From Paenibacillus pinihumi DSM 23905 = JCM 16419 (GTDB taxonomy: Bacteria; Bacillota; Bacilli; Paenibacillales; Paenibacillaceae): a stretch of 64,000 nucleotides of DNA. Location of the stretch: assembly GCF_000422505.1 (NCBI RefSeq), contig NZ_KE383864.1, forward strand, positions 602,381 to 666,380, read 5' to 3'. The notes under the pieces were generated by a model. It saw only the letters and a program-made list of their open reading frames with translations, was not told where the DNA came from and ran no database searches. Positions 1 through 64,000 of this stretch are shown here, piece after piece. The stretch's first letter is position 1, and the number at the start of each line of letters is the position of its first letter. The position numbers and the translations under genes are program-made.

Positions 1-139
1 CCTGCAGCGTCCGTCCGCCAAAGGGAACGCCGACCCGGCTGCCAACCCCGATCCAGCTCTCAAATGCCGCGGGTACCTCATAATCAAAGGGGCGGTCGGT
101 CTGCCTGCTCGGCACATCGACAATGACACGTGCAATCAT
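1..139 (-). CDS. priA: Primosomal protein N' (PriA), N-terminal fragment
   Basis: Only the first 46 codons lie in the window; the gene continues off the left edge. PriA is the 3'-to-5' DNA helicase that restarts stalled replication forks. The visible part reads MIARVIVDVPSRQ, then PFDYEVP and VGSRVGVPFGGR, which is the start of the PriA 3'-DNA-binding domain. Its ATG overlaps the coaBC stop codon as ATGA, so the two genes are translationally coupled. The coaBC-priA order is the same as in Bacillus subtilis, which supports the call. The helicase domains cannot be checked here. Confidence 0.88.
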   Translation of the reverse strand, partial: MIARVIVDVPSRQTDRPFDYEVPAAFESWIGVGSRVGVPFGGRTLQ

Positions 140-1356
140 TGTCCCCCTGCTCCTTTGCCTGTGGACAGCCGCTCAGCTGCCAGATTCATCAGCCGCTCGG
201 CTATCTCGCGCTTGGAAATCATCGGCCAGGAGGCAACTTCGCCTGAGGAATCAAAGATTTGCACAATATTCGTGTCCCCGTGAAAACCCGCACCTTCCTG
301 TGACACATCATTGCCGACAATCAGATCGCAGTTTTTGCGCCGCAGCTTGTCCATCGCGTAGTGCTCCAGATTCGACGTTTCCGCCGCGAAGCCGATAAGA
401 AGCTGATCTTGTTTGCGCTGGCCCAGTGTCTCCAATATATCCGGTGTCTTTTCCAGTTCAATGACAAGCGTGCTGCCCGTCTTTTTCAACTTTTCACCGA
501 ATTGGGCCGCAGGCCGGTAATCAGCTACGGCAGCCGCCTTGACCACAATATCTGTAACATCGAACCGGTTCAGCACTTCCTTAAGCATTTCCTCAGCTGA
601 CTCCACCTGCACCAGATCTACATCGGCAGGCGCTTCGGCAAAGGTCCGGGCGGCAATTACCGTGACCTCAGCCCCCAGTTCTTTGGCAGCAGCCGCGATC
701 GCAAAGCCCATTTTTCCGGAGGAATCATTGGTCAGATAGCGGACCGGATCAATTCGCTCCATAGTTCCGCCGGCTGTGACCAGCACTTTTTTGCCCTTGA
801 GCACTTCAGACCGCTGAAAAAATTGAACGGCCGCCTCCGCTATATCTTCCGGCTCAGCCAGTCTGCCCTTCCCTACATAACCGCAGGCCAGCAGCCCGAC
901 GCCAGGCTCGACAAAACGAACTCCCCGCGATGCGAGCAGCTTCATATTATGCATAACAGCCGGATGCTCATACATATGAACATTCATAGCCGGGGCGACA
1001 ACCACGGGAGCCGTTGCAGCGAGCAGTGTCGTGCTCAGCATATCATCCGCCAGCCCGTGGGCCATCTTGGCAATCGCGTTGGCAGTCGCAGGTGCAACGA
1101 TAATCAGGTCCGCGCTGTCTGCCAGATCAATATGGGAAACGACAGACGGGTCCTGCTCATCGAAGGTATCGGTATAGACAGAATGGCGGGAGAGCACCTG
1201 CAAGGTTAACGGTGTGATGAATTTGACCGCCGATTCCGTCATGATTACCCGCACATCCGCACCAAGCTTCACAAGCTTGCTGCATAATGCAGCTGCCTTG
1301 TAAGCAGCGATTCCCCCTGTAACGCCCAGCACAATTGTTTTTCCCTTCAGCATCAT
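136..1356 (-). CDS. coaBC: Bifunctional phosphopantothenoylcysteine synthetase/decarboxylase CoaBC
   Basis: Cytosolic enzyme of coenzyme A synthesis: it joins cysteine to 4'-phosphopantothenate (CoaB, C-terminal half) and decarboxylates the product to 4'-phosphopantetheine (CoaC, N-terminal flavoprotein half). The CoaC half shows the GVTGGIAAYK flavin motif near residue 11, the catalytic His75 in SHIDLAD, the PAMN motif at about 122 and the active-site Cys158 in LLACGYVGKG. The CoaB half has LVTAGGT and NDSSGKMG. I place the start at 1356, where GGGGAG lies 8 nt upstream; the frame stays open to 1428, but that extension has no family match. It is coupled to priA by an ATGA overlap. Confidence 0.95.
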   Translation of the reverse strand: MMLKGKTIVLGVTGGIAAYKAAALCSKLVKLGADVRVIMTESAVKFITPLTLQVLSRHSVYTDTFDEQDPSVVSHIDLADSADLIIVAPATANAIAKMAHGLADDMLSTTLLAATAPVVVAPAMNVHMYEHPAVMHNMKLLASRGVRFVEPGVGLLACGYVGKGRLAEPEDIAEAAVQFFQRSEVLKGKKVLVTAGGTMERIDPVRYLTNDSSGKMGFAIAAAAKELGAEVTVIAARTFAEAPADVDLVQVESAEEMLKEVLNRFDVTDIVVKAAAVADYRPAAQFGEKLKKTGSTLVIELEKTPDILETLGQRKQDQLLIGFAAETSNLEHYAMDKLRRKNCDLIVGNDVSQEGAGFHGDTNIVQIFDSSGEVASWPMISKREIAERLMNLAAERLSTGKGAGGQ

Positions 1357-1549
1357 CGAAGCCACTCCCCATTCTCTTGAACAACCGGATTCCATAGGCT
1401 CCGGTCTAAATATCAAACGGCGTGCCAAACTACCCCCTTAAAGGCAAAAAACTGCACTGATGCAGTTATGAATATCCGGATAGTCTAGCGTAAACGACTT
1501 TGCCGTCCTTGGAAAGGACGGGTAAAAACTTCGTTTCGCGTTATATGTT

Positions 1550-1575
1550 AAAAAAATAACAACCGCTGGGGTTGT
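1550..1575 (-). terminator. Rho-independent terminator after rpoZ
   Basis: Read on the minus strand, ACAACC-CCAGC-GGTTGT is followed by TTATTTTTTT. It lies in the 425-bp gap between rpoZ and coaBC and probably ends the remA-gmk-rpoZ transcript. A second small hairpin (CCGTCCTT/AAGGACGG, 1503-1521) lies between it and coaBC. No gene is seen in this gap, and coaBC must therefore have its own promoter or be read through. Confidence 0.6.
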
Positions 1576-1647
1576 CACTGTAGTCAAAACCATTTAGTTG
1601 TCGGCCTTACGGGAACAGCCTGCCTGCTGCACCTTGCGCCCCAAGGC

Positions 1648-1691
1648 AAAATATATAGACCTTGCTTGATCAAGGGCGGTCTATATATTTT
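1648..1691. repeat. Perfect 14-bp inverted repeat, AT-rich hairpin
   Basis: The arms AAAATATATAGACC (1648-1661) and GGTCTATATATTTT (1678-1691) are exact reverse complements around a 16-nt centre that can itself pair (CTTG/CAAG). It sits about 90 bp downstream of rpoZ. The AAAA/TTTT flanks would let it act as a bidirectional terminator, but the stem is AU-rich and the GC part is short, so a protein-binding or repeat-element role is also possible. Confidence 0.6.
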
Positions 1692-1781
1692 CATTGGATA
1701 ACCTGTACAATCTCCAAATGACTGTCCTGCCGGCAGCTAGCTGACAACCGGCTACTGGCGGGTTCATTGGTTAATTTGCTT

Positions 1782-1991
1782 TTAGTTTTTGATATCCGGG
1801 TTGGATTCAACCAGAATATGATCGTGATAAATTTCCTCCAGCGCAACCCCGACAAACTTGTGGGATTTGGGAGATTTCAGCTCCGTTTTATCGCCGTCGC
1901 GCAGCATGCGCGCACGCCGTGAAGCAGCAACTACCAAAGAATATTTGCTGTCAACCTTTTTTACCATTTCATCAATAGATGGATACAACAT
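1782..1991 (-). CDS. rpoZ: RNA polymerase omega subunit
   Basis: Small RNA polymerase subunit (69 aa) that helps assemble and stabilise the beta' subunit. The protein starts [20 protein letters not shown], followed by AASRRARML and VALEEIY; this is the RpoZ/YloH pattern of Firmicutes, and the length is normal. It lies 15 bp after gmk in the remA-gmk-rpoZ series, the same order as in Bacillus. A hairpin with a T-run lies downstream at 1550-1575. Confidence 0.95.
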
Positions 1992-2006
1992 ATTTCTTCA
2001 CCTCAT

Positions 2007-2624
2007 TCATGCTTTTTCCGATGCAGTCTGCATCCGGTTCAGCTCACTGACATAACGCGATCTCTTGCAATGCTCAGCAGTTACGATGCTTTCAATCCTG
2101 TGGCAGGCGGCATCCAGCTCATCATTCACCACTGCGTAATCGTAATGCTGAATCAGGTTCATCTCTTCCACCGCAACGTTCATCCGGTTCTGGATCAGAT
2201 CCTCTGTCTCGGTGCCGCGTCCTGTAATCCGCTCCTTGAGTACGTCCAGCGAAGGCGGAAGCAGGAAAATAAAAATGCCCTCAGAGAATTTCTCCTTCAC
2301 CTTCAAAGCGCCCTGAACCTCAATTTCAAGAATGATGTCCTTGCCGCTTTCAAGAGTCCTCTCTACAAAATCGCGGGGCGTGCCGTAATAATTGCCGACA
2401 TACTCAGCATATTCCAGCAGCGCATCACGCGCGATCATGTCTTTGAACTGCTCTTTTGTTTTGAAAAAATAATTGACTCCATCCAGTTCTCCCTGTCTTG
2501 GCAAGCGTGTAGTCGCGGAAACCGAATACACCAGCTCCGGCATTTTTTGCCGAAGCACGGTGCAGACAGTTCCCTTGCCCACGCCAGAGGGACCGGACAA
2601 TACAAATAAAAGTCCTTTTCTCAT
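2007..2624 (-). CDS. gmk: Guanylate kinase
   Basis: Phosphorylates GMP (dGMP) to GDP with ATP in the cytosol, feeding GTP and (p)ppGpp pools. The P-loop GPSGVGKGT is at residues 11-19 and the GMP-binding region SATTR-PR-GE-GV-Y follows at about 39-52. I choose the ATG at 2624 because GGGGAG precedes it and the resulting 205 aa match the family; the in-frame ATG at 2636 touches the remA stop codon and has no ribosome site. It is in one transcript with remA and rpoZ. Confidence 0.96.
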
Positions 2625-2636
2625 GATACTCCCCAT

Positions 2637-2897
2637 CTATTCGTCGTTGTCGTCATCCTTCGTCGATAGGCGGTGTGCCACCGTCTCAGGTTGAACAGCC
2701 GAAAGGATAACATGGTCGCTGTCGGTAATAATAACAGCTCTAGTGCGGCGGCCGTAAGTCGCATCAATCAGCATGTGACGGTCGCGGGCCTCCTGAATAA
2801 TCCGTTTGATCGGTGCCGATTCCGGACTGACGATTGAAATAATGCGATTCGCAGAGACAATATTACCAAATCCGATATTAATTAATTTAATCGCCAT
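2637..2897 (-). CDS. remA: Extracellular matrix regulator RemA (DUF370)
   Basis: Small DNA-binding protein (86 aa). In Bacillus subtilis RemA binds repeated sites upstream of matrix and osmoprotection operons and activates biofilm genes. The sequence is close to YlzA/RemA throughout: [37 protein letters not shown] and [15 protein letters not shown]. The ATG at 2897 is chosen from GGAGGGG 9 nt upstream; a longer frame to 2930 lacks support. It is followed directly by gmk. The upstream neighbour yloC/yicC of Bacillus is absent here. Confidence 0.95.
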
Positions 2898-3138
2898 TGC
2901 AGGCTTCCCCTCCGGTCTTCCTTGTAGCATTCACCCGAAAGAACAAAATGTATAATCGACGCAAGAACTTGGCCGGGTTACTGCTAGCGGATTGCACTAT
3001 TCTTGACGAAAAACGCCTGGTGCATACGTTCCGTTATTTCGCCTGGCCCGGCCGCATTCATTTCACGAGCCTGTCCTGTAAGAAACAGGAAAGCTGCGCC
3101 GTTGCTTGGCGGGCGATGGCAAACACATCCATGATCCT

Positions 3139-3167
3139 ATTCTAATTCATTTTGTCAACAGGAACAA
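3139..3167 (-). promoter_or_regulatory. Possible promoter of remA-gmk-rpoZ
   Basis: On the minus strand TTGTTC, 17 nt, TAGAAT. It would give a leader of about 240 nt before remA. The match is moderate and a nearby TTGACA (about 3150-3155) could belong to another promoter. Apart from this, the 306-bp gap 2898-3203 holds only a weak AAAGC/GCTTT hairpin just after the yitJ-like gene. Confidence 0.35.
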
Positions 3168-3203
3168 GAGAAAAAGCCTTTGCTTTGAAAATCGGTCCGT
3201 TTG

Positions 3204-5105
3204 TTAGAGAACAAGAGGCTGCGTACGGCCTGTTTTTTGCCATACATATTCGGTCAGGCTGACCGACATCTCGTAGAACATAAACGGTGTAATCAAATAG
3301 ATGCCTTTAAAATATTCCAGCGCGGTGTCCAGCAGCTCCTCGGCAATCTTGACGCCCTCGGCGCGTCCCGCCTCGCCCTCGAGGCCCGCCATTCTTCTGC
3401 GAACCTCATCGGAGAGCTGAATCCCCGGCACCTCATTATGCAAATATTCCGCATTCCGTCCGCTGGCCAGCGGCATAATGCCGATAAACACCGGCACGGA
3501 CAAATGCTTCGTCCCTTCAGCCATCCGTTTGATCAGTTCCGGATCATAGACAGGCTGAGTCATAATATAGTCCGCTCCGGAATCAATCTTGCGCTCCAGA
3601 CGCTGGATCGCTTTGTCCAAATGCTTTACATTCGGATTAAAAGCCGCACCAACGACGAAATTCGCTTTTTGCTTGAGCGGCTTCCCGGAAAATGCCGTCC
3701 CGGCATTCAGCTGCTTGATCATCCGGATCATCTCGAAGGATGTCAGATCGTAGACGGAGCTGGAGTCCGGGAGATCTCCGAACCGTGCGGGGTCGCCTGT
3801 AACGGCCAGCACATGGTCGATGCCAAGCGCATCCAGTCCCATCATGTGCGACTGGGTTCCGATCAGGTTGCGGTCCCGGCACGCGATATGCACGAGCGGA
3901 CGCAATCCTACCTGCTTCTTGATAACAGCAGCCAGCGCCAGATTGCTCATCCGGGTGACAGCAAGCGAGTTATCCGCCAGTGTTACGGCGTCTGCATTAA
4001 CTTTCTGCAAAGCAGCACAGCCAGCCATAAATTTACGGATATCCAGATCACGCGGCGGATCGAGCTCCACGATCACCGTGTGACGCTCTCTCACCCTGTC
4101 GACAAGACTTGGCTCCTGGTCTGCCGGAGGCTGCATGTCCGCCTCGTTCACTGTAACATCGCCAGCATTGCTGCCTGCTTTTGCGCTTGCAGGCTCCAGT
4201 TTTTCGGTACGTACAGTACCCGGCTCAAACGGTGATGGCTGATAGCTGCCAAGCGCACCCGCAATCGCCGCAATATGCTCAGGAGTAGTTCCGCAGCAGC
4301 CGCCGATAATCCGCGCGCCGCGGTCGGCAAACCGGATCGCCGCGTCGGCAAAATATTCCGGTGTCGCCGCATACATATATTTTCCATCAACATAGTCGGG
4401 AAAACCGGCATTAGGGAACACCGAAAGCGGAAGCTCTACTGGCTCGCTCATCGTATTGAGTGCCCGCAATATACCTGCCGGACCGCTGCGGCAGTTCAGA
4501 CCAACCACATCCGCCCCTTCCGCTGCAAGCAAAGCGAAAGCTTCATTCAGGCTGTAACCGTCCTGCGTCCGGCCCACATCCTCTACCGCGAACTGGCAAA
4601 TAACCGGAAGGTCGCCAGCTTTGCGGATAAGCCGCAGTGCAAGCTGCATTTCCTCCAGATCGTAAAAGGTCTCCAGCAGGATACCGTCCACACCTTCATC
4701 CATTAAAACGCCAAGCTGCTGCTCAAATGCCTTCGTCACTTGGGACATGCCGATATTGCGCTTTTTCCCTGCACGGATCGAGCCGACTGCCCCGACGACA
4801 TAAGCGTCGCTGCCGACAGATGAGCGGGCAATCCGCACGCCTGCGCGGTTAATGGCCTCTACTTCGCTTTCCAGACCGTATTTGTACATATTTTCATAAT
4901 TTGCTGAAAATGTATTCGTCTCAATAATACGCGCGCCAGCTTCATAATAAAGCCGGTGAACGCCCTCTACAAGCTCCGGACGGAGCACGTTAAATTCCTC
5001 ATAGGATACATTGACAGGAAAGCCTTGCTGATGGAGAAACGTCCCCATCGCACCGTCGCCGGTCAACCAGGTTGTCTGTAGTGCCTGCCGCAAACTTAGT
5101 TTCAT
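3204..5105 (-). CDS. yitJ: Bifunctional homocysteine S-methyltransferase / methylenetetrahydrofolate reductase (YitJ type)
   Basis: Fusion protein of 633 aa. Residues 1-290 form a homocysteine methyltransferase barrel with the zinc ligands Cys205 (GLNC) and Cys270-Cys271 (IGGCCGTTPEH). A charged, low-complexity linker runs to about 335. Residues 340-633 are a MetF-like flavin reductase barrel (VELDPPR, VTLADN, HIACRDRN, VTGDP). It should make methyl groups for methionine from methylene-THF. The ATG at 5105 has GGAGGTGGAGAG just upstream; the open frame to 5228 is not conserved in character. Bacillus yitJ is controlled by a SAM riboswitch, but I see no S-box here. A promoter lies in the gap before it. 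Confidence 0.93.
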   Translation of the reverse strand: MKLSLRQALQTTWLTGDGAMGTFLHQQGFPVNVSYEEFNVLRPELVEGVHRLYYEAGARIIETNTFSANYENMYKYGLESEVEAINRAGVRIARSSVGSDAYVVGAVGSIRAGKKRNIGMSQVTKAFEQQLGVLMDEGVDGILLETFYDLEEMQLALRLIRKAGDLPVICQFAVEDVGRTQDGYSLNEAFALLAAEGADVVGLNCRSGPAGILRALNTMSEPVELPLSVFPNAGFPDYVDGKYMYAATPEYFADAAIRFADRGARIIGGCCGTTPEHIAAIAGALGSYQPSPFEPGTVRTEKLEPASAKAGSNAGDVTVNEADMQPPADQEPSLVDRVRERHTVIVELDPPRDLDIRKFMAGCAALQKVNADAVTLADNSLAVTRMSNLALAAVIKKQVGLRPLVHIACRDRNLIGTQSHMMGLDALGIDHVLAVTGDPARFGDLPDSSSVYDLTSFEMIRMIKQLNAGTAFSGKPLKQKANFVVGAAFNPNVKHLDKAIQRLERKIDSGADYIMTQPVYDPELIKRMAEGTKHLSVPVFIGIMPLASGRNAEYLHNEVPGIQLSDEVRRRMAGLEGEAGRAEGVKIAEELLDTALEYFKGIYLITPFMFYEMSVSLTEYVWQKTGRTQPLVL

Positions 5106-5271
5106 TGAAGCTCTCCACCTCCAGAAGCGTAAATCCCCGGGCCCTCTTAAAAACCAGTACATCCGGGCATTCCGCAGTAGAACCGCAAATACAAATTCAA
5201 ACCGGAAAAAAGCTCCCCCCTCTCTCAAAAGGGCGCAATTTTCCGGTGCCTATTTGCAAGTCTATGAAACT

Positions 5272-5300
5272 ATTATACTCTATTTGCGGTAAAATGTGTT
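5272..5300 (-). promoter_or_regulatory. Promoter of the yitJ-like gene
   Basis: The minus strand has a perfect TATAAT (complement of 5272-5277) about 165 nt before the start codon, with a poor -35 (AACACA, 17-nt spacing). No SAM riboswitch or T-box elements could be recognised in the leader. Confidence 0.5.
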
Positions 5301-5350
5301 CATTTTCACGATTGTTGCTTCTATCCCTTTACAGGAAATTTACATTGAAT

Positions 5351-6181
5351 TTACAGGCTCCCCCGGAAAACAACGGAAGCAGGTCCGGACATATACACAT
5401 GATTGTCTTCCCCGCTCCACTCGATCAGCAGGTCGCCACCCTTTAGCGAGACGGTTGCCTTGCGGTCTGTCAAGCCGTTAAGCACCGAGGAAACTACAGT
5501 TGCACAAGCGCCTGTGCCGCATGCGAGCGTCGGTCCGGCACCGCGCTCCCAGACGCGCATATCCGTATGCGTACGGGAGTTGACAGTTACAAATTCTACA
5601 TTGACTTTGCGCGGGAACAACGGATGGGTTTCCAGCTTTGGTCCCCAAACAGCCAGATCGAATTCTTTGGCGTTGTCCACGTAGATGACACAGTGGGGAT
5701 TACCCATCGATACCGCTGTGAAGGCAAACTCGCGGCCGTCCACCTCAATCGGATGAGCGACAACCTGCTCAGCGTCAATTGTAGTCGGTACCTTCAAGCC
5801 CGCAAGTATTGGCGCGCCCATATCGACACGAACCCGCGTAACGGTCCCCTTTTCCACCGTAAGCTGCACCTTCTGCACCCCTGCGCCAAGCGTCTCAATC
5901 GTTAGCTCTTCTTTGGCTGTCAGGCCGTTATCGTACACATATTTGGCTACACAGCGGATTGCATTGCCGCATTGCTCCGCCTCCGAGCCGTCTGAATTAA
6001 TAATCCGCATGCGGAAATCCGCTTGCTCCGAAGGCAAAATGTACACCAGCCCGTCCGCTCCAATACCGAAGAAACGGTTGCAAAGGGTTACCGCCAGCTC
6101 ACTTGCATTTCCGGGAAGCGCCTGTTCCCCGTGAACGATAATAAAGTCATTGCCAAGTCCGTGCATTTTCGTAAAATCCAT
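5351..6181 (-). CDS. dapF: Diaminopimelate epimerase
   Basis: Converts LL- to meso-diaminopimelate, the last step before lysine and the peptidoglycan cross-linking residue; PLP-independent. The two catalytic cysteines are visible: Cys71 in EQCGNAIRC and Cys221 in LACGTGACA. FTKMHGLGNDF opens the protein and the length (276 aa) is normal. AAGGGAG lies 9 nt before the ATG. It is a single gene, followed after about 245 bp by yitJ. The 354-bp gap upstream holds the terminator of the P-type ATPase (6469-6511), a small inverted repeat TATGCT/AGCATA (6214-6228), and no clear promoter. Confidence 0.96.
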   Translation of the reverse strand: MDFTKMHGLGNDFIIVHGEQALPGNASELAVTLCNRFFGIGADGLVYILPSEQADFRMRIINSDGSEAEQCGNAIRCVAKYVYDNGLTAKEELTIETLGAGVQKVQLTVEKGTVTRVRVDMGAPILAGLKVPTTIDAEQVVAHPIEVDGREFAFTAVSMGNPHCVIYVDNAKEFDLAVWGPKLETHPLFPRKVNVEFVTVNSRTHTDMRVWERGAGPTLACGTGACATVVSSVLNGLTDRKATVSLKGGDLLIEWSGEDNHVYMSGPASVVFRGSL

Positions 6182-6468
6182 CTTTCACAACTCCCTTGTC
6201 CTGTTGCTTTTATTATGCTCTTAGCATAGAGGAAACAGGGCGCGGAACGGAATTCACATTTTGTAGCATTATTTGCACTATTGCGCTATTGCCCTTGAAT
6301 GCTCTATCCGCGCTGAGACCGATCATTCCGGCAGACCTCCGCCAACCCTATGAACCTTTCGGAAACGAACATGGTCCGGCCGCGGACCTTTAAAAACCAG
6401 CCTTATTGTGCCGGATAGGAGCTGTAAAAACATACCGTCCCAGGCGGGCAGGATGTCTGCTCCCGCAC

Positions 6469-6511
6469 AATAATAAAAGCGGCTGCCCGGGGTTCTCCCC
6501 TGGGCAGCCGC
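6469..6511 (-). terminator. Strong terminator after the P-type ATPase
   Basis: On the minus strand the arms GCGGCTGCCC and GGGCAGCCGC enclose a GGGG/CCCC extension with one bulge, followed by TTTTATTATT. It lies 25 bp past the ATPase stop codon. Confidence 0.9.
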
Positions 6512-6535
6512 ACGAGTGTGCGCTGCAAAAGCTGT

Positions 6536-9313
6536 TTATCTGGCAGCCGGATGCGAACTGCGGAAGTCCAGCCGCTTCTTCGTCTTCTTGCCGCCCGATG
6601 TGCCAAGCACACTTCCGATTCCCATTACGAAAGTCGGAATCCCTGCTGCTACAAATACCAGGCACCAGGCGCGGAAATCAAGCGGCACTGTCTTGAAGAT
6701 CGGCTGCAGCGCTTCAATATAGACAACACCCAGCATCAGCACGAGCGAGGACAGTACAGCCAGTACCAGATAGCGGTTCTGAAACGGGTTGCGGTGGAAA
6801 ATCGATCTGGAGCTGCGGCAGTCAAATACGTGAATCAGTTGGGCCAGTACCAGCGTTGCAAAAGCGACGGTCTGCGCTTCGATCAGTTCGGCTCCCGAAC
6901 GCAGCGTAATCCAGAAGGCGGCCAGCGTGCAGACACCGATCAGAATACCGCGGCTGATGATCTTCCAGCCGAGACGCCGGGCGAATATATTTTCCTTCGC
7001 CGAGCGCGGTTTTTGCTGCATCAGGTCCTTCTCCGACTGGTCTACGCCCAGCGCCATCGCAGGCAGGCCGTCGGTAACAAGGTTAACCCACAAAATTTGG
7101 ATCGGCACAAGCGGCAGCGGCAGGCCGGCCATCATGGCCAGGAACATCGTCAGAATCTCGCCGACATTGGAAGCAAGCAGGTATCGGATAAATTTGCGGA
7201 TATTTTCATAGATGCCCCGGCCCTCTTCAATCGCCGCCACGATAGTGGCAAAATTGTCATCGCTCAGCACAAGCGCAGACGCTTCCTTGGACACATCCGT
7301 TCCTGTAATGCCCATCGAGATGCCGATATCCGACGCCTTGATCGCCGGGGCATCATTCACCCCGTCCCCGGTCATTGCAACGACATGCCCTTTGCGCTGA
7401 AGCGACTTGACGATGCGCAGCTTATGCTCCGGCGACACCCGTGCGTACACATAGACATTGTCTACGCATGCGTCCAGTTCCTCATCCGTCATCACTGACA
7501 GCTCGCGGCCGTTAACAGCTCTGCCGCCGCGCGGCATAATGCCAAGCTGGCCGGCAATGGCTTCCGCCGTCATTTGATGGTCCCCGGTAATCATGACCGT
7601 CTTGATGCCCGCCCTCCGGCAAGTCGCAATTGCATCGCGCACCTCGCGGCGCGGCGGGTCAATCATGCCGGTCAAGCCGACAAAGGTGAGCTGGCTTTCC
7701 GTCTCCTGCTCCGTCTCACAGGCGTCATGCGGCCGCAGATCACGATAGGCCATCCCGAGTACGCGCAGCGCATCCGCCGCCATCTGTTCGGAGCCTGCAG
7801 CAACCTTCTGCCGCAGGCTGGCCGTCAGCGGCACAACCTTGCCGTCCCACAGGATGTAACTGCACTGCTCCAGCAGCAGGTCCGGGGCTCCCTTCGTACA
7901 GAGCAGCCGGCCGCCCTGATGATGGACCAAAACAGACATCCGCTTGCGCTCGGAATCGAACGGCAGCTCCTTGACCCGCTTATAAATACCCTCCAGCGAT
8001 TTCGCCGATACGCCAAGCTTGGCCGCCAGCACGGCAAGCGCCCCTTCTGTAGGATCGCCTTGCAGTACCCATTCCTCTGCAGCTTCATCTTTATTTTTAC
8101 GCCGTTTGTCCGTCTCCACAGGCTGTCTGTACAGCAAGGCATTGTTACACAGTGCCGCCACCTGCAGGAGACGGCGCAAATGCTGGTCATTTTTCAAATC
8201 AGCGGCTGTCCCGTTCTCGATTACTTCCCCCACAGGTTCATAGCCCTCTCCGCTGATATCCAGCCATCGTCCCCCGAGCCACATCCTCGTGACGGTCATT
8301 TTGTTTTGCGTCAGCGTTCCCGTTTTGTCCGAGCAGATCACTGAGGCACAGCCGAGCGTCTCGACCGATGGCAGCTTGCGCACTATGGCCTTGCGCTTAA
8401 TCATCCGCTGCACACCGAGGGCCAGTGCAATCGTCACAATTGCCGGCAGTCCTTCCGGAATCGCTGCAACGGCAAGGCTGACTCCTGCCAGGAACATGCC
8501 GTAAGCAGGCTGTCCATGTAAAATACCGGCCACGACAACAAGAATCGTCAAGCCGACCGCAACGCCGATCAAAATTTTCCCGAGCTGCTCCAGACGATGC
8601 TGCAGCGGCGTATCCATGGAATCGGTCTGGGAGATCAGATCGGCGATTTTGCCCATTTCCGTATTCATGCCCGTACGCACAACAACAGCTTTAGCCGTAC
8701 CCCGGGTAACCATCGTTCCCATAAAGCCGAGATTGCGCTGGTCACCAATCGGCAGGTCGCTATCAGCAATTGCCGATGGCGTTTTGCCTACAGGCACAGA
8801 CTCCCCGGTCAATGCCGATTCCTCGGCGTACAGACTGTTCGTCTCCAGAAAACGTACGTCGGCCGGCAGCCGGTCACCTGATTCCAGCACGATGATGTCC
8901 CCCGGCACCAGCTCAACCGCGGGCAAGACCCTGGACTCGCCATCCCGGATGACATGTGCTGTGGGCGCGGACAGCTCCTTCAAGGCGCGCAGCGAGCGCT
9001 CCGCCCGGAACTCCTGTATAAAACCAAGCACCCCATTAATGATAATGATGGCGACAATCGTAAGTGCGTCCAAATACTCGCCGAGCAGGCCGGATATCAG
9101 GGTTGCTCCTACCAGAACCAACACCATAAAATCCTTGAATTGATTCAACAGCAGGGCCAGGGGCGAGATCCGCTTGCCCTCGGACAGCTCATTGCGGCCA
9201 AATCTGGTCAGCCGTTCAGACGCCTCACTGGCAGCCAGACCCTGCTCCGGTACAAATCCAAGCCTCTCTGAGAGCTCGCTTGAATCCATCTGGTACCATT
9301 GTTTCTGTTCCAT
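6536..9313 (-). CDS. SERCA-type cation (Ca2+) P-type ATPase
   Basis: Membrane pump of 925 aa, P-type IIA like Bacillus YloB, expected to export Ca2+ with ATP. Visible parts: TGES (169-172) of the actuator domain, the phosphorylated Asp329 in [11 protein letters not shown], the PEGLP bend of membrane helix 4 (286-290), KGAPD for nucleotide binding, and [16 protein letters not shown] in the hinge. Several hydrophobic segments flank these at about 54-100, 245-290 and in the last 200 residues. The start has GGAGGGAG upstream. It is divergent from rqcH, just as yloB neighbours yloA in Bacillus. Ca2+ specificity is inferred from the family. Confidence 0.93.
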
Positions 9314-9441
9314 TGTTCAGTCTCCCTCCGCTTCACGCCGCCTTTTCGTTCACGGCCGCTCCAGATCCGAAAGACACGGCCCGGACAGCCCCTCATGCCT
9401 AAATGTATTCGGACAAACCGGAAAATATCCCAGGGAAGGAC

Positions 9442-9470
9442 TTAAGTTTTTGTCCTAACTATGGCATGAT
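9442..9470 (+). promoter_or_regulatory. Weak candidate promoter of rqcH
   Basis: TTAAGT, 17 nt, CATGAT, about 110 nt before the rqcH start. The match is poor; it is listed because the 266-bp divergent gap must hold promoters for both rqcH and the P-type ATPase. Confidence 0.3.
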
Positions 9471-9579
9471 AGAAGTTAGAGCAGTGCGGGGCCTCGCTGG
9501 CACACGCAGGCCGAAGGCTCCAATATTCGTTGCCTCATATCTCAGTACCAATCATTTTCTTTTAAAGGAGACACTAACT

Positions 9580-11346
9580 ATGGCCCTTGACGGCATCGTA
9601 ACAAGCGCAATAACGGGCGAGCTGAAGCCGCTCATTGGCGCGCGTATTCATAAAATTCATCAGCCCAACCCTCGCGATCTGGTTCTTCAGATTCGCGGCA
9701 ACGGCAGCCAGGTTAAGCTGCTGTTGTCCGCCAACCCGACCTATCCGCGGGCCCATTTGACACAACAAAGCTTCGTCAATCCGCTGGAGGCTCCGATGTT
9801 TTGCATGCTGCTCCGCAAGTATTGCGAGGGCGGCGTGATCGAAAATATCGAGCAGACCGACCGTGAGCGGATTCTCCGCCTGTCCGTCAGACGGCGGGAT
9901 GAGCTTGGCGACGTATCCCTGAAAACAATTGTGGTGGAGATTATGGGACGCCACAGCAATATAATTCTTCTTGATCCCGCCACCCAGACCATTCATGACG
10001 GCATCCATCATGTCACGCCGGCCATTAGCAGCTACCGGATCATCATGCCCGGCAGCCAGTATATTGCACCGCCTGACCAGCATAAGGCCGATCCGGTTCA
10101 CATTACCGGCCAGGCCGCTTTCGAAGCCGCCTTCTCCGCAGCTGCCAAGGAGGAGCCTGTCACTGCCGACAAGCAGCTTGTTGACGCCTTCAGCGGAATC
10201 AGCCCGCTGCTCGCCAAGGAGATTGCCTACCGCAGCCGACAAACTGCCGGCACAGGCCAGCATGGAGAAGAAGGGATAGAAACGCTCTGGCTCAGCTTCA
10301 ATGATGTCATGCAGCAGGTGCGGGACGGCAATTACACGCCGGTCATCGCCACCAGTCCGGAGGGGAAATCGCATTTTTCTGTCACAACGCTTACGCATCT
10401 GAATGATGCCGAGGTGCAGACTTACGAAACCATCAGCGCGTGTCTGGAGGCGTTCTACGGGGACAAGGCCGAGCGGGATACCGTCAAGCAGCGTGCGAAT
10501 GATCTCATCCGTTTCGTGCAAAACGAAAAAAATAAAAATGCGAAAAAAATTGAAAAACTGGAGAACACGCTGGAAGAAGCGAAGGATGCGGATAAATACA
10601 GAGTGCTCGGAGAGCTTCTGACAACCTACATGCACCAGATCGAACGGGGACAAAAAAGCGCAGAGATCGTCAATTACTACGAGGAAGAGCAGCCGCTCAT
10701 TACTATTGCGCTCGATCCTCAGTTGACACCTTCCGAAAATGCCCAGCGCTATTTCAAAACGTATACCAAAAGCAAGAATAGCGTCGTTGCCGTTCATGAA
10801 CAAATTCAGGTTGCCCGGGCCGATATTGCCTATTTTGATTCCCTGCTCCAGCAGCTTGGGAGTGCGGCTCTGTCCGACCTGGATGAAATCCGTGACGAGC
10901 TGGTTGAGCAAGGCTACCTGAAAGCCCGCAGCCGCAAGGGACCCAAGAAGAAAAAAGCGGCTAAACCGGCTCTGCTGCACTACACTTCCTCTGAGGGCAT
11001 TGCCATTCTGGTCGGAAAAAACAATACGCAAAATGAGTATTTGACCAACCGGCTGGCCGGCCCGTCCGAGACATGGCTGCATACAAAGGACATCCCCGGT
11101 TCGCATGTTGTAATTCGCGAGATCAGCTTCGGGGACGCGACGCTGGAAGAAGCCGCATTGCTCGCTGCCTATTACAGCCAGGCCAAATCCTCCAGCATGG
11201 TACCCGTGGATTACACTCTGATCCGCCACGTGCGCAAACCGAACGGCTCCAAGCCCGGCTTTGTCACTTATGATCATCAAAAGACATTGTTCATTACGCC
11301 GGATGAGCAGCGGATCAAGGGGCTGCCTTGCCAAGTCAAAACATAG
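9580..11346 (+). CDS. rqcH: Rqc2 homolog RqcH (NFACT/FbpA family)
   Basis: Ribosome quality-control factor of 588 aa. In Bacillus subtilis RqcH binds stalled 50S-peptidyl-tRNA and adds C-terminal alanine tails that mark the peptide for degradation; the family was first named fibronectin-binding protein. Seen: the NFACT-N domain with the conserved Asp-Arg pair at 94-95 (QTDRER), a charged coiled-coil middle (about 300-430), and the NFACT-R domain with WLHTKDIPGSHVVI. The ATG at 9580 has AAAGGAG 9 nt upstream; the frame is open from 9403 but lacks conservation there. It is followed by a bidirectional terminator. Confidence 0.94.
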   Translation: MALDGIVTSAITGELKPLIGARIHKIHQPNPRDLVLQIRGNGSQVKLLLSANPTYPRAHLTQQSFVNPLEAPMFCMLLRKYCEGGVIENIEQTDRERILRLSVRRRDELGDVSLKTIVVEIMGRHSNIILLDPATQTIHDGIHHVTPAISSYRIIMPGSQYIAPPDQHKADPVHITGQAAFEAAFSAAAKEEPVTADKQLVDAFSGISPLLAKEIAYRSRQTAGTGQHGEEGIETLWLSFNDVMQQVRDGNYTPVIATSPEGKSHFSVTTLTHLNDAEVQTYETISACLEAFYGDKAERDTVKQRANDLIRFVQNEKNKNAKKIEKLENTLEEAKDADKYRVLGELLTTYMHQIERGQKSAEIVNYYEEEQPLITIALDPQLTPSENAQRYFKTYTKSKNSVVAVHEQIQVARADIAYFDSLLQQLGSAALSDLDEIRDELVEQGYLKARSRKGPKKKKAAKPALLHYTSSEGIAILVGKNNTQNEYLTNRLAGPSETWLHTKDIPGSHVVIREISFGDATLEEAALLAAYYSQAKSSSMVPVDYTLIRHVRKPNGSKPGFVTYDHQKTLFITPDEQRIKGLPCQVKT

Positions 11347-11373
11347 AACAAACCCGCCTGCCCAAAAGGAATT

Positions 11374-12204
11374 TCAGCATATTAAAAACAGCCAGACTTT
11401 CTCGTCTCTGACGAGATAGTCTGGCTTCTTTTTTCGGAACAGCCCACCACCCATAAAAGCCCTCAGGAATTTCATCGTCTCCTGCGCAGTGGATACAACC
11501 GCTCCCTCTGCACCAATAGAAGACATGTACTTTGGAAGATGCAGTTGCTTGGCCCGGTACGTCAGGGGAGCAGGCCGCACGTCATCAGCATCTTCATACA
11601 GATAGGTAAACTCCAGCTGTAGCGGATGCACAATGTACCGATTCAGCGTCTCCCGCAGGGATTCTGAAGCAGCATTCTCTATCAAGCTGCCGAGCAACCG
11701 GTAATTTGTATCCGAATATTGCGCTTTTCCTCTCTGGCCCGGCGTGAACCGGGGCTTCAATTGTTTTGCAGTCTCCAGCACCTTGCCCATTTCCCATGGC
11801 TGATCCTTTCCCCGCTGCAATTCCCGGAACGCAGAAAAAGAAAAATAATCCGGAATTCCAGAAGTGTTGGACATCAGCTGCCTGACTGTAATTGTATGTG
11901 AATAGTCCGTTCCTTTATAGACATGAATGCCCTTGATATCCGCCTCAGGCAGGAACTTGCCGATCGGATCATCCAGGTGCAGTCGCTTCTCCCTTCTCAA
12001 ATTCAACAGTATTGCAGTCACATACAGCTTCGTTACGCTTGCCACAAAGTAATAATCATTTGCCTGCAGATTGCCGCCGCTGCTTACAGCAGTAAATGAG
12101 CGGTCTCCTGTTTCGACGCAAAGCACCGCCCCTGTAATCCGGTCTGAACTTAATACGCGAGACACAAGTTTATCAATAGACGGCTGACCAGCAGTCCCTT
12201 TCAA
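11374..12204 (-). pseudogene. Serine hydrolase (class C beta-lactamase/DD-peptidase fold), C-terminus truncated
   Basis: The frame encodes 276 aa with the SxxK nucleophile motif (ASVTK) and the YxN motif (YSDTNY), so it belongs to the beta-lactamase-like serine hydrolases. Members normally continue for about 60-100 more residues to an HxG-type motif; here similarity stops after GGGLF and the last 20 or so codons run straight through the terminator hairpin shared with rqcH. I therefore read it as a 3'-truncated gene. The start is a TTG at 12204 with AAGGAGG 7 nt upstream; the GTG at 12213 overlaps that ribosome site. It retains a strong promoter and a perfect palindrome, so it may still be expressed. 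There is no signal peptide. Confidence 0.6.
11385..11434. terminator. Bidirectional terminator between rqcH and the serine hydrolase
   Basis: The arms AGCCAGACT-TCTCGTC and GACGAGATAGTCTGGCT are separated by 3 nt, with TCTTTTTT on the plus side and GTTTTT on the minus side. It ends rqcH, and on the minus strand it lies inside the reading frame of the serine hydrolase. Confidence 0.9.
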
Positions 12205-12231
12205 ATCCGGCACCTCCTTAAAAAACTAATG

Positions 12232-12253
12232 ATACATATCATTTGATATGTAT
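12232..12253. promoter_or_regulatory. Palindromic operator at the serine hydrolase promoter
   Basis: ATACATATC-ATTT-GATATGTAT, perfect 9-bp arms, touching the -10 box (12252-12257) and covering the start of transcription. The size and place suit a dimeric repressor of the PadR, MarR or TetR type; none is encoded next to it. Confidence 0.65.
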
Positions 12254-12280
12254 TGTAGCCGATACATCCGAATTTTGCAA
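12252..12280 (-). promoter_or_regulatory. SigA-type promoter of the serine hydrolase
   Basis: On the minus strand TTGCAA, 17 nt, TACAAT; one mismatch from the -10 consensus and ideal spacing. The transcript would start inside the palindrome at 12232-12253. Confidence 0.75.
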
Positions 12281-12291
12281 TATTGTGCCTG

Positions 12292-12320
12292 AAAGGTGCT
12301 GACCGGTCAGCAGAACCTTT
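12292..12320. repeat. 16-bp perfect palindrome within a longer hairpin
   Basis: TGCTGACCGGTCAGCA (12297-12312) is a perfect palindrome; outside it AAAGG (12292-12296) pairs with CCTTT (12316-12320). There is no T-run, so it is not a classic terminator. It lies just upstream of the -35 box of the serine hydrolase promoter and may be a second operator. The rest of the 333-bp gap holds this promoter region and the PHP terminator. Confidence 0.5.
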
Positions 12321-12418
12321 AAACTCATGCCTTTGTTTAGGGCTTCGTTTTCAATGAGTAAGTTACGCTCGCTTAAATGAATTAATGACCACTTCCGTAT
12401 AATGAAATGCGGACGCAT

Positions 12419-12462
12419 ATAAAAAGCCAGGAGGATGACCTTGAAAAAGGTTCAATCCTCCC
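12419..12462 (-). terminator. Terminator after the PHP phosphoesterase gene
   Basis: On the minus strand GGAGGAT and ATCCTCC arms, with AACC/GGTT inside, followed by GGCTTTTTATA. It lies about 75 bp past the stop codon. Confidence 0.75.
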
Positions 12463-12537
12463 GGCCCCATATATCCGGTTAAACAAGGTCTGCCAGACTT
12501 GCGGGTCTGCAGCCTATTGCACTTTATCAGCCTTTCC

Positions 12538-13374
12538 TTATGGACGCCGCAGTTGTTCCAGTACCTTCACATCGACGGTATGGCTGCCCAAATCCCCATG
12601 AAATACAACACCCTGTCGTTCGCCGTGATAGTCCGAGCCTGCGGTCTCCAGCAAGCCGTAGCGCCTTGCCAAAGCCGAATAACGCGACTCATCCTCTGCT
12701 GTATGGTCTGAATGACAAACCTCAATGCCGTCCACCCCGTGACGGATAATATCCTCCACCAGTTCATCATCGCCATATAGACCCGGATGGGCAATGACAC
12801 TCGTTCCGCCGGCTTCGCGAATCCATTCCACCGCCTCGAAAGGCGATACTTTGGCCAGATTGACGTACCCCGGTTTCCCGGAACCAATCCACTGTTCGAA
12901 CGCCTCCGATATCGTGGATACAATCCCCTTCTCCACCAGCACAGCGGCAATATGCGGTCTGCCGATACTCTTGCGCCCTTCCAGCTGTCCGGCAGCAGTG
13001 ACAACCTCATCCATTGTAATCGAAATGCCATGTTGCTGCAGAGCTTCAACGATCTGTTCGTTGCGGCGCCCGCGTCCTGTGCGCAGCAGCTCCAGCCGCT
13101 GCTTCCACTTCGCATCCCGCCAGTCGGCATAGTAGCCAAGAATATGAATATCCTTGCCGGAAGCCGATGTGCTGATCTCAATGCCGGGAACAACCGTAAT
13201 ACCCAATTTGGCCCCTTCTTCCAGCGCCTCCTCCACACCGCCCATCGTATCATGGTCTGTGATGGCTACAGCCGCAAGCCCTTTTTCCGCTGCCAGCCGT
13301 ATGACCTCAGCCGGTGTTCTCGTCCCGTCAGAAACTGTCGTATGAGCATGCAAATCCGCACGGTCTATAACCAT
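12538..13374 (-). CDS. PHP-domain phosphoesterase (RNase AM/YciV-like)
   Basis: 278-aa metal-dependent phosphoesterase of the PHP family. The metal ligands are clear: DLHAHTTVSDG near the start, ITDHDT, PGIEIS, RPHIA, VIAHPG and the final GSDYHG. Relatives such as E. coli YciV hydrolyse 3',5'-nucleoside bisphosphates and trim RNA 5' ends; that activity is inferred here. The ATG lies inside the last codons of the LysR gene (10-bp overlap), so the two are translationally coupled. A terminator follows at 12419-12462. Confidence 0.87.
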   Translation of the reverse strand: MVIDRADLHAHTTVSDGTRTPAEVIRLAAEKGLAAVAITDHDTMGGVEEALEEGAKLGITVVPGIEISTSASGKDIHILGYYADWRDAKWKQRLELLRTGRGRRNEQIVEALQQHGISITMDEVVTAAGQLEGRKSIGRPHIAAVLVEKGIVSTISEAFEQWIGSGKPGYVNLAKVSPFEAVEWIREAGGTSVIAHPGLYGDDELVEDIIRHGVDGIEVCHSDHTAEDESRYSALARRYGLLETAGSDYHGERQGVVFHGDLGSHTVDVKVLEQLRRP

Positions 13375-14276
13375 TGCTGCAAATCCCTCTCTCTCAAAAA
13401 AGTCAGGAAGGTAACGGCCGAAATCGGAAGCAGGGCGGATTTAAGATAAATGGAGTAAAATTGCCGCTTAAACCGCACATCCTTAAGCGGCACGACCGCT
13501 ATCAGCCCCAGTGCGACCTCATGCTTGACGGATGAGGCCGAGACAAAAGATACGCCAAGACCTGCTTCAACCGCCGATTTGACAGCGCCCGTGCTTCCAA
13601 GCTCCATGACGATTTTTATTGAAGTGAGATCAATGTCCCGTCTGCGCAACTCCTCCTCCATCACAAGCCTTGTTCCAGACCCCTGTTCCCGGAGTACAAA
13701 AGGATAACCCAGCACATCAGCGATTTCGACGCTCTCCGCCTCGGCCAGCGGATGTCCGGCAGGTACGATCAGATACAACTCATCGCTCATTACCGCCTCC
13801 ATATGCATATCCGGATGATTGACCGGCGCCTCGATCAAACCAAAATTAAGCTGGTGGTTCAATATGTCTTCCATAATTTGCGCGGTATTCATTACCTTCA
13901 TGCTGATGGCGATATGCGGATACTCCTGGCCGAACGGTCCCAGCAGCCGGGGCAAAATATATTCTCCGATCGTCAGGCTCGACCCAAGCTGCAAGCGGCC
14001 CTTGAGCTGCTTCGTAAACTTGGACATCGAAGCATCCGTCTCCCGAATGAGATCGATGCTGCGCTGGGCAAACGGCATAAGTGCCCTTCCTGCTTCTGTC
14101 AGCTCAATCCGCTTGGTGGAGCGCAGCAGCAGCTTCGTTCCAAAATAATCCTCCAGCGACTGCACCTGCATCGTTACGGCAGGCTGTGTCATATGGAGCG
14201 ACTGCGCTGCGGCAGAGAAGCTTCCCTTTTCCGCAACCGTAAAAAAAATATGAAGCTGATGAAAATTTAAAGCCAT
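13365..14276 (-). CDS. LysR-family transcriptional regulator (CysL/YwfK-like)
   Basis: 303-aa regulator with an N-terminal winged helix-turn-helix (LHIFFTVAEKGSFSAAAQSL, then MTQPAVTMQVQSLE) and a periplasmic-binding-like effector domain from about 90 onward. The sequence style is nearest to CysL/CbbR-type LysR proteins, but the effector is unknown. The ATG at 14276 has AAGGAGG 8 nt upstream. It overlaps the PHP gene by 10 bp, which suggests the PHP enzyme belongs to its function; PHP enzymes of the YciV type act on pAp, a by-product of sulfate assimilation, so a sulfur link is a reasonable guess. Confidence 0.88.
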   Translation of the reverse strand: MALNFHQLHIFFTVAEKGSFSAAAQSLHMTQPAVTMQVQSLEDYFGTKLLLRSTKRIELTEAGRALMPFAQRSIDLIRETDASMSKFTKQLKGRLQLGSSLTIGEYILPRLLGPFGQEYPHIAISMKVMNTAQIMEDILNHQLNFGLIEAPVNHPDMHMEAVMSDELYLIVPAGHPLAEAESVEIADVLGYPFVLREQGSGTRLVMEEELRRRDIDLTSIKIVMELGSTGAVKSAVEAGLGVSFVSASSVKHEVALGLIAVVPLKDVRFKRQFYSIYLKSALLPISAVTFLTFLRERDLQQWL

Positions 14277-14423
14277 CACTCTATCCTCCTTGTACAAATA
14301 CAGCTAAACCGTCCGTATTTTGCGCTCCATGCGCTCGTGACAGGCCGCAACTATCCTTCCCTATCTGCCTTCCCGCCTGTATGATCATGTACCGGGCAGT
14401 AGGCAAGACTATCTCAAAAGATT

Positions 14424-14457
14424 TGAAAAGCACGTACCTAAAGAACGGTACGTGCTT
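14424..14457 (-). terminator. Terminator after the 145-aa hypothetical gene
   Basis: Arms AAGCACGTACC and GGTACGTGCTT around an 8-nt loop. On the minus strand the stem ends in TTTTC and then AAATCTTTT; about 45 bp past the stop codon at 14503. Confidence 0.75.
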
Positions 14458-14502
14458 GCTTTTGCTCTATTTCCTTAACAGGCCAGTTATCCCGAACGGC
14501 CG

Positions 14503-14940
14503 TTATTTCCGCTTGCGGCTATTCTTGATCAAGGTCATCCGTCTGGAATGGCGAAGCCAGGAATAGTACGATTTCAGGTCCCTTAATTCGATTGTCTCGG
14601 ACATGCGCCCCAGGAATGTGACCACGATCATTTTGTGCAAAGGATTGCCAATTAAATCGGTTTCACCTTCCAGTACAGCGAATTCAGCTACGAACACCAA
14701 GTCCTCATCAATGAGGTAGACATCCTCTTCATTCCTGTAGTAAGGCTGCACCCGCCCCTGTTTCAAGCTTTGCCAAATGAAGTCGGCAATATCCTCGAAG
14801 CCGGTTTTCTCGCTTTCGATACGGTCTGCCCAACGGATTTTGGCATGGTTCGTGATGACGACATCTGCAACTTTTTTATCACCAAGCACGATATGAAATG
14901 ACTCGTAAGTATTCCATCTTTCGGTCGTTTTGTCTTTCAT
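14503..14940 (-). CDS. Uncharacterised protein, 145 aa
   Basis: Not recognised with confidence. It is a soluble, mixed alpha/beta protein without membrane segments, ending in a basic tail (RRMTLIKNSRKRK). The pattern VVITNHAKIRWADRI, a helix with FIWQSLKQG, and paired strands ending in IVVTFLG recalls the compact fold of DUF4258/RelE-like proteins, but this is only an impression and no partner antitoxin is next to it. The ATG at 14940 has GGGGAGGAG upstream. A good promoter lies at 14999-15026 and a Fur-box-like sequence further upstream. It is monocistronic with its own terminator. Confidence 0.7.
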   Translation of the reverse strand: MKDKTTERWNTYESFHIVLGDKKVADVVITNHAKIRWADRIESEKTGFEDIADFIWQSLKQGRVQPYYRNEEDVYLIDEDLVFVAEFAVLEGETDLIGNPLHKMIVVTFLGRMSETIELRDLKSYYSWLRHSRRMTLIKNSRKRK

Positions 14941-14998
14941 CTCGAATCCACTCCTCCCCGGAAAGCAGCCCTTTTCTTTATAAAAATAGTTACTACAT

Positions 14999-15026
14999 AT
15001 TCTACCATGCCTAAGCAAGATTTCAA
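14999..15026 (-). promoter_or_regulatory. Promoter of the 145-aa hypothetical gene
   Basis: On the minus strand TTGAAA, 16 nt, TAGAAT, ending about 60 nt before the start codon. A second TATAAT lies upstream next to the Fur-like box at 15055. Confidence 0.65.
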
Positions 15027-15054
15027 ATGAAAAAATAATAATTCTGCCAAATGC

Positions 15055-15069
15055 AAATGATTCTCATTC
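15055..15069. promoter_or_regulatory. Fur-box-like sequence
   Basis: AAATGATTCTCATTC contains the AATGA-TTC-TCATT core common in ferric uptake regulator sites, next to a minus-strand TATAAT. The outer bases do not match the 19-bp consensus well. The other sequence in the 470-bp gap 14941-15410 is AT-rich with no gene; it ends with the ylbG terminator. Confidence 0.4.
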
Positions 15070-15298
15070 ATTATAAACATATAAAAACACAAAACCCATT
15101 ATTAGGCAAATAATCAAACTCGTCCAGCACTATTTCTTAGCGGTCCGGCATTAATAACTGCTCGAATAAGAAATGCATACGGTAATCGGCGCAAATACAA
15201 TATCCGGTGATAATTGCTATTCGTAAGCAACCAGTTATGCAGCAGAACAATTTTCATCCTTCGCAATTTTTCCGCACAATAATCGCTTCTATGTTGAG

Positions 15299-15326
15299 AG
15301 AAAGCCCCCCGGACAGGCCGGGAGGC
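15299..15326 (-). terminator. Terminator after ylbG
   Basis: On the minus strand GCCTCCCGG-CCTGT-CCGGGGGGC followed by TTTCTCTC, about 85 bp past ylbG. The T-run is short but the stem is GC-rich. Confidence 0.6.
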
Positions 15327-15410
15327 ATAACATTTTTACAACATCATCAAGCTGTCAAATCTAATCTGGAATGTATTTTCTTTCATGAAAAGGTTCGATG
15401 CCAACCGGAT

Positions 15411-15674
15411 TTACAAGCTGTAAAAGCGGGTTTTGTCCGGTACATTCGAAGTGTATTCCGTTTTGATCTCGTTGCGGTAAGAACGCTCAATTCTTTTGAC
15501 GAAAGGCAGCCGCTGAATGTTGCGTACTGTATCCTCAGCGCGGTCGGCATTCATATAAATGACGACATAGTGCATTTTTCTTGACATATAGTAGACGTTC
15601 CCATACTTGTCGAGGGAACGGGCAGCTTTCAAATCATTAACCCAGATAATATAACCCGTCCGTTCTGAAAACAC
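15411..15674 (-). CDS. ylbG: YlbG family protein (DUF2129)
   Basis: 87-aa protein of unknown function conserved beside ylbF in Bacilli. The pattern YIIWVNDLKAARSLDKYGN, YYMSRKMHYVVIY, LPFVKRIERSYR and KTEY is that of YlbG. The start is the GTG at 15674 because GGAGGG lies 5 nt upstream; the ATG at 15698 would place that ribosome site inside the coding region. It lies downstream of ricF in the same direction. A perfect 14-bp GC palindrome (CTGGCGGCCGCCAG, 15704-15717) lies between the two genes and could weaken read-through. Confidence 0.9.
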   Translation of the reverse strand: MFSERTGYIIWVNDLKAARSLDKYGNVYYMSRKMHYVVIYMNADRAEDTVRNIQRLPFVKRIERSYRNEIKTEYTSNVPDKTRFYSL

Positions 15675-15728
15675 AGCTTCCCTCCGTTCTTTTTTCATTT
15701 TGTCTGGCGGCCGCCAGGCCGGCTGCGA

Positions 15729-16223
15729 TTAACCGCAGCCCCCGCTTCCGCAGCTGCAGGAACCTCCGCTCCCGCAGCCTGAGCCTACAGATTCATTGCC
15801 CGGCACCTTGATTGTATCCGATACCGAGGTGGCAATCAGGTGGGATATTTCGTACAGAAGCTGGTCAACCGCAACCTCTGCTTCCTTGTAGCGTCTTACA
15901 CATTCATGGCTGTCGAGCACGCTTTGAATCTGCTTGACCTTGTCCTTCGCCGCATGAAAATCCGGATGAAACCGTCCGAACCGCTGACATTCCTGAAAAA
16001 AATCTTTGGCCTTCAGAAATGCCTTCTTGAGCTCTTGCACCTCTTCATCAGCAGCGACAACAGTTTTCCAATATAAGTAATCGGCAACATCTGCCGAATC
16101 AATAATCATATCTCCCAGCTCGTAAGCGTTCAGAAGCAACCCTGCCATATCCAACGTAGCAACTTGTTCCCCATAGCCAAAAGCATCGCTTGGTAAAACG
16201 GACGTTTTTTCGGCAGTCGGCAT
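15729..16223 (-). CDS. ricF: RicF/YlbF, subunit of the Y-complex
   Basis: 164-aa helical protein. In Bacillus subtilis RicF (YlbF) joins RicA and RicT in the Fe-S containing Y-complex that directs RNase Y to operon mRNAs and speeds competence, sporulation and biofilm formation. The helical YlbF/YmcA domain covers about 20-140. The C-terminal tail carries Cys150, Cys156, Cys158 and Cys163 in a Gly/Ser-rich setting, and two more Cys lie in the helical part (ECQRF, SHECV). Cysteines of this kind bind the [4Fe-4S] cluster. It is followed by ylbG as in Bacillus; ricA and ricT are not in the window. Confidence 0.9.
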   Translation of the reverse strand: MPTAEKTSVLPSDAFGYGEQVATLDMAGLLLNAYELGDMIIDSADVADYLYWKTVVAADEEVQELKKAFLKAKDFFQECQRFGRFHPDFHAAKDKVKQIQSVLDSHECVRRYKEAEVAVDQLLYEISHLIATSVSDTIKVPGNESVGSGCGSGGSCSCGSGGCG

Positions 16224-16264
16224 GTATGCACCTCTTCTCCATTATGAAATTGAATTCCTCTCCT

Positions 16265-16273
16265 ATCATAACA
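16265..16273 (-). promoter_or_regulatory. Extended -10 promoter of ricF-ylbG
   Basis: On the minus strand TGTTATGAT (TGn plus TATGAT) about 40 nt before the ricF start. The -35 (CTACTT at 17 nt) is poor, as is usual for extended -10 promoters. Confidence 0.45.
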
Positions 16274-16300
16274 CGAAAACGTATAAAAAGTAGAGTATAT

Positions 16301-18289
16301 TCATTCCTCCGCCACCGGGACAATCAGACGCATCTCCTGCCACATTTCCGGATGGAGCGAGATTTCCAACGGCTCGGCTTCACTCTCCTGCTTCATCCAG
16401 CCTTCGACCCGCCAGCTGCCATCCGCATCATGCAAACGTGATGGGATAAAGGACAATGTGGAGTTGCCCGTGCGCAGTTCGACTGCCGTATGCAGATCAA
16501 GCGCCTGCTCCAGCATTTCGCGCTTGGTGGATGCGTGATAAGCCCGAAACTGGCGTGTCCATGATGCCGGAAGCCGGTTTAACGCTTCATGCGCCGGCGT
16601 ATGCTCCGGAACCTCGGTACGCAGTGTAAAATGTTTCAGCCCAACCGGATCATAGAACAGCTCTGCTGAAGGCTTATCCGCCTGCGTACGGGATGAGCGG
16701 GATTTATTCCGCCCCTTTCCTGCAGGCTCAGGCTGCACAGATGGCTGTGGCTTATCCGCATAACAGCCGATCCGCTCCAGTTTTTTCAGCAGACTGTCCA
16801 GATGCTGCACTTCTATGACAAACGCCCGGTCACCAAGACGCTCACCCAGCAGCCCCTGCAGCGGCTGTTCGGCAGCAAGCTGGTCAGCAATCCCGATGTC
16901 AGCGCAGCGCAGCAGCGTCATCTGCTCGACGGAGACACTGCCCGCTTGCCGGGACCATTGCCTAATGAGTGAAGCCACATTATCCGGAACCACATCACCT
17001 GAAGCGTCTTGCAGAAATTGCAGCAGCCCTTCTCCTGTCCAGCCCTTATTTACCGCTCCGGCAACCGCCCCCTGCGTCATCCGGTATACCGTGACAACTC
17101 CGGTCTGCGCATTCTCCGCCACTTCCTCCAGCATCCACCGGACATGGTAAGAAATATCCTGCGCGGCTATGATTTCACAATCCGGCTGGACATAAATTCT
17201 TCCCGGCTCCGTCTTTGGGCGTTCTCCCCCTCTATCAGGGGCCCTCCAGCGAAAAACAGGTGTGCCGTCCTTTAGCTTGCCCTGCTCCAGCCATCCGCAG
17301 GCCTGAAAGATCCGCAAGCAGCAATTGAGCCCCTCTGAAGCAGATGGGGACTGCTGGTCCGATGCGGGACCGCAAAGCACCACATCGGCAAGCCAGGCAG
17401 CGGCATCACTCACAGCGTACCATTTGAACGGCTTCACATAGAGCAGTGCTGCAGAAGGAAAGGCCAGCGAAGGATCGGCAGTCATGTACCGGCTGACAAA
17501 TAAAGCCGCAAGCTCAGTTTCCCTTTGCTCAGCAGACAATTCCAGCCACATCCCGCCTGTCTCCGTGTTCCATACATAACCGTTCTCTTCCTCCCGCAGC
17601 AGCCCCTGTGACAACGCCAGATCAAGCAGAAGGGCTACCGGTTTGGGGTACTCATCCCGATAGGCAAATGCCGCCGCCCAGCCTTCCAGCCCTGCTTCAT
17701 TCATCGATAATCGAGCTGCAGCCTTGCTGATCACCTTCTTGGGCAAAACTCCATTGGCATTAAACTGCATTCCGGCCGTTACCATTGTCCGCAGCCCGCC
17801 CAGGATCTGCATACTAAGCGGTGCTTGGTCCGCCCCTTCCCGGCCCTCCATCTGACGTACCTGCTCTCTGGCAAGAGGTATCGGGCAGAACGGGAACAAG
17901 GCGTGCAGCCAGGCTCCAAAGGCATCTCCCGGCAAAAAGAAAAGTTCATCCCCCCACGATTTGCGTACCGCAAACACAATACCCGCCTGTCTAAGTTCTA
18001 CCAGTCCCTGTATCAGCTCTGCGCCTGACCATCGCCCCTGAAGACGACCCAGCACGCGCAGTCTCTCCTCGTCAAAAGGAAGCGGGCCAAATTTGCGAAG
18101 CACCAGTTCCAGCAGGCCGCGCGCTCTTGCAGAAAGCTTCTCCGCCGCTCCTGCAAGTACAGTGCTGTCCAATTGGGCGCTTCGCCAGTCAAGCCGGCGG
18201 ACAGCCGCTTCCTCCCACACCGGATGGCTGTCAATCCATTCATTCAAAGCCGGTTCGCCAAAGCGCGAAGCAATTTCCGCCGTTCTCAT
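16301..18289 (-). CDS. Helicase-associated protein paired with XPB
   Basis: 662-aa protein translated from an ATGA overlap with the XPB helicase gene; AAAGGCGG precedes the ATG at 18289. It has no Walker motifs. It resembles the large helicase-associated proteins encoded beside XPB in mycobacteria and some Firmicutes. A charged low-complexity segment (about residues 540-560, GKGRNKSRSSRTQADK) splits a long N-terminal part from a C-terminal part that looks like the XPB N-terminal/damage-recognition-related region. Role: presumably a partner or regulator of the helicase in DNA repair. Not studied biochemically as far as I know. Confidence 0.75.
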   Translation of the reverse strand: MRTAEIASRFGEPALNEWIDSHPVWEEAAVRRLDWRSAQLDSTVLAGAAEKLSARARGLLELVLRKFGPLPFDEERLRVLGRLQGRWSGAELIQGLVELRQAGIVFAVRKSWGDELFFLPGDAFGAWLHALFPFCPIPLAREQVRQMEGREGADQAPLSMQILGGLRTMVTAGMQFNANGVLPKKVISKAAARLSMNEAGLEGWAAAFAYRDEYPKPVALLLDLALSQGLLREEENGYVWNTETGGMWLELSAEQRETELAALFVSRYMTADPSLAFPSAALLYVKPFKWYAVSDAAAWLADVVLCGPASDQQSPSASEGLNCCLRIFQACGWLEQGKLKDGTPVFRWRAPDRGGERPKTEPGRIYVQPDCEIIAAQDISYHVRWMLEEVAENAQTGVVTVYRMTQGAVAGAVNKGWTGEGLLQFLQDASGDVVPDNVASLIRQWSRQAGSVSVEQMTLLRCADIGIADQLAAEQPLQGLLGERLGDRAFVIEVQHLDSLLKKLERIGCYADKPQPSVQPEPAGKGRNKSRSSRTQADKPSAELFYDPVGLKHFTLRTEVPEHTPAHEALNRLPASWTRQFRAYHASTKREMLEQALDLHTAVELRTGNSTLSFIPSRLHDADGSWRVEGWMKQESEAEPLEISLHPEMWQEMRLIVPVAEE

Positions 18290-19965
18290 GTCACTACCGC
18301 CTTTCCCGATTCTGCCTCGCCGTCCCATATTTCAAGCTCATATGAATAACCCTGCTCAATCATAAACATTTGCCGCTTGAGGGCAAATTCAGTCTCCTTT
18401 GTGCCGTCTGTTACCAGGCTGTAGAAGTGCGCTTCATTGCTTCCGGCCTTGGGCCGCAATATACGTCCTGTCCGCTGCGCTTCCTCCTGTCTGGAGCCAA
18501 AACTGCCCGACACCTGAATGGCGACCGAAGCATCCGGCAGATTGACGGCAAAATTGGCCACCTTGGACACAACAAGCACCGGAAGCTTCCCTTGCCTGAA
18601 CCGCTCAAACAAAAGTTCCCTTTCATGATGTGGCGTGCTTCCGGTCAGCAGAGGCACGCCAAGCCGCAAGGACAGCTGCTCCAATTGATTCAGGTATTGC
18701 CCAATAATTAAAATCTGCTGCCCGGCATGACGCTCCATCAGTTCCATAATGACCTCAAGTTTGAGCGGATTTTCACTCGCCAGACGCTGCTTGCCCCTTG
18801 GCTCCGCCTTGTAATACCGTTCCCGGCTTGCTTCCGCAAGCGGAACGCGAATCTCCACACAAGACAAGGAGGCGATCCAGCCCTTGCTCTCAAGTGTTTT
18901 CCATGGCAGATCAAACTGCTTGGGGCCGATTAACGAGAACACATCCTCCTCGCGCCCGTCCTCGCGGACAAGCGTTGCGGTCAGTCCCATTCTCCGCGTC
19001 GTCTGAATTTCGGCCGTCATCCGGAATACCGGGGCAGGGAGCAAATGAACCTCATCGTAAATAATCAGGCCCCAGTTCCGTTCACTGAACAGCTTCATAT
19101 GCACATACTCATCTTTCTTGGCTCCGCGGTGCGTCATAATTTGATAAGTTGCAATTGTAACGGGACGCACTTCCCGCAGCTCCCCCGCATATTCCCCGAT
19201 ATCACTTTCCTTAAGAGTAGTCTTGTCCAGCAGCTCTTTCTTCCACTGCTTCACCGAGATCACATTTGACGTTAAAATCAGTGTCGCGCATTTCAGCTCG
19301 GCAAGCGCTGCCAGCCCGACGACAGTCTTCCCTGCTCCGCAAGGCAGAACCAGCACACCGCTGCCGCCCTGTACGCTGCCCTCTTTGTAAAACAATTCAA
19401 CCGCCCGCAACTGATAGTCCCTTAATGCCAGCCCCCGGGTGTCCACCTGCAACTGCTCTCCGGTATGATAGCCAGCCAAATCCAGCACCGGATAGCCGAT
19501 GCGGATCAGCTCCTGCTTGAGCCGGCCGCGATGGGCAGGACGGATTTCCCATGCGCACCCGGATACCGGAGCAATCAGGCTGTCACGAACCGCAGGCTTT
19601 TCGGCCAAATTCTCCAGCACCTTTGGATCATTCCCCACCAGCAGCATCTTTCCGTCCCGCTGCTCCAGACGCAACTGTCCGTAACGCGCAGCCCAATCCG
19701 CGATGCCTGTCTCCACCTGGAACGGCAGTTCAAAACGGTTATGCTGCTCCAGCGCATCGAGTATTTCATCTGCTGACACGCCTGCAGCCGCTGCGTTCCA
19801 TACGGACAGCGGGGTTATCCGGTACGTATGCAAATCCCCCGGCCGTTTGATCAAATCAGCAAAACGGGCAAGCTGTTCGGCCGCCTGCTCTCCTTGGGGA
19901 TGCCGCTTGTCCAGCAAGACTGTATAGTCCGGCTGTACGATTATGGCACCTGATTGGTATGTCAA
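18286..19965 (-). CDS. XPB/Rad25-type DNA helicase
   Basis: 559-aa superfamily 2 helicase of the XPB type. The N-terminal region (1-170) carries a damage-recognition-like domain; ATPase motifs follow: LRDYQLRAVE (Q-like), Walker A PCGAGKT (208-214), DEVH (304-307), GLTATLVREDGRE with the RED motif (334-336) that marks XPB proteins, and the C-terminal QRTGRILRPK motif VI. XPB is the 3'-5' translocase of eukaryotic TFIIH; bacterial forms are found in actinobacteria and some Firmicutes and have DNA-dependent ATPase and unwinding activity. The start is TTG with AAAGGA 8-9 nt upstream. It is coupled to the gene at 16301. Confidence 0.92.
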   Translation of the reverse strand: MTYQSGAIIVQPDYTVLLDKRHPQGEQAAEQLARFADLIKRPGDLHTYRITPLSVWNAAAAGVSADEILDALEQHNRFELPFQVETGIADWAARYGQLRLEQRDGKMLLVGNDPKVLENLAEKPAVRDSLIAPVSGCAWEIRPAHRGRLKQELIRIGYPVLDLAGYHTGEQLQVDTRGLALRDYQLRAVELFYKEGSVQGGSGVLVLPCGAGKTVVGLAALAELKCATLILTSNVISVKQWKKELLDKTTLKESDIGEYAGELREVRPVTIATYQIMTHRGAKKDEYVHMKLFSERNWGLIIYDEVHLLPAPVFRMTAEIQTTRRMGLTATLVREDGREEDVFSLIGPKQFDLPWKTLESKGWIASLSCVEIRVPLAEASRERYYKAEPRGKQRLASENPLKLEVIMELMERHAGQQILIIGQYLNQLEQLSLRLGVPLLTGSTPHHERELLFERFRQGKLPVLVVSKVANFAVNLPDASVAIQVSGSFGSRQEEAQRTGRILRPKAGSNEAHFYSLVTDGTKETEFALKRQMFMIEQGYSYELEIWDGEAESGKAVVT

Positions 19966-20128
19966 ATGTCTCTATCCTTTCATACGCATTCGGGCTGAAT
20001 CACTGTCCGCCGCTTTTCCTTCGTGATGAGCTGCTGTGCAGCAGAACCCTTAAAAAGCCCGTCTGCTTGTTTTTTCGTCCTTCTTATTGTGCGGATTACC
20101 CGGCCATTTTATTCCAGTTTTGCAAAGC

Positions 20129-20166
20129 AAAAAAAAAGCTGCTCCCCGCCGACACGGGAACAGCTT
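20129..20166 (-). terminator. Terminator after the CBS-domain gene
   Basis: On the minus strand AAGCTGTTCCC and GGGGAGCAGCTT arms followed by nine T. It ends the CBS-domain transcript before the XPB operon. The 342-bp gap holds this and the hairpin at 20243-20276; no clear XPB promoter was found. Confidence 0.88.
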
Positions 20167-20242
20167 CCTCTTGATATACTAGCCAGCTGCAATGGGATTC
20201 AGGCTTGCTGCTCCTGCTGCATCAATAACGCGCTGTCAACAC

Positions 20243-20276
20243 AAATCCCCTGCCTGCAGATGCAGACAGGGGATTT
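20243..20276. repeat. Long perfect hairpin after the CBS gene
   Basis: AAATCCCCTG (20243-20252) pairs with CAGGGGATTT (20267-20276), with CTGCA/TGCAG inside, leaving a 3-nt loop. There is no proper T-run, so it may be an RNA-stabilising or accessory terminator hairpin. Confidence 0.6.
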
Positions 20277-20307
20277 GCCAGTCAATTGAAACAATCGTCA
20301 AGTGAAA

Positions 20308-20745
20308 TTAATGAACAGCTGAAGGCTGGTTATCCTGCTCAGAGATATGGCTCAGCGCCTCACCCGCATTATCAGCAAAGATTTCACGGATGGCGAGGTC
20401 GCCGATTGCAACAATGCCAAGCAATTCTCCGTTCTCCACAACTGGCAGACGGCGAATCTGGCTGCTTGCCATCTTGTGTGCCGCTTCATCTACAGATGCT
20501 GATGGATCAACCGTCTCAATATCTGTGGTGATTACCTCAGCCGCCGATGTAGAGCCGGAATGCTTCTGGGCATAGCCGCGTACAACCAGATCGCGGTCCG
20601 TTACAACACCGATCAGTTTCTTGCCTTCTACGACCGGCACAAAGCCGATATCATTGTTCTTCATCATGCAAGCCAGCTCATAAATATTATCCTGCTGTGT
20701 CGCAGTGATGCAGTCTGTCGTCATAATCTCTCTTACCGTTCTCAT
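20308..20745 (-). CDS. CBS-domain protein
   Basis: 145-aa protein made of two CBS motifs (about 5-60 and 70-125) that fold into one adenosine-nucleotide binding Bateman module. Typical sequences are VREIMTTD, GFVPVVEGKKLIGVVTDRD and RRLPVVENGELLGIVAIGDLA. Such stand-alone CBS proteins sense AMP/ATP or similar ligands; the target is unknown. The ATG at 20745 has GGAGG 8 nt upstream. A perfect palindrome lies upstream at 20778-20793. It is not AcuB: it has no ACT domain. Confidence 0.85.
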   Translation of the reverse strand: MRTVREIMTTDCITATQQDNIYELACMMKNNDIGFVPVVEGKKLIGVVTDRDLVVRGYAQKHSGSTSAAEVITTDIETVDPSASVDEAAHKMASSQIRRLPVVENGELLGIVAIGDLAIREIFADNAGEALSHISEQDNQPSAVH

Positions 20746-20777
20746 TGCGCAGTCCTCCATCGTGAAGTAAATACGGT

Positions 20778-20793
20778 TATCGTACCTACGATA
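20778..20793. promoter_or_regulatory. Palindrome upstream of the CBS gene
   Basis: TATCGTA-CC-TACGATA, perfect 7-bp arms, 33 bp before the CBS start codon. It includes a TACGAT that could act as a -10 box. Candidate operator. Confidence 0.45.
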
Positions 20794-20847
20794 GATTGAC
20801 CTGCGCCCGCTTTTATCATACGAACCATTTTTTGAATATAAACGGCA

Positions 20848-22035
20848 TCAATCCGGATTGCCGGCGTAATTTTCAGCCATGCCGATCAAAAGATTGGCCG
20901 AGATCAGCATCGCATCCTCATCCAGATCGAACATTGGATGGTGATGCGGATAGTTTGCTCCCTTATCCGGATTGCCGGCACCGACGAACATAAAGCAGCC
21001 CTTGCGCTGCTGCAAATAATACGAAAAGTCCTCTCCAGCCATGATCAGGCCGGATTCCTGTACCTGCTCCTTTGGCAGGATCTCAGATCCAACACTGAAG
21101 AAACGGTCAATTTCACTCGCTTCGTTCACAACTGCCGGATAGCCTTCCCGGTAATCCAGGACGCCCTTGCCTCCATACATCGTACAGGTCTGTTCAATAA
21201 TTTCCTCCATCCGCTTGCGGATCAGCGCCCGCGTCTGGGGGTTGAAAGTCCGCACCGTGCCCCGCAAATATGCGGTTTCGGCAATCACATTCGTTGTGCT
21301 TCCCGCCTGGAAGGAGCCGACTGACAGCACGGCTGGCTCCAGCGGATTGACGTTGCGGCTGACTATTGTCTGCAACGCGCCAACTAGCGCGCTTCCGATA
21401 ATAATAGCATCAACGGTCTCGTGGGGAATACCAGCGTGTCCGCCACGGCCTGTGATTTCAATGTAAAATTCATCCGGCGCCGCCATAAACGGCCCTGCCT
21501 TGGAAGCTACTGTGCCCAGCGGCAGCGGCGTCCACAAATGAACCCCATAAATCGCATCCACATCCTCAAGGACGCCTTCTCTGATCATGGGAAGTGCTCC
21601 GCCTGGCGTTATTTCCTCTGCCGGCTGGAAGATCAGCTTCCTCGCCCCCGCAATATGGGAGCAGTTGTCCATATAATACTTGGCTACGCCAAGCAATGTC
21701 GCGGTATGGGCATCATGCCCGCAGGCGTGCATCACGCCAGGTACGGTGGAAATATAGTCTACCTGCTTCCGGTCCTGAATGGGCAGTGCATCAATATCCG
21801 CTCGCAGCGCCACGACCGGTCCCGGCTTTTCGCCTTGAATCAGGACTGTTACCCCGTGTCCGCCTACATCTGTAACCGGCTCGCAGCCCATTGCTCTAAG
21901 CTGCTCGGCGATGTAATGCGATGTTTGCTTCTCCTCATAGGAGAGCTCCGGATGACGATGAAGATGTCTTCGCCAGCCGACCATTTTGGAATAGAGGCTT
22001 TGCATGCTTCTGACATCATTAAACGGCTTGGTCAT
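20848..22035 (-). CDS. M20D-family amidohydrolase (N-acyl-amino-acid deacylase type)
   Basis: 395-aa dinuclear zinc hydrolase similar to hippurate hydrolase, IAA-amino-acid hydrolase and Bacillus YtnL/AmhX. Metal and active-site motifs: RHLHRHPELS near the start, ADIDALP, HACGHDAHTATLLG, QPAEE, HLWTPLPLG and GEDFSYY. The small dimerisation domain is inserted in the middle. Substrate unknown. The ATG at 22035 has AGGGGGGA 9 nt upstream; the frame extends to 22074 without support. The next gene downstream (CBS) starts about 100 bp later with its own candidate control site. Confidence 0.9.
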   Translation of the reverse strand: MTKPFNDVRSMQSLYSKMVGWRRHLHRHPELSYEEKQTSHYIAEQLRAMGCEPVTDVGGHGVTVLIQGEKPGPVVALRADIDALPIQDRKQVDYISTVPGVMHACGHDAHTATLLGVAKYYMDNCSHIAGARKLIFQPAEEITPGGALPMIREGVLEDVDAIYGVHLWTPLPLGTVASKAGPFMAAPDEFYIEITGRGGHAGIPHETVDAIIIGSALVGALQTIVSRNVNPLEPAVLSVGSFQAGSTTNVIAETAYLRGTVRTFNPQTRALIRKRMEEIIEQTCTMYGGKGVLDYREGYPAVVNEASEIDRFFSVGSEILPKEQVQESGLIMAGEDFSYYLQQRKGCFMFVGAGNPDKGANYPHHHPMFDLDEDAMLISANLLIGMAENYAGNPD

Positions 22036-22218
22036 CACCGCAAGTCCCCCCTTGCCATATTTACGCTCATACAAACCTTGCTTCCGGCTTTACTTAACGC
22101 CGGCAGTCGCTCTTATTTTAACAGAAGACAGTACTGAAACAAATGGGGAGTTTTCATATAGAAGGACTAATTATTCGCAAGAATGACACGTTTGGATGAA
22201 AACACAATTCCGGTAGGC

Positions 22219-22247
22219 TTGCACTGTCAAGGGAAACATACTATCAT
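22219..22247 (+). promoter_or_regulatory. Promoter of yugN-ftsW
   Basis: TTGCAC, 17 nt, TATCAT, with the likely transcript start about 35 nt before the TTG start of the YugN-like gene. Confidence 0.7.
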
Positions 22248-22287
22248 GATAAAAGAAAACGTTTTGTTATTTGGAGGGGGATTTTCC

Positions 22288-22632
22288 TTGATTATTGACA
22301 ATAGCGGTCTTAATGGAGTGACCAGCGATCTGGCCCACCTTGATGAATCGGGCGAAAAGCTTGGTTTCGTACGTTGGCAGTGGGATTACTATCGCGCTAC
22401 ATACGATTTGAAGCTGGAAGACAGTGCGAGCAAGCAGGTTTATTTTCTGCGCATCAATACACGCGCTGTAGAAGGCAAGCTGGAGCAGCCTCATGCCATT
22501 TTGAGCATTGAAGCGGTTTATATCGGACGGGCTACTTTCCCGCACGGTATGGAATACGAATCTCCGGTTCCGCAACAAATTCTGAATACAGCAACGCAAC
22601 GTTTGCAGGACCTGACAAAACTTCTTGCGTAG
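22288..22632 (+). CDS. YugN-like family protein
   Basis: 114-aa soluble protein of unknown function in the YugN-like family, seen widely in Bacilli. Recognised from the pattern G-x-V-x-WQWDYYRATYDLK followed by YFLRINTRAVEGKLE and the HPHG-like turn before the C-terminal helix. The start is the TTG at 22288, with GGAGGGGG 7-8 nt upstream; upstream codons of the open frame overlap the promoter. It is in the same transcript as ftsW, 16 bp upstream of that gene. Confidence 0.75.
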   Translation: MIIDNSGLNGVTSDLAHLDESGEKLGFVRWQWDYYRATYDLKLEDSASKQVYFLRINTRAVEGKLEQPHAILSIEAVYIGRATFPHGMEYESPVPQQILNTATQRLQDLTKLLA

Positions 22633-22648
22633 CCTGGGGGTTAACCCG

Positions 22649-23821
22649 ATGAAAAAAACGCAGGGCGCGATCCGGGGCAGACCGGATTTTCTGCTGTTGA
22701 TCCTGACGCTTCTGCTGGTCGGCTTTGGGCTGGTGATGGTGTTCAGCGCCAGCTCCAATATAGCCGTAGTCTCGGATAATTATAATCGGGACGCTTTTTA
22801 TTTTGTAAAAAGACAGCTCCTGTTTGCAACTGCAGGAACTATCGTGCTATTTATACTGATGAATTTCCACTATGAGAAATTTAAAAAGTGGTTCATTTTT
22901 TATTTTATCGGTGTCGTTTTTCTGCTTGCTATCGTGCCCTTTGTCGGGAAAGAGATAAACGGTGCTAGAAGCTGGCTCGGATTTGCAGGATTCGGAATTC
23001 AGCCGACCGAATTTGCCAAGCTCGCCATTATACTGTATCTCGGCAGACTGATTTCCAAAAAAGGCGAGAAGTTCCGTGACTTCAAAAAAGGGCTGGTTCC
23101 GGTCATCATCATTGTCGGGTTTATATGCGGTCTGATTATGCTTCAGCCGGATTTGGGATCTTGCATGATACTGGCAATGTGCGCCGGCATTATGATTGTA
23201 GCAGGCGGTTCCAACCTGAAGCACTTGTTTTTTACCGGAATTGCCCTGAGCATTATCGTTGCCTTGATGGTCGCAGTATCCCTGGCCGCAGACCCGGATT
23301 TGGTAAAATGGGGCTATAGAATCGCCCGCTTTACCTCCTTCATGAATCCTCTGGATGATATGCTCGGAACAGGCTATCATTTGAGCCACTCGCTGTTCGC
23401 GCTTGGACACGGCGGGTTTACAGGAGCCGGCTTTGGACACGGTGTTCAGAAACTGCACTATCTTCCTTATCCGTACAATGATTTTATTTTCGCCGTTATT
23501 GGAGAAGAGTTCGGATTTATCGGCAGCCTGCTCTTTCTTGTCTGTTATGTGGCCTTTATCTGGCGGGGATTGCTTGTTGCCATGCGCTGTCCGGATACTT
23601 ACGGAACAGTCGTTGGATCCGGTATTATCGGACTGATTTCGATTCAGGCCTTTATTAATATTGGCGGTGTTTCCGGTCTGATGCCGATTACAGGCGTTAC
23701 CTTGCCATTTATCAGCTACGGGGGTTCCTCCCTTCTCGTGTCTTTGGCCAGTATTGGCATTCTGCTGAGCATTTCGCGGGAAACGAACTCCAAGGAAACA
23801 GCCAATCCGCGCACCCGATAA
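22649..23821 (+). CDS. ftsW: SEDS peptidoglycan polymerase FtsW/SpoVE type
   Basis: 390-aa membrane protein with ten predicted membrane helices. FtsW polymerises lipid II glycan chains at the division septum with a partner class B PBP. Family marks: FSASSNIAV after helix 1, GARSWLGFAGFGIQPTEFAKLA, LQPDLGSCMI, and the C-terminal FINIGGVSGLMPITGVTLPFISYGGSS. The ATG at 22649 has TGGGGGT upstream. It lies near ylaN as in Bacillus (ylaN-ftsW), although here other genes separate them. It could equally serve as the sporulation paralogue SpoVE. A bidirectional terminator follows. Confidence 0.88.
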   Translation: MKKTQGAIRGRPDFLLLILTLLLVGFGLVMVFSASSNIAVVSDNYNRDAFYFVKRQLLFATAGTIVLFILMNFHYEKFKKWFIFYFIGVVFLLAIVPFVGKEINGARSWLGFAGFGIQPTEFAKLAIILYLGRLISKKGEKFRDFKKGLVPVIIIVGFICGLIMLQPDLGSCMILAMCAGIMIVAGGSNLKHLFFTGIALSIIVALMVAVSLAADPDLVKWGYRIARFTSFMNPLDDMLGTGYHLSHSLFALGHGGFTGAGFGHGVQKLHYLPYPYNDFIFAVIGEEFGFIGSLLFLVCYVAFIWRGLLVAMRCPDTYGTVVGSGIIGLISIQAFINIGGVSGLMPITGVTLPFISYGGSSLLVSLASIGILLSISRETNSKETANPRTR

Positions 23822-23833
23822 ATCATTGCACGC

Positions 23834-23882
23834 ATCAAAAAAAGCAGCCAACGTATGGAGACGCAGGGCTGCTTTTTTTGAT
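23834..23882. terminator. Bidirectional terminator between ftsW and the Asp23 gene
   Basis: ATCAAAAAAAGCAGCC and GGCTGCTTTTTTTGAT form perfect 16-bp arms around a 17-nt loop, with A-run and T-run built into the stem, so it works in both directions. Confidence 0.93.
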
Positions 23883-23973
23883 GCCGCTTGTCATCTTTCA
23901 TATGTCCCCGGCTCGTACAAAAAAACAGAACGCACCAGCTAATCAAGCTATGCGCCCTGTTGGATAAATTTCA

Positions 23974-24360
23974 TTATTTAACCCGGTTCTGCAGTTGGAG
24001 CTCTTCCTGTTCCTCATCCTTGAAGATAACGCCTTCCACCTTCACATTCACTTCTACAACATTAAGTCCCGTCATATTCTCAACGGCTTCACGGACATTG
24101 CCTTGAAGCACACGGCAAACCTCTTGAATCGGAATTCCATATTGGACAATAATTCGCAAGTCAATCGCAGCTTCAAGCTGTCCAACTTCGACCGAGACGC
24201 CTTTCTGAACATTTCGGCCGCTCAGACGCTTGGCCAAGCCTTCGGATATGCCTCCGGACATCGCAGCAATCCCCGGTGTTTCCAGAGCTGCAAGGCCGGC
24301 TATAGTAGATACAACATCATCAGAAATTCTAATCAAACCTGTATTCATGTCTTCGGTCAT
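23974..24360 (-). CDS. Asp23/Gls24 family envelope stress protein
   Basis: 128-aa member of the Asp23/Gls24 (DUF322) family, like Bacillus YloU/YqhY. These proteins are linked to cell envelope stress and fatty-acid control, but their biochemistry is not settled. Typical sequences: IRISDDVVSTIAGLAA, ETPGIAAMSGG, VQYGIPIQEVCRVLQGNV and MTGLNVVEVNVKVEGV. The C-terminus is acidic and Gln-rich. GAGGAG lies 9-10 nt before the ATG. It is a single gene, convergent with ftsW. Confidence 0.9.
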   Translation of the reverse strand: MTEDMNTGLIRISDDVVSTIAGLAALETPGIAAMSGGISEGLAKRLSGRNVQKGVSVEVGQLEAAIDLRIIVQYGIPIQEVCRVLQGNVREAVENMTGLNVVEVNVKVEGVIFKDEEQEELQLQNRVK

Positions 24361-24576
24361 TTGGCTTCACTCCTCATCTTCCATATAATTTCATTGTACT
24401 GGATGAACTGGGCGGAAGCAAATCCTATGTATATGCCGTGCCCCTGAACTGTATTCTGCCTGAATAAGTGCTATTTTTGTTAAAGCACCCTGCCTCAGGG
24501 CATAATACCAACTACTCATTCCGCAATCCTCATTGGGCGTATATTCTGAATGTAATACATAGGGGAGGTGGCTGCA

Positions 24577-25635
24577 ATGAAAAAATACGGATTTTATATC
24601 GCTTTGATTGCCAGCTTTTTACTGAGCGCCATCAGCCATTACGGCGGCTGGAGCGTAATGTGGCAATTCGGGCTCTCGGCACTGGCCATTCTGTTCGTTG
24701 CCGGCTTCCTCGGAAAAGCGACTGAAAGTGTGGCCCATTATGCCGGGCAGCGGCTGGGCGGCTTTCTGAATGCGACCTTCGGCAATGCCGCCGAGCTGAT
24801 TATTGCAATATTCCTTGTCAAAGAGGGACTGTTCGATATGGTGAAGGCCAGTCTGACAGGCGCGATCATCGGCAATCTGCTGCTTGTGCTTGGCCTTAGC
24901 GTGCTGCTGGGCGGCCTGAAGTACAAACAGCAGCATTTTAACATCCAAATCGCCGGGTATAACGCGACGCTTATGATTATGGCGGTCATTGGCCTGTTCG
25001 TTCCCGCCGTGTTCGTAAAGGCTGAACATTTCACCATCGAAAAAGATCATCTGCTAAGCTTGTCCATCGCTGGTATCCTGATTGTCTCCTATGTGCTGTG
25101 GCTGGTCTTCTCTATGGTTACCCATAAATCGCTGCTCTCTGACGAGGAGACATCAGCAGATCACGGAGAGAATCCGCCCTGGTCCAAAGGCATGTCGGTT
25201 CTGTTCCTTGTTCTCGCTACAGTTATGGTTGCGTTTGTCAGTGAATGGCTGGTAGGGACATTGCATACCTTTACGACCCGCTTCGGCCTCTCTGAACTGT
25301 TTGTGGGCGCCTTCGTAATTGCGATTATCGGCAATGCCGCGGAACATAGCGCAGCCGTCATGATGGCGATGAAGAACAAGATCGGTGCAGCAGTAGAAAT
25401 CGCCATCGGGAGCAGCCTGCAAATTGCGCTTTTCGTCGCCCCGGTACTGATTCTTGTCAGCACGCTGTTCGGAAAGACGATGGACATTTTGTTTACACCC
25501 ATCGAGCTCACCGCCATCGCAGTTTCCGTTTTTATCGCCAAGTCAATTTCTAAGGACGGAACAACGAACTGGTATGAAGGCGTGCTGCTTCTAATGGTCT
25601 ACATTATCCTGGGCATCGCTTTTTATCTGGTGTAA
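24577..25635 (+). CDS. cax: Ca2+/H+ exchanger (CaxA/ChaA type)
   Basis: 352-aa membrane antiporter of the CaCA superfamily with about eleven hydrophobic segments. The two inverted alpha-repeats are visible: FGNAAELIIAIF in the first half and IGNAAEHSAAVMMAMKN in the second, each holding the Asn/Glu cation ligands. It should export Ca2+ in exchange for protons. The ATG at 24577 has GGGGAGG 8 nt upstream. A weak promoter (TTGTTA, 18 nt, CATAAT at 24477-24506) precedes it. It is monocistronic with a terminator at 25679-25713. Confidence 0.92.
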   Translation: MKKYGFYIALIASFLLSAISHYGGWSVMWQFGLSALAILFVAGFLGKATESVAHYAGQRLGGFLNATFGNAAELIIAIFLVKEGLFDMVKASLTGAIIGNLLLVLGLSVLLGGLKYKQQHFNIQIAGYNATLMIMAVIGLFVPAVFVKAEHFTIEKDHLLSLSIAGILIVSYVLWLVFSMVTHKSLLSDEETSADHGENPPWSKGMSVLFLVLATVMVAFVSEWLVGTLHTFTTRFGLSELFVGAFVIAIIGNAAEHSAAVMMAMKNKIGAAVEIAIGSSLQIALFVAPVLILVSTLFGKTMDILFTPIELTAIAVSVFIAKSISKDGTTNWYEGVLLLMVYIILGIAFYLV

Positions 25636-25678
25636 CATTCTCTTTCCTGCCGTACTCACAAACTAGCAATTTGATATG

Positions 25679-25713
25679 AATAAAAGCAGCTCGCCAGGGC
25701 TGCTTTTATTTTG
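25679..25713. terminator. Terminator after cax
   Basis: AATAAAAGCAGC and GCTGCTTTTATT, perfect 12-bp arms with an 8-nt loop, followed by TTG. Works in both directions. The remaining sequence to 25890 shows no gene or clear signal. Confidence 0.88.
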
Positions 25714-25890
25714 TATGAATGGCCCAATCAGCTTCAAGCATTTGTCACCCGTTAAAGGACAACCGGCTTGGCTGGCATATAGCCTAAATTCAGTAACCCT
25801 ACAGCGGCACAGGTATGAGGCAACTGCTGTTATACCTTTTATTACGCAATGACCGGCATTTCGTTTCATCTCTGACGGGCATGTCTATGT

Positions 25891-25932
25891 AAAAACGAAA
25901 GGAGTAGTCTCGGCTAAGAGAGACTACTCCTT
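25891..25932 (-). terminator. Terminator overlapping the end of ylaN
   Basis: On the minus strand AAGGAGTAGTCTC and GAGACTACTCCTT arms followed by TCGTTTTT. The ylaN stop codon TAG lies inside the left arm, so a translating ribosome would compete with hairpin folding. Confidence 0.8.
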
Positions 25933-26217
25933 GTCTTTAAGGTCCAACGCTTCATACAGCTGCGCTAAATTTCTTTCCAGCTTGCTTAAAATTTGCTTGC
26001 CTGCGAACTCGTCAACCAAGCCGGCGCGCACCGCAAAATCAACTTCACGGGAAAAGCCGTACATTTGTGTATCCAGCACTTCCTCATATAAAGGGCACTT
26101 GCGGGTAGCAAGGTTCTCCATCTGAACCTCGATCAGCAATTCAATTTTGTTGGCATCTTCCTGGAGAAGATGTAGCGCCCTTTGATGCATATGCACCATA
26201 ACATCCGATGAAGACAT
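25924..26217 (-). CDS. ylaN: YlaN family protein (DUF1507)
   Basis: 97-aa helical protein conserved in Bacilli. Recent work links YlaN to Fur-dependent iron control in Bacillus and Staphylococcus. Recognised by [38 protein letters not shown] and [17 protein letters not shown]. The ATG at 26217 has GGGGGGAG 4 nt upstream; the frame open to 26295 is not conserved. It is monocistronic, with a terminator whose stem includes its stop codon. Confidence 0.93.
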
Positions 26218-26300
26218 CGTACTCCCCCCTGTGCGCATTCCTTGCCGTCTTCTACCTTTTATATTAGTCGAAATCGTCCCAATACACAAGGACAAAACAG

Positions 26301-26341
26301 AAAAGCACCCGGGACCGCGCTTTGCGGCAGGGTGCTTTCAA
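26301..26341 (-). terminator. Terminator after the HPr-like gene
   Basis: On the minus strand AAAGCACCC and CGGGTGCTTTT arms with CCGC/GCGG inside, followed by CTGTTTTG. It starts about 16 bp past the stop codon. Confidence 0.82.
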
Positions 26342-26357
26342 CCGTACGGATGCCGTT

Positions 26358-26600
26358 CTAATCGGCGACTACTGCGATATTCAGGTTGTGCTTTGCGAAA
26401 ACTTCAGCCATGGCAGTCTTTGCTTCATCGGCGTCAGGACCATGAACATGAAGCTCATAGGAATGCCCGCTAACCAGCGTCGTGAACAGTCCAAGGATGC
26501 TTTTCACATCAATGTATTTATTCTCGGCTTGGAGAACGATGGAAGACCTAAAACGGTTAGCTGTTTGGGAAATGTCTACGATTGCTGCGTTATTGGACAT
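26358..26600 (-). CDS. HPr-like protein lacking the phosphorylatable histidine
   Basis: 80-aa protein with the HPr fold pattern: TANRFRSSIVLQ (helix A to strand B), KYIDVKSILGLFTTLVSGHSY around the regulatory serine of HPr (Ser46 equivalent, in VKSILGL), and a C-terminal helix ADEAKTAMAEVF. The short N-terminus (MSNNAAIVDIS) lacks the GIHARPA loop, so there is no His15 for PTS phosphotransfer. Among known relatives Crh also lost this histidine but kept the serine. A regulatory rather than catalytic role is inferred. The ATG at 26600 has GGAGGGG 6 nt upstream. It is monocistronic. Confidence 0.78.
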   Translation of the reverse strand: MSNNAAIVDISQTANRFRSSIVLQAENKYIDVKSILGLFTTLVSGHSYELHVHGPDADEAKTAMAEVFAKHNLNIAVVAD

Positions 26601-26695
26601 AAAAATCCCCTCCAAATATATTCTGTGAATCTTTCTACATGATACCGTGATTTGGCAATTCGTTCAATGGAATTTTGAACAAAAATGATTGGATG

Positions 26696-27811
26696 TTATG
26701 TCAAATTTTCAGGGTTTAGCGGCTCCAGCTCCGGAATTACAAAGCGGCCATCCTTGCGAATCAGCACATCATCAAAATAAACCTCGCCGCCACCGTATTC
26801 CGGACGCTGAATGAGCACCAGATCCCAGTGAACGGATGAACGGTTGCCGTTATCTGTCTCTTCATAAGCCTGGCCTGGCGTAAAGTGCAGGCTTCCGGCA
26901 ATTTTCTCGTCAAATAGCGTATCTTTCATCGGATGCAGAATATGCGGGTTGAAGCCGAGACTGAATTCCCCGATGTAGCGCGCTCCTTCGTCAGTGTCCA
27001 AAACTTCATTCAGACGCTTGGTATTGCTGCTTTCAGCCTTGACGATACGGCCTTTCTCAAAGGTAAACGAAATGTTTTCAAAAGTAACACCTGAGTATAC
27101 GCTAGGCGTGTTGTATGTAATCGTCCCTTCAACAGAATCGCGAACCGGTGCGCTGAACACTTCTCCGTCCGGGATATTGCGGTGGCCCGAGCACAGCTTG
27201 GCGCCAATATTTTTGATCGAGAATCTCAGATCCGTACCCGGGGATACAATACGAACTTTGTCCGTACGTTCCATCAGCGCCTTGAGCGGCAGCATCGCCT
27301 GTTCCATCTTGGCGTAATCCAGATTGCAGACATCGAAGTAGAAATCCTCGAACGCCTCCGTATTGATATTGGCAAGCTGCGCCATCGAGCTGTTCGGATA
27401 ACGGAGAATGACCCATTTGGTCTTCTTGACCCGCTGCTCCATATGTACAGGATGAACGTAAACTTGCTGGTACATGCGCATTTTATCTTCCGGGATGTTC
27501 GCCAGCTCATTGACATTCTCCCCGGCGCGTATTCCAATATAAGCGTCCATCGCCTTCATCCGGTTCAAGTCCAATTGGGCCCAAAGCTCGATTTGCTCCT
27601 TGCTTCCGTTCATCAGCAGCGAACGCAGCACCGAACGGTCGCTCGTCTCAACGAAGGGGCGTCCGCCTCGCTTGCCGATTTCCTCCACAAGGCATTTTAC
27701 CAGTTCGCGTTCCGAGCCAATCATATCTATGAGAACATTCTCTCCAGGCTGGACATCAATCGAATATCCAACCAGATTCTCAGCAAGTTTCTTCAGTCTA
27801 GGATCTCTCAA
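26696..27811 (-). CDS. M29-family aminopeptidase (AmpS/PepS type)
   Basis: 371-aa cytosolic metallo-aminopeptidase of the thermophilic M29 family. The start RDPRLKKLAENLVGYS is typical, and the metal-site motifs of the C-terminal domain are visible: EVFSAPV, ARYIGEFSLGFNPHI, and HFTPGQAYEET followed by SSVHWDLV. The start is the TTG at 27811 with AGGAGG about 10 nt upstream; the ATG at 27835 precedes that ribosome site. Length matches the family. It stands alone between the HPr-like gene and the diguanylate cyclase. Confidence 0.9.
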   Translation of the reverse strand: MRDPRLKKLAENLVGYSIDVQPGENVLIDMIGSERELVKCLVEEIGKRGGRPFVETSDRSVLRSLLMNGSKEQIELWAQLDLNRMKAMDAYIGIRAGENVNELANIPEDKMRMYQQVYVHPVHMEQRVKKTKWVILRYPNSSMAQLANINTEAFEDFYFDVCNLDYAKMEQAMLPLKALMERTDKVRIVSPGTDLRFSIKNIGAKLCSGHRNIPDGEVFSAPVRDSVEGTITYNTPSVYSGVTFENISFTFEKGRIVKAESSNTKRLNEVLDTDEGARYIGEFSLGFNPHILHPMKDTLFDEKIAGSLHFTPGQAYEETDNGNRSSVHWDLVLIQRPEYGGGEVYFDDVLIRKDGRFVIPELEPLNPENLT

Positions 27812-27969
27812 AACAAAAGTTCCTCCTATTTGCATTTAATATCGTCATTCTGTTCCATCCTACCATGGATTAAACAACAATGCATCTTTGGCCCCGGACA
27901 GCAGGCGGACGCCAAGGGCGGGGAGCGGCACAACAGAATTCCCCTCTTCCCTGGAGTACCGCCTGTCTC

Positions 27970-29928
27970 CTAACCGACCTGCACGTGGTTGCGCCCTCTC
28001 TTCTTCGCTTCGTACAGCGCCATATCCGCCCGGTAGAACAATGACTCTACACTGATCTTGCCATCCTCAAACCGCCATTCCGACACGCCGCAAGATACGG
28101 TAACACCCGGGGCGGTCTGCTTGGCAACCTCAGTACGGATACGCTCTGCGATCCGGTAAGCCTGCTCCGTCGTCACAGAAGGCAGATAGACAGCCAATTC
28201 TTCGCCGCCCCAGCGCGCGGCAATATCCGAATCCCGGATAACCGACCGGATAATGCCGCTGACCTGCGTTAATATTTTATCTCCGATCTGGTGGCCGTAT
28301 GTATCATTGACCTGCTTGAAATGGTCAATATCCACCAGAATAAGCGCCCCAAGTTCATCCTGCCGCTGCCTGGCCTGGATTTGCTCATCAAGAAAATGCC
28401 GGGCATGAAGTCCGGTCAAATGATCTGTAATTGCCATACGGCGTACCTCGGAATGAAGGGAAGCGTTCGTAATCGCCAGTCCGATATGTGTCGCGAGAAC
28501 CTGTAGCAGCTTGTAATTGTCATAGGAGAAAAAGTGCGGTCTGCGGTGTGTTAGCAATATGACGCCCAGCACTTCGGCATGGACAAGCATCGGCGTCGCG
28601 ATGAGGGACTGGGAGTCGGTGAGCGTCATTAATTTGGAGGTTACTGCTGTACGCTCGGAGTAATCGGAGACAATCAGTGCTTCCTTGCTCTTTAGAATTT
28701 TCCCGCAAAAGCCATAGTCTCCCGCAAACCGTTCATGGAGCAGCTCTTGCTTATTGGTAGACAATACGATAAATTCATTCCCTGTCTTGCTATATTGCAG
28801 CATACAACAGAAATCGGCCTGAAATATTTGCAGCAGATCCGTTGTCGTAAATTCAATAACTTCCTTTAACTGGAGGGACTGATTGAGACGCTTGGTCAAC
28901 TCGTTGATCAGTTGAAGCTCATTAATGAGCTGGTTGGACTGTTCATAGAGCTTCGCATTCTCAAATGCCGTTCCTGCCGTCTCGGCAAGCATCTCCATAT
29001 CGGACAGCTCCGTCTCCTCCCACTCCAGCTCGTCAATCGTCAGACGGAGTACGCCGTACGTTGCCTGCTTGCCAGCCATCGGGACAGCGATCGTCACTCT
29101 GCCCTCTTCCTCTTGCCTGACAACCGGCTTTCCGCCCATAAATGCTGCTGCAGAAATATCATCCGCATTCTGCTTGAAGGTTATCAGCTGCACACGGGCA
29201 TCGGTATTCGCATAATCCTGAGACAGAAGCAAGTCAGCATTGGAGTGCGGATAAAGCAGCTCAAGCGTGTCCATCATCTCCCCCAGCACGGAGGCAACAT
29301 GTATCTGGTCATGCAGCCGCTTGGTAGCCTGCAGCATGGCCTCCCGGCGCGATGCCTCCTTCTCGGCCAATACCTGCTCCCGGGCAAGCCCCTGTATATA
29401 TAAATACTCCAGACGGCGGTAAAGACAGGCACGATAGTGAAGCGCATAACTATGCAGGACAGCCGTGTTTTCCGCCTCATGAGCCAACTGGACGATGCCC
29501 AGTACAGCCGCGCAGCCGGAAGATCCGCCAAGCATGACAGGAACAGCACTCAGGCAGATATCATGCGAATTGCCCTCATCCTGGAGGTTTTGGCGTATCT
29601 GCTCCAACTTTCCTGACTTGCAGGCAGCAAGCACCACGGGCTCGAGGAGTTCCAGGGCCGTCCCCTGGCAGGAGACATAGCTCTCATCCTCCGGCATATT
29701 CAGGACACTGCCGTCATGTCCGTCAAACAGCATCAATATTCCATTGGGGCCAAACCCCTCAGCTTCATAGCGCCATAATTGAAAGCCCTCCTCCAAGAGG
29801 GCTGGCAATCCGGAATCCGGAAGCATATGCCCGATTCCCGGGAACGGCAGCAGGTCTTGCCCCGGCTGCTGCATGAGCATACGGGTATCACAATCATGCG
29901 GGCGTATCTCTTTCACCATACGCAGCAC
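27970..29928 (-). CDS. GAF-GGDEF diguanylate cyclase
   Basis: 652-aa soluble signalling protein. A long N-terminal region contains at least one weak GAF-like domain (about 50-340), a coiled-coil link, a clearer GAF domain (about 350-480), and a C-terminal GGDEF domain (about 490-652). The catalytic signature reads GGEEL (574-578), which is active in known enzymes, and the inhibitory site RDSD lies exactly five residues upstream, so it should make c-di-GMP with product inhibition. No membrane segment was seen. Start uncertain: GTG at 29928 has AAAGGA 5 nt upstream, ATG at 29919 is an alternative. A palindrome sits in its promoter region. Confidence 0.9.
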   Translation of the reverse strand: MLRMVKEIRPHDCDTRMLMQQPGQDLLPFPGIGHMLPDSGLPALLEEGFQLWRYEAEGFGPNGILMLFDGHDGSVLNMPEDESYVSCQGTALELLEPVVLAACKSGKLEQIRQNLQDEGNSHDICLSAVPVMLGGSSGCAAVLGIVQLAHEAENTAVLHSYALHYRACLYRRLEYLYIQGLAREQVLAEKEASRREAMLQATKRLHDQIHVASVLGEMMDTLELLYPHSNADLLLSQDYANTDARVQLITFKQNADDISAAAFMGGKPVVRQEEEGRVTIAVPMAGKQATYGVLRLTIDELEWEETELSDMEMLAETAGTAFENAKLYEQSNQLINELQLINELTKRLNQSLQLKEVIEFTTTDLLQIFQADFCCMLQYSKTGNEFIVLSTNKQELLHERFAGDYGFCGKILKSKEALIVSDYSERTAVTSKLMTLTDSQSLIATPMLVHAEVLGVILLTHRRPHFFSYDNYKLLQVLATHIGLAITNASLHSEVRRMAITDHLTGLHARHFLDEQIQARQRQDELGALILVDIDHFKQVNDTYGHQIGDKILTQVSGIIRSVIRDSDIAARWGGEELAVYLPSVTTEQAYRIAERIRTEVAKQTAPGVTVSCGVSEWRFEDGKISVESLFYRADMALYEAKKRGRNHVQVG

Positions 29929-29967
29929 CCTGTTCCTTTCGTCTTTTCCTGTCTTAGAAAGCGTTAC

Positions 29968-29988
29968 AGAGATTATGATCTAATCTCT
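29968..29988. promoter_or_regulatory. Palindrome in the diguanylate cyclase promoter region
   Basis: AGAGATTA-TGATC-TAATCTCT, perfect 8-bp arms. On the minus strand a TATGAT box (complement of 29994-29999) lies 5 nt upstream of it, so the palindrome would cover the start of transcription of the cyclase gene. Candidate operator. The wider 426-bp gap also holds the rpsD promoter and leader. Confidence 0.5.
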
Positions 29989-30121
29989 TCAATCATACTT
30001 CATTTTCATGAAATTTGCACTAATTTAGATGGTAAATAAAGGACTTTTGATTCATCAAAATACATCAAAACACGCGTTATTTGTCGAAAAATATCGAGCT
30101 TTAAGAAACCAATGCTTTCCC

Positions 30122-30149
30122 TTGACATTGATCCCTAGTTTCCTATAAA
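30122..30149 (+). promoter_or_regulatory. Strong SigA promoter of rpsD
   Basis: TTGACA, 16 nt, TATAAA. The -35 is perfect. The transcript would have a leader of about 195 nt before rpsD. Confidence 0.85.
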
Positions 30150-30164
30150 ATTTATAGTTGGATA

Positions 30165-30350
30165 AAGGGTTAACGGTTTTGTGTCACCCTCATGGCTGTT
30201 TTCACAGACAGGCCTGCGGCTGAAAAGCCTGTTTGAAGTCTATGGACTGAATCGGTCCCGCTTCTTCCCCAGGAAGAGCTGGCCGTTGAGAACAGCCGGC
30301 GAAACAGAGAGCCCCTTTTCAAACATTCCATTTGAAGAAGGAGTTTTTAC
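30165..30350 (+). ncRNA. Structured 5' leader of rpsD (probable S4 autoregulatory leader)
   Basis: The 190-nt untranslated leader can form stems such as ACAGGC/GCCTGT (about 30208-30233) and CTTCTTCC/GGAAGAG. In Firmicutes ribosomal protein S4 represses its own gene by binding such a leader. Promoter distance and structure fit, but I could not match a covariance model by eye. Confidence 0.5.
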
Positions 30351-30354
30351 GAGT

Positions 30355-30954
30355 ATGGCACGTTATACAGGACCTAAGTTTAAATTGAGCCGCCGTCTGG
30401 GAATTTCCCTGAGCGGTACAGGAAAAGATTTGAAGCGCCCGTTCCCTCCAGGTCAGCATGGCCCGGGACAACGCAAAAAGCTGAGCGGATACGGCGTTCA
30501 ATTGCAAGAGAAGCAAAAGCTTCGCCACATGTATGGCATGAACGAAAAGCAATTCCGCAATCTGTTCGACAAAGCGAACAAATTGAAAGGTATTGCCGGT
30601 GAAAACTTCATGTTCCTGCTGGAAAGCCGTCTGGACAACCTCGTGTATCGTCTGGGCTTCTCCAACTCCCGTGCAGGCGCCCGTCAATTGGTTGCTCACG
30701 GACATATTACTGTTAACGGCAAAAAACTGGACATCGCGTCCTACACCGTTTCTCTTGGTGATGTAATCGGACTGCGCGAGCGCAGCCGCAGCCTGAAAGC
30801 GATCAAAGAAGCTCTCGAAGGCCGCGTACATGTACCTAACTACCTGGAATACAACGAAGCTGCTCTGGAAGGTAAATACATCCGTTTGCCTGAGCGCGCT
30901 GAACTGTCCCAGGAAATCGATGAGAAACAAATCGTCGAGTTCTACAGCCGTTAA
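30355..30954 (+). CDS. rpsD: 30S ribosomal protein S4
   Basis: 199-aa primary rRNA-binding protein of the small subunit body; it binds 16S rRNA early in assembly and contributes to decoding accuracy. The sequence opens [19 protein letters not shown] and shows [17 protein letters not shown], the S4 RNA-binding domain [20 protein letters not shown] (about 103-122) and the C-terminal IVEFYSR. It lacks the four-cysteine zinc motif of some S4 copies. The ATG at 30355 is preceded by AAGGAG. It is a single gene as in Bacillus, with a strong promoter and terminator. Confidence 0.98.
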
Positions 30955-30976
30955 TAGCTGCTTCCACTCAGAAGCA

Positions 30977-31006
30977 GAAAAAGCTCCCCAATGGGGAGCT
31001 TTTTTC
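30977..31006. terminator. Terminator after rpsD
   Basis: AAAAAGCTCCCC-AAT-GGGGAGCTTTTTT; strong stem with A and T runs on both sides, so it may also serve the floT transcript arriving from the other side. Confidence 0.93.
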
Positions 31007-31124
31007 ATATGCGGGTTAGCTTTATACAACTGCAATACCGAAATGATAAAGAAAAGTGCGGTTATGTCTTCAACCAGTCAAGCTCATTTACCCAACTGCC
31101 TATTCCCTGAGTTAAGTATTTGGC

Positions 31125-32681
31125 TTAAACTTTGTCTTTCGCTTCTGCTTCGTTCCCGCCCGTCTCAAATACGAATCTCTCATCTTCATCCGCTGCCGCA
31201 TGAAGTGGTTGAGCACTGTAAGTGTTATTCGGAACAACTTTTCTCGTAAAGCCTTTGATTAGTTCTTCCACATCAATCCCCGACACACTCTTCAGCATTT
31301 CCGGTGCAGTAGCCATCAGTGAGGTCACATAGTTGCTTATTCTTGCTGCCCCTTCACCATTGCCCGTATCTACAACCGTCAGCTTGTCGATGCCTTTGAT
31401 CGGCTCGGCAACCTTGCCTGCCAGCTCAGGTAGCATCTTCACAATAATATCGAGAACGGCTGCTTCGCCGAACTTCTCGAACGCCTCAGCCAGCTTCTCC
31501 TTAGCTTCCGCCTCGGCTATACCGCGCAGCCGGATAACCTCAGCTTCAGCCGTACCTTTGGCCCGCTCGGCATCCGCCACGGCCAGACCGTCCAGTCGCT
31601 TCTGCTCGGCAAGCGCTTTTGCTTCCGCTTCGATCTTGTACTGTAGCGCATCCGCTTCACGAAGCTTCCGCGCCTTATCCGCTTCCGCCGCCTGCTCGAC
31701 AGCATAACGGTCGGCATCCGCTTTTTTCTTCACTTCCGCGTCATACTGCTTCTCGCGTCTAAGGATTTCTTTTCCTTCGAGGTCAATCTCTCTTTCTTTA
31801 CGCACCAGCTCAATTTTCATCTGCTCTTCAACGACGCTTTGTTGCGCACGCGCCTCATGAATGGCGTATGCCTGATCCGCTTCCGCTTTCGCGGTGTCCT
31901 GCTCGCGTTTGAAGGAGGCAACCTTCAGTTCCTTATCCTTGGAAGCCTCAGCGATATGGGTGTCGCGCAGCAGCTCCGCTTTCTGGCCTTCCTCTTCTGC
32001 CCTGGCCTTCTGGATACGGGAATCCCGGATTGCTTCCGCTTCGGCGATCTCCGCATCGCGCTTGACGATAGCAATACGCGGTTTACCAAGCGCATCCAGA
32101 TACCCGTGCTTGTCGCGGACATCCTTGATTGTGAAGGAGACAATTTGAAGTCCCATTTTCTTCAGGTCCTTCGCAGCAACACCCTGAACTTCCTGGGCAA
32201 ACCGGTCGCGGTTGCGGTATACCTCTTCTACTGTCATCGAGCCGAGAATCGCCCGCAGATGACCTTCAAGAACTTCCTGCGCTTCTCCCTTGAGCGCTTC
32301 TGTAGGCTTGCCCATGAACTGCTCGGCAGCAGTGGAGACATCCTCGATCGAGCCGCCGATTTTAATAATTGCTACCCCGTCTGCCATTACCGGAACCCCT
32401 TGCTCCGTATAAACTTCAGGCGTTGATACGTCCAGCTTATGGGACAGGAGCGAGAGAAATTCGGCCTTCTGGAAGACCGGCAAAATGAATGCGCCTCCCC
32501 CGCGTACAATTTTAATTGCGCGTCCGGTCTCATCCACCAGCGTATTTTTTGAACCGAGGAAAGAACCGGTTACGACCATCGCCTCATCCGGGCTGACGGT
32601 TTTGAAACGGGCCCAAAAGGCGAGTCCGAGGACAACAATAACACCAATTACAATAGCGGGAATTACAAAAGCTTCTTGCAT
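31125..32681 (-). CDS. floT: Flotillin-like protein FloT
   Basis: 518-aa scaffold protein of functional membrane microdomains. An N-terminal hydrophobic anchor (about 5-25) is followed by a PHB/SPFH domain (about 30-200) and a long Ala/Glu/Lys-rich coiled coil with repeated EA pairs (about 205-400), then the flotillin C-terminal part. In Bacillus subtilis FloT (YuaG) affects membrane fluidity, biofilm and sporulation signalling. AAAGGAG lies 9 nt before the ATG. The gene follows nfeD by 39 bp, the same pair as yuaF-yuaG. Confidence 0.95.
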   Translation of the reverse strand: MQEAFVIPAIVIGVIVVLGLAFWARFKTVSPDEAMVVTGSFLGSKNTLVDETGRAIKIVRGGGAFILPVFQKAEFLSLLSHKLDVSTPEVYTEQGVPVMADGVAIIKIGGSIEDVSTAAEQFMGKPTEALKGEAQEVLEGHLRAILGSMTVEEVYRNRDRFAQEVQGVAAKDLKKMGLQIVSFTIKDVRDKHGYLDALGKPRIAIVKRDAEIAEAEAIRDSRIQKARAEEEGQKAELLRDTHIAEASKDKELKVASFKREQDTAKAEADQAYAIHEARAQQSVVEEQMKIELVRKEREIDLEGKEILRREKQYDAEVKKKADADRYAVEQAAEADKARKLREADALQYKIEAEAKALAEQKRLDGLAVADAERAKGTAEAEVIRLRGIAEAEAKEKLAEAFEKFGEAAVLDIIVKMLPELAGKVAEPIKGIDKLTVVDTGNGEGAARISNYVTSLMATAPEMLKSVSGIDVEELIKGFTRKVVPNNTYSAQPLHAAADEDERFVFETGGNEAEAKDKV

Positions 32682-32720
32682 GAAACATTTCTCCTTTCAG
32701 CAACAACTGTGCTTGGGCAA

Positions 32721-33251
32721 TTAAAGATCAATTTTAGAAACCAGTAACGTGCCTTCTTTTACGTCTACGACAACAACTTTGGACCCCGTCGGAATTTCCT
32801 GCCCGTCAAAGCTGGCGGCGATTTGCCCGGTCACTCCTGCAGCCCCGACGTTTACGATAACCTCACCGTAACCGGAGGAGGGAATCGGCACGAGCACCTC
32901 CCCCATTTTGCCGCCAAGCTCTTGAATGGAATATCCTGTCGAGCTCTCGCTGTTCTCCATTGGCTTGACGTACAAAAAGTAGATGGCAATCCCGAGGACA
33001 ATTGCGATCAGTACGGCTAATATAATAACGGCTGCCGCACCCAGTCCCGTATAACGCTGAAGCATCAGCCCCGCGCCCCCAAAGATGGTAATTGCGCTGA
33101 CGAGCGTCATCGGCTGCAGCCATGGCAGCGCATCTCCCGATAAAAAGTCGAGCGCCCCGTCCAGCGCTTCACTGATGATGTCCCCGAATATGACAGTAAT
33201 CAGAGCATATAGGATGCCACCTGCAAGACAAGACCAAAAAAGAATATCCAT
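32721..33251 (-). CDS. NfeD-family membrane protein (YuaF type)
   Basis: 176-aa protein with three or four N-terminal membrane segments (about 5-25, 45-65, 75-95) and a C-terminal OB-fold (about 105-176) ending VVVVDVKEGTLLVSKI. Short NfeD proteins of this type act with flotillins. The ATG at 33251 follows AAGGGGGG; the open frame continues to 33362 but would include the promoter region. It is the first gene of a two-gene operon with floT, under a SigW-type promoter. The third gene of the Bacillus operon, yuaI, is absent. Confidence 0.9.
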   Translation of the reverse strand: MDILFWSCLAGGILYALITVIFGDIISEALDGALDFLSGDALPWLQPMTLVSAITIFGGAGLMLQRYTGLGAAAVIILAVLIAIVLGIAIYFLYVKPMENSESSTGYSIQELGGKMGEVLVPIPSSGYGEVIVNVGAAGVTGQIAASFDGQEIPTGSKVVVVDVKEGTLLVSKIDL

Positions 33252-33307
33252 TCGCTTCCGCCCCCCTTCCCTTATTTTTACGATTCCTGCTTCGTTATAC
33301 TGATTAT

Positions 33308-33333
33308 TACGACAAATTTGGGAATTCGTTTCA
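33308..33333 (-). promoter_or_regulatory. SigW-type ECF promoter of nfeD-floT
   Basis: On the minus strand TGAAAC, exactly 16 nt, CGTA, about 55 nt before the nfeD start. This is the textbook SigW promoter, and the Bacillus yuaF-floT-yuaI operon belongs to the SigW envelope-stress regulon. Confidence 0.88.
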
Positions 33334-33633
33334 ATAATATCTTCATATTTTTCCAATGACAAGGTGCTTGCGGCCGTGTTTTAGCCCGGAATGAATCCTC
33401 CTGCCTAATTTCACTATCGTCCCCAGTATAAAAGTTACCGGTAAAATAAGGGCAATATGACTAGAAAATCGGATCTAAGCCAGTCTTGCATCCGGCTGAA
33501 GCTTCACAATTTTGCGCTTGAAGGCCTATATCACAGCTTTTTTAAATAGAAATAAAAAGCCCCTGCAAGCCATGAGGCGGATTTATACCATACGCAAAAG
33601 CAGAAGTCAACGTACTGTAAAATGGCGATTTAT

Positions 33634-33641
33634 GTTATAAT
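33634..33641 (+). promoter_or_regulatory. Extended -10 promoter of the class A PBP gene
   Basis: GT-TATAAT with TG at the extended position (TGTTATAAT, 33633-33641); no good -35. It ends about 33 nt before the start. The rest of the 423-bp gap holds the SigW promoter of nfeD and nothing else recognised. Confidence 0.55.
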
Positions 33642-33674
33642 AAGTGGGTGATTTTAGAGGAGGAATACATAGGA

Positions 33675-36600
33675 ATGAAAGATGACCGTCAAAAACCAAC
33701 ATCCGGGCGCAGTGGCTGGCTGACCTTTGGTCTCGTCGTGTGGACCACGGTGAAATGGCTATTCATCTTCGGACTGACTGTCGGCTTATTCGCAGGCGGC
33801 GCAGTAACCGGATATGTTGCCTCGCTAGTCAAGGAAGACCCGGTTCGTCCACGGTCTGTTATTGAAGAAAAGATCAACGAAAATGTGATCACCGGCTTCG
33901 CTTACTTCAGTGACGGAACTCCGATCGGACAGCTAAGAACCGAGGAGGACCGCAGACTGGTCGAGCTGAAAGATATTCCAAAGCAAGTTATCGATGCCTT
34001 GCTTGCAGTCGAGGACAACAACTTTGAAAATCATAAAGGCGTTGATATCAACGGGCTTGGACGCGCCGTCAAGCAAAAGCTCATGAATGATGATACCCAG
34101 ACCGGGGGCAGCACGCTGACACAACAGCTGGCAAGACGCGTGTTTTTAAATCTGGATGTGACCGATGCGCGTAAGATCAAGGAGATCTTTCTCTCGCTGC
34201 GAATGGAGCGCTACTTAACCAAGCCGCAAATTCTGACCGCTTATTTAAATAAAATGCCGTTCGGCAACGGGTCCAACGGATATCAGGTATTCGGGATTAA
34301 GGCGGCCTCCAAAGGTATCTTTAACGTTACCGATCTCAATCAGCTGACGATTGCCCAGTCCGCCTATCTGGCCGGACTTCCGCAGCTTCCTTCCGTCTAT
34401 TCTGCCTTTAACGGTAAGGGCGAATTCAACGAGAAGGGTTTTAACCGTGCAGTCGAAAGACAGAAGCGTGTGCTGGCGCGCATGCTCGAGACCGGGCGGA
34501 TAACAAACGCGCAATATCAGGAAGCGCTGCAATTTGACTTGAAATCATCCCTGGCCAAACCGGCCAAAAAAGCTTACTCCACCTATCCGTATCTGATGCT
34601 GGAGACAGAGCGCAAGGCTGCCGAGGTGCTGCTGCTTCAGAACCGCAAGGATCTGACCAAAGCCGATCTTAGCAAGCCGGAAAATAGAAACCTTATTGAA
34701 GAAGCCCGGCAGCAGCTGCTCCATGGCGGATACCGGGTATACACAACAATTGACAGAAAAGCCTACAGTCTGATGAAGAACATTGCTGCAGACAAGGATA
34801 ACTTTACACCGGATTCAGCGGAGAAAGGTGTCGAGCAGATTGCAGCCATGATGATTAATCATAAGACAGGTGCGATTGTTTCAATGATTGAAGGCCGCGA
34901 TTTCTATCTGGAGCAAATGAACTATGCTACGCAGATGACGCGGCAGCCAGGATCGGCGATGAAGACGATTGCTGCCTATTTGCCTGCTCTTGATACGGGC
35001 AAGATTCAGCCGGGCGGCATTATCGATGATGCACCGATCGTGCTGAAAGATGGTGGCTCCAAGGGCTTCCATATTCCCAAAAATGCGAATAACCGGTATG
35101 ACGGCCTCGTGACGGCGCGGGATGCGCTGAACCGTTCGCTCAATCTGCCGGCGCTCAAGCTTTTCCTGGACGATGTAACGATTCCCAAGGCTTGGGATTT
35201 TACCAAGAAGCTCGGCATTACAACGATTCAGGAAAGCGACTACCATGCTTCTACAGGAGTTATCGGCGGTCTGGCGATCGGGGTATCGGTTGAGGAATTG
35301 ACCAATGCTTATGGAGCAATCCCGAACCACGGTATTTTCAATGATGCTTATATGATTGAGAAAATTACCGACTCGACCGGCAAAATTGTGTATGAGCATA
35401 AAGCGCAGCCGCAGCGCGTGTTCTCGGAGCAGACTGCATTCCTGATGACGGATATGCTCCGGACAGTTGTCAGCTCCCCTTCAGGTACAGGGCACAGGCT
35501 GACATCCTGGTTCAAAAATTACAAGTCTGTTCCGATTGCCGGTAAAACAGGCTCCACCCAAAACTATGCGGATGTATGGTTTATGGGCTTTACACCTGAT
35601 GTTACACTCGGTGTTTGGGCAGGTTATGAGAAACAGGTTCACGTGTTGACCAAAGGCGGACGCGAGCGGGCGCGCACCATCTGGGCCAAAATTATGAATG
35701 ATGTCACCGATGCGAAGCCCGAGTGGTTCACAAGCGACAAGTTTGAACAGCCGGAGGGTATTGTAAAAGCAACTGTATCAGGGTTGAGCGGCAAGAAGCC
35801 GACCCAGCTGACCAATTCCACCGGCAAGCTCGTGACCGACTGGTTCAATAAGGAATTCCTGCCGAAAGAAAGCGACGATGCCATCTTGTCCAAGGCGTTC
35901 ATCCGCTACAACGGCGTCAATTATATTCCTCAACCGGGCACACCGAAGGATTTTGTGGAAGAGAAGACCGTAGTTGTCCGCAAAAAGCCGCTCGATGAGC
36001 TGATGGAGGAAATCCAGGCTGCCCAGGCAAAAATGCCGCCAAACAGCCGCAAACCGCTGAGCTACTACTTGCCGCGCGACGCAAACAATGATGCGCCGTC
36101 AAAAGTAGACCCGCGGAAGGATGACGGCAAAGCACCATCCGCTCCATCTGGGGTTACAGCTTCAATAGCTGGCGGATCCGTCAACATCTCGTTCAAGAGC
36201 AGTCCGGAGTCTGATGTCGTCGGCTATCGCCTCTACCGTTCCAATGATAATCAGAACGCTTATCAGAACACAGGAAGCGTATTGCTGAGCGGCGAAGGTA
36301 CGACCTTTGTAAGCTCAATCGCTGGAGCAAGCAAATACACTTATTATGTTACAGCCGTTGATGTCAGCGGCAAAGAATCTGCACCAAGCACAATTGTATC
36401 GTCAAACGGACATATCCCGAATGGCGGCCTCCCAGAGGGTCCAGGCCAGCCGACGAATAATCCAGGCGATAACTCTCCGGTTGACGGACCGAATGACGGA
36501 CCTGGTACTGCAACACCGCCTCACAATAATACGGATTCAGGGCAGCAGCCTGACAATCAGGCTGCGAATAAGAAATCGCCTTCCGTTCCGAGCGGTCTCC

Positions 36601-36839
36601 AGGTTGAAGCGACTGATCTGGGCTTCCGTGTGACATGGAATGCCAACCCGTCTTCGGATCGTGTAACAAAATATAATGTGTACTATAGCGAGCACGGCAA
36701 AAGCAAATTCACAAAAATCGGCTCAACAGACCAAACCCGATTTGAATATGTCTCCCCTGCCAGCTCAGGTTCATTCCGGATTACAGCTGCCAATGATCAT
36801 GGTGAATCCGGCACCTCGGGTACAGTAAAGCTTAATTAG
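33675..36839 (+). CDS. Class A penicillin-binding protein with two fibronectin type III domains
   Basis: 1054-aa bifunctional peptidoglycan synthase. Short cytoplasmic tail, one membrane anchor (about 17-50), a GT51 glycosyltransferase domain (catalytic Glu113 in EDNNFENHKG; TGGSTLTQQLARR at 143-155), and a transpeptidase domain with Ser427 (PGSAMK), Ser488-Leu-Asn490 and KTGST from Lys624. The outer C-terminus has a fibronectin III domain (about 820-905), a Pro/Asn/Gly-rich linker, and a second one (about 970-1054). Bacillus PonA ends in one such domain. The ATG at 33675 follows GAGGAGG. It is a single gene, convergent with acsA. Confidence 0.95.
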   Translation: MKDDRQKPTSGRSGWLTFGLVVWTTVKWLFIFGLTVGLFAGGAVTGYVASLVKEDPVRPRSVIEEKINENVITGFAYFSDGTPIGQLRTEEDRRLVELKDIPKQVIDALLAVEDNNFENHKGVDINGLGRAVKQKLMNDDTQTGGSTLTQQLARRVFLNLDVTDARKIKEIFLSLRMERYLTKPQILTAYLNKMPFGNGSNGYQVFGIKAASKGIFNVTDLNQLTIAQSAYLAGLPQLPSVYSAFNGKGEFNEKGFNRAVERQKRVLARMLETGRITNAQYQEALQFDLKSSLAKPAKKAYSTYPYLMLETERKAAEVLLLQNRKDLTKADLSKPENRNLIEEARQQLLHGGYRVYTTIDRKAYSLMKNIAADKDNFTPDSAEKGVEQIAAMMINHKTGAIVSMIEGRDFYLEQMNYATQMTRQPGSAMKTIAAYLPALDTGKIQPGGIIDDAPIVLKDGGSKGFHIPKNANNRYDGLVTARDALNRSLNLPALKLFLDDVTIPKAWDFTKKLGITTIQESDYHASTGVIGGLAIGVSVEELTNAYGAIPNHGIFNDAYMIEKITDSTGKIVYEHKAQPQRVFSEQTAFLMTDMLRTVVSSPSGTGHRLTSWFKNYKSVPIAGKTGSTQNYADVWFMGFTPDVTLGVWAGYEKQVHVLTKGGRERARTIWAKIMNDVTDAKPEWFTSDKFEQPEGIVKATVSGLSGKKPTQLTNSTGKLVTDWFNKEFLPKESDDAILSKAFIRYNGVNYIPQPGTPKDFVEEKTVVVRKKPLDELMEEIQAAQAKMPPNSRKPLSYYLPRDANNDAPSKVDPRKDDGKAPSAPSGVTASIAGGSVNISFKSSPESDVVGYRLYRSNDNQNAYQNTGSVLLSGEGTTFVSSIAGASKYTYYVTAVDVSGKESAPSTIVSSNGHIPNGGLPEGPGQPTNNPGDNSPVDGPNDGPGTATPPHNNTDSGQQPDNQAANKKSPSVPSGLQVEATDLGFRVTWNANPSSDRVTKYNVYYSEHGKSKFTKIGSTDQTRFEYVSPASSGSFRITAANDHGESGTSGTVKLN

Positions 36840-36882
36840 CCGTCCGAGTGGACAGCAGAACTGAATATGTCATGAAAGACCC

Positions 36883-36921
36883 AAAAAAGCTCCCCGGAAT
36901 ATGAATTCCGGGGAGCTTTTT
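36883..36921. terminator. Bidirectional terminator between the PBP gene and acsA
   Basis: AAAAAAGCTCCCCGGAAT-ATG-AATTCCGGGGAGCTTTTT: almost perfect 17-bp stem with A and T runs on both sides. Confidence 0.95.
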
Positions 36922-36996
36922 GTTGGGCTTTTGTATACAACCCGATCGTTTAGAGGAAAAAATAATTGCAGATCAGCAAAGTCACTATGCTAAGTA

Positions 36997-38724
36997 TTAG
37001 TCCTCAATCGTGGACAAATCTCCTGTTGGCAGGTTCAGCTCCCATGCCTTCAAGACGCGGCGCATAATTTTACCGCTGCGGGTTTTAGGAAGCTTATCCT
37101 TGAATTCAATTTCCCGTGGAGCTGCATGAGCGGACAGGCCTTCCTTAACAAATTGATAGATCTCCTTCTTCAGCTCCTCTGATTCTGTGAAGCCTTCACG
37201 CAAGGAAATAAACGCTTTAATAATTTCGCCCCGCACCGGGTCCGGCTTGCCGATCACACCAGCCTCCGCTACCGCCGGATGCTCAACCAGCTTGCTCTCT
37301 ACCTCGAAAGGCCCAACCCGCTCTCCAGCTGTATTGATCACATCATCGATACGGCCCTGGAACCAGAAGTAGCCGTCTTCATCCTGGTAAGCGGAGTCGC
37401 CGGATACGTACCAGCCCGGAATCCGGAAGTATTCCTCGTACTTGGACGGGTTCTTCCAAATGGTCCGCATCATGGAAGGCCATGGCGTACGGATCGCCAG
37501 ATTGCCCATCCGGTAAGGAGGAAGCTTGTTGCCGCTGTCATCCAGTATTGCAGCCTCAACACCCGGCAGCGGCTTGCCCATGGAGCCTGGCTTAATTTCC
37601 ATGCAAGGATAATTGCAGATCAGTTGGCCGCCTGTCTCGGTCATCCACCATGTATCATGAATCCGCTGATTGTAGGCTTTCATTCCCCAGCGGACAACCT
37701 CGGGATTAAGCGGCTCACCCACACTCAGAACATGCCGCAGGCTGCTCAAATCATAGGCACTGGTTACATCGCTCCCGGCCCCCATGAGCATGCGGAAGGC
37801 TGTTGGCGCACTATACCATACTGTAACTCCATACTTCTGAATTGTGCTGTACCAGTCTTGCGGACTGAATCTGCCGCCGCGCACGACATTCGTCACTCCG
37901 TTAAGCCACGGCGCAAAAATGCCGTAGGAGGTACCCGTAACCCAGCCTGGGTCAGCCGTACACCAGTACACATCATTCTCCTTCAAATCCAGCACAACCT
38001 GCCCGGTATGGTAGTGCTGAATCATCGCATTATGGACGTGATAGACCCCCTTCGGCTTCCCGGTCGAACCAGAAGTATAGTGGATGAGCAGCCCGTCCTC
38101 ACGGTCCATCCACTCCGTCTGCGCCTCCTCCGAAGCGGCGGACATTGCATCATGATAGAAGGTAATGCCTTCACCGGCAAGCTCCGGCCCGTCCCCGACA
38201 ACAATAATATGCTTCAGCGCCGGCAGCTCCGAACGCGGAATACGGCCGATAAGAGATGGCGTTGTAATAATTGCAACGGCTTCACTGTCCAGAAGACGAT
38301 CCTTGACAGCGGTCTCCATGAACGCTTCAAATAAAGGTCCGACTACAGCGCCGGTCTTGAGGGCACCCAGCAAGCTAACGTACAGCTCCGGTGTGCGCGG
38401 CATAAAAATAAATACCCGGTCTCCCTTAACGATACCCAATTGGCGCAGCACGTTCGAGAAACGGTTGGAATGCCGGCTTAAATCAGCAAAAGTATACTGC
38501 TCATCGCGTGCCGCATCACTATAGTACAGGGCGATTTTATCTCCCCGCCCTTCCAGTACATGGCGGTCCACAGCTTCATGAGCCATGTTCACTTTGCCGG
38601 TCCCGCTCCAGGTGAATTGCTTCTCCACTTGTTCAAACTGAAAGCTTGAATAGGTTTCCTCGTAGCTTTTCATGTTGGGGTCCACTGCTGAAGCAGCCAA
38701 ACGTTCCTGATGAAGGTTTTCCAT
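36997..38724 (-). CDS. acsA: Acetyl-CoA synthetase AcsA
   Basis: 575-aa AMP-forming enzyme that activates acetate to acetyl-CoA. Core motifs: IHYTSGSTGKPKGV (P-loop), TWWMTETGG, YVSGDSAYQDEDGYFWFQGRIDDVI, and the C-terminal KTRSGKIMRR, whose Lys at about 552 is the residue that AcuA acetylates in Bacillus. The ATG at 38724 follows AGGAGAGG by 9 nt; the open frame up to 38949 covers the long inverted repeat and is not coding-like. It is divergent from acuA-acuC, which switch it off and on. Confidence 0.96.
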   Translation of the reverse strand: MENLHQERLAASAVDPNMKSYEETYSSFQFEQVEKQFTWSGTGKVNMAHEAVDRHVLEGRGDKIALYYSDAARDEQYTFADLSRHSNRFSNVLRQLGIVKGDRVFIFMPRTPELYVSLLGALKTGAVVGPLFEAFMETAVKDRLLDSEAVAIITTPSLIGRIPRSELPALKHIIVVGDGPELAGEGITFYHDAMSAASEEAQTEWMDREDGLLIHYTSGSTGKPKGVYHVHNAMIQHYHTGQVVLDLKENDVYWCTADPGWVTGTSYGIFAPWLNGVTNVVRGGRFSPQDWYSTIQKYGVTVWYSAPTAFRMLMGAGSDVTSAYDLSSLRHVLSVGEPLNPEVVRWGMKAYNQRIHDTWWMTETGGQLICNYPCMEIKPGSMGKPLPGVEAAILDDSGNKLPPYRMGNLAIRTPWPSMMRTIWKNPSKYEEYFRIPGWYVSGDSAYQDEDGYFWFQGRIDDVINTAGERVGPFEVESKLVEHPAVAEAGVIGKPDPVRGEIIKAFISLREGFTESEELKKEIYQFVKEGLSAHAAPREIEFKDKLPKTRSGKIMRRVLKAWELNLPTGDLSTIED

Positions 38725-38818
38725 GAATACCATCCTCTCCTGATTCCCTCTGTTTTTGTCAAAATATAAGACTTTAAACGCTATATAAGTTGACAGAATG
38801 GATGCCGAGTAAGGCCGA

Positions 38819-38937
38819 AGTGTGAAAGGTTCTTTCCGATCGCTGTTGTTCCCGGATTTCTGGAATGAAACGATAGAATAGAGGGGAAATCCGGGAACAA
38901 GGGCGAGCGCTTCGCTTATACGGAATCCTTTCACACT
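38819..38937. repeat. 119-bp long nested inverted repeat
   Basis: Outer arms AGTGTGAAAGG (38819-38829) and CCTTTCACACT (38927-38937) and inner arms TTGTTCCCGGATTTC (38846-38860) and GAAATCCGGGAACAA (38886-38900) are each perfect reverse complements; TTCCG/CGGAA pairs between them. The loop is 25 nt. It lies in the 674-bp acsA-acuA gap, about 95 bp upstream of acsA. It could be a regulatory hairpin, a small RNA or a copy of a dispersed repeat. Confidence 0.8.
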
Positions 38938-39106
38938 CTGGCTTTTCAACTTCTGTTTCTTTAGATCAACTTATACAATAACCAGGCTTATATTTTGTTG
39001 TGTTAACCAGCCAGTCCGGCCCAGCAACATAAGGGTGCTATCAGGCTTGAATACTGTCAGCATCGCTATGCGGGTAAACAGACCTTTATGCTTGAGATTA
39101 AAGGTT

Positions 39107-39120
39107 GGAATGCGCTTTCA
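39107..39120 (-). promoter_or_regulatory. cre-like site 1 (CcpA)
   Basis: On the minus strand TGAAAGCGCATTCC; matches the catabolite-responsive consensus TGWAANCGNTNWCA at all but two fixed positions. Its place in the acsA-acuA gap, with ccpA only 3 kb away, supports it. Confidence 0.5.
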
Positions 39121-39227
39121 AAATCAATGAGCACAAAAGACCGCACCCTGGGGTCCGGCAGACTGATCCACGGTGAACCAAAGAAGCCAACTATACGCGG
39201 AAATGAGCGAATCGTGCTGCCAACTAA

Positions 39228-39256
39228 TTGGTATACATTGACTTTTTGATTATATC
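39228..39256 (+). promoter_or_regulatory. Candidate promoter of acuA-acuC
   Basis: TTGGTA, 17 nt, TATATC, giving a leader of about 135 nt. Moderate match. cre-like site 2 lies downstream of it, a roadblock position. Confidence 0.45.
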
Positions 39257-39352
39257 ACAGCCTTTTCACGGCGGCTAGCATCATCCGTCTCAACAATAAA
39301 TGAAAAACTTCCCATTTACTTCCTCTTCTTCACTTTACGCCGGACCTCATTT

Positions 39353-39366
39353 TTGATACGCTTTCA
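39353..39366 (-). promoter_or_regulatory. cre-like site 2 (CcpA)
   Basis: On the minus strand TGAAAGCGTATCAA: the left half TGAAAGCG is perfect, the right half is degenerate. It lies 33 bp before the acuA start, consistent with CcpA repression as known for acuABC in Bacillus. Confidence 0.45.
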
Positions 39367-39398
39367 ATAGCGGCTATCAGCAGGAGAGGAGCATTACG

Positions 39399-40031
39399 GT
39401 GGAGCATTTAAAAATCGTACATGAGGTAAGAATCCCCTTCCCGCAGGGCAGCCTCATTGTGGAGGGGCCTGTCCCGCCGGATCAGCTCAGCCACTATGAG
39501 ATGCACGCTGACCTGGATGCATTCAGGAGGCCAAAGGAGCAGCATGCAGCACTTGTCGAAATTGCCGGACTGGAAGAAGGCCGGATCATTATTACGCGAG
39601 ACAAGCAGACGATTGTCGGCTATGTGACGTTTCATTACCCGGATGAGATGGAGCGCTGGTCCGAGGGAGGAATGAAGGATCTGGTGGAGCTTGGCGCCAT
39701 CGAGGTAGCCAATGACTACCGGGCCTATGGCATCGGCAAACAGATGATTCAGACGGCATTTGCCGGCGGGCAGCTGGAGAACATGATTGTGTTCGCAACC
39801 GAGTATTACTGGCACTGGGATTTGGACGGGAGCGGCCTGAATGTATGGGAATACCGCTCCATGATGGAGAAACTGATGAAATCGGTCGACATGGTCTGGT
39901 TTGCGACGGATGACCCGGAAATTTGCTCACATCCTGCCAATTGTCTGATGGTAAGGGTGGGCTCTAAAGTTCCGCTGGCGTCAATTGAGCAATTTGACCG
40001 CGTCCGTTTCAAGCAGCGTTTTATGTATTAA
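39399..40031 (+). CDS. acuA: Acetyltransferase AcuA
   Basis: 210-aa GNAT-family protein acetyltransferase. In Bacillus AcuA acetylates and inactivates acetyl-CoA synthetase AcsA. The GNAT core is visible: GYVTFHYP, GAIEVANDYRAYGIGKQMIQTAF (acetyl-CoA binding loop, split here by the RAYGIGK turn), followed by WHWDLDGSGLNVWEYR. The start is GTG at 39399 with GGAGAGGAG 7 nt upstream. It is 42 bp upstream of acuC and divergent from its target acsA. The Bacillus acuB gene, which sits between acuA and acuC there, is missing. Confidence 0.95.
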   Translation: MEHLKIVHEVRIPFPQGSLIVEGPVPPDQLSHYEMHADLDAFRRPKEQHAALVEIAGLEEGRIIITRDKQTIVGYVTFHYPDEMERWSEGGMKDLVELGAIEVANDYRAYGIGKQMIQTAFAGGQLENMIVFATEYYWHWDLDGSGLNVWEYRSMMEKLMKSVDMVWFATDDPEICSHPANCLMVRVGSKVPLASIEQFDRVRFKQRFMY

Positions 40032-40073
40032 GGACGCTATCGGGTTAACTGATCAAGGGGGGTTATCTTCAAC

Positions 40074-41246
40074 ATGCCTGCTAATGCAGTTCTTGTCCAT
40101 CATCCGGAAGCACTGCAATATCATTTTTATGAGGAGCATCCATTTAATCCGCTGCGGCTGACACTAGCACTGGATTTGCTTGAAAAGTGCGGGGCACTTG
40201 ACGAACAGCAAATTGTCAGGCCAGCTCTCGCCGCGGGGATGGAGGAGCTGCTCAGAGTGCACAGGAAGGATTACGTAGACGTGATTTCCAACCTGAGCGC
40301 AAACCCTCCTGCCGAGCATTGGATTGCCCAGGCCGGACAATACGGGCTTGATTTTGAAGACACACCCTACTTCCCCGGCATGCATCAGGTGTCCTCACTC
40401 ATCGCCGGCGGCTCGCTCTATGCAGCAGAAGCCGTCATGTCCGGCCAGGCACTTCATGCATTCCACATGGCCGGCGGGCTGCATCATGCTTTTCCCGAGC
40501 GAGGGGCCGGCTTCTGCATCTACAATGATACAGCGGTGGCAATCGCCCATCTGAAGGAAAAGTATAAGGCGCGCGTGCTTTACATTGATACGGATGTGCA
40601 CCACGGTGACGGTGTGCAATGGATCTTTTATAATGACCCGGAGGTATGCACCTACTCCATTCATGAGACCGGCAAGTTTCTCTTCCCCGGTACAGGCTTT
40701 GTCTATGAGAAAGGCGACGGCGACGGCTTCGGCACATGCTTTAATGTACCGATGGAGCCCTATACAGAGGATGAATCCTGGATGGAATCATTCACGCATA
40801 CGATTGAGAAAGTAACCGCTGCCTTCAAGCCGGATATTATTATCAGCCAGCATGGCTGTGATGCGCATGCCTTCGATCCCTTATCTCATATTCATTGCAG
40901 CATGAGCATCTACCGTGATATGCCTGCGCTTATCCATCGGCTGGCGCACCAATATACAAACGGACGCTGGATGGCTGTCGGCGGCGGCGGTTACGACATC
41001 TGGCGGGTCGTTCCAAGAGCGTGGGCGCTTGTCTGGCTAGAGATGTCCGGCCACCCGCTTGCGGCTTCTATCGGGCCTCATAGCAGGCTCCCCGAAGATT
41101 GGGTCCGGCACTGGTCCGCCCATTATGAGGAAGGACTGCCCGAGACGTGGCTGGACGATACGAGCCCGTGGCCTCCAATGCCAAGACGCGCAGAAATTAC
41201 GCAAAAAAACAAGGAAATTGCCCAAATTGCCATTCAGGACTTATAA
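40074..41246 (+). CDS. acuC: Protein deacetylase AcuC (histone deacetylase family)
   Basis: 390-aa zinc-dependent deacetylase. In Bacillus AcuC removes the acetyl group that AcuA puts on AcsA and so reactivates it. Visible: MAGGLHHAFPERGAGFC with the catalytic histidines, YIDTDVHHGDGVQW with the zinc ligands Asp and His, PGTGF, ISQHGCDAH, and the GGGGYD loop near 305. A stretch AAGGGGGG lies about 11 nt before the ATG. It is the last gene of the acuA-acuC unit; the terminator at 41308-41358 is shared with mtnN. Confidence 0.95.
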   Translation: MPANAVLVHHPEALQYHFYEEHPFNPLRLTLALDLLEKCGALDEQQIVRPALAAGMEELLRVHRKDYVDVISNLSANPPAEHWIAQAGQYGLDFEDTPYFPGMHQVSSLIAGGSLYAAEAVMSGQALHAFHMAGGLHHAFPERGAGFCIYNDTAVAIAHLKEKYKARVLYIDTDVHHGDGVQWIFYNDPEVCTYSIHETGKFLFPGTGFVYEKGDGDGFGTCFNVPMEPYTEDESWMESFTHTIEKVTAAFKPDIIISQHGCDAHAFDPLSHIHCSMSIYRDMPALIHRLAHQYTNGRWMAVGGGGYDIWRVVPRAWALVWLEMSGHPLAASIGPHSRLPEDWVRHWSAHYEEGLPETWLDDTSPWPPMPRRAEITQKNKEIAQIAIQDL

Positions 41247-41307
41247 TCATGGATCTATTCAGCAGTATATGATGTGCCATCGTTCAACTTATGGGACTTC
41301 TTCAATG

Positions 41308-41358
41308 AAAAAAGCCGTTCGGCATCTCCTGATGAACAGGAATATCCGAACGGCTTTT
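41308..41358. terminator. Bidirectional terminator between acuC and mtnN
   Basis: AAAAAAGCCGTTCGG and CCGAACGGCTTTT arms around a 20-nt loop that can pair further (CTCCTG/CAGGAA region). Confidence 0.9.
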
Positions 41359-41372
41359 GCCCTAGATCTCGG

Positions 41373-42080
41373 CTATGCTTCTTTCAAACATGCAACCATA
41401 GCTTCGATGATCTGATAGGAATGATTGGAGGCCTTGACCGTGAATTCGGCAAAGTTCACATGGGCAGAACCATCGGCCTTGTCGGACATAGAACGAATGA
41501 CGACATATGGAATGGCATTCATCGCGCAAACCTGAGCCAGCGCTGCCCCTTCCATCTCCGTTGAGATTCCGCCGAGCTGCTCATGCAGTTCCTTCACCAA
41601 TTCCCGGCTCGCTACGAACTGGTCACCTGATAAAATTTTGCCGGTAAACGAGCGGCCGTTAAACAGGCGATTGCTCACCTGCTCAGCCAGCGCTACAAGC
41701 TTCGCATCGGCTGCAAAATCAGACACTTCCTGATAAGGAATGACCCCGCGTGCAAAACCAAGAGGCGTCACATCCATATCATGTTGCATACAGCTTGAGG
41801 AAATGACGATATCACCAATTTCCAGACGAGGGTCAAGCGCGCCCGCAACGCCAGTAAACAGCACACACTCCGCTCCGAGATCAATGAGCACCTGTGTGCA
41901 TACCGCCGCATTTACCTTGCCCACACCAGACTTCGCGAAGATAATCGTCTGATCCTGGAAATTACCCTTATAGAAGGTCATTCCGGCTTTCCCAATGGTA
42001 TGTATAATTTCCGTATGCTTCAGCAACAGTTCAATCTCTTCATTCATGGCTCCAATAATACCAACAATTTGATAGGCCAA
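41373..42080 (-). CDS. mtnN: 5'-methylthioadenosine/S-adenosylhomocysteine nucleosidase
   Basis: 235-aa enzyme that cleaves adenine from MTA and SAH, recycling methionine and clearing SAH. Visible: GIIGAMNEEI at the N-terminus, VLFTGVAGALDP, the substrate loop around GDQF, STEMEGAALAQV (catalytic Glu region) and RSMSDKADG with the catalytic Asp. The start is TTG with AAAGGAG 9-11 nt upstream. It lies just downstream of ccpA on the same strand, separated by a terminator. Confidence 0.94.
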   Translation of the reverse strand: MAYQIVGIIGAMNEEIELLLKHTEIIHTIGKAGMTFYKGNFQDQTIIFAKSGVGKVNAAVCTQVLIDLGAECVLFTGVAGALDPRLEIGDIVISSSCMQHDMDVTPLGFARGVIPYQEVSDFAADAKLVALAEQVSNRLFNGRSFTGKILSGDQFVASRELVKELHEQLGGISTEMEGAALAQVCAMNAIPYVVIRSMSDKADGSAHVNFAEFTVKASNHSYQIIEAMVACLKEA

Positions 42081-42115
42081 TCGAGTTCAGCTCCTTTTAC
42101 TATTCAGGTAAGCAT

Positions 42116-42148
42116 AAAACAGCTTCGCCGTACATACCGGCGAAGCTG
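42116..42148 (-). terminator. Terminator after ccpA
   Basis: On the minus strand CAGCTTCGCCG-GTATGTA-CGGCGAAGCTG followed by TTTTA. About 35 bp past the ccpA stop codon. Confidence 0.88.
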
Positions 42149-42181
42149 GCTTTCGCAAATCATGTTCATGCCATCAGAGGC

Positions 42182-43186
42182 TTACACCTGCTTGACGGAT
42201 TGTCTCGAAATTAATTCATGAGGCAGAACAACCTTCGCGTGCTCTACGCTCTCTTTCTTCATAAGCTTCGTCAACAGACGCATCGATACCGCACCGATAT
42301 CATACATCGGCTGTGCCACGCTGGTCAGCTGAGGTCTGACCATGGAAGCTGCACGACTATTGTCCACACTGATAACGGAGATATCCTCCGGCACCTTGAG
42401 CCCGAAGTCCTGAATAGCATGAATGGCGCCAATCGCCATCTCATCCGTTGCAGAGAATACCGCAGTCGGCTTGTCCCCCAGCTCAAGGAAGTACTTCATC
42501 GCTTCGATACCGGATTCATAACGGTAGTTGCCCACACGAACCAGAGATTCGTCATAAGGCAGCCCCGCTGTTTCAAGCGCTCTTCTGTAGCCTTGGAAAC
42601 GTGCAAAACCGTTCGCAGGATCCTGCAGCGTGCCGCTAATCATTGCAATAGACTTATGGCCCTTCTCAATCAGTGAGCTGACCGCATCAAATGCTGCCGC
42701 TTCGTGATCAATATCCACCGAAGGAATTGCTCCCTGCTCGTCTGTTGTGGCACATAGTACGATTGGAACATTGGCCGTCTTAAAGGCCTGCACATGCTCG
42801 TCTGTCACTGCGCCGCCCATAAAGAGCAGACCATCAACCTGCTTCTCAAGCAGTGTATTAATGACGCGAATCTCCTTTTCTTTGCGCTTATCGGCGTTAC
42901 ATAGAATGATATTATAGTGGTACATATTCGCAATATCCTCTATGCCGCGCGCAACTTCCGCAAAGATAGAGTTCGAAATATCAGGAATAACCACACCCAC
43001 CGTTGTCGTCTTCTTGCTGGCCAAGCCTCTGGCTACAGCATTAGGACGGTATCCCAGACGCTCAATCGCCTCGAATACTTTTTTGCGGGTTTGCGGTTTT
43101 ACATTTGGATTATTGTTCACTACCCGGGAAACGGTTGCCATGGATACGCCTGCTTCCCTTGCTACATCATAAATAGTTACCGTCAC
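42182..43186 (-). CDS. ccpA: Catabolite control protein A
   Basis: 334-aa LacI/GalR-family master regulator of carbon catabolite control; it binds cre sites when helped by Ser46-phosphorylated HPr or Crh. N-terminal HTH ([20 protein letters not shown]) and hinge ([15 protein letters not shown]) are followed by the periplasmic-binding-like core, with GYRRALE and [15 protein letters not shown] typical of CcpA. The GTG at 43186 gives the same length as Bacillus CcpA and has GGAGAG 7 nt upstream; the longer frame to 43342 is upstream leader. Its likely targets acsA and acuA are 3 kb away. Confidence 0.95.
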
Positions 43187-43374
43187 GATCCTTCTCTCCA
43201 ATAATTCATATTTTTTGAAATATAATCTCAGGGCCGAAATCATCTTTTTAGAATTTTGCAAAAGAATCCCCCAAAGGTCCTCAAACTTCCGGCATTGCAG
43301 CGGCCCCTGGGACCAAATCTGCAAACGGTCTGTGAAAGCCACTATTTGGGTTTCTGAAAATTCTCATTAAAATT

Positions 43375-43403
43375 ATGATACGACAATTTACTACTTTTCG
43401 CAA
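43375..43403 (-). promoter_or_regulatory. Promoter of ccpA
   Basis: On the minus strand TTGCGA, 17 nt, TATCAT; leader of about 180 nt. The rest of the 344-bp gap before the zinc-ribbon gene shows no other feature. Confidence 0.72.
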
Positions 43404-43530
43404 TGTTCGCCGAGATGTTCTTCCAAAGAGAAGTCCGTGTGTGTCAGATAACGGATGCGCGAACAGGCTTTTACATCCCTAGCATCCCTCGAACCAAAAA
43501 TTATCATACCTTCAATTTTGCAAAAAAATC

Positions 43531-43944
43531 TTATGTATGAATGGATCGGCGGCTAATTTGGGACAAGCGCTTTTGAATTTCGTTCATCCAGTCTTCATCG
43601 CCCAGAGACTGGGCAATCAAAAATAAGTCCAGCAATTTGTTGATCCGGGCTGTCATATGCTCCTCAAGTACATGCGATTTCGGAAGCTTATCCTTGGCAT
43701 ATACCTCTACAAGCAAATCCGCCCATTCATTCCATTCGTTAAACAGGAAAGTCTGTTTATCCGGCTGGCTGCCGAGCTGACCGATCAAACCGGTCAAATC
43801 AGGCTTTACTTCTGGCGACACCTCGCTCCGGTTGCAGGCCGGACAAGAAAAAATCGGTACATTGTCAATCTCCACTTTGCCTGAATACACAACCGTGCGC
43901 AATTTCATAGTCACCAATTCCCCGCAAGAACAACGTTTCTGCAA
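43531..43944 (-). CDS. Small zinc-ribbon protein (YgiT-like), unknown function
   Basis: 137-aa protein. The N-terminal 40 residues form a likely zinc ribbon: Cys5 and Cys7 (KRCSCGE) with CPAC about 28 residues later. The rest is helical and acidic (FNEWNEWADLLVEVYAKD, then LLDLFLIAQSLGDEDWMNEIQKR). YgiT-type ribbons occur in antitoxins, but no toxin gene is adjacent. The start is TTG at 43944 with GAGGGTGG 6 nt upstream. Function unknown; it lies upstream of ccpA on the same strand, with a separate ccpA promoter between. Confidence 0.7.
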   Translation of the reverse strand: MQKRCSCGELVTMKLRTVVYSGKVEIDNVPIFSCPACNRSEVSPEVKPDLTGLIGQLGSQPDKQTFLFNEWNEWADLLVEVYAKDKLPKSHVLEEHMTARINKLLDLFLIAQSLGDEDWMNEIQKRLSQISRRSIHT

Positions 43945-44158
43945 AATGGCCCACCCTCTCTATATATAACAACATAAATGTAAAGAAAATACCGGTGCTC
44001 CCGTCTCCGGAAAGGCAGACAGCGCCTGTACAGCAACATGCTTGTCACTGAAGTTGAGCGGCGCACACTGGCTATAATCCTGCATTTTTTGCGCTTAGGT
44101 ATGTGTATTCGACTTCTTTCGCATAATCTCCTTCCTATTTGCACATAGCAATTTTTAA

Positions 44159-44590
44159 CTAGCGAGCGACTTTTCTCCATAAGCGCCGAATGAACGGAAT
44201 TCTGATTGCAAGCATGGCCAGTGCAGCCCCGATCGCATCGTTGCGCAAATCCATCACATCCGGCGTCCGGTCATCAACGAACATCTGATGGAATTCATCT
44301 GTAACACCATATAAAAAGCAAAGCACAATAATAAGCAGCTTCATACGCCATGAATCTGCCTTGCTGCCAAAACCGAAATCGATCGTCAGGGCAAGCACAA
44401 AGTAGGCGACAAAATGTCCCCAATCAAAGCTTTCCATCCAGGGTAAAATAAACTTGAAGAACGGCAGCACGGAGCCAAGCTGCTCACCCGTGCGGGACGA
44501 AAGCCAGAAGATGACTCCCATCCAGATGACGGCAGGCAGCCAGCGTGCAATTCTCCATACAGGGGCCAGGCGGTAATCTGATTTCACCAT
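44159..44590 (-). CDS. VanZ-family membrane protein
   Basis: 143-aa membrane protein with about four helices. VanZ family marks: WMGVIFWLSSRTGEQLG after the first helix, GHFVAYFVLAL, and LYGVTDEFHQMFVDDRTPDVMDLRNDAIGA cut across the last two helices (the E-x-H-Q and R-x-P motifs). Some VanZ proteins give low-level teicoplanin resistance; most are uncharacterised. Start uncertain: ATG at 44590 or TTG at 44602, since AAGGAG lies 14 nt before the first and 2 nt before the second. Confidence 0.85.
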   Translation of the reverse strand: MVKSDYRLAPVWRIARWLPAVIWMGVIFWLSSRTGEQLGSVLPFFKFILPWMESFDWGHFVAYFVLALTIDFGFGSKADSWRMKLLIIVLCFLYGVTDEFHQMFVDDRTPDVMDLRNDAIGAALAMLAIRIPFIRRLWRKVAR

Positions 44591-44662
44591 TTGATTTATC
44601 AATTCTCCTTACGATACAATAAAAAATGAAAGCTTGTATGATAGATTGGGAGGGATTTCCGA

Positions 44663-45187
44663 GTGAGTTTACATGGTAAAACTGTCATTTGCCTCTTGGA
44701 TAATGACTTTGAAGATTTGGAATTATGGTATCCTGTTTATCGGGTTCGTGAAGAAGGGGCTACAGTGCTGTTTGCCGGTCCGGAGAAAGGAAAAAAACAC
44801 ATCGGCAAATATGGCGTTCCTGCCGTTGCAGATTTGTCCTTCGATGAGCTGGACAGCAACACAATCGACGGTCTGCTTGTTCCCGGAGGCTGGGCACCGG
44901 ACATGCTCCGTCGGTATCCGAAGGTGCTCCAGATTGTACAGGAGCTGGATGCGGACAAGAAGCCGATCGGCCAGATATGCCATGCCGGATGGGTGCTGAT
45001 CTCTGCAAAAATCTTGAATGGACGCAAAGTGACGTCTACACCCGGGATCCGCGATGATATGGAAAACGCCGGTGCCACATGGCTGGACGAGGCGGTCGTT
45101 GTAGACGGAAACCTGATCTCCGCCCGCAGACCGCCCGACCTGCCTCCATATGGCAAGGCGTTTGTTGATGCTTTGCGCGCCCGTTAA
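44663..45187 (+). CDS. DJ-1/PfpI family protein
   Basis: 174-aa class I glutamine amidotransferase-like protein. The nucleophile elbow is QICHAGWVL with Cys at about 107; the acidic partner lies in NDFEDLELWYPVYR. Relatives (YraA/YfkM, PfpI) act as stress-linked proteases or deglycases, and the exact role is disputed. The start is GTG with GGGAGGG 8 nt upstream. It converges on ptsI so tightly that the two stop codons overlap in TTAA (45184-45187), with no terminator between. Confidence 0.9.
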   Translation: MSLHGKTVICLLDNDFEDLELWYPVYRVREEGATVLFAGPEKGKKHIGKYGVPAVADLSFDELDSNTIDGLLVPGGWAPDMLRRYPKVLQIVQELDADKKPIGQICHAGWVLISAKILNGRKVTSTPGIRDDMENAGATWLDEAVVVDGNLISARRPPDLPPYGKAFVDALRAR

Positions 45188-46953
45188 TCCATTTGTGCCG
45201 GGCTGGCAGCTTGCGGAATTTCCTTCGGCTGTTCTGCGCTTGTATTGAATCTGGATAACTCGTTATAGATTTCCTGACTGGTACGGCATTTCAAGAGATC
45301 GTCCAGCAAGCGGCGGCTGTCTTCCTGCTTCGTGCAGAGCAGCCGCTCTTTTACTTGCAGGATCGTATGCGAGGACATGCTCAGCTCATCCACGTCAAGT
45401 CCAAGCCAGATGGGCAGCGCCCGTGCATCTCCCGCCAGTTCCCCGCATACGCCGACCTGAATGCCTTTGCGCTTGGCCGCATCCACCGTCATCTTGAGCA
45501 ATCGCAGCACCGCGGGATGACAAGGCTCATACAGATGGGAGATCTGGTCATTCATCCGGTCCACCGCAAGTGCGAACTGAACAAGATCATTCGTTCCGAT
45601 GCTGAAAAAATCGACTTCTTCCGCGAGCAGATCCGCAATCATTACCGCAGCCGGAACCTCAATCATAACGCCGACTTCAATATTCTCCCGGTAAGGCAAC
45701 CCTTCCCGGCGAAGCTCCTGCTTGGCTTCCTCTAAAATATCCTTGGCCTTCTTGACCTCGTCAACAGACGAAATCAGCGGAAACATCAGTTTGACGTGTC
45801 CGTAATGCGACGCCCTCAAAATAGCCCGAAGCTGTGTTTTGAACAAATCCTGACGATCCAGCGAGATGCGTATTGCACGGTATCCGAGAAACGGATTATC
45901 CTCCTCCGGAATCTCGAAATAATCCAGATGCTTGTCGCCTCCGATATCCAGCGTGCGGATAATGACCGGATTGGAACCCAGTTTTTGCGCGACGGTTTTA
46001 TAGACCTCGAACTGCTCCTGCTCTTCCGGAAAGCTGGTACGGTCCATGTACAGAAACTCCGTGCGGAAAAGACCAACTTCGGCAGCTCCGGCCCGCAGTG
46101 CAACCTCCAGCTCCTTGAGCGAGCTGATATTGGCTGCCAGCTCAATGGTTTTGCCGTCCGGGGTAACCGGCTTGATTCCGGCGATACGATGCAGTTTTTT
46201 CTTCTCCTCCAACTGGTTGCTGCGGCGCGATTTATAGCGGTCAACAACAAGCTTGGAGGGGCGGACAATCATTTCCCCTTTGGCTCCGTCAATAATCAGG
46301 GAATCGCCAGTCTGAATCGGATCATTCAGCTTGGCCTCAACGCCGACAACAAGCGGAATGCCAAGCGCTCTTGCCATAATGGCCGAATGCGAGATGGTGC
46401 TGCCCGCCAGTGTCACGATGCCCAGCACATGACTCGGATTCAAATGCGCCAACTGGGAGGGGGACAGCTCCTTGGCGACCAGAATGAATGGCTGGGTGTC
46501 CGTAGGGAGCGTAATTTCCGGCGCGCCAAGCAGATGCTTGAGCAGACGGTTGCCGACGTCCTTGATATCCAGGGCCCGCTCCTTCATATATTCATCGTCG
46601 AGCAGATCAAACATCGTCACAAAGTGATCGATTGCTTCCTTTACTGCGACCTCGGCCGCCTTGTATTGACGCTGAATGATGCCCTGCACCTCATTCATGA
46701 AGATCGGATCATCCAGAATGGCCAGATGCGCGTCAAAAATATGGGTTTCAGCAGTACCGACTACCTCCCGGAGCTCACCCTTCATTTGTTCGATTTCGTC
46801 CTTGGAGGTTTTGATTCCTTCATACAGACGGTCAAATTCCTTTGCCAAATCGGTTACGTCTATTTTTTGTTCAGGCACATCCCACTCCCAGTTCGGAAGC
46901 ACAAAGGCTTTACCTATTGCGATTCCTGCTGAAGCCCCTATACCTTGAATCAT
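45184..46953 (-). CDS. ptsI: PTS enzyme I
   Basis: 589-aa phosphoenolpyruvate-protein phosphotransferase, the first step of sugar uptake by the PTS. Domains: HPr-binding N-terminal helices, swivelling His domain with His189 (STISHSAIMAR), and PEP-binding barrel with RTEFLYMDR, RTLDIGGDK, FSIGTNDLVQF and VCGELAGD. The loop before His189 reads AGSTISHS where most EI proteins have GGRTSHS, so an otherwise conserved Arg is replaced. It overlaps ptsG by ATGA. No ptsH is in the operon. GGGGAGG lies upstream of the ATG. Confidence 0.93.
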   Translation of the reverse strand: MIQGIGASAGIAIGKAFVLPNWEWDVPEQKIDVTDLAKEFDRLYEGIKTSKDEIEQMKGELREVVGTAETHIFDAHLAILDDPIFMNEVQGIIQRQYKAAEVAVKEAIDHFVTMFDLLDDEYMKERALDIKDVGNRLLKHLLGAPEITLPTDTQPFILVAKELSPSQLAHLNPSHVLGIVTLAGSTISHSAIMARALGIPLVVGVEAKLNDPIQTGDSLIIDGAKGEMIVRPSKLVVDRYKSRRSNQLEEKKKLHRIAGIKPVTPDGKTIELAANISSLKELEVALRAGAAEVGLFRTEFLYMDRTSFPEEQEQFEVYKTVAQKLGSNPVIIRTLDIGGDKHLDYFEIPEEDNPFLGYRAIRISLDRQDLFKTQLRAILRASHYGHVKLMFPLISSVDEVKKAKDILEEAKQELRREGLPYRENIEVGVMIEVPAAVMIADLLAEEVDFFSIGTNDLVQFALAVDRMNDQISHLYEPCHPAVLRLLKMTVDAAKRKGIQVGVCGELAGDARALPIWLGLDVDELSMSSHTILQVKERLLCTKQEDSRRLLDDLLKCRTSQEIYNELSRFNTSAEQPKEIPQAASPAQMD

Positions 46954-48836
46954 CGTGAATCCTCCCCATTTTCTCTCTTGTTCAGAACAACTGACATAAC
47001 CGATGCCTGACCTTTTTTAACAGCCTTAAACGGCCCGTAGCTCCAGGAACGAACAACATCGGGGTTAGAAATGACCATTGGCGTCGCAAGCGATTTGCAG
47101 CCCTGTCTAACCTTGTTCAGATCGAATTTGACAAGCAGCTGTCCGGGCTTGACCTCATCCCCTTCTTTAACAAAAGCATGAAATCCTTTGCCCTTAAGCT
47201 GAGAAGTATCAATTCCGATATGCAGCAGCACGTCCAGCCCCTCCCGTGTGCGAATGCCAAGCGCATGCATGGTCGGGTAGACATGGACAATGGTTCCCGT
47301 GACAGGAGACACCAGCTCGCCGCGCTCCGGCATAAATGCAACCCCCTGTCCGACCAGCTTGCCGGCAAAAATCGGGTCTGGCACCTCCTCCAGCGGAATC
47401 ATCCGGCCCTGCATCGGAGAGCAGAACAGCACCTGGGTGAGGTCACGCTTCATGACCTTCACCATCTCCTCGCGGATCAGCTCTGAATAGGTACCGAAGA
47501 CAACCTGAACATTGCCACTGCCAAGACGAATGACTCCTGCTGCTCCCAGGTTGCGCAGCGCATTGATGTCCAGCAGCTTGTCATTGTTCAGCCGCAGGCG
47601 AAGCCTTGTAATACAAGCCTCCATCTGGATAATATTCTCCTTGCCGCCGATTGCCTGCATAATAAGCGGAGCACGATACGGAATATCGCCCGCCCACTCG
47701 TCAAGCTGAGAGCCTTCTTCACGTCCCGGAGTCGGAATGCGGAAGCGCCTGATCGCCCAGCGGAACATCACATAATAAAGAATGCCCAGCACAATACCGA
47801 TCGGGATCAGGAGCCATCCCCGGGTTGCCAGATGAGCGTTAATAATATAATCGATTGCTCCGGCAGAGAATGAAAAACCGTGTAAAATCCCCAGTTCATA
47901 CGTCACCCACATAACAAGGCCGGAAAGAACCGCATGCACGATAAACAAGTAAGGCGCGACAAATAAAAACGCAAACTCCACCGGCTCCGTCACTCCCGTC
48001 AGGAAGGATGCGAGCGCAGCGGAAAGAAAAGTCTTCTTGATCTTGGGCTTCAAATCCTCGCGTGCCTCATGAATGATAGCAAACGCAATCGCAGGCAGCG
48101 CGAACATCATGGTCGGATATAATCCGGCCATAAATGCGCCCGCCGTCGGATCGCCGGCAAAAAAACGCGGCAAATCCCCGTATACCGTTACACCTTGGGC
48201 CGTCTCATATCCGCCAACCTGAAACCAGAACACATGGCTAACCAAATGATGAAGTCCGAATACAACAAGAATACGAAGAACGAATCCGAATAAGAACACT
48301 CCGAAGCCGCCAGTCGACGAAACGATTTCCCCCAGATGCTCAAGACCGCTTTGGAGCAAAGGCGCAATTTGGATCATCACGATTGAAAACAGTACCGATA
48401 CACCGCTCACCACAATCGGCACACTTCGCGGCCCCCCGAAGAAATTAAGCCATTCAGGAAGCCGGAGCTCCTTCAGCTTCTCATAGCAAAAACCGGAGAA
48501 CAGCCCGAACAATACGCCGATCAGAACGGTAGGACGAATCGGAATATCACTGTAATTTCCGGTTATGCCTGTATAAATGAACATTCCGGCAAGCGCTGCC
48601 ATAACGGCAGCCATAGCATTGTTGGACAAACCGGATGCCACACCAAGCGCAAAGAGAAAAGGAAGAAAGGAAAACAGCGCATCACTGGCCGTAGCCAGAT
48701 ATCCATTGAAATAGGGAAGTCCGATTGCAGACCAGGGAAGCTGACTGAGGCTTAAAAACAGAGCCGCAGCAGGCAGCACAATCATCGGCAGCATAAGCGC
48801 CCTTCCGACCTGCTGCAGATTGCCCATAATATTCAA
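46950..48836 (-). CDS. PTS glucose/N-acetylglucosamine-type EIICBA
   Basis: 628-aa sugar permease with the domain order EIIC-EIIB-EIIA. EIIC (about 1-370) has some ten membrane helices and FFAGDPTAGAFMAGLYPTMM and TGVTEPVEF signatures; EIIB (about 390-460) has the phosphorylated Cys in MEACITRLR; EIIA (about 485-610) has the active His in LLHIGIDT. The family covers PtsG (glucose) and NagE (GlcNAc); GHGFSFSAGAIDY-like sequence in helix 8 does not settle the sugar. The start is TTG with GAGGGGG 7 nt upstream. The leader is only about 40 nt, leaving no room for a GlcT antitermination site. It is coupled to ptsI. Confidence 0.9.
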   Translation of the reverse strand: MNIMGNLQQVGRALMLPMIVLPAAALFLSLSQLPWSAIGLPYFNGYLATASDALFSFLPFLFALGVASGLSNNAMAAVMAALAGMFIYTGITGNYSDIPIRPTVLIGVLFGLFSGFCYEKLKELRLPEWLNFFGGPRSVPIVVSGVSVLFSIVMIQIAPLLQSGLEHLGEIVSSTGGFGVFLFGFVLRILVVFGLHHLVSHVFWFQVGGYETAQGVTVYGDLPRFFAGDPTAGAFMAGLYPTMMFALPAIAFAIIHEAREDLKPKIKKTFLSAALASFLTGVTEPVEFAFLFVAPYLFIVHAVLSGLVMWVTYELGILHGFSFSAGAIDYIINAHLATRGWLLIPIGIVLGILYYVMFRWAIRRFRIPTPGREEGSQLDEWAGDIPYRAPLIMQAIGGKENIIQMEACITRLRLRLNNDKLLDINALRNLGAAGVIRLGSGNVQVVFGTYSELIREEMVKVMKRDLTQVLFCSPMQGRMIPLEEVPDPIFAGKLVGQGVAFMPERGELVSPVTGTIVHVYPTMHALGIRTREGLDVLLHIGIDTSQLKGKGFHAFVKEGDEVKPGQLLVKFDLNKVRQGCKSLATPMVISNPDVVRSWSYGPFKAVKKGQASVMSVVLNKRENGEDSR

Positions 48837-48884
48837 TTCGATTCCCCCTCTCCGTTAACATCCGCATAATAAATCACTATTAAG

Positions 48885-48913
48885 ATGGTAAGGGTTTGTC
48901 TGCATTTTGTCAA
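48885..48913 (-). promoter_or_regulatory. Promoter of ptsG-ptsI
   Basis: On the minus strand TTGACA, 17 nt, TACCAT. It starts right after the terminator of the upstream gene (48915-48945), an unusually compact junction. Confidence 0.8.
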
Positions 48914-48914
48914 A

Positions 48915-48945
48915 GAAAAACAGCGGACCGTCTAAGGTCCGCTGT
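48915..48945 (-). terminator. Terminator after the repeat-protein gene
   Basis: On the minus strand ACAGCGGACC-TTAGAC-GGTCCGCTGT followed by TTTTC. Perfect 10-bp stem, 18 bp past the stop codon. Confidence 0.9.
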
Positions 48946-48962
48946 CTTCTGGCGCTGCCGGA

Positions 48963-49607
48963 TTAGAAACGGTTTATGCCGCCTTGTCCGTATTGAGCGC
49001 CTGTGTGCTGGTTACCGGCTTGGTAACCTACATGGGCCAGTACCGGTCCGTCTTGCGCGTTAGCGCCTGTTGCATTCAGGACAGGGTTCTGTTGTGTGTA
49101 TGCATGGGCTTGCTGGAAGCCGCCTTGGTAATTTCCTTGGTAGCCGCCTTGGTACCCATAACCGCCATTATAAGAAGAACCGATGTTGTTGCTGTTTGCG
49201 GAGTAACCTCCGAAGCGGGCGATTACTGGCTGAGATTGATATTGATTGTTAAAGTTTTGCTGCGATTGCTGCGCATATGGCTGTTGTGCCACATAGTTTG
49301 AGCGGTGCAAGGCATCTTGTCCAGCTTGATCACCCAAATGGGAAAGAACTGGCTGATATTGAGTTTGAGCACTCGCATAATTGCTGTACCCGCTTTGCAG
49401 GTTATGAGCGCCATAGGATTGGCCGCCTGCATAGTTTTGCTGGTTAGCCTGGTATCCCAACTGGGAGATCACAGGACCTGCATTAGATTGTGTGCTGATT
49501 TGTCCACGGTATTGGGACTGCACATAGCCAGCCGGCTGGTATTGATTTTGCTGGTTGAAGGATTGGTTCCCTGATTGAAATCCTGGCTGATAAGACATTC
49601 CGTTCAT
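48963..49607 (-). CDS. Gln/Asn/Gly/Tyr-rich protein with five degenerate repeats
   Basis: 214-aa low-complexity protein of unknown function. Five copies of a motif of the form xPV(I/L)xx-h-GxxA occur at residues 44-54, 85-95, 127-137, 174-184 and 187-197, for example GPVISQLGYQA and GPVLAHVGYQA, joined by Q/N/S/Y-rich linkers. There is no signal peptide, membrane segment or cysteine. Composition recalls spore-coat or prion-like proteins, but that is an impression. GAGGAGG precedes the ATG and a strong terminator follows, so it is a well-expressed single gene rather than a chance frame. Confidence 0.78.
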   Translation of the reverse strand: MNGMSYQPGFQSGNQSFNQQNQYQPAGYVQSQYRGQISTQSNAGPVISQLGYQANQQNYAGGQSYGAHNLQSGYSNYASAQTQYQPVLSHLGDQAGQDALHRSNYVAQQPYAQQSQQNFNNQYQSQPVIARFGGYSANSNNIGSSYNGGYGYQGGYQGNYQGGFQQAHAYTQQNPVLNATGANAQDGPVLAHVGYQAGNQHTGAQYGQGGINRF

Positions 49608-49765
49608 GTCTTGTCCTCCTCATAGTAGCGGATAGTCTCCATGGCAGCCAAGCTTGGCACCTAAGAGCCTCTCTTATTGTAGGAGAACAGGATGTTTTTT
49701 ATCCTTACTTTTTATGGAAAAAAACACAACCAAAACCGCCATTTTTTCCAGCTGCTCAAAACTGG

Positions 49766-50185
49766 TTACTTGGGCAGTAAAATGGAATCCTCCACTTTAA
49801 TGCAGCGGTCCATAATTACTTCGAGTCCTCCCTGGGAGGCAATATCTGCTGCTTCCTCACTATGAATGCCGAGCTGCAGCCACAGCACCTTGGCTCCGAT
49901 GCGCACGGCTTCTTCCGCGACGGGCGGACAATGCTCGCTGCGGCGGAAGACATTTACAATATCAACCTTAAAGGGAATATCTGTAAGGCTCGGATAACAG
50001 GTCTCACCCAGAATCTCCTGTGCATTGGGGTTGACCGGAATGATCCGGTAGCCCTTCTTCTGCATCGCCTCTGATACCATGTAGGAGGTCCGGTCCGGCT
50101 TATCAGACAAGCCGACAACGGCGATAACAGAAGTAGCTTGCAGCAATTCCTTGATCTTCTCTCGTGAAGGATGTTCGTAAGCCAT
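49766..50185 (-). CDS. CoA-binding domain protein (YccU type)
   Basis: 139-aa Rossmann-fold protein of the CoA-binding (succinyl-CoA ligase-like) family. Visible: VIAVVGLSDKPDRTSYMV with the nucleotide-binding glycine, YRIIPVNPN, VDIVNVFRRSEHCP, VLWLQLGI and MDRCIKVE at the end. Relatives bind CoA and their task is unknown. AAGGAGG lies before the ATG. It follows aroA by 18 bp, the last gene of the aroK-fluC-fluC-aroA series. Confidence 0.9.
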   Translation of the reverse strand: MAYEHPSREKIKELLQATSVIAVVGLSDKPDRTSYMVSEAMQKKGYRIIPVNPNAQEILGETCYPSLTDIPFKVDIVNVFRRSEHCPPVAEEAVRIGAKVLWLQLGIHSEEAADIASQGGLEVIMDRCIKVEDSILLPK

Positions 50186-50203
50186 TTTGATTCCTCCTTA
50201 GGA

Positions 50204-51517
50204 TTAGGAATGGGAAGCGGAAACGGATTCGATCCACTCCACATTCGCACCGAGCGCCTTGAGATGGTCAAAATAAATCGGATAGGATTTGGCTACATGA
50301 TGGGCATCACGAATCCGGATTGGCTGCTTGGCCCGCAAACCGACAACTGTAAGAGCCATAATGACCCTGTGGTCATAGTGAGCATCGATCTCTACACCGC
50401 CTTCTACACCTTCCGGACGGCCGTGAACAATGATTTCAGCCTGGCGCTCTTCAACATTGGCACCCGCTTTGCGCAGCTCGTTCAAGTAATCGGTAATCCG
50501 GTCACATTCCTTGTAGCGCAAATTCTCTACATTATAAAAACGGGACGTCCCTTCGGCAAATACAGCAGCCGCTACCATGGCAAGCACGGCATCAGTTGCT
50601 ACATCACCGTCAAACTCTACGGCCTTTAGCTTGCCGTTGCCTTGAACATGAACCGTACCGTTAGTGTGGGTAAGCGGCGTCTCCATCATACGCAATACAT
50701 CGACAATTGCACGTTCGCCCTGCTTGCTGTTCTCTTCCAGACGGTAAAGCTTGACATCGGACCGGGTAACGGCAGCTGCTGCAAGAACGGCAGCAGAGCC
50801 CGGATAATCACCCTGTACAACATACTTCTGCGCTTTATATTTCTGGTTCCCTGCCACCTTGTAATGCATCAAATCCTCGCTGGCCTCAATGACGATGCCT
50901 GCCTGCTCGAGCACCTCAAGCGTTTGCCCGATGACAACCTTGGATTTCAGGTCATGCAGCACTTCAATTTCACTGTCCTCAGGCAGCAGCGGAGTCAAGA
51001 ACAGCAAGGCGCTCAAAAATTGGGAGCTGACATTGCCGGACACTTGAATTTTGCCGCCCTTTGGCGCCCCGCCATGAATTGTGATCGGCAGCTTGCCTTC
51101 CCGATGATCAACTTTAACGTCCATTTGCTCCAGGGCTGTGATCAGGTCATCATGCGGGCGTTTGCCCAGCGAATCCGGATACGTATTGACAAACGTAACC
51201 TCCGGGCAGAGCGAAGCAATTGCCATCAGGAAGCGCAGCACCGCTCCGGCATTGCCGACATTCAATTCCTTTACATGCTGTGGCTTGCTGCCGAAGCCTG
51301 TAATGGTTATTTTTTCGTCATCTTCCTCAATGACAGCACCCAGATCACGGATACAGCGGCGCATGGCGTCACTGTCTTCACTGTGTGCCGGATAGTAGAT
51401 CGTGCTAGTTCCCTCTGCCAATGCGGCGACGAGCAAATATCTTGTTGTATAGTTTTTCGAGGAAAGAGCCTGAAGCTCTCCTTTTAATTGAGGTGTCGGC
51501 GTAACCAGAACGTCCAT
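50204..51517 (-). CDS. aroA: 3-phosphoshikimate 1-carboxyvinyltransferase (EPSP synthase), divergent type
   Basis: 437-aa enzyme of the shikimate pathway that transfers enolpyruvyl from PEP to shikimate-3-phosphate; the target of glyphosate. Two inverse alpha/beta domains are recognisable: SKNYTTRYLLVAALAEG at the N-terminus, LNVGNAGAVLRFL, RPHDDLI, and RYKECDRITDYLNELRKAGA, then HYDHRVIMAL. The usual D/SKS is SKN and the usual GNAGT is GNAGA, so two substrate-loop positions are changed. Neighbouring aroK supports the assignment. AAGGAG precedes the ATG. It is 38 bp after fluC and 18 bp before the CoA-binding gene. Confidence 0.88.
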   Translation of the reverse strand: MDVLVTPTPQLKGELQALSSKNYTTRYLLVAALAEGTSTIYYPAHSEDSDAMRRCIRDLGAVIEEDDEKITITGFGSKPQHVKELNVGNAGAVLRFLMAIASLCPEVTFVNTYPDSLGKRPHDDLITALEQMDVKVDHREGKLPITIHGGAPKGGKIQVSGNVSSQFLSALLFLTPLLPEDSEIEVLHDLKSKVVIGQTLEVLEQAGIVIEASEDLMHYKVAGNQKYKAQKYVVQGDYPGSAAVLAAAAVTRSDVKLYRLEENSKQGERAIVDVLRMMETPLTHTNGTVHVQGNGKLKAVEFDGDVATDAVLAMVAAAVFAEGTSRFYNVENLRYKECDRITDYLNELRKAGANVEERQAEIIVHGRPEGVEGGVEIDAHYDHRVIMALTVVGLRAKQPIRIRDAHHVAKSYPIYFDHLKALGANVEWIESVSASHS

Positions 51518-51555
51518 GAATAATCTTCTCCTTCAATAATAAGTATGATGAATGA

Positions 51556-51921
51556 TTATAGAAAGCAGCTGACGGTCATCCCGGCCCAGCCCAGCAGCAA
51601 CCCGCCGCAACAGGTTAGCAGAAGGTAGCAGGCCAAACGAAGAAGCTTGCGCTCCCTCGCCATCTGTACGCATTGGACCATAAAGGTCGAATAGGTCGTA
51701 TAGCCCCCTAAAATACCTGTGCCTGCAAAAAAATAGAGCAGCGGAATTCTCTCCTGAATCCCCAGTCCGATTAGCAGGCCGAGGATGAAGGAACCGGTCA
51801 GATTGACAGTTAAGGTGGCCCTGTCGCCGCGCTGCGTATGACGGGCAAACAACAGGCCCGTCCCATACCGGAGTAGCGAACCGATTGCTCCCCCTGCAGC
51901 AGCAGCTGCGAGCTCAAGCAT
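51556..51921 (-). CDS. Fluoride channel FluC (CrcB), second of a pair
   Basis: 121-aa membrane protein with four helices. FluC/CrcB dimers export fluoride through two pores. Family motifs: GGAIGSLLRYG, NLTGSFILGLL, and GGYTTYSTFMVQ (the TTFSTF track of the pore has Tyr here). The ATG at 51921 overlaps the end of the first FluC by 8 bp, with GGGGGAG upstream. Paired small CrcB genes usually make an asymmetric heterodimer. It lies upstream of aroA in the same transcript. Confidence 0.9.
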   Translation of the reverse strand: MLELAAAAAGGAIGSLLRYGTGLLFARHTQRGDRATLTVNLTGSFILGLLIGLGIQERIPLLYFFAGTGILGGYTTYSTFMVQCVQMARERKLLRLACYLLLTCCGGLLLGWAGMTVSCFL

Positions 51922-52312
51922 TTGCTTTTCTCCCCCTTGCCAGCATTGCCAGCCCGCTATAGCCAAGAGCAGCTAAAGCAAGTCCGGCCATAAGCGAGAT
52001 GATGAAGTAAAGGGCTGCCGTCTCCAGGTAACCTCTCTGAATGAGCTGGATCAGTTCCAAACTAAAGGTTGAAAAGGTCGTATAGGAGCCGATAATGCCA
52101 GTTCCTACGAACTCACTCCATAGCCTGGGCAGCCCGGGACGCATGACGCCATAGCCCAGCCAGACGCCAAGCGCCATACTGCCTGTCAAGTTGCACAACA
52201 GCGTAGCCCAGGGGAACGCACCAGGACCTGACGGAGTCAGCCATATGCTCATCCCAAGGCGCAGTGCTGCGCCAAGCGCACCTCCTGCAGCAACCGCCAG
52301 CACGATTCTCAT
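51914..52312 (-). CDS. Fluoride channel FluC (CrcB), first of a pair
   Basis: 132-aa four-helix membrane protein. Motifs: GGALGAALRLGMS, CNLTGSMALGV, and GSYTTFSTFSLE, the canonical phenylalanine-box and pore threonine track. Its ATG overlaps the aroK stop as ATGA, and its end overlaps the second FluC. No fluoride riboswitch can be placed directly before it because aroK abuts; none was seen upstream of aroK. Confidence 0.92.
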   Translation of the reverse strand: MRIVLAVAAGGALGAALRLGMSIWLTPSGPGAFPWATLLCNLTGSMALGVWLGYGVMRPGLPRLWSEFVGTGIIGSYTTFSTFSLELIQLIQRGYLETAALYFIISLMAGLALAALGYSGLAMLARGRKANA

Positions 52313-52830
52313 TGCCGTTGTTCCTTCATGCTGAGAATCTGTGACGCTACCTCTTCGGAATCCAGCAGGGTTGTGTCCACTATATCGTGGACAAAATCAT
52401 AAGCATGACGGCGTTCCTCAAGCAAAGCTGCTACCCGCTTCTCCACGTCTCCCTGGAGAAGCGGCCTTGAGGTATCGTTCTTCACCCGCGCCACGATTTT
52501 GTCGGCATCAGCTGTAAGGGCAATGACCCAGCCGTGCTTCAGCATCGCATTGCGGTTTTGCTCCCGCAGCACAGCTCCGCCCCCGGTCGCTATGATTTTG
52601 CCGCCTTCGGATTGAAGAATCATGTCCAGAACACGGCTTTCCAACTCACGAAAAGCTTCTTCGCCGGCTTCGGCAAACATCTCGCGTATCGCCCGTCCTT
52701 CCTGGCGCTCAATCTCGGCATCCAGATCAATACACGGCAGCTGAAGCTGCCTTGCAAGCAAACGGCTGACCGAGGATTTGCCGGTTCCCATAAATCCGAC
52801 CAGCACAATAGTTTCATTAGTTCCTGACAA
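52309..52830 (-). CDS. aroK: Shikimate kinase
   Basis: 173-aa P-loop kinase that phosphorylates shikimate at O3, the step before EPSP synthase. Walker A GFMGTGKSS is near the N-terminus, the shikimate-binding DLDAEIERQEG and ATGGGAV follow, and the lid RPLLQ lies at about 125. The start is the TTG at 52830 with AGAGGTG 7 nt upstream, which gives the usual length; the open frame to 52869 is not needed. It is the first gene of a unit with two fluC genes, aroA and a CoA-binding protein. Confidence 0.93.
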   Translation of the reverse strand: MSGTNETIVLVGFMGTGKSSVSRLLARQLQLPCIDLDAEIERQEGRAIREMFAEAGEEAFRELESRVLDMILQSEGGKIIATGGGAVLREQNRNAMLKHGWVIALTADADKIVARVKNDTSRPLLQGDVEKRVAALLEERRHAYDFVHDIVDTTLLDSEEVASQILSMKEQRQ

Positions 52831-53009
52831 TCGGGTACACCTCTTATTTATAAGGTCAGCAAGCATCATTCGCTGGACCAGGGCTCACTGCCTGATGCAG
52901 TCAGCATTTCCGCAGCCCGGACCAGCCTACATCCCCATCATATCACAATTCCCGCGCCCAATCTTCACTAAATGGACAAGGACGGTATAAAAAAGCCATT
53001 TTTGTCGTA

Positions 53010-53024
53010 TGGATATAATATCCA
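53010..53024. promoter_or_regulatory. Palindrome containing a -10 box
   Basis: TGGATAT-A-ATATCCA, perfect 7-bp arms around one base, with TATAAT (53014-53019) in the centre, 30 bp before the gene at 53055. A repressor bound here would block the promoter. No good -35. Confidence 0.45.
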
Positions 53025-53054
53025 GTCATTATAAATGAAAGACAGGTGAATGGA

Positions 53055-53351
53055 ATGAACCGTCTGTCAGACGATGAGCTTGACCAGCAGAAAATCAGCC
53101 GCTTCCTCGATCCGTCCCATCCGTTATGCCGTTCAGATGTGATATGGATACTGGATTGGATCAAAAAAAAAGTGGCTGCCGATAACCCAAGCACGCTTGG
53201 TCTATCGCAGCCACAATTATGGAAAGGTTTCTCCCGCTTTGCAGAAGCAGCTATGCTGCTCATTCACTGCCAGCGCTTCAGCTATGATGAGACGGACCGG
53301 CTCAGGAAGCTGCTGGCCGAGGCCGTAAGCGCCATCCGCAGCCCTTCCTAA
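53055..53351 (+). CDS. Small uncharacterised helical protein, 98 aa
   Basis: Not recognised. Mostly helical and soluble: DELDQQKISRFLD, then VIWILDWIKKKVAA, LWKGFSRFAEAAMLLIHC and ETDRLRKLLAEAVSAI. I choose the ATG at 53055 because AGGTG lies about 6 nt upstream; the ATG at 53046 is an alternative. It ends 6 bp before the end of gnd, which runs the other way, with no terminator between. An unusual palindromic promoter region lies upstream. Confidence 0.6.
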   Translation: MNRLSDDELDQQKISRFLDPSHPLCRSDVIWILDWIKKKVAADNPSTLGLSQPQLWKGFSRFAEAAMLLIHCQRFSYDETDRLRKLLAEAVSAIRSPS

Positions 53352-53357
53352 GCGGAA

Positions 53358-54767
53358 CTACTCCATCCAGTTGAAGTGGAAAGAGCCTTCTTTGTCCACA
53401 CGCTTGAACGTATGCGCGCCGAAATAGTCACGCTGCGCTTGAAGCAGGTTTGCCGGCAGACGCTCCGTGCGGTAGCTGTCGTAGTAGGCAAGTGCGCTTG
53501 CGAAAGCAGGTACCGGAATACCGGCTGCAACTGCTGTCGACACCACTTCACGCCATGCGCTTTGATAGGACTCGACGATTTCTTTGAAGTAATCATCCAG
53601 CAGCAGGTTGCGCAGTTCCGGATTTTTGTCGTATGCGTTTTTGATGTTTTGCAGGAAGCCTGCACGAATAATGCAGCCGCCGCGGAAAATCATCGCGATA
53701 TCGCCGTAACGCAGGTCCCAGCCATACTCTTCAGAAGCTTCGCGCATCTGGGCAAAACCTTGTGCATAAGAGCAAATTTTGCTCGCGAACAGCGCTTTGC
53801 GGACCGCTTCGATAAATGCAGCTTTATCCCCTTGGTAAGCTTGAACTTCAGGACCTTTCAGCAGCTTGCTCGCCGCAACGCGCTCTTCTTTCATTGCAGA
53901 GAGGAAACGGGAGAATACCGATTCTGTAATGATGGACAATGGAACGCCCAGGTCGAGCGAGCTTTGGCTTGTCCATTTTCCGGTTCCTTTTTGGCCTGCG
54001 GAATCCAGAATCACATCTACCATCGGCTTGCCGGTTTCCGGATCGTACTTGGAGAAAATGTCAGCCGTAATTTCGATCAGGTAGCTGTCCAGCTCCCCTT
54101 TATTCCACTCTGTGAAAATTTCATGAAGCTCCGGTGTTTCCACGCCCAGAACGGATTTCAACAGGTGGTATGCTTCGCAGATCAGCTGCATGTCACCGTA
54201 CTCAATTCCGTTGTGTACCATCTTCACGTAGTGACCAGCACCGTCCGGTCCGATATATGTACAGCAAGCGTCATCGCCAACTTTAGCAGAGATTGCAGTC
54301 AGGATTGGCTCAACCAGTTTGTAAGCCGACTCTTGTCCGCCCGGCATGATGGAAGGTCCTTTGAGTGCGCCCTCTTCACCGCCGGATACACCTGTGCCGA
54401 TGAAGCGGAAGCCTTTGGCTTCAAGCTCTTTGCTGCGGCGCTGGGTATCAGGGAAATAAGCATTTCCTCCGTCGATAATGATATCGCCTTCTTCCAGATG
54501 AGGAACGAGCTGGTTAATAGTATCGTCTGTACCTTTGCCCGCTTGAACCATGATCAGGATTTTGCGCGGCGCTTCCAGGGAACCGACGAACTCTTCAATC
54601 GTATACGTAGGGTGAAGCTGCTTGCCAGCGGCTTCCTTTATCAAATCATCCGTTTTCTCACGTGAACGGTTAAAAACAGATACGGTGAAACCTCTGCTCT
54701 CAATGTTAAGCGCCAAATTTTTTCCCATGACGGCGAGGCCAATCACGCCAATTTGCTGTTTAGACAT
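53358..54767 (-). CDS. gnd: 6-phosphogluconate dehydrogenase (decarboxylating)
   Basis: 469-aa enzyme of the oxidative pentose-phosphate path; converts 6-phosphogluconate to ribulose-5-phosphate and CO2 with NADP+. Seen: the [16 protein letters not shown] Rossmann motif, [10 protein letters not shown] with the Asn-Arg-Ser pattern of NADP-binding forms, [33 protein letters not shown] and the C-terminal RDYFGAHTF. Length and ends are typical of the long GndA/GntZ form. AAGGA precedes the ATG. It is a single gene. Confidence 0.96.
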
Positions 54768-54977
54768 TTGCTTCCTTCATCCCTTTACATTCTTATTTCC
54801 TTGCGCATTTGCACGAGTAAGATTATTTTACTCTTTTTATGCCCGAATGAAAACTATTTTCGTTGTTTTCTTCTTAATTCTTATACTTTTCTGTTGAGAA
54901 TATGTATGTGCTTATGTAAGCCATAGTCGAACTTCCCGGACAAGAATAGAGATTGCAAGATTTGAATAAAAGCATAA

Positions 54978-55024
54978 TGAATAAGGATGCTCCCTGCAGC
55001 TCAAGTGCAGAAAACATCCTTTTA
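54978..55024 (-). terminator. Probable terminator after the gene at 55046
   Basis: On the minus strand AAGGATG and CATCCTT with CTGCA/TGCAG inside an imperfect stem, followed by ATTCATTATG. Weak T-run. Confidence 0.45.
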
Positions 55025-55045
55025 GGTAATCCTGATATTCAAAGC

Positions 55046-55642
55046 CTACAGCTCCAGCTGCAGCATTTCAATCCGCATAGCTGCCAGCCTGCTCTTGGAA
55101 GCTGCGATTTTTTCCTCGTCCTGGCGTTCCAGTGCCTCGCTCAATACTGATAGTTCGTAATCCAGCTCATACCGCAGCACCGACGCGCGTTCTTCGGCTC
55201 TGGTGGAGCTGAAGGCCTCCATAATCTCTTCTACCGTCACAAATGGCTTGCGCTGATAAATAATTTTATGTTCCATTCCGCTAACCTCCACAAGTCGGAT
55301 GATTTCACCAAACATAATGTTCTCAATGACAATCTGGCGGTCTTTAATACGTTTGACAACGGCATGGCCTCGGGTATCATTTATTAATTTTTCTAGCAGT
55401 TCGGATAACTTTTCGTCTTTAATCGTGTAATCGCCTACAATTTTATAGCGGTTATGAAACCGTTGGAATCTCAACTTCACCAGCTTTCGGCCTGTTCGGA
55501 TCGAGATGAGAAACTGGGCCTCTGATTCGCTCCAGTAGAGAGAATAGCCCTCCTGAATCAAATCGCGGATGAAATTTTGGACTTGCCGACGGTCGAAACG
55601 AAGCTCCAGGTTGCAATACTCCACTTCATGGCTTTTATTCAC
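55046..55642 (-). CDS. Uncharacterised protein, 198 aa
   Basis: Not assigned to a studied family, though its look is of a conserved cytosolic Bacilli protein. N-terminal region with LRFDRRQVQNFIRDLIQ and basic, aromatic strands (LYWSESEAQFLISI, RFQRFHNRYKIVGDY), middle strands around IVIENIMFGEIIRLVEV, and a C-terminal acidic coiled coil (from about 150: ALERQDEEKIAASKSRLAAM). The start is GTG with GGGGAGGGG upstream. A good promoter lies at 55729-55757. It is monocistronic. No function can be given. Confidence 0.65.
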   Translation of the reverse strand: MNKSHEVEYCNLELRFDRRQVQNFIRDLIQEGYSLYWSESEAQFLISIRTGRKLVKLRFQRFHNRYKIVGDYTIKDEKLSELLEKLINDTRGHAVVKRIKDRQIVIENIMFGEIIRLVEVSGMEHKIIYQRKPFVTVEEIMEAFSSTRAEERASVLRYELDYELSVLSEALERQDEEKIAASKSRLAAMRIEMLQLEL

Positions 55643-55728
55643 GGCAACCCCTCCCCGGCGGATTGTGATGCTGGAATGACTGGTTGTGTATTATTGACGA
55701 AATGTTCTGACAATTTGTTCTTACTCTT

Positions 55729-55757
55729 ATCTTATACCTCATCATATGTTATGGCAA
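55729..55757 (-). promoter_or_regulatory. Promoter of the 198-aa gene
   Basis: On the minus strand TTGCCA, 17 nt, TAAGAT; leader of about 85 nt. Confidence 0.6.
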
Positions 55758-55939
55758 CTTGGTTTATTGACTATTTTTACAGTTAATTTCGCTTGTCCGC
55801 CAGATTTTTAATAAAAGGGCTCTCCGCAGCCGGAATGGCGCGAAAAAACAGGCCGCGTAATGCCGCGGCGGAAAAGAATAAAGCGATGTATGAGGGTATA
55901 AGGAAACTTAAAATCGTATGTCAGGCGCATGTCGCCTGT

Positions 55940-57103
55940 CTAATGCACAGCCTCTCGTGTAGGCTGTAGAACGGCAGCGCCAAAGGCCAGCAGCACAGCT
56001 GCTATTAACAGCATGATGCCAAGATGCAGGGCAATATCCCCCAGGGCTGCGCCGCCGGAGCTTTCCTCAAATGCCAGAATCGCCCAGCGCTGGGGAGTAA
56101 AGCTGGACAGCTTCTGCATAAAGTCAGGCATCAGTCCGATCGGCCAGAAACAGCCACCGAGAATGCAGGTTGGGGTAACAACAAGGTTATTGATGTACCC
56201 GAGGTTTTTCACACTTTTGACCATACTGGCCACTGATGTTGCAATACCGACTGAGCTTAGCAGGAAGCATTCCATCACGAGCAGCAGGCGGCCTGCAGAA
56301 ATGCCCATATCATACCCGATCAGATTGTACATCACGATTACAATCAGGACCAGCTGAAGCGTTCCCAGCATTATGCTGGCCAGGAAATTGCCTGCGGCGA
56401 TCTCCCCTGCTCTTACAGGAGCGGTGAACATCCTCAGCATCGTACGCTTCTCTCTGTCCTCTACCACCAAATAAATGGATTGGTTAGTCAACAGCATAAT
56501 AAACAGAAGCATGAGGCCGACAACAAGGGTGTTGTTTTCGCCGTCTCCATTGCTGCCTTCCTGTTGAATATGCCCCTTGATGCCGCTGGAGTGCATCTGT
56601 TCAAGCATCGAATGAACCGCTGCCAGCTGTTGTCCGCCCGCCAGACCGGACGCTGCTGCTTCCGATGACAGCCTGAATAACGTTTCGGTCTCTGTTTGAA
56701 GCTGAACCGCCAGCCTGGCATTCCACAGCTCTTCGCTTTTGCGCATCAGCCGTACCGGACTGCTCTTACCCTCCAACAGCATTGCAGTGTAATTCGCCGG
56801 AATGAATACAGCAGCCCCTGCCCGTCCTTCCATTACAAGCTTGTTAAGCGCCTCGGGCTGTTCCTCCCGGCGAAGTTCAATCTTGTATGGAGATTCCATA
56901 GCCAAAGCTGCTGCAAGCTCCGCGCCCAGTTGTCCCTGATCCTTATTCACAAGAAGTACAGTCTGTGGTTCTCCCGCAGCGCTGCCGAACAAGCTGATCA
57001 GAACAGAGATAACAGCAACAGGAAACAGTACGTACAATATAAGTCCCTTAGGCTTGCCGATCGTCCGCTTGATCATCAGCATGGCAATCGTAATACTACT
57101 CAT
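55940..57103 (-). CDS. ABC-2 type permease, LnrN/LnrM-like
   Basis: 387-aa membrane protein of the ABC-2 exporter type: an N-terminal helix (about 20-45), a large extracytoplasmic domain (about 45-180), then five membrane helices. It is the third gene of an ATPase-permease-permease operon arranged like linearmycin-resistance LnrLMN of Bacillus. The ATG at 57103 overlaps the upstream permease by 8 bp, with GGTGG 9 nt upstream; the open frame extends to 57208 without need. A small CAGGCG/CGCCTG hairpin just past the stop codon is a poor terminator candidate. Confidence 0.85.
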   Translation of the reverse strand: MSSITIAMLMIKRTIGKPKGLILYVLFPVAVISVLISLFGSAAGEPQTVLLVNKDQGQLGAELAAALAMESPYKIELRREEQPEALNKLVMEGRAGAAVFIPANYTAMLLEGKSSPVRLMRKSEELWNARLAVQLQTETETLFRLSSEAAASGLAGGQQLAAVHSMLEQMHSSGIKGHIQQEGSNGDGENNTLVVGLMLLFIMLLTNQSIYLVVEDREKRTMLRMFTAPVRAGEIAAGNFLASIMLGTLQLVLIVIVMYNLIGYDMGISAGRLLLVMECFLLSSVGIATSVASMVKSVKNLGYINNLVVTPTCILGGCFWPIGLMPDFMQKLSSFTPQRWAILAFEESSGGAALGDIALHLGIMLLIAAVLLAFGAAVLQPTREAVH

Positions 57104-58253
57104 GGATCGAGACCACCTTTCGCATACGCAGGGCGGCTGCCGCCGCACATACGAGGGCAATAACGGCAAGCACCATGACACTTGCGGCTGCATTCCGGGG
57201 TGCGCCACTCATAAGAAAGTGCAGGCCTTCATTGGCCCAATAGTTGATCGTAAATTTCTCCATCGCCTTCATGACCCCGATATCCGGCATCATCCCGCCA
57301 CTCAAGAAAGTCATGATGATAATCAGCAAGGTGAAGATCGTCTCGGATGACTTGCCGCTGCGGGCAACAGAAGTAATAATCATCGCCAGCGAGACAGCCG
57401 CTACAATAGTCAGTGCGATGATAAGGGCAATCATACCGTAATACCCGCCCCACTGAATGCCAAATACGAGCCGGGATACGGCTACCACAATGGTGCCTTG
57501 GAGGAAAGCAAACAACATGACGCCTGCCATTTTGCCCAGTACAACGAGCACCAGCGGAGAAGGCATTGCACCCAAGCGATACAGTGTCCATTGCTCCTTC
57601 TCCTTCATGATGCTAAACACTGCACCCATTGATGAGAAGAACAAAAACATGATCAAATAAGCAGCTCCATAGTATTGCAGTGACGTCAACGGGCCGAAGT
57701 CGCCCTTGGCTGTGGAATTCGATGTCCCGACGTCCACCAGTTCCCCTTCATGCTCTCCCCGCCCGCTTTGTGGCTGCTCCGGTACATCCGGGCCAAGCAC
57801 TGCCATAACGGCCATATGGAGTTTTAGCTCATTCAAATAGCCGTCAAGCACCGCCTTCGCTGTCAAATTGCGAATGGAAGACTTGCCCGGATAGTAGATC
57901 AAGCCGGCGTCGCCGCCCTCCAGCGCCAACTCCGAGAAGTCCTCCGGCACAACAAGGCCGTAATCTGCACTCCCTGTCTGCACCTGTTCCTGCACAGCCT
58001 TTGCAGAGGCTGCACGAATGATTTGCAGGTGGCTGGAAGCAGCCTCTGATGCCAAATAGTTCTCCATGTCCGCTCGAAGCTTGCCCTGATCTGCATGAAA
58101 GACTGCTGTCCGAACCTGCTTGGCGGAGGTGTCCAGTCCGTTCCCCAGCAGAAAAATGAGCAGCAGCGGCAGGCCGATCAGCAGCAGCACAGACATTTTA
58201 TTGCGGATGATGCGAAGCAGCTCATACCCGGCTGCCGTCCATACATATCGCAT
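57096..58253 (-). CDS. ABC-2 type permease, LnrM/LnrN-like
   Basis: 385-aa membrane protein with the same plan as the next gene: first helix about 20-38, extracytoplasmic domain to about 195, then five helices including FLFFSSMGAVFSIMKEKEQWTLYRL, the loop typical of ABC-2 exporters. It would form the membrane channel with the other permease. AAGGAGG precedes the ATG. It sits between the ATPase gene (56-bp gap) and the second permease (8-bp overlap). Confidence 0.87.
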   Translation of the reverse strand: MRYVWTAAGYELLRIIRNKMSVLLLIGLPLLLIFLLGNGLDTSAKQVRTAVFHADQGKLRADMENYLASEAASSHLQIIRAASAKAVQEQVQTGSADYGLVVPEDFSELALEGGDAGLIYYPGKSSIRNLTAKAVLDGYLNELKLHMAVMAVLGPDVPEQPQSGRGEHEGELVDVGTSNSTAKGDFGPLTSLQYYGAAYLIMFLFFSSMGAVFSIMKEKEQWTLYRLGAMPSPLVLVVLGKMAGVMLFAFLQGTIVVAVSRLVFGIQWGGYYGMIALIIALTIVAAVSLAMIITSVARSGKSSETIFTLLIIIMTFLSGGMMPDIGVMKAMEKFTINYWANEGLHFLMSGAPRNAAASVMVLAVIALVCAAAAALRMRKVVSIHE

Positions 58254-58309
58254 CCTCTATTTCCTCCTTCGGGAATCTCTGTGATGATGTCTTCACACGC
58301 TGCTCGGGA

Positions 58310-59254
58310 CTATTTGCCGTCACGCAGCGTACGTCCGGTCAATTGGAGGAACAGCGTCTCCAAATCCGGTTCATCCCTTTGCAGTTTCAGCAGGTTCATG
58401 CGATGCTTGCCGAGAATAAACAGAATGTCCTGTACATAGGTTCTCGCGTCCTGCAAATACAGCTCCAGCGTCCCATTCTCAAGCTTCTGTACGGCTTCTA
58501 CCCGGGGATGGTCATGCATCTCGCGAATTGCTGCCTCCGCAATTGTATCCGTCTCAATAATCAGCTTCTCCTTCTGTCCGGACTGTCTTCCCAGTTCTTC
58601 CTTTGTTCCGCTGGCGATCAGCCGGCCGCGGTCAACAATGCCGACCCGTGTGCTGATCGCCTCGACCTCCTCCATATAATGGCTCGTATAAATAATCGTA
58701 GAGCCCAGCTTGTTCAGCGTGCGCACAGACTCCAGAATATGATTGCGTGATTGGGGATCAATTCCCACTGTAGGCTCATCCATAATAATGACCTTCGGCC
58801 GGTGAGTGATGGCACAGGCAATATTCAGCCTGCGCTTCATCCCTCCCGAGAAGCCCGACGGCTTGTTTCCCCCACGCTCCCCTAGTCCCACAAACTCCAG
58901 AGCCTCGCTCACACGATCACGCAGCAGCTTGCCCCTGAGCCCATACAGCCGGGCAAAAAACGTTACATTCTCTCTGGCAGTCAGCGACTCATAAATCGCC
59001 AGCTCCTGAGGCACAAGGCCGATGCGCTTCTTGACCTCGCGCGGCTGCCGGTCTACGGATATCCCCTCGACCGTAATTTCGCCGCTGTCTGCCTTGAGCA
59101 GTCCGGCTAACAGATGAATCGAGGTGCTTTTGCCCGCCCCGTTTGGGCCAAGGAGACCGAAGATTTCACCTTCCTCTATAGAGAGAGACAAATGATTCAC
59201 GCTGATATTCATATCATATTTTTTCACAACATCTTTAAAGGAAATCAGACTCAT
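58310..59254 (-). CDS. ABC transporter ATPase, LnrL-like
   Basis: 314-aa ATPase of the CcmA/DrrA exporter branch. Walker A GPNGAGKST (36-44), Q-loop VPQELAIYESLTARENV, signature SGGMKRRLNIA, Walker B VIIMDEPTVGIDP and the switch His in TSHYMEEVE. The last 90 residues form the extra C-terminal domain of this branch. It powers the two downstream permeases; the substrate is probably an amphipathic or polyene antibiotic, by analogy with LnrLMN. The ATG at 59254 follows GGAGGGGG. It is divergent from the two-component genes. Confidence 0.9.
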   Translation of the reverse strand: MSLISFKDVVKKYDMNISVNHLSLSIEEGEIFGLLGPNGAGKSTSIHLLAGLLKADSGEITVEGISVDRQPREVKKRIGLVPQELAIYESLTARENVTFFARLYGLRGKLLRDRVSEALEFVGLGERGGNKPSGFSGGMKRRLNIACAITHRPKVIIMDEPTVGIDPQSRNHILESVRTLNKLGSTIIYTSHYMEEVEAISTRVGIVDRGRLIASGTKEELGRQSGQKEKLIIETDTIAEAAIREMHDHPRVEAVQKLENGTLELYLQDARTYVQDILFILGKHRMNLLKLQRDEPDLETLFLQLTGRTLRDGK

Positions 59255-59362
59255 GTTGCTTTCCCCCTCCAAATTACAATTGGAATTTCTTCATTCAGCC
59301 CTCTGCTCTTATTTTATACTGCCCGCCTTGCTTCGTCAGGTATCGGAAGTCAGCAGGAGAAC

Positions 59363-59376
59363 ATGACAAAAGTCAT
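59363..59376. promoter_or_regulatory. Inverted repeat between the ABC and two-component operons
   Basis: ATGAC-AAAA-GTCAT, 5-bp arms, in the divergent gap (59255-59451). On the ABC side it lies about 45 bp upstream of a TATAAA box (complement of 59313-59318). It is a candidate site for the response regulator encoded at 60612. Confidence 0.45.
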
Positions 59377-59402
59377 AACCTTGCAGCAGCTGGAGGACGC
59401 TA

Positions 59403-59411
59403 TGCTATAAT
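59403..59411 (+). promoter_or_regulatory. Extended -10 promoter of the histidine kinase operon
   Basis: TGC-TATAAT: a perfect -10 with the TGn extension, about 40 nt before the kinase start. A TTGCAG lies 19 nt upstream. Confidence 0.6.
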
Positions 59412-59451
59412 AGGCACAGATTTGAATCTAACCACTGGAGGCCAGGCTTAA

Positions 59452-60615
59452 ATGAGCTATCCGCTTGCGGCTGCCCGCCATTTGCTGCTTTTGCTTCCGG
59501 CGGCAGCTACGTTATTCCTGTCGGCTGTTTACTCGCAGGCTGAATTTATATTCTTTACACTCATTGGCATTTTGATTGCCAGAGTGATTGAGCTGCTGCC
59601 ACGCCAGGCTCCGGGCCTTCTGGCTGTGGAAATCTTGTATCTGGCCTGGCTCGGCAACCAGTACGGAGGACTGATGTTCCTGCTTCTCTATTCAAGTCTG
59701 ATCGCTTCGTTCTTCTACGTCCGCAGCCCCCGGGGACTTGCTGCGCTTGTCATATTAATCGGCATAGCCCTCGGAATTGCGCTGGAGAACATGGAGCCTC
59801 TGATGACAGGCAGTGCGGTGTTTTCATTCCTGACGGTATGTGCGCTTCTGGCAGCCGGAAGCCTGGCAGGCCGCAGACACTCCCGGATGAACAGCATGCA
59901 TGAGGCGCTGAACAGAAGCCATGAGGAACTGCATCAGGCCCGGCAGCGCCTGGAATTGTATGCCGCCCAGGTTGAGCAGCATGCGCAAGCCGAGGAACGC
60001 AGCCGGATTGCCAAGGACATTCATGATGATCTGGGACACCGCCTTATCCGGATAAAGATGATGATGGAGGCCGGGATGAAGCTTTTAGAGCATGACAGGG
60101 AGAAAGCAAAAAACTTGCTGGAACAGGTACGTCAACAGCTGGAGGAAAGCATGGACAACATGCGCCGGACGGTCCGGAAGCTGACGCCGGCTACCCAGGA
60201 AGGAACTCGCCGATACTCGCTCACCCGGCTCATCACGGATGCGGGACAGTCAATGGGCATAGAGGTTCAGATGGAGATACAGGGTTTGGCGCAGCCGCTC
60301 TACCCGAGCATGGAAATTGTCCTTTACCGCAATGCCCAGGAGGCCATAACAAATGCGGTTCGGCATGGCGGGGCAACAAAGGTCCGAATTACGCTATTGT
60401 TCAGCCGCAAATCAGTCAGGATGTCCGTTGCCAACAATGGCGACCTGCCCTCCGGGGAAGCCGCCTCCGGCCTTGGCATGCTTGGAATGAAAGAGCGGGC
60501 CGGGATGCTGGGCGGGAAGATTGAAGTCGAGTGCAAAGCCCAATATGAAGTGATCACAGAACTGCCGCTTCAGTTTGCTGCCAGTCCCGTACTAGAGAGG
60601 AGCATTACAGAATGA
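59452..60615 (+). CDS. Sensor histidine kinase, LnrJ-like (NarL/DesK group)
   Basis: 387-aa membrane kinase. About five N-terminal hydrophobic segments (1-140) with almost no outside loop form an intramembrane sensor; a coiled coil (145-180) leads to the HisKA_3 domain with the phosphorylated His191 (KDIHDDLGHRL) and a HATPase domain (NAQEAITNAVRHGG, GLGMLGMKERAGMLGG). It faces the ABC exporter and likely senses its substrate in the membrane. GGAGG precedes the ATG. Its stop overlaps the regulator start as ATGA. Confidence 0.93.
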   Translation: MSYPLAAARHLLLLLPAAATLFLSAVYSQAEFIFFTLIGILIARVIELLPRQAPGLLAVEILYLAWLGNQYGGLMFLLLYSSLIASFFYVRSPRGLAALVILIGIALGIALENMEPLMTGSAVFSFLTVCALLAAGSLAGRRHSRMNSMHEALNRSHEELHQARQRLELYAAQVEQHAQAEERSRIAKDIHDDLGHRLIRIKMMMEAGMKLLEHDREKAKNLLEQVRQQLEESMDNMRRTVRKLTPATQEGTRRYSLTRLITDAGQSMGIEVQMEIQGLAQPLYPSMEIVLYRNAQEAITNAVRHGGATKVRITLLFSRKSVRMSVANNGDLPSGEAASGLGMLGMKERAGMLGGKIEVECKAQYEVITELPLQFAASPVLERSITE

Positions 60616-61295
60616 TTGCTGTGCTGATTGTGGAGGATGACCCTTTTATACGTGAGAGCCTGAAGCTGATTCTGGACCTGGAGGCTGATCTGGAAGTTGT
60701 CGGCATATGCGGCAATGGTTACGAAGCAGTGGAGTTTGTCAGGGCCGGGTCACAAGTGGATGTGGTGCTTATGGATATCCGGATGCCGGAATGTGACGGT
60801 GTAGAGGCAACCCGGCTGCTCAAGGAGCTTGAGAGGCCCCCTTCTGTCATCATTCTGACGACTTTTGATGATGATGACTATATTGTAGAGGCGATCCGTC
60901 ATGGTGCCGGAGGCTACCTGTTAAAAAATGTCCCCCCTGCCCGGATTGTCTCCGCAATTAAGACCGTACATGGCGGTGAACTGCTGATTCATCCCGATAT
61001 TGCCCGCAAGCTTGCAGATATGATCAGCTCCCGCGACCGTCAGGAGACTGCACGGCCAGGGTCAAATTCCGGAGTAAACAAGCTTGCTGAATATGGGCTT
61101 AATGACGCCGAAAAGGACATTATCCGGCTCGTATCGGACGGCAAGTCCAACCGTGAGATAGCGGGCACTTTGTTTTTGAGTGAAGGGACGGTTAAAAATT
61201 ATATCTCTTCGATCCTGGACAAGCTGGAGCTGCGGGACAGAACTCAGATCGCAATATTTTATCTTAAACTTACCCATGGAGGAATGGATACATGA
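60612..61295 (+). CDS. Response regulator, LnrK-like (NarL family)
   Basis: 227-aa regulator: receiver domain 1-120 with acidic Asp9-Asp10, phosphorylated Asp55 (LMDIRMPE), Thr in ILTTFDDD and Lys in LLKNVPP, then a LuxR-type HTH (about 160-220, LNDAEKDIIRLVSDGKSNREIA). It should be phosphorylated by the kinase at 59452 and switch on the ABC exporter. Its stop codon overlaps the start of the DUF1054 gene (ATGA), so that gene is co-translated. Confidence 0.94.
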   Translation: MIAVLIVEDDPFIRESLKLILDLEADLEVVGICGNGYEAVEFVRAGSQVDVVLMDIRMPECDGVEATRLLKELERPPSVIILTTFDDDDYIVEAIRHGAGGYLLKNVPPARIVSAIKTVHGGELLIHPDIARKLADMISSRDRQETARPGSNSGVNKLAEYGLNDAEKDIIRLVSDGKSNREIAGTLFLSEGTVKNYISSILDKLELRDRTQIAIFYLKLTHGGMDT

Positions 61296-61996
61296 CCCTA
61301 CCAAAGGATAATCAGACCTTGCAAACTATACATACGAGTTCGACCTTACAAGAAAAGCAGGCTCAAGGAGCTGCTCTGTTTGCCGGATTTACACAGGAAG
61401 ACTTTGACGTCTTCACGATTCCCGGCCTGGAGCCGCGAATGGAGGCGCTGATCGGCCTGGTCCGTCCAAAGCTGAATCTGCTCGGGGAGCGGCTGTCACC
61501 GGCGCTGTCCGTGCTGTGCGGCGAGGAAATGTTCCCTCATGTCGCCAAGCATGCCAGACGGACAATCAATCCGCCGATTGACACATGGGTTGCCTTTGCC
61601 CATAATAAACGCGGCTATAAGGCGCATCCCCATTTCCAGATCGGACTGTTCGAATCGCATTTGTTCATTCAGTTTGCGATCATTTATGAATGTACGAACA
61701 AGCTGATTTTTGCCGGACATGCACTGGACAAGCTGAGCGAAATACAGGCTCTGGTGCCGCAACATTATGTATGGTCAGGCGACCACATGGTACCTGAAGG
61801 CACGCGGCACAGTGATATGGACGAGCAGGAGCTTGAGAAGCTGCTCGGCCGCTTGAAGACGGTGAAAGCTGCCGAGGCACTATGCGGGCTGCACTTGGAT
61901 CGCAAGGACCCGCTGCTGGCTGACGGGGAAAAGCTGATCCGGACGATCGAGCAGACATTCGAGACACTGATCCCGCTTTACCGGATGGCTTTTTAA
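61292..61996 (+). CDS. DUF1054 (YktB family) protein
   Basis: 234-aa protein of unknown function. Recognised from FAGFTQEDFDVFTIPGLEPRM, VRPKLNLLGERLSPAL, HVAKHARRTINPP and PHFQIGLFESHLFIQF, which match Bacillus YktB. The N-terminal 25 residues before the family core are extra. Its ATG overlaps the response-regulator stop, with GGAGGA about 8 nt upstream, so it belongs to the two-component operon here; in Bacillus yktB is elsewhere. No catalytic motif is apparent. Confidence 0.85.
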   Translation: MTLPKDNQTLQTIHTSSTLQEKQAQGAALFAGFTQEDFDVFTIPGLEPRMEALIGLVRPKLNLLGERLSPALSVLCGEEMFPHVAKHARRTINPPIDTWVAFAHNKRGYKAHPHFQIGLFESHLFIQFAIIYECTNKLIFAGHALDKLSEIQALVPQHYVWSGDHMVPEGTRHSDMDEQELEKLLGRLKTVKAAEALCGLHLDRKDPLLADGEKLIRTIEQTFETLIPLYRMAF

Positions 61997-62010
61997 AAAA
62001 TTTCACAACC

Positions 62011-62063
62011 AAAAACGGGATGGAATGTGAGCCTCATAAAGGCTTTACATTCCATCCCGTTTT
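62011..62063. terminator. Bidirectional terminator
   Basis: AAAACGGGATGGAATGT and ACATTCCATCCCGTTTT, perfect 17-bp arms with AGCC/GGCT inside. It separates the DUF1054 gene from the convergent MFS gene. Confidence 0.95.
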
Positions 62064-62071
62064 CATTGGTT

Positions 62072-63253
62072 CTAACGGGCCGTGCCCGCCCCTGTTCTGC
62101 GATCTGCGGCAACAAAGCCGGAGAGCAGAAGCAGTGCGGCAAGCGACAGCGCGCCTGCGATAATATAAGGCAGCTTCAAATCAAGCACGAACAAGGAGGT
62201 CCCGACCAGAGGTCCTATAATCCGGCCCAGACTGTCCATAGAGGAGCTAAGTCCTGAAGCAACCCCTTGCCCGACTGTCGTCTTCTGTGTAATGAGCGAG
62301 GTCACACATGGCCGGATGAGGGCGTTGCCGACTCCGAAGATGGCCAGGAACAGAGTCGCAGTCCACAAGGTATGCGCCGTGATCAACAGGAAGAAGCCAA
62401 CGGCTGACAGAAGCAGGCCGGCAACGATGAATTTCGGTTCACCACCCGGGCGGATGTATCTTCTGACGATGCCGCCTTGTACGAGAGCGCCGACAAAACC
62501 GCATACAAAGAACATCATCCCTACCTGCCCGGGAGTCACATCAAATCGCTGCATCCCGAACAATTGCAAGGTTGCTTCCAAGCCGGCAAGCGTAACCGCT
62601 ACAAAAAATGCCAGCACGTACAAGTAGCGGATCGAACCGGTAAAGGCTTGCCAGCGGGAAGGACGCTTCTCCCCTGCTGCACTCCGCTTCTCGGGCGGCA
62701 GCGATTCCTGCAGTCTTGACAGTGCCAGTACAAAGGTAATCAGGGCGAGTATAGCGGCTGTAAAAAACGGCGCCTGCAAGGAAATCTGGCTCAGCAGTCC
62801 GCCGACGCCAGGCCCGATGGTAAAGCCGAGCCCGATTGACATACCGACCAATCCCATTCCCTTTGTCCGCTCCTCCGGCGGTGTGACGTCCGCCACATAA
62901 GCCACGATAACGGATGTTACCGCCCCTGAGAACAAGCCGCCCAGCACACGCGAGGCGTACATCAGAGTCAGATTATCCGATCCGATTCCAAATAAAATAA
63001 AGCTCGCTGCGAATCCGACGATTCCGGTTAATATAATCGGGCGTCTGCCTATGCGGTCCGATAATGCTCCCCAGAACGGCGAGAGCAGAAAAGACACTGC
63101 TGAATAGATGGACAGCATCAGTCCGGTATGGCGTTCCAGCAACCCGGGGTCCGCCGCTTTAATAAGCTCCGGCATAACCGGAATAATAATCCCGAAGCCG
63201 ATGAACGTTGTAATCAGCATCAGCATTACGACAAGTAATTGTTTGTTCATCAT
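62072..63253 (-). CDS. MFS drug exporter (DHA1, 12 helices)
   Basis: 393-aa (or 392) proton-coupled exporter similar to the TetA/Bmr group. Marks: IPVMPEL after helix 1, motif A GALSDRIGRRP in the 2-3 loop, and the antiporter motif C GFTIGPGVGG in helix 5. Twelve hydrophobic segments. Substrate unknown; the context next to an LnrJKLMN-like module suggests antibiotic or amphiphile export. ATG at 63253 or 63250; GGAGGG precedes both. Confidence 0.9.
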   Translation of the reverse strand: MMNKQLLVVMLMLITTFIGFGIIIPVMPELIKAADPGLLERHTGLMLSIYSAVSFLLSPFWGALSDRIGRRPIILTGIVGFAASFILFGIGSDNLTLMYASRVLGGLFSGAVTSVIVAYVADVTPPEERTKGMGLVGMSIGLGFTIGPGVGGLLSQISLQAPFFTAAILALITFVLALSRLQESLPPEKRSAAGEKRPSRWQAFTGSIRYLYVLAFFVAVTLAGLEATLQLFGMQRFDVTPGQVGMMFFVCGFVGALVQGGIVRRYIRPGGEPKFIVAGLLLSAVGFFLLITAHTLWTATLFLAIFGVGNALIRPCVTSLITQKTTVGQGVASGLSSSMDSLGRIIGPLVGTSLFVLDLKLPYIIAGALSLAALLLLSGFVAADRRTGAGTAR

Positions 63254-63326
63254 GTATTCCCTCCAGCAATAATCGTACCATAACTTGTCAGCGCATGGAA
63301 ATGAACAAATCTGTAACAAAATCTGC

Positions 63327-63354
63327 TTGCATTCCCCCCCGTTTTTGCTATACT
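63327..63354 (+). promoter_or_regulatory. Promoter of the decarboxylase gene
   Basis: TTGCAT, 16 nt, TATACT with a TGC extension. It ends about 43 nt before the TTG start codon. A run of seven C lies in the spacer. Confidence 0.65.
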
Positions 63355-63397
63355 CAACCTTGTTTGATTACTTTTTATCGAAAGGCTGGGTGAATCA

Positions 63398-64000
63398 TTG
63401 GATCATACTCAAACCCCGCTATTCAGCGCTGTGCGCAAACATGCGGAGCAAAACCCTGTACAATTTCACATCCCTGGACACAAAAAAGGAGCAGGAAGCG
63501 ATCCGGAATTCCGGTCATTCATCGGCGATAATGCCCTGTCCATCGATTTAATAAATATAGCTCCACTGGATGATTTGCATCAGCCAACCGGTGTTATTGA
63601 GGAAGCTCAGAAGCTTGCCGCCGACGCATTCGGCGCGGACTATACGTTCTTCTCTGTACAGGGGACAAGCGGTGCAATCATTACCATGATTATGACGGTA
63701 TGCTCACCGGGAGACAAGATTATCGTCCCGCGCAACATTCATAAATCGATTATGTCGGCGATTATATTCGCAGGCGCCCGTCCGGTCTTTATCTCCCCTG
63801 CGCGTGACGCGAACCTTGGGATCGACCACGGAATTACAACACGGTCTGTCCGCCGGGCGCTGCAGCGCCATCCTGACGCCAAGGCTGTGCTGGTCATTAA
63901 TCCGACCTACTACGGCATCTGTGCAAACCTGAAAGAGATTGTCGACCTTGTACACACCTACGACATTCCGGTGCTGGTCGATGAGGCCCATGGCGTATTG
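63398..64000 (+). CDS. Orn/Lys/Arg decarboxylase (SpeA/YaaO type), N-terminal fragment
   Basis: The first 201 codons of a PLP enzyme of the arginine/lysine/ornithine decarboxylase family run off the right edge. Visible: TPLFSAVRKHAEQNP, FHIPGHKKG, APLDDLHQPTGVI, FSVQGTSGA (PLP phosphate loop), VPRNIHKSI, NPTYYGICANL and the VDEAHG of the cofactor site. This is the short Gram-positive form without a response-regulator-like wing domain. It could be arginine decarboxylase SpeA (polyamines) or lysine decarboxylase. The start is TTG at 63398, with AAAGG and GGGTG upstream. Confidence 0.9.
   Translation, partial: MDHTQTPLFSAVRKHAEQNPVQFHIPGHKKGAGSDPEFRSFIGDNALSIDLINIAPLDDLHQPTGVIEEAQKLAADAFGADYTFFSVQGTSGAIITMIMTVCSPGDKIIVPRNIHKSIMSAIIFAGARPVFISPARDANLGIDHGITTRSVRRALQRHPDAKAVLVINPTYYGICANLKEIVDLVHTYDIPVLVDEAHGVL

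Follow-up and report, generated by a model that had tools for sequence, protein, structure and literature searches.

The locus considered here raises the question of what kind of protein is encoded together with a bacterial XPB helicase, and of what the two proteins might do as a pair. It was found in a window of 64,000 nucleotides (the whole stretch of DNA that was analysed) from Paenibacillus pinihumi, in which the two genes occupy positions 16301-19965 of the reverse strand, exactly the span that a sequence-only reading had given for them. We present evidence that the second protein resembles p52, the subunit by which XPB is held and activated in TFIIH, the human machinery of transcription and repair; p52 has been reported as not found in bacteria.

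An overlapping pair of genes

The XPB gene (18286-19965, reverse strand) encodes a protein of 559 residues from a TTG start preceded by AAAGGA, with matches to NF045503, PF13625, ResIII and ERCC3_RAD25_C. Its score against NF045503, the bacterial-XPB equivalog of NCBIfam, is 818.9 bits and lies above the cut-off of 610. A motif scan recovered the Walker A motif GAGKT (residue 210; 19324-19338, reverse strand), DEVH (304), TAT (329), RED (334; within GLTATLVRED in the translation; 18958-18966, reverse strand) and QEEAQRTGR (493). By this score and by its Walker A, DExH and RED motifs the protein is a canonical XPB, which bears out the earlier identification of an XPB-type helicase with a RED motif. 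Its N-terminal or clutch domain (residues 8-130; 19576-19944, reverse strand) matches PF13625 with an E-value of 5.5e-34, and this domain is reported in other bacterial XPB proteins as well (PMC3353954).

The partner gene (16301-18289, reverse strand) encodes 662 residues, or 675 if the alternative start at 18328, which is also open, is used. Its start codon ATG and the TGA stop of XPB are merged in an ATGA at 18286-18289 of the reverse strand, and the protein contains neither a GK[ST] nor a DExD/H pattern; on both counts the sequence-only reading, which had described such an overlap with a large partner lacking Walker motifs, was right. Among the 49 partner-bearing loci, 31 in which XPB precedes the partner were examined, and 13 of these had the same 4-base overlap of a start codon with the XPB stop. 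The pair is surrounded by ordinary genes (YlbF-like, DUF2129, CBS and FtsW-type), and a scan of the locus for promoters and terminators gave nothing useful.

Domains of the partner and their resemblance to p52

The AlphaFold2 model of the partner (pLDDT 88.4, pTM 0.80) points to three regions. 1) The N-terminal region (residues 1-358; 17216-18289, reverse strand) is predicted to comprise three helix-helix-helix-strand-strand units resembling winged helices; its sequence profile on its own found only weak HTH matches and no p52, and a relative of this part with 372-374 residues exists without the clutch. 2) A clutch and the lobe following it are modelled at residues 362-512 (16754-17206, reverse strand), and include the partner's only Pfam match, PF13625 (3.2e-18, residues 366-485). 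3) The C-terminal domain (residues 540-662; 16304-16672, reverse strand; pLDDT 84.8) is predicted to fold as a helix followed by five strands. PF13625 is common to the partner and the N-terminus of XPB, a point that was missed in the earlier reading.

Comparison of sequence profiles indicates that the clutch domains of the partner and XPB are homologous (hhalign, 99.8%, E-value 6.1e-29, 149 columns). Residues 365-461 of the partner are modelled as four helices and five strands, the fold reported for both the XPB N-terminal domain and the p52 clutch, and in TFIIH this pair of clutches is reported to form the XPB-p52 dimer (PMC6422496). When the whole model was compared with the PDB using Foldseek, 38 chains were matched at E-values of 1e-3 or better, all of them from TFIIH: 22 of p52/Tfb2 and 16 of XPB, with chain identity taken from a profile search of PDB sequences or from entry and length. 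The first 19 ranks were p52/Tfb2, the best at 7.6e-12 over about 500 columns, and the XPB N-terminal domain followed at 3.4e-6. Superposition on p52 gave low TM-scores, 0.16-0.25 when normalised to the query length and 0.21-0.42 when normalised to the target, and an rmsd of 12-21 Å, so that a match of the overall domain arrangement is not established by them. The modelled structure of the partner is p52-like, and the earlier statement that its function is undescribed can be improved upon to this extent.

The partner profile was built from alignment A4, which combines the window protein (L033) with 27 further partners drawn from the 49 partner-bearing loci; of 30 loci, L047, L053, L054 and L060 were omitted, and L058 (a wrong-strand frame) and L062 (a partial row) had been dropped between alignments A1 and A2. 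Against PDB sequences, this 28-partner profile matched p52 (TFIIH subunit 4) at 1e-6, Tfb2 of 6trs at 2e-6 and the XPB N-terminal domain at 7e-7. The partner-clutch profile scored 32.3 bits with p52 (9e-7) and 37.2 bits with XPB, whereas the profile of the XPB N-terminal domain from the same 28 genomes scored 75.7 bits with XPB and only 12.8 bits with p52 (0.85), a comparison in which the greater diversity of the partner profile (Neff 6.0 versus 3.8) may help its p52 match. Adding the N-terminal region to the clutch profile did not raise the p52 score (30.7 versus 32.3 bits). Pfam Tfb2 (PF03849) was the second most frequently matched family among the 28 partners (6 of 28, best 6.7e-4), and a Chloroflexi partner matched it at 6.9e-5; none of the partners tested reached its cut-off of 34.5 bits, the best score being 22.4, and the window partner was unmatched. 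Residue E310 of p52, reported to be needed to hold XPB (PMC9557730), aligns by hand count with the Q of a VQPD motif in the partner family. A search of the genome for the p8/Tfb5 companion gave no match, and its control also matched nowhere.

With Foldseek, ranks 1-24 for the C-terminal domain were all WYL proteins, at weak E-values (best 5.2e-3, none at or below 1e-3), and Pfam WYL was absent among the matches at E-values up to 10 of 20 C-terminal pieces. Of the 20 rows of alignment A7, L063 and L105 were left out of A8. WYL domains are reported to bind single-stranded DNA in PafBC (PMC11804915) and in Pif1 helicases (PMC9964779), and the model of the partner domain weakly resembles such domains.

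Distribution and linked inheritance

Among 58 genomes drawn from the organism itself, its genus, family and order, 53 have XPB and the partner side by side, five have neither and none has one only. In all 53 the partner match lies downstream of XPB and shares its contig and strand; the ends of the matches are 27-341 bases apart in 48 genomes and 624-1536 bases in the five with a partial partner match. This arrangement goes beyond what chance would give. XPB and its partner are inherited as a linked pair, and the constant pairing proposed in the sequence-only reading is upheld; the outcome that it had named as contrary, a regular lack of the partner in related genomes, was not what this neighbourhood survey returned.

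Across a wider set of 80 XPB loci, the partner was found in 74 (in 24 of these on another contig) and not in six. The partner had at first seemed to be regularly missing in Brevibacillus and spirochaetes, since 31 of the 80 loci had none in place, an impression rejected for most of them: in 21 of these 31 genomes a different contig encodes a second PF13625 protein, and the A4 profile, applied to 13 of the 31, recovered full-length partners in a further three genomes of Brevibacillus and, at locus L109, a fragment that adjoins XPB at the end of a contig. Of the six still without a partner after both searches, two are Brachyspira and one (G265) has an unclear match of 90 residues at 1.9e-5. The neighbours of seven XPB genes lacking a partner in place were also scanned with Pfam; apart from the L109 fragment they were not partners (an ECF sigma factor, AddB-like, UvrD, a glycosyl hydrolase domain, UbiA and four without a family), two groups being rejected by profile comparison as well.

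At a greater phyletic distance, a phylum sample of 199 genomes showed XPB and PF13625 in the same 16, with the partner in 15 of them, and PF13625 in none of the 183 others. At least two PF13625 matches were present in 17 of the 18 PF13625-bearing genomes in the phylum of a Streptomyces genome (149 genomes), and in 25 of 26 in that of a Thorarchaeota genome (119 genomes). In one genome (G062) XPB is divergent and PF13625 reveals no partner, and another (G543) has only a partner-like protein. A gene similar to the partner lies upstream of XPB in loci of Corynebacterium, Agreia, Agromyces, Subtercola and Streptomyces, and the Thorarchaeota partners adjoin an RFC-like gene.

A possible motor module and its relatives

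These data are best read as describing an XPB-p52-like motor module of prokaryotes, which in some Bacilli has gained a WYL-like domain. We consider it quite probable that the two proteins together are the prokaryotic counterpart of the XPB-p52 module in TFIIH. XPB would serve as an ATP-driven translocase on duplex DNA, and the partner would bind its N-terminal domain through its own clutch, so that the two PF13625 domains would form a pseudo-symmetric dimer; such a physical complex is likely because of the homology with XPB-p52. The winged-helix-like region and the lobe after the clutch would hold and position XPB, and may thereby control its ATPase, raising or restraining it as does p52, which is reported both to stimulate and to limit this activity (PMC7708078). 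The WYL-like domain, here and in other Bacilli, probably contacts single-stranded DNA where the duplex has been opened. In repair, the pair would likely serve to open DNA at lesions; for the fork remodelling suggested as another role we found no specific support.

Several other explanations merit consideration. The partner might share only the clutch with p52, being a DNA-binding or regulatory protein with a borrowed XPB-type N-terminal domain and winged helices unrelated to p52, that binds XPB or merely occupies the same operon. The confinement of sequence similarity to the clutch, the commonness of winged helices and the clutch-less relative of the N-terminal part all fit this view. We nevertheless regard it as improbable, given that the p52 match spans about 500 columns and far exceeds that to the XPB N-terminal domain, that no other winged-helix protein appears at 1e-3, and that, by profile scores, prokaryotic XPB is more distant from the p52 clutch than the partner is. 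A role on the side of transcription, in which the pair would assist RNA polymerase in the way that TFIIH does when promoters are opened or repair is coupled to transcription, has a precedent in those very functions and in the WYL activators PafBC and DriD, which act on RNA polymerase according to the titles of their structures. In a Hydrogenedentes bin (L082), however, the XPB frame overlaps AddB-like and UvrD/AddA-like genes, which favours repair, and we hold the transcriptional role to be rather unlikely. A similar layout, judged by gene size only, is seen in L086.

That the pair is a helicase-nuclease system of the XPB-Bax1 type, a pairing that the sequence-only reading had mentioned as known from archaea, appears very improbable. 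The constant pairing does recall that reported for Bax1 in archaea (PMC13024598), but the partner matches no nuclease family in Pfam or NCBIfam, including the Bax1 family (DUF790, PF05626), its model matches nothing but p52 and XPB chains at 1e-3 or better, and Bax1 is absent from this genome and present in just two of 14 other partner-bearing genomes tested. A second helicase was likewise set aside, as there is neither a family match nor a Walker motif. Equally slight is the chance of a phage-defence pair: remote helicase-domain matches link XPB to PADLOC models (PbeA, 7.1e-25) and some regulators associated with defence (BrxR, CapW) contain WYL domains, but the partner has no PADLOC match, the genomic setting is ordinary, and in none of the 58 genomes is one gene retained without the other.

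A broader form of the XPB-p52 reading holds that this module was not a eukaryotic invention: XPB and a p52 orthologue that clamps and gates the motor would occur in many bacterial phyla and in Asgard archaea, and in many Bacilli a WYL-like single-strand sensor would link the motor to DNA that is open or damaged. We regard the case for it as evenly balanced. Should bacteria and Asgard archaea indeed have a p52-like regulator of XPB, biochemical work on the bacterial helicase would need repeating with the partner present, the XPB-p52 switch could be studied in a two-protein model, and the origin of TFIIH could be traced in prokaryotes. Our literature search, which covered open-access papers in PMC, yielded no report of a bacterial p52.

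Among known systems, XPB/ERCC3/Rad25 is represented here by a plain bacterial version in which we saw nothing unusual. Archaeal XPB-Bax1 likewise joins XPB to a dedicated partner, but the partner here is not a DUF790 protein. The "TFIIH-like" family fam18955 of Asgard archaea and Theionarchaea is reported to lie beside RFC small-subunit genes in the former, as do the Thorarchaeota partners beside their RFC-like gene, and may be the same family, although it is described as distantly RAD25-like and not as p52 (PMC9258230). The WYL proteins (PafBC, DriD, CapW, BrxR, and Pif1 with a C-terminal WYL) have a fold that the predicted C-terminal domain of the partner weakly resembles; this domain differs from theirs in having no Pfam WYL match and in being attached to a p52-like protein. 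Finally, the partner departs from p52/Tfb2 (GTF2H4) in scoring below the Pfam Tfb2 cut-off, in not keeping E310 and in its extra WYL-like domain, but p52/Tfb2 is its best structural match; p52 works with XPB, as the partner probably does, and like the partner it carries a clutch homologous to the XPB N-terminal domain, with winged helices before it such as those modelled in the partner.

XPB, its 662-aa partner and a shared clutch domain

The XPB gene of the window (18286–19965, minus strand; 559 aa, TTG start) and the partner gene (16301–18289, minus strand; 662 aa) overlap by an ATGA at 18286–18289 (minus strand), as the sequence-only reading had claimed. Its claims of a RED motif in XPB and of a partner devoid of Walker motifs agree with motif scans: XPB carries the expected GAGKT, DEVH, TAT, RED and QEEAQRTGR motifs, and no Walker motif was found in the 662 aa of the partner. 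By its NCBIfam match, the helicase is an ordinary bacterial XPB. The sole Pfam match of the latter is the clutch domain, PF13625 (residues 366–485), which also constitutes the XPB N-terminus and is thus common to both proteins. The window further contains a 171-aa ORF (14503–15018, minus strand) that matches nothing in Pfam or NCBIfam at E≤1.

Profiles of 28 XPB N-terminal domains and 28 partner domains, drawn from an identical set of genomes (alignments A9 and A6), matched with 99.8% probability over 149 aligned columns. In human TFIIH, as described in PMC6422496, the N-terminal domain of XPB shares with the p52 clutch a fold of four helices and five strands, and the two together build a pseudo-symmetric dimer. 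Four helices and five strands are likewise seen at residues 365–461 of the AlphaFold2 model of the partner, which was computed from a 28-sequence alignment (A4; pLDDT 88.4, pTM 0.80).

A Foldseek search of this model against the PDB gave 38 matches at E≤1e-3, every one a TFIIH chain (22 p52/Tfb2 and 16 XPB), with p52/Tfb2 occupying ranks 1–19 (top E 7.6e-12, ~500 columns); 8ebt_D, 7o4i_2 and 6trs were identified by sequence-profile search of the PDB, and the other chains by entry and length. TM-scores against p52 were low (0.16–0.25 by query, 0.21–0.42 by target) and rmsd was 12–21 Å, so the domain arrangements of partner and p52 are not proven alike; such values can arise where domains are flexibly linked. 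Among PDB sequences, the full-length partner profile recovered XPB (7e-7), p52 (1e-6) and Tfb2 of 6trs (2e-6), and the clutch-only profile p52 at 9e-7, whereas the XPB N-terminal profile recovered XPB at 3.6e-20 and p52 at just 0.85. By these scores, eukaryotic XPB groups with prokaryotic XPB and p52 lies nearer the partner, a comparison in which the greater diversity of the partner profile (Neff 6.0, versus 3.8 for XPB) may favour the partner. The profile of the partner N-terminal region alone did not find p52, and none of the partners tested passed the Pfam Tfb2 cut-off; hence, we name the partner p52-like, as the model and profiles suggest, and keep it outside the Tfb2 family.

A predicted WYL-like domain in some partners

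Residues 540–662, which have no Pfam match, are predicted to form one helix followed by five strands. Foldseek ranks 1–24 for this domain were WYL proteins only (PafBC, DriD, BrxR, CapW), with a best E of 5.2e-3 and none reaching E≤1e-3. Its profile matches partners of Paenibacillus, Cohnella, Thermobacillus and kin, and Caldalkalibacillus, as well as those of 4/4 Brevibacillus and one further genome of the same phylum (L163), with no match in the remaining searched loci (L063–L142, L158–L176); several same-phylum partners lack the domain. WYL domains are described as binding ssDNA in PafBC (PMC11804915) and likewise in some bacterial Pif1 helicases, in which a C-terminal WYL domain also matters for helicase activity (PMC9964779). 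By analogy, we infer that the C-terminal domain of the partner may bind ssDNA. A separate 372–374 aa protein of Brevibacillus and a same-family genome (L190:435-1553, minus; L191:178-1302, plus) resembles the partner N-terminal region only, with neither clutch nor WYL-like domain and no convincing Pfam match.

Phyletic distribution of the pair

In 58 genomes from the organism itself and its genus, family and order, XPB was present in 53, the partner in those very 53, and neither in five; relatives regularly lacking the partner, which would speak against the complex proposed from sequence, were thus not seen. The partner match lies downstream of XPB, on the same contig and strand, in 53/53. XPB exceeded the NF045503 cut-off in 51 of these and is in two pieces in the others (G002:C83:142409-146167 and G019:C54:3754-7509), the G002 partner being fragmented as well; these splits are frameshifts or decay. 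No two of the five genomes with neither gene share a family, and in three of these families other genomes have both.

Across 199 genomes sampled from the phylum, XPB and PF13625 occur in an identical 16 (three overlapping the set of 58), and PF13625 is absent from all other 183 (Fisher p 1e-21, relatedness ignored). The partner too was found in 15 of the 16; in G062, whose XPB is divergent (397 bits), PF13625 did not find it. Counting PF13625 matches rather than XPB, the phylum of a Streptomyces genome had the domain in 18/149 genomes, with at least two matches in 17/18 and the top two <5 kb apart in 17/17, and that of a Thorarchaeota genome in 26/119, with at least two matches in 25/26. One archaeal genome, which may be incomplete, has a single match in a partner-like 585 aa frame (G543:C148:4749-5006).

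An XPB-profile scan of named genomes confirmed at least 589 places, of which the top 80 were kept as loci; these come from Paenibacillus, Brevibacillus, Planctomycetes, Chloroflexi, Spirochaetes, Actinobacteria, Nostoc and Thorarchaeota, among others. The partner lies within the locus in 49/80, and a second PF13625 protein on a different contig in 21 of the 31 other genomes; where the XPB contig is short, the two genes may still be linked. The partner profile, applied to 13 of these 31, added three Brevibacillus partners (E 5e-88 to 2e-91) and a contig-end fragment adjoining L109, leaving 6/80 in which no partner was found: two Brachyspira, of which one is itself a metagenome bin, and four further bins. 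In 4/4 Brevibacillus genomes the partner is far from XPB. The pairing is thus independent of gene order. Two clutch domains stand in tandem in partners of Chloroflexi (L088, L111, L125), where two adjacent partner genes follow XPB, and of Planctomycetes (L089, L092, L133). In one Brevibacillus locus (L073:7643-9701, plus), the genes after XPB encode an ECF sigma factor and a 487-aa protein, which has no Pfam match and looks like the anti-sigma factor of the former.

Comparison with TFIIH and reported families

The neighbour of XPB in mycobacteria is Rv0862c; among the open-access papers found to mention it, none addresses its function by title. In Asgard archaea and Theionarchaea, fam18955 has been described as TFIIH-like, distantly RAD25-like and located beside RFC genes (PMC9258230). 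Thorarchaeota partner genes adjoin a divergently oriented RFC-like gene (L107, L116, L130), and given this shared neighbourhood they may correspond to fam18955; the partner family may therefore have been reported already, but not recognised as p52.

We favour a repair role for the bacterial pair because of what is known of XPB and because of a locus in a Hydrogenedentes bin (L082:7650-13657, plus), in which XPB is followed by AddB-like and UvrD/AddA-like genes, the first of which overlaps the frame of XPB. Beyond homology, we infer a mechanism in which XPB would act as a pump of duplex DNA, and, in many Bacilli, the additional WYL-like domain could report or hold the opened single strands. PMC7708078 describes p52, together with p8, as binding XPB at its N-terminal region and its second RecA domain, and as both stimulating and limiting the XPB ATPase; the bacterial partner would possess the parts to act on XPB as p52 does.
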